A stretch of DNA of 7,152 bases. Source: Candidatus Fermentibacterota bacterium (GTDB lineage: Bacteria; JAFGKV01). The notes beneath the pieces were generated by a model. That model was not told the DNA's origin. It saw only the letters and a program-made list of their open reading frames with translations, and ran no database searches. Positions within the stretch are counted from its first letter, which is position 1. The number at the start of each line of letters is the position of its first letter. The stretch is from positions 1 to 7,152 of the forward strand of contig JAUXFG010000180.1 in assembly GCA_030620115.1 (NCBI GenBank). The letters are read 5' to 3'. This document shows positions 1 through 7,152 of the stretch, piece by piece. Made by a program: the position numbers and the translations under genes.

Positions 1-213
1 AAGACCATGCATATCATGTTCGATAGATCGCAAGGAGACGCTACGTGGATTGAAGGGAATTCTACCATTCCTTTTCCGCATGGGTATCGACTTCTTGGAG
101 ACGTTCGTTGGGAGTTTCTTCCTGATGCACCACCCCACAACAAACCTGTGCGCCTTGTGCGTGGTGCTGACACCCTCGTGGTGCGTGCAGTGGCTTTTCC
201 TGATGCAGGATAG
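1..213 (+). CDS. C-terminal end of a probable GspH-like minor pseudopilin (5' truncated)
   Basis: The reading frame is open from base 1 to a TAG at 211-213 and gives about 70 residues ending VVRAVAFPDAG. No prepilin signal is visible because the N-terminus lies before the window. The fragment has alternating hydrophobic and polar stretches (GYRLLGDVRWEFLP, DTLVVRAVAF), as expected for the beta-rich globular end of a pseudopilin. The main argument is position: it overlaps by 11 bp a clear GspI-like gene, and GspH normally sits just before GspI. A minor pseudopilin would help build the tip of the periplasmic pseudopilus. The ATG codons at 7 and 16 are internal and should not be read as starts. 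Sequence similarity alone is weak, so another pseudopilin or an unrelated small protein cannot be excluded. Confidence 0.5.
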   Translation, partial: KTMHIMFDRSQGDATWIEGNSTIPFPHGYRLLGDVRWEFLPDAPPHNKPVRLVRGADTLVVRAVAFPDAG

Positions 214-586
214 GCAGGGGTTTTTCCTTATCGAGGTTTTGCTCGCGGTGGTCTTGTGCTCAGTGGTGATCGTCGCGGCGGGTAGGGCTTTTTCCGGAGC
301 ACGTACGGCGGGAGAGCGTGCTGAAACTCGATGGATAGAGCTCTTGGCGTGTCGGACGGTACTCGAACATGCATGTGCCACTGGCAGCGCGGTAGACACC
401 AGCTGGGTAATCGGAAGCCGAGTCATCAGGGCGCATGCGATGGTGGAGCAACTGCCTCGCGGAGAATATGCGGTCTATGCGCGTACCTGGTGGCAGGATG
501 GAGGGGGGGAGGGGAATGTAGTCCGTCTTTCGCGTCTTGTCTGGCCCGGCGGGGGCGTACGCGAGGGAATTGTCGATGCAGAATGA
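203..586 (+). CDS. gspI: GspI-like minor pseudopilin with class III (prepilin) signal
   Basis: The protein has 127 residues. It begins MQDRQG then FFLIEVLLAVVLCSVVIVAAG: a six-residue leader, glycine at -1, phenylalanine at +1, glutamate at +5 and a long hydrophobic helix. This is the textbook substrate of prepilin peptidase (GspO/PilD). The short globular part (about 100 residues) and the position before a J-like and a K-like gene fit GspI, the minor pseudopilin that nucleates the pseudopilus tip with J and K. The same frame is open further upstream to an ATG at 50, but that would put about 50 extra residues before the leader, so the ATG at 203 is chosen. It overlaps the upstream gene by 11 bp and has no good Shine-Dalgarno, which suggests translational coupling. 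FimT/PilV-type pilus minor pilins are the main alternative. Confidence 0.8.
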   Translation: MQDRQGFFLIEVLLAVVLCSVVIVAAGRAFSGARTAGERAETRWIELLACRTVLEHACATGSAVDTSWVIGSRVIRAHAMVEQLPRGEYAVYARTWWQDGGGEGNVVRLSRLVWPGGGVREGIVDAE

Positions 587-1022
587 TTCCTTGGCCTCAT
601 GTGCCTGGAGAGTACGTGTGACGCTGCCTCCGAACAGCTATCGCGGGGGGCAAGTCGCGCTCGAACTGCTCCTTGCGCTGGCTCTCTTGGTGGTGATCTC
701 TCCCGTAGTGGTGGGAGGCCTTCGGGGTGCGGGGGAGGTTCGCAGACGATCGAAGGAGATGTCTATTTCGTTGCGCCGGGAGGTATGGTTTCTGGGTCGC
801 CTCCGGAGCACAATGGCGGCGTCTCGCCGTGACGAGATTCCGCGGATTGATGAGCAGGTTGTCCTGGATCGAACGCCTCTTGCCAACGTATCCACGGAGG
901 AGACTTCCAAGATCACTGTGGTTAGATTCAAGATGGAGGATCTTCTTCTGGTCAGACTGCGGCCCGACCAGCCTGCATGGCTGATTGGAGGGCTTCCACA
1001 GACGAGGCGATGGCCGCCATGA
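576..1022 (+). CDS. gspJ: GspJ-like minor pseudopilin
   Basis: From ATG 576 the protein has 148 residues. The prepilin site is RGG|QVALELLLALALLVVISPVVVGG, with glycine at -1, glutamate at +5 and a hydrophobic helix. The globular part contains a basic stretch (RRRSKEMSISLRREVWFLGRLRS) and beta-like segments. Its position between the I-like and K-like genes supports GspJ, part of the I-J-K tip complex. The start is uncertain. ATG 576 has GAGGG at 563-567 and overlaps gspI by 11 bp, but gives a 25-residue leader. GTG 618 has GGAGAG at 607-612 with a good spacing and gives an 11-residue leader (MTLPPNSYRGG), more usual for this class. The ATG was kept because of the operon's overlap pattern. The protein is shorter than many GspJ proteins. 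Confidence 0.72.
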   Translation: MQNDSLASCAWRVRVTLPPNSYRGGQVALELLLALALLVVISPVVVGGLRGAGEVRRRSKEMSISLRREVWFLGRLRSTMAASRRDEIPRIDEQVVLDRTPLANVSTEETSKITVVRFKMEDLLLVRLRPDQPAWLIGGLPQTRRWPP

Positions 1023-1882
1023 TGGGCCTTATCATCCTTCTTGTTGGTTCCCTGATTGTGGGCTTGGCAATGGATACCGCGCTGGATATGCGTCTCGCGC
1101 TGGTGGCTGTGCGCCGAGCTGAGCAGAGAACTATCGCCGAGCTGGAGGCTCGTTCCCTCATGGAGCTGGCGGCGAGAGAGCTCTCCTTTGATCCCGATCG
1201 TAGACGGGATTCGCGGAATGATAGCTGGGCTTGTCTCACACTTCCATCAGACCAGGCCTACCAGGGATGCTGGCCTTCCGATGCCCACGTGGCGGTGACC
1301 GATATGGAGCGTGATCCGCCACCGAAGCTCTTGGCGATGATACGGAGGAAAGCGCCTACGCTTCTTCCGAGACTTCGCTCGGAAGAAGGAACATCGAACA
1401 TCGAACATCGAACATCCAACGCCGAAATGGGAGCCTCAGCCGGCCGGCGGAGCAAAAGTGTGATGTTCCGGGATCTGCATATCGACAAAGGATTGTCGAT
1501 GTCGCGTCACAAAACGTTTAGTGTTGAGGGCATGTGCGAGCCCAATGGGGAATCACAGTGGATCAATGTATTGACCGCGGATGAAGACTGCTGGCAGGCG
1601 TTGGGGATATCCACCGCAGCGAGCAAAGCTCTTGTTGCGCGGAGTCGCAGGAGCCTGACCGATCCTGCCGAGCTTCTCTCGGTTGCCGGGTTATCGCCAC
1701 GAGAGCGCCAGTTGCTCAGCCAGCTGGAATCGCAAGGTTTTCTCCGGCTGAGAAGCGAGCTGTTCGCAGTATGCTGCGACATGGCCGGAATATGCTTCAA
1801 GGGGGTGCTCAGGCGAGAGCCGGCAAAGGGCTCGATCCGGATGATCTCCTTCGAGAGAGCCATATCTCATGATGATGCATAG
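977..1882 (+). CDS. gspK: GspK-like minor pseudopilin (tip protein) carrying a translated repeat insertion
   Basis: The protein has 301 residues. The N-terminus has a short polar leader and then MMGLIILLVGSLIVGLAMD, followed by DMRLALVAVRRAEQRTIAELEARSLMELAARELS, which matches the GspK pattern of a helix leading to an ARSxxELA-type segment. As in GspK, there is no glutamate at +5. Residues about 196-252 (INVLTADEDCWQALGIS ... LLSVAGLSPRERQLLSQL) resemble the helix-hairpin-helix-like part of the GspK family. GspK caps the pseudopilus tip with I and J. Residues about 129-149 are encoded by a 28-bp palindrome and a heptad array, an insertion that looks foreign to the fold. The start is uncertain: ATG 977 gives a 17-residue leader before Gly17, ATG 1010 gives MAAMMG|LIILL with a 13-bp overlap, and ATG 1019 makes an ATGA junction with gspJ. 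Confidence 0.83.
   Translation: MADWRASTDEAMAAMMGLIILLVGSLIVGLAMDTALDMRLALVAVRRAEQRTIAELEARSLMELAARELSFDPDRRRDSRNDSWACLTLPSDQAYQGCWPSDAHVAVTDMERDPPPKLLAMIRRKAPTLLPRLRSEEGTSNIEHRTSNAEMGASAGRRSKSVMFRDLHIDKGLSMSRHKTFSVEGMCEPNGESQWINVLTADEDCWQALGISTAASKALVARSRRSLTDPAELLSVAGLSPRERQLLSQLESQGFLRLRSELFAVCCDMAGICFKGVLRREPAKGSIRMISFERAISHDDA
1361..1388. repeat. Perfect 28-bp palindrome (11-bp stems) inside gspK
   Basis: CTTCTTCCGAG at 1361-1371 and CTCGGAAGAAG at 1378-1388 are exact reverse complements separated by the six-base loop ACTTCG. The element is read in frame as LLPRLRSEE (GspK residues 129-137). It ends exactly one base before the first heptad of the adjoining tandem array, so the two probably belong to one inserted element. 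A hairpin this strong inside a coding region is unusual. It could slow ribosomes or mark the end of a mobile or REP-like element. Confidence 0.85.
1389..1423. repeat. Tandem heptanucleotide array (GAACATC x4 plus one degenerate copy) within gspK
   Basis: Four perfect copies of GAACATC run from 1389 to 1416, followed by a degenerate fifth copy, CAACGCC (1417-1423). Because seven is not a multiple of three, the copies are read in changing frames and encode GTSNIEHRTSNA in GspK. The reverse complement belongs to the same heptad family as the intergenic array at 5641-5682. From memory, arrays of this type, translated as (S/C)MFDVRC or TSNIEHRTSN, are scattered through many uncultivated PVC and FCB genomes. 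I know no accepted name or function for them. Confidence 0.88.
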
Positions 1883-2885
1883 GGTGCTCTGTGTGGTGAA
1901 ACACCATGGTGGGTGGTGTGTGCAGAGCTGCCGAAAGACCATACTGGGTTGGAGACTGGAGAAAGCTCGCCATGTACCCGGTGAGTCGTTGCAGGATATG
2001 CTCGTCACCGCGGGAATACGCGGACAGAAGAGGAGCATGTTGGCGGTTGGTGTGGAGCGAGAGCAGGTGCTTCTCAGGGTTGGATCCGGCCAGGAAAAGG
2101 CATTCCCCGCAGGAGAGGAGCTGGTCTTCTGGTCCCGGGCCGTGGAGAAGGACGGCCTCCGGCAGAGCGAGACTGCTGCCATGCGGGTCTCTGCGCTGCG
2201 CGAGATATGGGACGAAGCATCCGCGGCTGGGTTTGGCGGCTGTCTTGTTTTCCCCGTGTGGATGGGTGCTCTGGTCGCAATCCGGAAGGCAATGCGCGGT
2301 GAAATGATTGCGTGGCAGACCGGGCGGATTACTCGAGGAGAAGAAGCGTGGTCGCCATGGGAACACGGCGATACTCCGGCAAGCTCCTCCCAAGAGGCGG
2401 CCGAGTTTTCCGCAAGAGGTGGGTTGCTTCTTACCTTGGGGGGAACCCTCCCACCTGGTTGGGCAACGATTCCATCACCCCGAGTTCTGAGATCCCGCGC
2501 CATTATCGGACTCTTGGCAATCGTGGCGGCGATTCTCTGGTTTGGACTAAGGAGTGCGGGACTCGATCGAGAGCTCGCCGCTGAAGCGGTTCGAGCCAAG
2601 AGGCTGCAGCATGAGTTGTCGAAAAATCGAACGGGTTGTCATATTTCAGATCTTATTGTTTTTCTGAATTCTGCTGCCATTCATGGTTCAGCATCGGGCA
2701 TAACCGGGACACAGTTGGACTTCTTGCCCCACCAAGGCATGGTGATCCGTGGGAGGGCGCAGTCGGCATCGGATGCGCGGGAGTTTCTTGATCGGCTCTC
2801 TCCACGAAGGAGTGGGCTGGCAGTGACGAAAGAGGAAGGCCGTCTTGTATTTCGTGCGGAGGTTGCACTCCCATGCGTCGATTAA
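1869..2885 (+). CDS. gspL: GspL-like inner-membrane platform protein
   Basis: The protein has 338 residues with GspL-type architecture. A cytoplasmic part of about 205 residues includes a segment like the family's early strand pattern (SMLAVGVEREQVLLRV, 56-71). One transmembrane helix follows at about 211-228 (AIIGLLAIVAAILWFGLR), then a charged coiled-coil-like stretch (232-252). The C-terminus is a ferredoxin-like periplasmic part (ITGTQLDFLPHQGMVIRGRAQSASDAREFLDRL). In the family, the cytoplasmic domain recruits the ATPase GspE and the periplasmic domain pairs with GspM. In pili, the same roles are split between PilM and PilN. The cytoplasmic domain looks poorly conserved and rather short. 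The start at ATG 1869 has GAGAGAG at 1853-1859 and overlaps gspK by 14 bp; ATG 1872 and 1875 are also possible. The assignment rests on topology and gene order more than on residue identity. Confidence 0.78.
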   Translation: MMMHRVLCVVKHHGGWCVQSCRKTILGWRLEKARHVPGESLQDMLVTAGIRGQKRSMLAVGVEREQVLLRVGSGQEKAFPAGEELVFWSRAVEKDGLRQSETAAMRVSALREIWDEASAAGFGGCLVFPVWMGALVAIRKAMRGEMIAWQTGRITRGEEAWSPWEHGDTPASSSQEAAEFSARGGLLLTLGGTLPPGWATIPSPRVLRSRAIIGLLAIVAAILWFGLRSAGLDRELAAEAVRAKRLQHELSKNRTGCHISDLIVFLNSAAIHGSASGITGTQLDFLPHQGMVIRGRAQSASDAREFLDRLSPRRSGLAVTKEEGRLVFRAEVALPCVD

Positions 2886-3304
2886 GCGGAAGGGAACGGA
2901 TTCTGTTCTCTCTTGCCATTCTTGCGGTTCTGGTGGCTTGTGTCGGCCGATTGGATATGGTGCTGGACAAACGCCTGACACGGCTGGATGAATTGCGCGC
3001 GGAGAACCGAATCCGCGCGGCCCAGATAGAGAGGATGAGGCGGACGCCGCTGCAGGAAACAGGCAAACTGCCCGACATTCTTGACGAGCTTGCAGATTCC
3101 GAGCGGGGATTGAGCGCTTTCTCAGTCGCACGGGTAGATGGCGCTTCCCATGTGACATACGGAGGATCTGCGAGCGGCGTGTGGAACATGCTGGTGGCGC
3201 TTCGTGAAGCAGGAGGCGCGGAGCTTGTGGCGTTCAATCTCCGACGGATCGGAGCACGGGTGGAAGGATACCTGGAACTAGTAGAGCCCGCCAATGCCCA
3301 GTAG
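2873..3304 (+). CDS. gspM: GspM/PilO-like inner-membrane platform protein
   Basis: The protein has 143 residues. It opens with a short basic cytoplasmic segment containing the LSGRER wording typical of GspM N-termini. A transmembrane helix follows at about 10-27 (ILFSLAILAVLVACVGRL), then a charged helical stretch predicted to be coiled coil (30-57). The periplasmic part (about 65-138) has the alternating pattern of a small ferredoxin-like fold (SGVWNMLVALREAGGAELVAFNLRRIG). GspM (PilO in pili) pairs with GspL to form the assembly platform linking the ATPase to the pseudopilus. The start at ATG 2873 has a strong GGAGG at 2858-2862 and overlaps gspL by 13 bp. The neighbours on both sides support the call. 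Confidence 0.76.
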   Translation: MRRLSGRERILFSLAILAVLVACVGRLDMVLDKRLTRLDELRAENRIRAAQIERMRRTPLQETGKLPDILDELADSERGLSAFSVARVDGASHVTYGGSASGVWNMLVALREAGGAELVAFNLRRIGARVEGYLELVEPANAQ

Positions 3305-3731
3305 GATGGGCTTCTGGGCTCGTCTCCCTTGGGGGACGTACCGATTCCCTTCCTGGGAGGGCGTGGTCAAGGCTGCTCTTCTTGTTCTGGCGGTTCTGCT
3401 TGTGGGAGATGGCATCCGCAGCTACTTGGATCCCAAGTCGCCATGTGTCGATGTGGTGCAACATTTGGAGGGGGAACCCCATGTGGGCCAGGGGAGAGGA
3501 GTGCACCAGGAACCCCTTTCGGAGCTCTTTGGGTTGCGCAGTCTCCGGATTTCCTCAATTTCCCTTGAGTCGACATTCCTCGGTTCCACTCCTCGAGCCA
3601 CGGTTCAGGTCGCAGGTTCCGTACTGCACGTGGGACTCGGTGACAGTCTCGAAGGTGCGGTGGTCGAGTCAATCGGACGAGGTATCATTGTGTTGAGACA
3701 TAGAGATGAGGTTTTGCGTGTCGGTTTGTAG
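3294..3731 (+). CDS. GspC/PilP-like secretin-linking protein without a PDZ domain
   Basis: The protein has 145 residues: a short cytoplasmic start, a transmembrane helix at about 24-40 (VVKAALLVLAVLLVGDG), a linker of about 60 residues, and a C-terminal beta domain. That domain (PRATVQVAGSVLHVGLGDSLEGAVVESIGRGIIVLRHRDEVLRV, about 100-143) has the pattern of the GspC homology region and of PilP: a short strand, a G(D/E)xxxGAxVxxI turn, then IVLR. These domains bind the N0 domain of the secretin and connect the inner-membrane platform to the outer membrane. There is no room for the PDZ or coiled-coil domain that follows in classical GspC. Its place between the M/PilO-like gene and the secretin is the PilP place in pilMNOPQ. 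It overlaps gspM by 11 bp; the ribosome binding site is weak, and ATG 3306 is an alternative start. Confidence 0.7.
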   Translation: MPSRMGFWARLPWGTYRFPSWEGVVKAALLVLAVLLVGDGIRSYLDPKSPCVDVVQHLEGEPHVGQGRGVHQEPLSELFGLRSLRISSISLESTFLGSTPRATVQVAGSVLHVGLGDSLEGAVVESIGRGIIVLRHRDEVLRVGL

Positions 3732-5319
3732 GACTGCAGTGTTGTTGCTTGGCGCCCTGCTTGTTTCCCCTTCCAGCGGCATAAGTCTCGATGCGCGCAA
3801 CAGCGACATCGGAGACGTGCTGCAACAGCTTTCTGCACAGGCCAATATCGATGTAGTCGTAGGGCCGGGGGTCAGGGGCAAGGTTACCCTTTTCCTTGGT
3901 GAGGTGGAGGCCGCCAGGGCCCTGGAGGCGCTGGCATCTGCGGGAGGCTGGGCGGTCTATCAGGATGCGGGCATATACAGATTCATCACCCGTGAGGAAT
4001 ACGAACGGCGAACAGGGAATCAGTACGGTGCATGGATGAAGCGCAGGACATTCTCGCTCAGGCATGTCACGGCGGCACTTCTTGGGCAGACTCTCGGGGG
4101 AATGGTGAGCCCCGGCGGGAAGCTGGTGGTTGAGCCCGAGAGCAATACGATTTCTGTGGTGGACAGAGCCGATGTGGTGGAGGAGATGGCGAGAATCATC
4201 GCCACGGCGGATACACCGCAAGAGACGAAGACGATTCAGCTTTCCTGGCTCAGTCCGGAAGAGGCGATAACCAAAATCAAGGCTATGCTTGGGCCTTCCG
4301 GTACGGCGATTGCCCATGGCGTTGGGGGGCGGGTCGTTCTCCGTGACCGCGGTTGGCGACTCAGACAGGCAGAAGAGATCCTACAAGCATTGGACAGGCC
4401 GCCACCCTCCGAACCCGCCTTTATGGAATTGCGCTACCTCTCCTCCGATTCCATCTCAACGCTCCTGAGCCGGCTGGAATCCCGTCGTCTTGGCAGCAAT
4501 CTGACCCCGGTAGGACGATCCGGTCTTATGCTGGAAGACACACCGCACGGTGTTGTGGAGACCATGCATCTGCTCTCGGGAATCGACACCCCGGGGACGA
4601 CGATAGAGATCGAGGCAAAGATCCTTCAGGTATCTTTGACTCGGGAGGTGTCTACGGGAATCGACTGGCAACTTCTCGCGGATAGGCTGGATGGACTAAG
4701 CGTGCATGCGGCATTCCCCATGGATAACGTCACAGGTCCTGGGGTGGATGTCCATATCGGCGACGTTGCTGATGACGATTATGAAGTCCTATTCAGCATG
4801 TTGGAATCGTTCGGGGAAGTGGAGCTTCTCTCTCGGCCCACGTTGACCGCGTTGTCGGGGACGGAAGCAGAGCTGGTTGTGGGGAGCCGTGTCCCCTATG
4901 CCACTATCGATTCGAGAGAAGACGTCAATGGCGGTGTGACACGGTATCAGCGCGTTGTCTACCTCGACGTAGGCCTCAAGCTCTGGCTGCGGCCGTACTA
5001 TCATGGGGACGGAAACATCACCCTGGAGATCAAACCGGAGATCAGCTCAGTCACGGGATACGTCGACGCCATCGATACCCGGCTGCCCATCGTTGAGACG
5101 ACAAATGCCAAAGTTCATGTGACGGTTCCCGTGGGGAAGACCGTGGTCATTGGAGGATTGATCCGGGAAGGAAGGAAGAAGACGTCGCGAGGCGTGCCGC
5201 TCCTGCGGAGCATTCCACTGATCGGCGCCCTGTTCAGGTACGAGGTAGAGGAGATATCGCGGGGCGAGCTGGTCATCTTTGTGACGCCCCGGCTTCTCGG
5301 CGATCAGGAAGCATCGTAA
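3706..5319 (+). CDS. gspD: Outer-membrane secretin (GspD/PilQ family)
   Basis: The protein has 537 residues. A hydrophobic Sec signal peptide (about 10-25) has no convincing lipobox. An N0/STN domain follows (26-95: ISLDARNSDIGDVLQQLSAQ ... VTLFLGEVEAARALEALA), then three N-domain repeats (about 113-170, 176-232 and 238-295). The secretin core spans about 298-530 and contains LLSRPTLTALSGTEAELVVGSRVPY, VETTNAKVHVTVPVGKTVVIGGLIRE and the signature VPLLRSIPLIGALFR. The protein forms the multimeric outer-membrane channel. The ending GELVIFVTPRLL and the N0 wording look more PilQ-like than GspD-like. It is shorter than classical GspD, and no pilotin-binding S-domain is obvious after the core. ATG 3706 overlaps the previous gene by 26 bp. 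GTG 3718 has TGAGG at 3707-3711 with better spacing and would give a 14-bp overlap. Confidence 0.95.
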   Translation: MRFCVSVCRTAVLLLGALLVSPSSGISLDARNSDIGDVLQQLSAQANIDVVVGPGVRGKVTLFLGEVEAARALEALASAGGWAVYQDAGIYRFITREEYERRTGNQYGAWMKRRTFSLRHVTAALLGQTLGGMVSPGGKLVVEPESNTISVVDRADVVEEMARIIATADTPQETKTIQLSWLSPEEAITKIKAMLGPSGTAIAHGVGGRVVLRDRGWRLRQAEEILQALDRPPPSEPAFMELRYLSSDSISTLLSRLESRRLGSNLTPVGRSGLMLEDTPHGVVETMHLLSGIDTPGTTIEIEAKILQVSLTREVSTGIDWQLLADRLDGLSVHAAFPMDNVTGPGVDVHIGDVADDDYEVLFSMLESFGEVELLSRPTLTALSGTEAELVVGSRVPYATIDSREDVNGGVTRYQRVVYLDVGLKLWLRPYYHGDGNITLEIKPEISSVTGYVDAIDTRLPIVETTNAKVHVTVPVGKTVVIGGLIREGRKKTSRGVPLLRSIPLIGALFRYEVEEISRGELVIFVTPRLLGDQEAS

Positions 5320-5449
5320 CTTCTCAATAGATCCGGGCATCCGACCTTCTCCCCATTTCATAGAAGCCGACAGCAGGACACACATAAGACCGGGGGCAAT
5401 TTGAAACGAAACCCAACGCTTTGATGTTCTGGGAATGAGCTGCCATTGT

Positions 5450-5594
5450 GCCCCGAAGGGGCTTGACATACCAGCCCAGGGGAAGCCCGCTATGGCGTAA
5501 CCCTGGGGCACGGAAACAAGATGCCCTCAGCCCTGACGGGGCGAGACATAGAAAGGACAATAGGATAGTGAGGGGCTGTCACGCCCTTTCAGGG
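5450..5594. repeat. Cluster of short G/C palindromes, REP-like or dispersed repeat
   Basis: At least four small inverted repeats lie within 145 bp. They are GCCCC-GAA-GGGGC (5450-5462), CCCAGGG/CCCTGGG (5475-5481 and 5501-5507, with an inner CGC/GCG pair), GCCC-GACGGGGC-type (5530-5542), and the overlapping GGGC/GCCC (5573-5576 and 5583-5586) and CCCT-TTC-AGGG (5584-5594). The wording around the units (gacatacc, gagacata) partly recurs. From memory, intergenic repeats with GCCC...GGGGC and CCCAGGG...CCCTGGG blocks are common in PVC and FCB metagenome genomes, so this is probably a dispersed repeat rather than a gene. I cannot name its family. Confidence 0.6.
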
Positions 5595-5640
5595 TTTGGA
5601 TCTATTGGGTATTTGTACCCCCAGAGCGGCGGCCGCTTCC

Positions 5641-5682
5641 TTCGACGTTGGATGTTGGATGTTGGATGTTCGACGTTGGATG
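5641..5682. repeat. Second heptanucleotide array, six copies of TT(C/G)GA(C/T)G
   Basis: Six consecutive seven-base units run TTCGACG, TTGGATG, TTGGATG, TTGGATG, TTCGACG, TTGGATG. The reverse complement is the same family as the GAACATC array inside gspK, so the two arrays point in opposite directions about 4.2 kb apart. Just before it lies GCGGCCGC (5628-5635 region), another G/C palindrome, so here too the array sits beside a palindrome, as in gspK. No coding sequence is involved at this site. Confidence 0.88.
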
Positions 5683-5713
5683 TTCTATTCCTCGCAAGTC
5701 TGCAAATTGACAG

Positions 5714-5729
5714 CCCGGCCTCTGGCGGG
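5714..5729 (-). terminator. Weak hairpin just downstream of the flavin reductase gene
   Basis: CCCG (5714-5717) pairs with CGGG (5726-5729), and CC/GG continues the stem around a TCT loop with one bulged base. On the minus strand it begins 11 bp after the flavin reductase stop codon and is followed by CTGTCAATTT, a poor T-run. It may act as a terminator, but the stem is short and imperfect. Confidence 0.25.
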
Positions 5730-5739
5730 GTCTGCTTTG

Positions 5740-6231
5740 CTAAGGATATCGCCCCCTCTTTTCTCCCAGGCTGTAGTAGTCGCTGTTGAAGAGCACCAGA
5801 GGAGACTTTGTCTCATCCACCGTTGATCGCAGGATTTCCCCGCAGAATATGCTATGGTCACCAACAGAATAGTGCGATAGCAATCTGCACTCAAAGCCAG
5901 CCCGTGCTCCCCTAATCAGGGGAGCGCCGATAATTTCGGAGGGCGCCATCTCGAATTCCGGGCGCGCAAGCTTATCGATTTTCCGGCCCGTCAGGGTTCC
6001 TCCTAGGGTTGAGAGCTCTTTCTGGTCATCCGCGAGAATGGACACGCCAAACTCTCCGGCTCTGATAATGAGATCATGCGTGAATCGTGCCGGTGCAATG
6101 CTGACCATGAGAATCGGTGGTTTTGATGACACGGGGGAGGCCCATCCCACCGACATGACATTTGATTTCTCATCCCCTTCCACGGTGACCAGACAGACCG
6201 GATCGGGGAACTGACTTGAGTAGTGAGCCAT
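5740..6231 (-). CDS. Flavin reductase-like FMN-binding split-barrel protein
   Basis: The protein has 163 residues, a full-length single domain of the flavin reductase/DIM6-NTAB type (Pfam Flavin_Reduct). Recognisable parts in order are: the first strand PDPVCLVTVEGDE, SNVMSVGWASPVSSKPPILMVSIAP (16-47), the RFTHDLIIRAGEFGVSIL stretch (49-66) where such proteins contact FMN, TGRKIDKLA (81-89), and GDHSIFCGEI (124-133) near the dimer and active site. Members bind FMN as dimers and use NAD(P)H to supply reduced flavin to a partner oxygenase, or act as stand-alone reductases. The substrate and partner cannot be read here. The ATG at 6231 is preceded on its strand by GGGAGAG with a short spacer. 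It is transcribed toward the secretion operon and away from the sigma gene, so it is probably a single-gene unit unrelated to secretion. Confidence 0.92.
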   Translation of the reverse strand: MAHYSSQFPDPVCLVTVEGDEKSNVMSVGWASPVSSKPPILMVSIAPARFTHDLIIRAGEFGVSILADDQKELSTLGGTLTGRKIDKLARPEFEMAPSEIIGAPLIRGARAGFECRLLSHYSVGDHSIFCGEILRSTVDETKSPLVLFNSDYYSLGEKRGRYP

Positions 6232-6235
6232 AGCA

Positions 6236-6242
6236 CTCTCCC
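6236..6242 (-). promoter_or_regulatory. Ribosome binding site of the flavin reductase gene
   Basis: Read on the minus strand, GGGAGAG ends four bases before the ATG at 6231. This fixes the start and agrees with the beginning of the conserved domain only a few residues later. Confidence 0.7.
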
Positions 6243-6259
6243 ATATCTGTGATATCTGT
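6243..6259. repeat. Two direct copies of ATATCTGT in the 5' leader of the flavin reductase gene
   Basis: ATATCTGT occurs at 6243-6250 and again at 6252-6259, one base apart, giving a nine-base period. On the minus strand it reads ACAGATATC-ACAGATATG, immediately before the ribosome binding site. It could be an operator-like direct repeat or a remnant of a dispersed nine-base repeat; I have a vague memory of similar GATATCAC-type repeats in related metagenome genomes. Confidence 0.5.
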
Positions 6260-6383
6260 AGAGAAGGGCGATTTTCCTGCGCACAGCGAGTATGAAAGAC
6301 GAATTCGGAAGCGCGTCAAGAGGCGCCGGCCGGCTTCTTCGGATCTCTCGATACCCCGCCGAGTGCTGGGCAAGCATACACTC

Positions 6384-6430
6384 CGCGTCTCTGCAGGGCA
6401 GCTTCCTGACGAAAGCTGGTGAGAGACGCG
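6384..6430 (+). promoter_or_regulatory. Two-tier inverted repeat, possible structured RNA leader of the sigma gene
   Basis: CGCGTCTCT (6384-6392) and AGAGACGCG (6422-6430) are exact reverse complements. Inside them, CAGCTT (6399-6404) pairs with AAGCTG (6413-6418) around an eight-base loop. Together they make a 47-base nested stem with a small internal loop. Directly upstream, GAGTG/CACTC (6361-6365 and 6379-6383) could form another hairpin. CTCTGCAG (6389-6396), part of the first stem, can instead pair with CTGCAGAG (6439-6446), so two mutually exclusive folds exist. It lies 221 bases before the sigma start codon. It might be a leader switch, a small RNA or only a binding site; it matches no RNA family I recognise. 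Confidence 0.4.
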
Positions 6431-6636
6431 GGCTAGGACTGCAGAGGAGCCTTGCACACCGACTGGGGCGCAGGCAAATTGGCGTCGCTTCAACTGACAA
6501 TTGGAGTGGTGGAATCGCGAAGGAAAGGGACTGGATAATATTCCATGCGGCCCCCTCCGCATCCTATCGCTTCGATACGACTTGCGGAGACGCCTAATCT
6601 TGTCTGGGAATCAATTGGCAATGGCGTCAGCAACAG

Positions 6637-6644
6637 AGGAGGAG
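6637..6644 (+). promoter_or_regulatory. Strong ribosome binding site that sets the sigma factor start
   Basis: AGGAGGAG lies nine bases before GTG 6652 when the AGGAGG core (6637-6642) is used. It decides the start, because no in-frame ATG lies in the conserved part before residue 25, and the start must precede the conserved LDLYLKEI segment. Confidence 0.8.
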
Positions 6645-6651
6645 ACTTCTC

Positions 6652-7152
6652 GTGGCCAAGGGCTCGTCCAATCGGGATGCGGATGATCGTTGCCTGGATC
6701 TCTATCTCAAAGAGATCAGCACAATGGATCTCATCACTCAAGAGCAGGAGATGGAGCTGGCGAAGCGGATAAAGCAGGGGGACGAGGAAGCCCTCCACCA
6801 GCTCATGAAGGCGAATCTCCGTTTTGTCGTAAGCGTGGCGAAGCAGTACCGAAGACGTGGTCTTTCCCTGGCTGATCTCATCAATGAGGGAAACCTTGGA
6901 TTGATCAAAGCCGCGCTCAGATTCGATGAGAGCAAAGGCTACAAGTTCATCTCCTACGCGGTGTGGTGGATCCGACAGTCGATCCTCCAGTCTCTAGCGG
7001 AGCACGGCAGGATCGTGAGGCTTCCCGTGAATCGCGCCGGGGAGCTTCATAAGATCGGCAAGCAATCGGATGAGTTGGGCCAGCAGTTCGGTCGTGAACC
7101 AACGATCCAAGAGATCGCTGACAAGCTATCCCTTCCCGTGACTGAAGTGGAG
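6652..7152 (+). CDS. rpoD: Primary-type sigma-70 RNA polymerase sigma factor (3' truncated)
   Basis: 167 codons are present, and the frame stays open to the last base. Region 1.2 is at about 14-42 (CLDLYLKEISTMDLITQEQEMELAKRI). Region 2 is at about 53-125: KANLRFVVSVAKQY, LSLADLINEGNLGLIKA (core-binding 2.2), RFDESKGYKFISYAVWWIRQSI (-10 recognition and melting, 2.3-2.4) and GRIVRLP. Region 3 begins at about 126 (VNRAGELHKI ... GREPTIQEIADKLSLPVTEVE). There is no region 1.1: only about 14 residues precede region 1.2, as in the short RpoD of FCB-group bacteria, whose wording this follows closely. It directs RNA polymerase to promoters, probably as the main housekeeping sigma; a group 2 paralogue is possible because region 4 lies beyond the window. 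The start is GTG 6652, placed by AGGAGG and the length of the N-terminus. The ATG at 6724 would delete region 1.2. Confidence 0.93.
   Translation, partial: MAKGSSNRDADDRCLDLYLKEISTMDLITQEQEMELAKRIKQGDEEALHQLMKANLRFVVSVAKQYRRRGLSLADLINEGNLGLIKAALRFDESKGYKFISYAVWWIRQSILQSLAEHGRIVRLPVNRAGELHKIGKQSDELGQQFGREPTIQEIADKLSLPVTEVE

What the first reader, a model, noticed from the sequence alone, without database searches (positions are those of the whole stretch)
1361..1423. Palindrome plus heptad array inserted in frame into gspK
A perfect 28-bp palindrome is followed directly by four exact GAACATC copies and one degenerate copy, all translated without breaking the frame (LLPRLRSEE, GTSNIEHRTSNA). 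A repeat usually found between genes appears to have landed in a conserved secretion gene and been tolerated. The palindrome could be the end of the mobile unit.
Basis: partly seen in the sequence, partly recalled or inferred. Interest (0 to 1): 0.68.

Follow-up and report, generated by a model that had tools for sequence, protein, structure and literature searches.

The report
Mobile palindromic element inside secretion gene

Summary
The "perfect 28-bp palindrome" is an inverted repeat with 11-bp arms and a 6-nt loop. The four GAACATC copies and one degenerate copy are real. They are the left end and middle of a dispersed element (window about 1359-1520, 162 bp): hairpin A, heptads, GC-rich centre, inverted degenerate heptads, hairpin B, right-end motif. 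The genome holds six full copies, about 20 copies of hairpin A and about 255 heptad-array matches. The sister genus's GspK homologue lacks the segment. Placing the ends by motif gives exactly 54 codons, and joining the flanks raises the score against that homologue from 89 to 113 bits. A lineage-specific in-frame insertion is thus well supported. The same left hairpin, preceded by AAG-N3-CTA, and a matching right end (AAGCGCCTA) surround different interiors in a deltaproteobacterial and two Anaerolineae MAGs. The ends are absent from the sister genus, and the left end from about 290 sampled genomes. It works like Rickettsia palindromic elements and other in-gene MITEs/REPs, but fits no named family that I tested. 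The mobilising enzyme was not found; no Y1 transposase lies near the hairpin. Whether GspK still works is untested.

The parts
977..1882 (+). gspK-like ORF (301 aa) that carries the insertion
   Evidence: ORF list; weak NCBIfam T2SS_GspK match, E = 0.007, below cut-off; homologue in the sister genus at 41% identity; position between gspJ-like and gspL-like ORFs upstream of gspD
1350..1358 (+). Left border motif AAG-CGC-CTA, matching the family-wide AAG-N3-CTA
   Evidence: Base counts upstream of 47 hairpin copies in four genomes
1359..1520 (+). Inserted element by motif-defined ends, 162 bp (54 codons)
   Evidence: Shared borders of six full copies; empty-site test; length and frames
1361..1388 (+). 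Hairpin A: arms 1361-1371 and 1378-1388, loop ACTTCG 1372-1377
   Evidence: DNA fold; about 20 copies in the genome; compensated stem changes
1389..1416 (+). Four exact GAACATC heptads
   Evidence: Sequence and tandem repeat finder
1417..1423 (+). Degenerate fifth heptad CAACGCC, shared by other copies of the element
   Evidence: Alignment of full copies
1439..1448 (+). GC-rich palindromic centre GCCGGCCGGC
   Evidence: Sequence; inverted repeat finder
1458..1469 (+). Inverted degenerate heptad stretch, able to pair with the forward heptads
   Evidence: Consensus fold of six copies
1481..1500 (+). Hairpin B, ATCGACAA-AGGA-TTGTCGAT
   Evidence: DNA fold; shared with the deltaproteobacterial element
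1512..1520 (+). Right-end motif AAACGTTTA (family AAGCGNCTA)
   Evidence: Right-end search in six genomes and listing
5641..5685 (-). Second heptad array, without hairpin A, between gspD and the flavin reductase gene; related repeat, not part of the insertion
   Evidence: Tandem repeat finder; weak model match at 24 bits

Best explanation
Window 1359-1520 is one copy of a non-autonomous palindromic mobile element that inserted into gspK after this genus split from its sister genus. Shown: it is a dispersed unit with fixed ends (left hairpin A next to AAG-N3-CTA, right hairpin B followed by AAGCGNCTA), the one homologue found lacks it, and the net insert is 54 codons with no stop. Inferred: it was moved in trans by an enzyme that recognises the folded single-stranded ends and joins at AAG-N3-CTA, in the way IS200/IS605-type Y1 (HUH) transposases use subterminal hairpins and matching left and right cleavage motifs. 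Inferred: the heptads are passenger repeats inside the element that change number by slippage. The gene was kept because this copy happened to be a multiple of three and open in the frame needed, so GspK probably carries a tolerated 54-residue insert, as proteins with Rickettsia palindromic elements do.
For: Six full copies at 160-196 bits in the genome, aligned end to end. Sister-genus GspK lacks the segment. Motif-defined ends give 162 bp; joining the flanks gives an open frame and 113 bits in one alignment against 88.6 bits with the insert. Hairpin A and right end both recur in MAGs of two other phyla around different interiors. AAG at the fixed offset in 29 of 47 copies, 0-3 at other offsets. 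Stem pairs change on both sides (G-C to A-T, T-A to A-T). Left and right borders carry the same motif.
Against: Only one GspK homologue without the insert, at 41% identity, so the empty site is not seen at DNA level. No Y1 transposase gene has either end nearby. Known Y1 targets are contiguous tetra- or pentanucleotides (own knowledge), whereas this one is gapped. The window copy's right end is degraded (AAACGTTTA).
Confidence: 0.85

Rival explanations
1. Same insertion, but the element is a classical MITE moved by a DDE transposase, with short terminal inverted repeats (CGCTT/AAGCG) and a 3-bp CTA target duplication.
For: CTA stands at both borders of most copies and the C53 copy has CCA at both; CGCTT at the left and AAGCG at the right are inverted repeats.
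Against: Four of six full copies do not match at the two borders exactly or match only as the common CTA; the inverted repeat is only about 5 bp; NNN differs between left and right.
Confidence: 0.3
2. The segment is ancestral GspK sequence that the sister genus lost, and only the heptads expanded locally by slippage.
For: Only one homologue without the segment is known.
Against: The whole 160-bp unit, with both hairpins, recurs between unrelated genes, which local slippage cannot give.
Confidence: 0.03
3. Assembly artefact: the contig joins two places at a repeat.
For: The contig is only 7152 bp in a 296-contig MAG, and repeats break assemblies.
Against: Both halves belong to the same gene in the right order and frame, and the gspK-gspL neighbourhood also lies together in G001.
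Confidence: 0.03
4. The insertion is real and the frame open, but GspK is inactivated: the operon is decaying or dispensable.
For: A 54-residue insert of low-complexity origin just before the conserved WINVLTA stretch could disturb folding.
Against: No stop or frameshift elsewhere in the operon ORFs; the insert lies in a stretch that is already short and variable between the two genera.
Confidence: 0.25

Closest known systems
Rickettsia palindromic elements (RPE; Ogata et al. 2000, 2002, as reviewed in PMC10969869)
   Same: Short palindromic dispersed element, about 150 bp, inserted in frame in protein-coding genes and tolerated.
   Different: Only one clear internal insertion plus one 3'-end case were seen here; different host and, as far as could be compared, a different design with a heptad array between two hairpins. 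No sequence comparison with RPE families was made.
REP sequences of the GTAG superfamily and RAYT (TnpA-REP) systems (PMC3733652, PMC8266576)
   Same: Hairpin with an unpaired foot motif, many copies, some inside genes, patchy in several phyla.
   Different: The foot here reads CTAC 5' of the hairpin (GTAG 3' on the other strand), the opposite polarity; no RAYT gene next to it; the unit is 162 bp with two different hairpins.
MITEs inside genes such as QMITE2 of Coxiella (PMC5896051)
   Same: In-frame insertions and a C-terminal extension: enhC with 33 residues from QMITE2, like fabD here.
   Different: Terminal inverted repeats are only about 5 bp here and no parent insertion sequence is known.
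IS200/IS605 family ends (Y1 transposases)
   Same: Subterminal hairpins, matching motif at both borders, no evident need for terminal repeats.
   Different: Gapped AAG-N3-CTA border, no transposase found with these ends.
Heptanucleotide direct repeats (TAACTGA in Beggiatoaceae and others, PMC4679880; cyanobacterial STRR from own knowledge)
   Same: Seven-base direct repeats in few copies, mostly intergenic, patchy across phyla.
   Different: Here many heptad arrays lie inside a hairpin-bounded element or in inverted pairs.

Membership tests
Dispersed non-autonomous mobile element (MITE/REP-like, general) | Multiple dispersed copies with common ends and no coding capacity | tested here: met
   Six full copies with shared borders; no long ORF of its own in the element
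Dispersed non-autonomous mobile element (MITE/REP-like, general) | Presence/absence at an orthologous site | tested here: met
   Absent from GspK of G001; protein level, one homologue
MITE of a DDE transposon | Terminal inverted repeats and target site duplication | tested here: inconclusive
   About 5 bp inverted repeat; CTA at both borders in some copies, mismatches in others
MITE of a DDE transposon | Parent transposon with the same ends | not tested
   Only Y1 genes were searched; no autonomous copy was seen among the loci read
IS200/IS605 derivative | Subterminal hairpins at both ends | tested here: met
   Hairpins A and B
IS200/IS605 derivative | Y1 transposase gene with the same ends in the genome | tested here: not met
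   4 PF01797 genes in the own genome and 18 in five others, none with hairpin or AAGCGCCTA within about 1.5 kb
IS200/IS605 derivative | Cleavage at the border by a Y1 enzyme | not testable with these tools
   Needs biochemistry and an identified enzyme
GTAG REP / RAYT system | GTAG at the 5' foot of the hairpin | tested here: not met
   CTAC or CTAG lies 5' of the hairpin; GTAG only at the 3' foot of the other strand
GTAG REP / RAYT system | RAYT gene flanked by the same hairpin | tested here: not met
   The RAYT-like gene on C200 is flanked by a different repeat, GTCGGGTTA..TAACCCGAC
Rickettsia palindromic element | Sequence membership in an RPE family of Rickettsia | not tested
   RPE consensus sequences were not at hand; the hairpin scan of about 85,000 genomes listed no Rickettsia
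Rickettsia palindromic element | In-frame insertion in a protein-coding gene | tested here: met
   gspK, 54 codons
Known RNA family | Rfam match at gathering score | tested here: not met
   No match over the element

The most novel reading that the evidence does not exclude
A so far undescribed family of horizontally spreading mini-elements, with two folded ends, a gapped AAG-N3-CTA target and free interiors (heptads, other arrays, foreign REPs). It is moved by an unknown enzyme across at least three phyla and, in this lineage, adds new in-frame segments to proteins. The 7-bp units could also switch gspK on and off by slippage.
Probability: 0.25. Interest if true: 0.7.

Novelty: new variant of a known kind. 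Interest (0 to 1): 0.5.

Why it matters
In-frame palindromic inserts are best known from Rickettsia. This is a case in a sparsely sampled uncultured lineage, with borders good enough to predict the empty site. The shared ends around different interiors in distant phyla give a precise signature for finding the enzyme that moves them. They also give a handle on why heptanucleotide arrays, whose spread has had no evident mechanism (PMC4679880), turn up in scattered genomes.

Tried and rejected
Y1 transposase as the nearby mobiliser: PF01797 genes exist in all six genomes checked, but none has the hairpin or right-end motif near it. Known RNA family: Rfam gives nothing for the element. A copy in the sister genus: model hits in G001/G002 are below 28 bits, with 0 left or right ends. 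Wide distribution of the left end: 0 of 289 other sampled genomes. Published sequence: no open paper holds the heptad strings, and the only paper holding an end motif is an unrelated plant-virus paper. Target duplication: inconclusive. The fabD copy as a second clean empty-site test: G001/G002 FabD homology ends at the border, but the downstream spacing could not be compared. Structure prediction was not run, because an alignment of two sequences would give a poor model.

Full report
What is there. The window is contig C286 of a 4.1-Mb MAG. It carries what looks like a type II secretion operon (gspI-, J-, K-, L-, M- and C-like ORFs, then gspD), a flavin reductase and the start of an rpoD-like gene. 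In the gspK-like ORF (977-1882), positions 1361-1388 form an 11-bp inverted repeat with a 6-nt loop, not a perfect palindrome. It is followed by four exact GAACATC copies and CAACGCC. The hairpin folds far better than shuffles.

It is part of a larger dispersed unit. Searching the genome with 1340-1560 finds near-complete copies on contigs C153, C242, C53, C276 and C32 at 74-89% identity. Aligned, they share hairpin A, the heptads, a GC-rich centre, a degenerate inverted heptad stretch, a second hairpin (1481-1500) and a right end near 1520. A covariance model finds six full copies at 160-196 bits, then a tail of partial and heptad-only matches. GAACATC x 3 with up to 3 mismatches matches 129 plus 126 times, with 0 control hits. 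Overlapping windows of one array are counted separately there.

It is a lineage-specific insertion. Among 60 genomes searched, only G001, in the sister genus, gave a GspK homologue. It aligns to residues 6-127 and 192-265 with only a few residues between. The family-wide border motifs put the insert at 1359-1520, which is 162 bp. The motifs come from other copies rather than from the reading frame, yet the insert is exactly 54 codons. Joining the flanks gives an open frame and one alignment of 113 bits, against 88.6 bits with the insert. The luck needed is modest: four of six full copies have a length divisible by three, and two of the three forward frames are open in the window copy.

Other copies. 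The C53 copy lies at the 3' end of fabD. The fabD frame runs into the element and stops there, giving a tail of about 36 residues, and FabD homology in G001 and G002 ends near the border. The other full copies are intergenic as judged by ORF and Pfam context. For several partial copies this rests on ORFs only.

The ends are shared across phyla. A scan of genome contigs (about 85,000 species; own genome left out) for the hairpin found it in a deltaproteobacterial MAG (Meg22_02_Bin_128) and two Anaerolineae MAGs in a related setting. The other hits (Actinomycetospora, Rikenellaceae, Lewinellaceae, a Planctomyces MAG) have different surroundings. In the four genomes (own, G060, G061, G062) hairpin A is usually preceded by CTA[C/G/T]GC and, three variable bases further out, by AAG: 29 of 47 copies have AAG exactly there, against 0-3 at other offsets. 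Stem changes are compensated at two pairs. The deltaproteobacterial element has a different interior but ends in ATCGACAAC..TTGTCGATATCGCGCCGCTAAGCGCCTA, clearly similar to the right end here. Anaerolineae copies end in TCGATCTCGATGCGCTAAGCGCCTA and hold REPs or AACCTGC heptads inside. The right-end pattern has 17, 16, 7 and 10 matches in own, G060, G061 and G062, and none in the sister genus; a few of these matches look like chance. The left end is in none of 289 other sampled genomes, so spread is patchy and probably horizontal (inference).

Mechanism. Shown: fixed structured ends, a conserved left border, a right end that carries the same motif, and no coding capacity. Inferred: movement in trans. 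The layout (a hairpin at each end, little terminal repeat, the same motif at both borders, free interior) resembles IS200/IS605-type single-strand transposition, but no Y1 gene is linked. A DDE-type MITE with a CTA duplication remains a serious rival. The confidence of 0.85 is for the in-frame mobile-element insertion. The Y1-like step alone I put near 0.35.

Heptads. Full copies differ by one heptad, so array length does change within the family. A change of one unit in gspK would shift its frame. No strain data were available to test this. GAACATC arrays also occur without the element in own, G001, G002 and G060, so the array is not confined to the element.

Known or new. In-gene palindromic elements are known: Rickettsia RPEs, REPs inside genes in several species, and QMITE2 at the end of Coxiella enhC. 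The GTAG-REP definition is not met. No paper in the open library holds the heptad strings, and none relevant holds the end motifs; most subscription papers are not in that library. I call it a new variant of a known kind.

Limits. One homologue, no strain comparison, no enzyme, no function test. The organism could not be named with the scans available; among the genomes sampled only G001 and G002 are closer than domain level. Gsp names other than gspD rest on order and weak similarity.

Noticed in passing
window 5400-5566: A stretch between gspD and the flavin reductase gene is itself a dispersed repeat, 91-93% identical at three other places in the genome (C252, C289, C270); part of it weakly resembles the Acido-Lenti-1 RNA (20.3 bits, gathering score 37).
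   Followed up: partly
L046, L052, L053, L055, L041 (own genome): A second repeat family: GAACATC heptads forward, a spacer of about 45 bp (..gagatcagaagttgga..), then heptads in reverse, with no hairpin A.
   Followed up: no
L108 (G000 contig C200:11266-14619): A Y1/RAYT-like transposase gene flanked by four copies of a different palindrome, GTCGGGTTA..TAACCCGAC, a likely ordinary REP system.
   Followed up: no
L237, about 1157-1215 (G000 contig C211): A near-perfect 59-bp palindrome made of two right ends facing each other (TAGGCGCTTTGTGGCGCGACATC..GATGTCGCGCCACAAAGGGGCTA).
   Followed up: no
G060 loci such as L250, L181 (Deltaproteobacteria MAG Meg22_02_Bin_128): The deltaproteobacterial element carries its own 7-base array (GTATCCA/GTATCGG) and a 9-base one (AAATGCCTA) between the shared ends; the same MAG also has 43 GAACATC-array matches.
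   Followed up: partly
L144, L145, L162 (own genome): Several hairpin A copies sit directly beside another conserved stretch (AAAAACGTAGATGTG..GGATAAGGACTA), as if elements had inserted at the end of earlier ones.
   Followed up: no
L146:3144-4214 (-): fabD ends inside a copy of the element, which supplies its last ~36 residues and the stop codon; fabG follows.
   Followed up: partly
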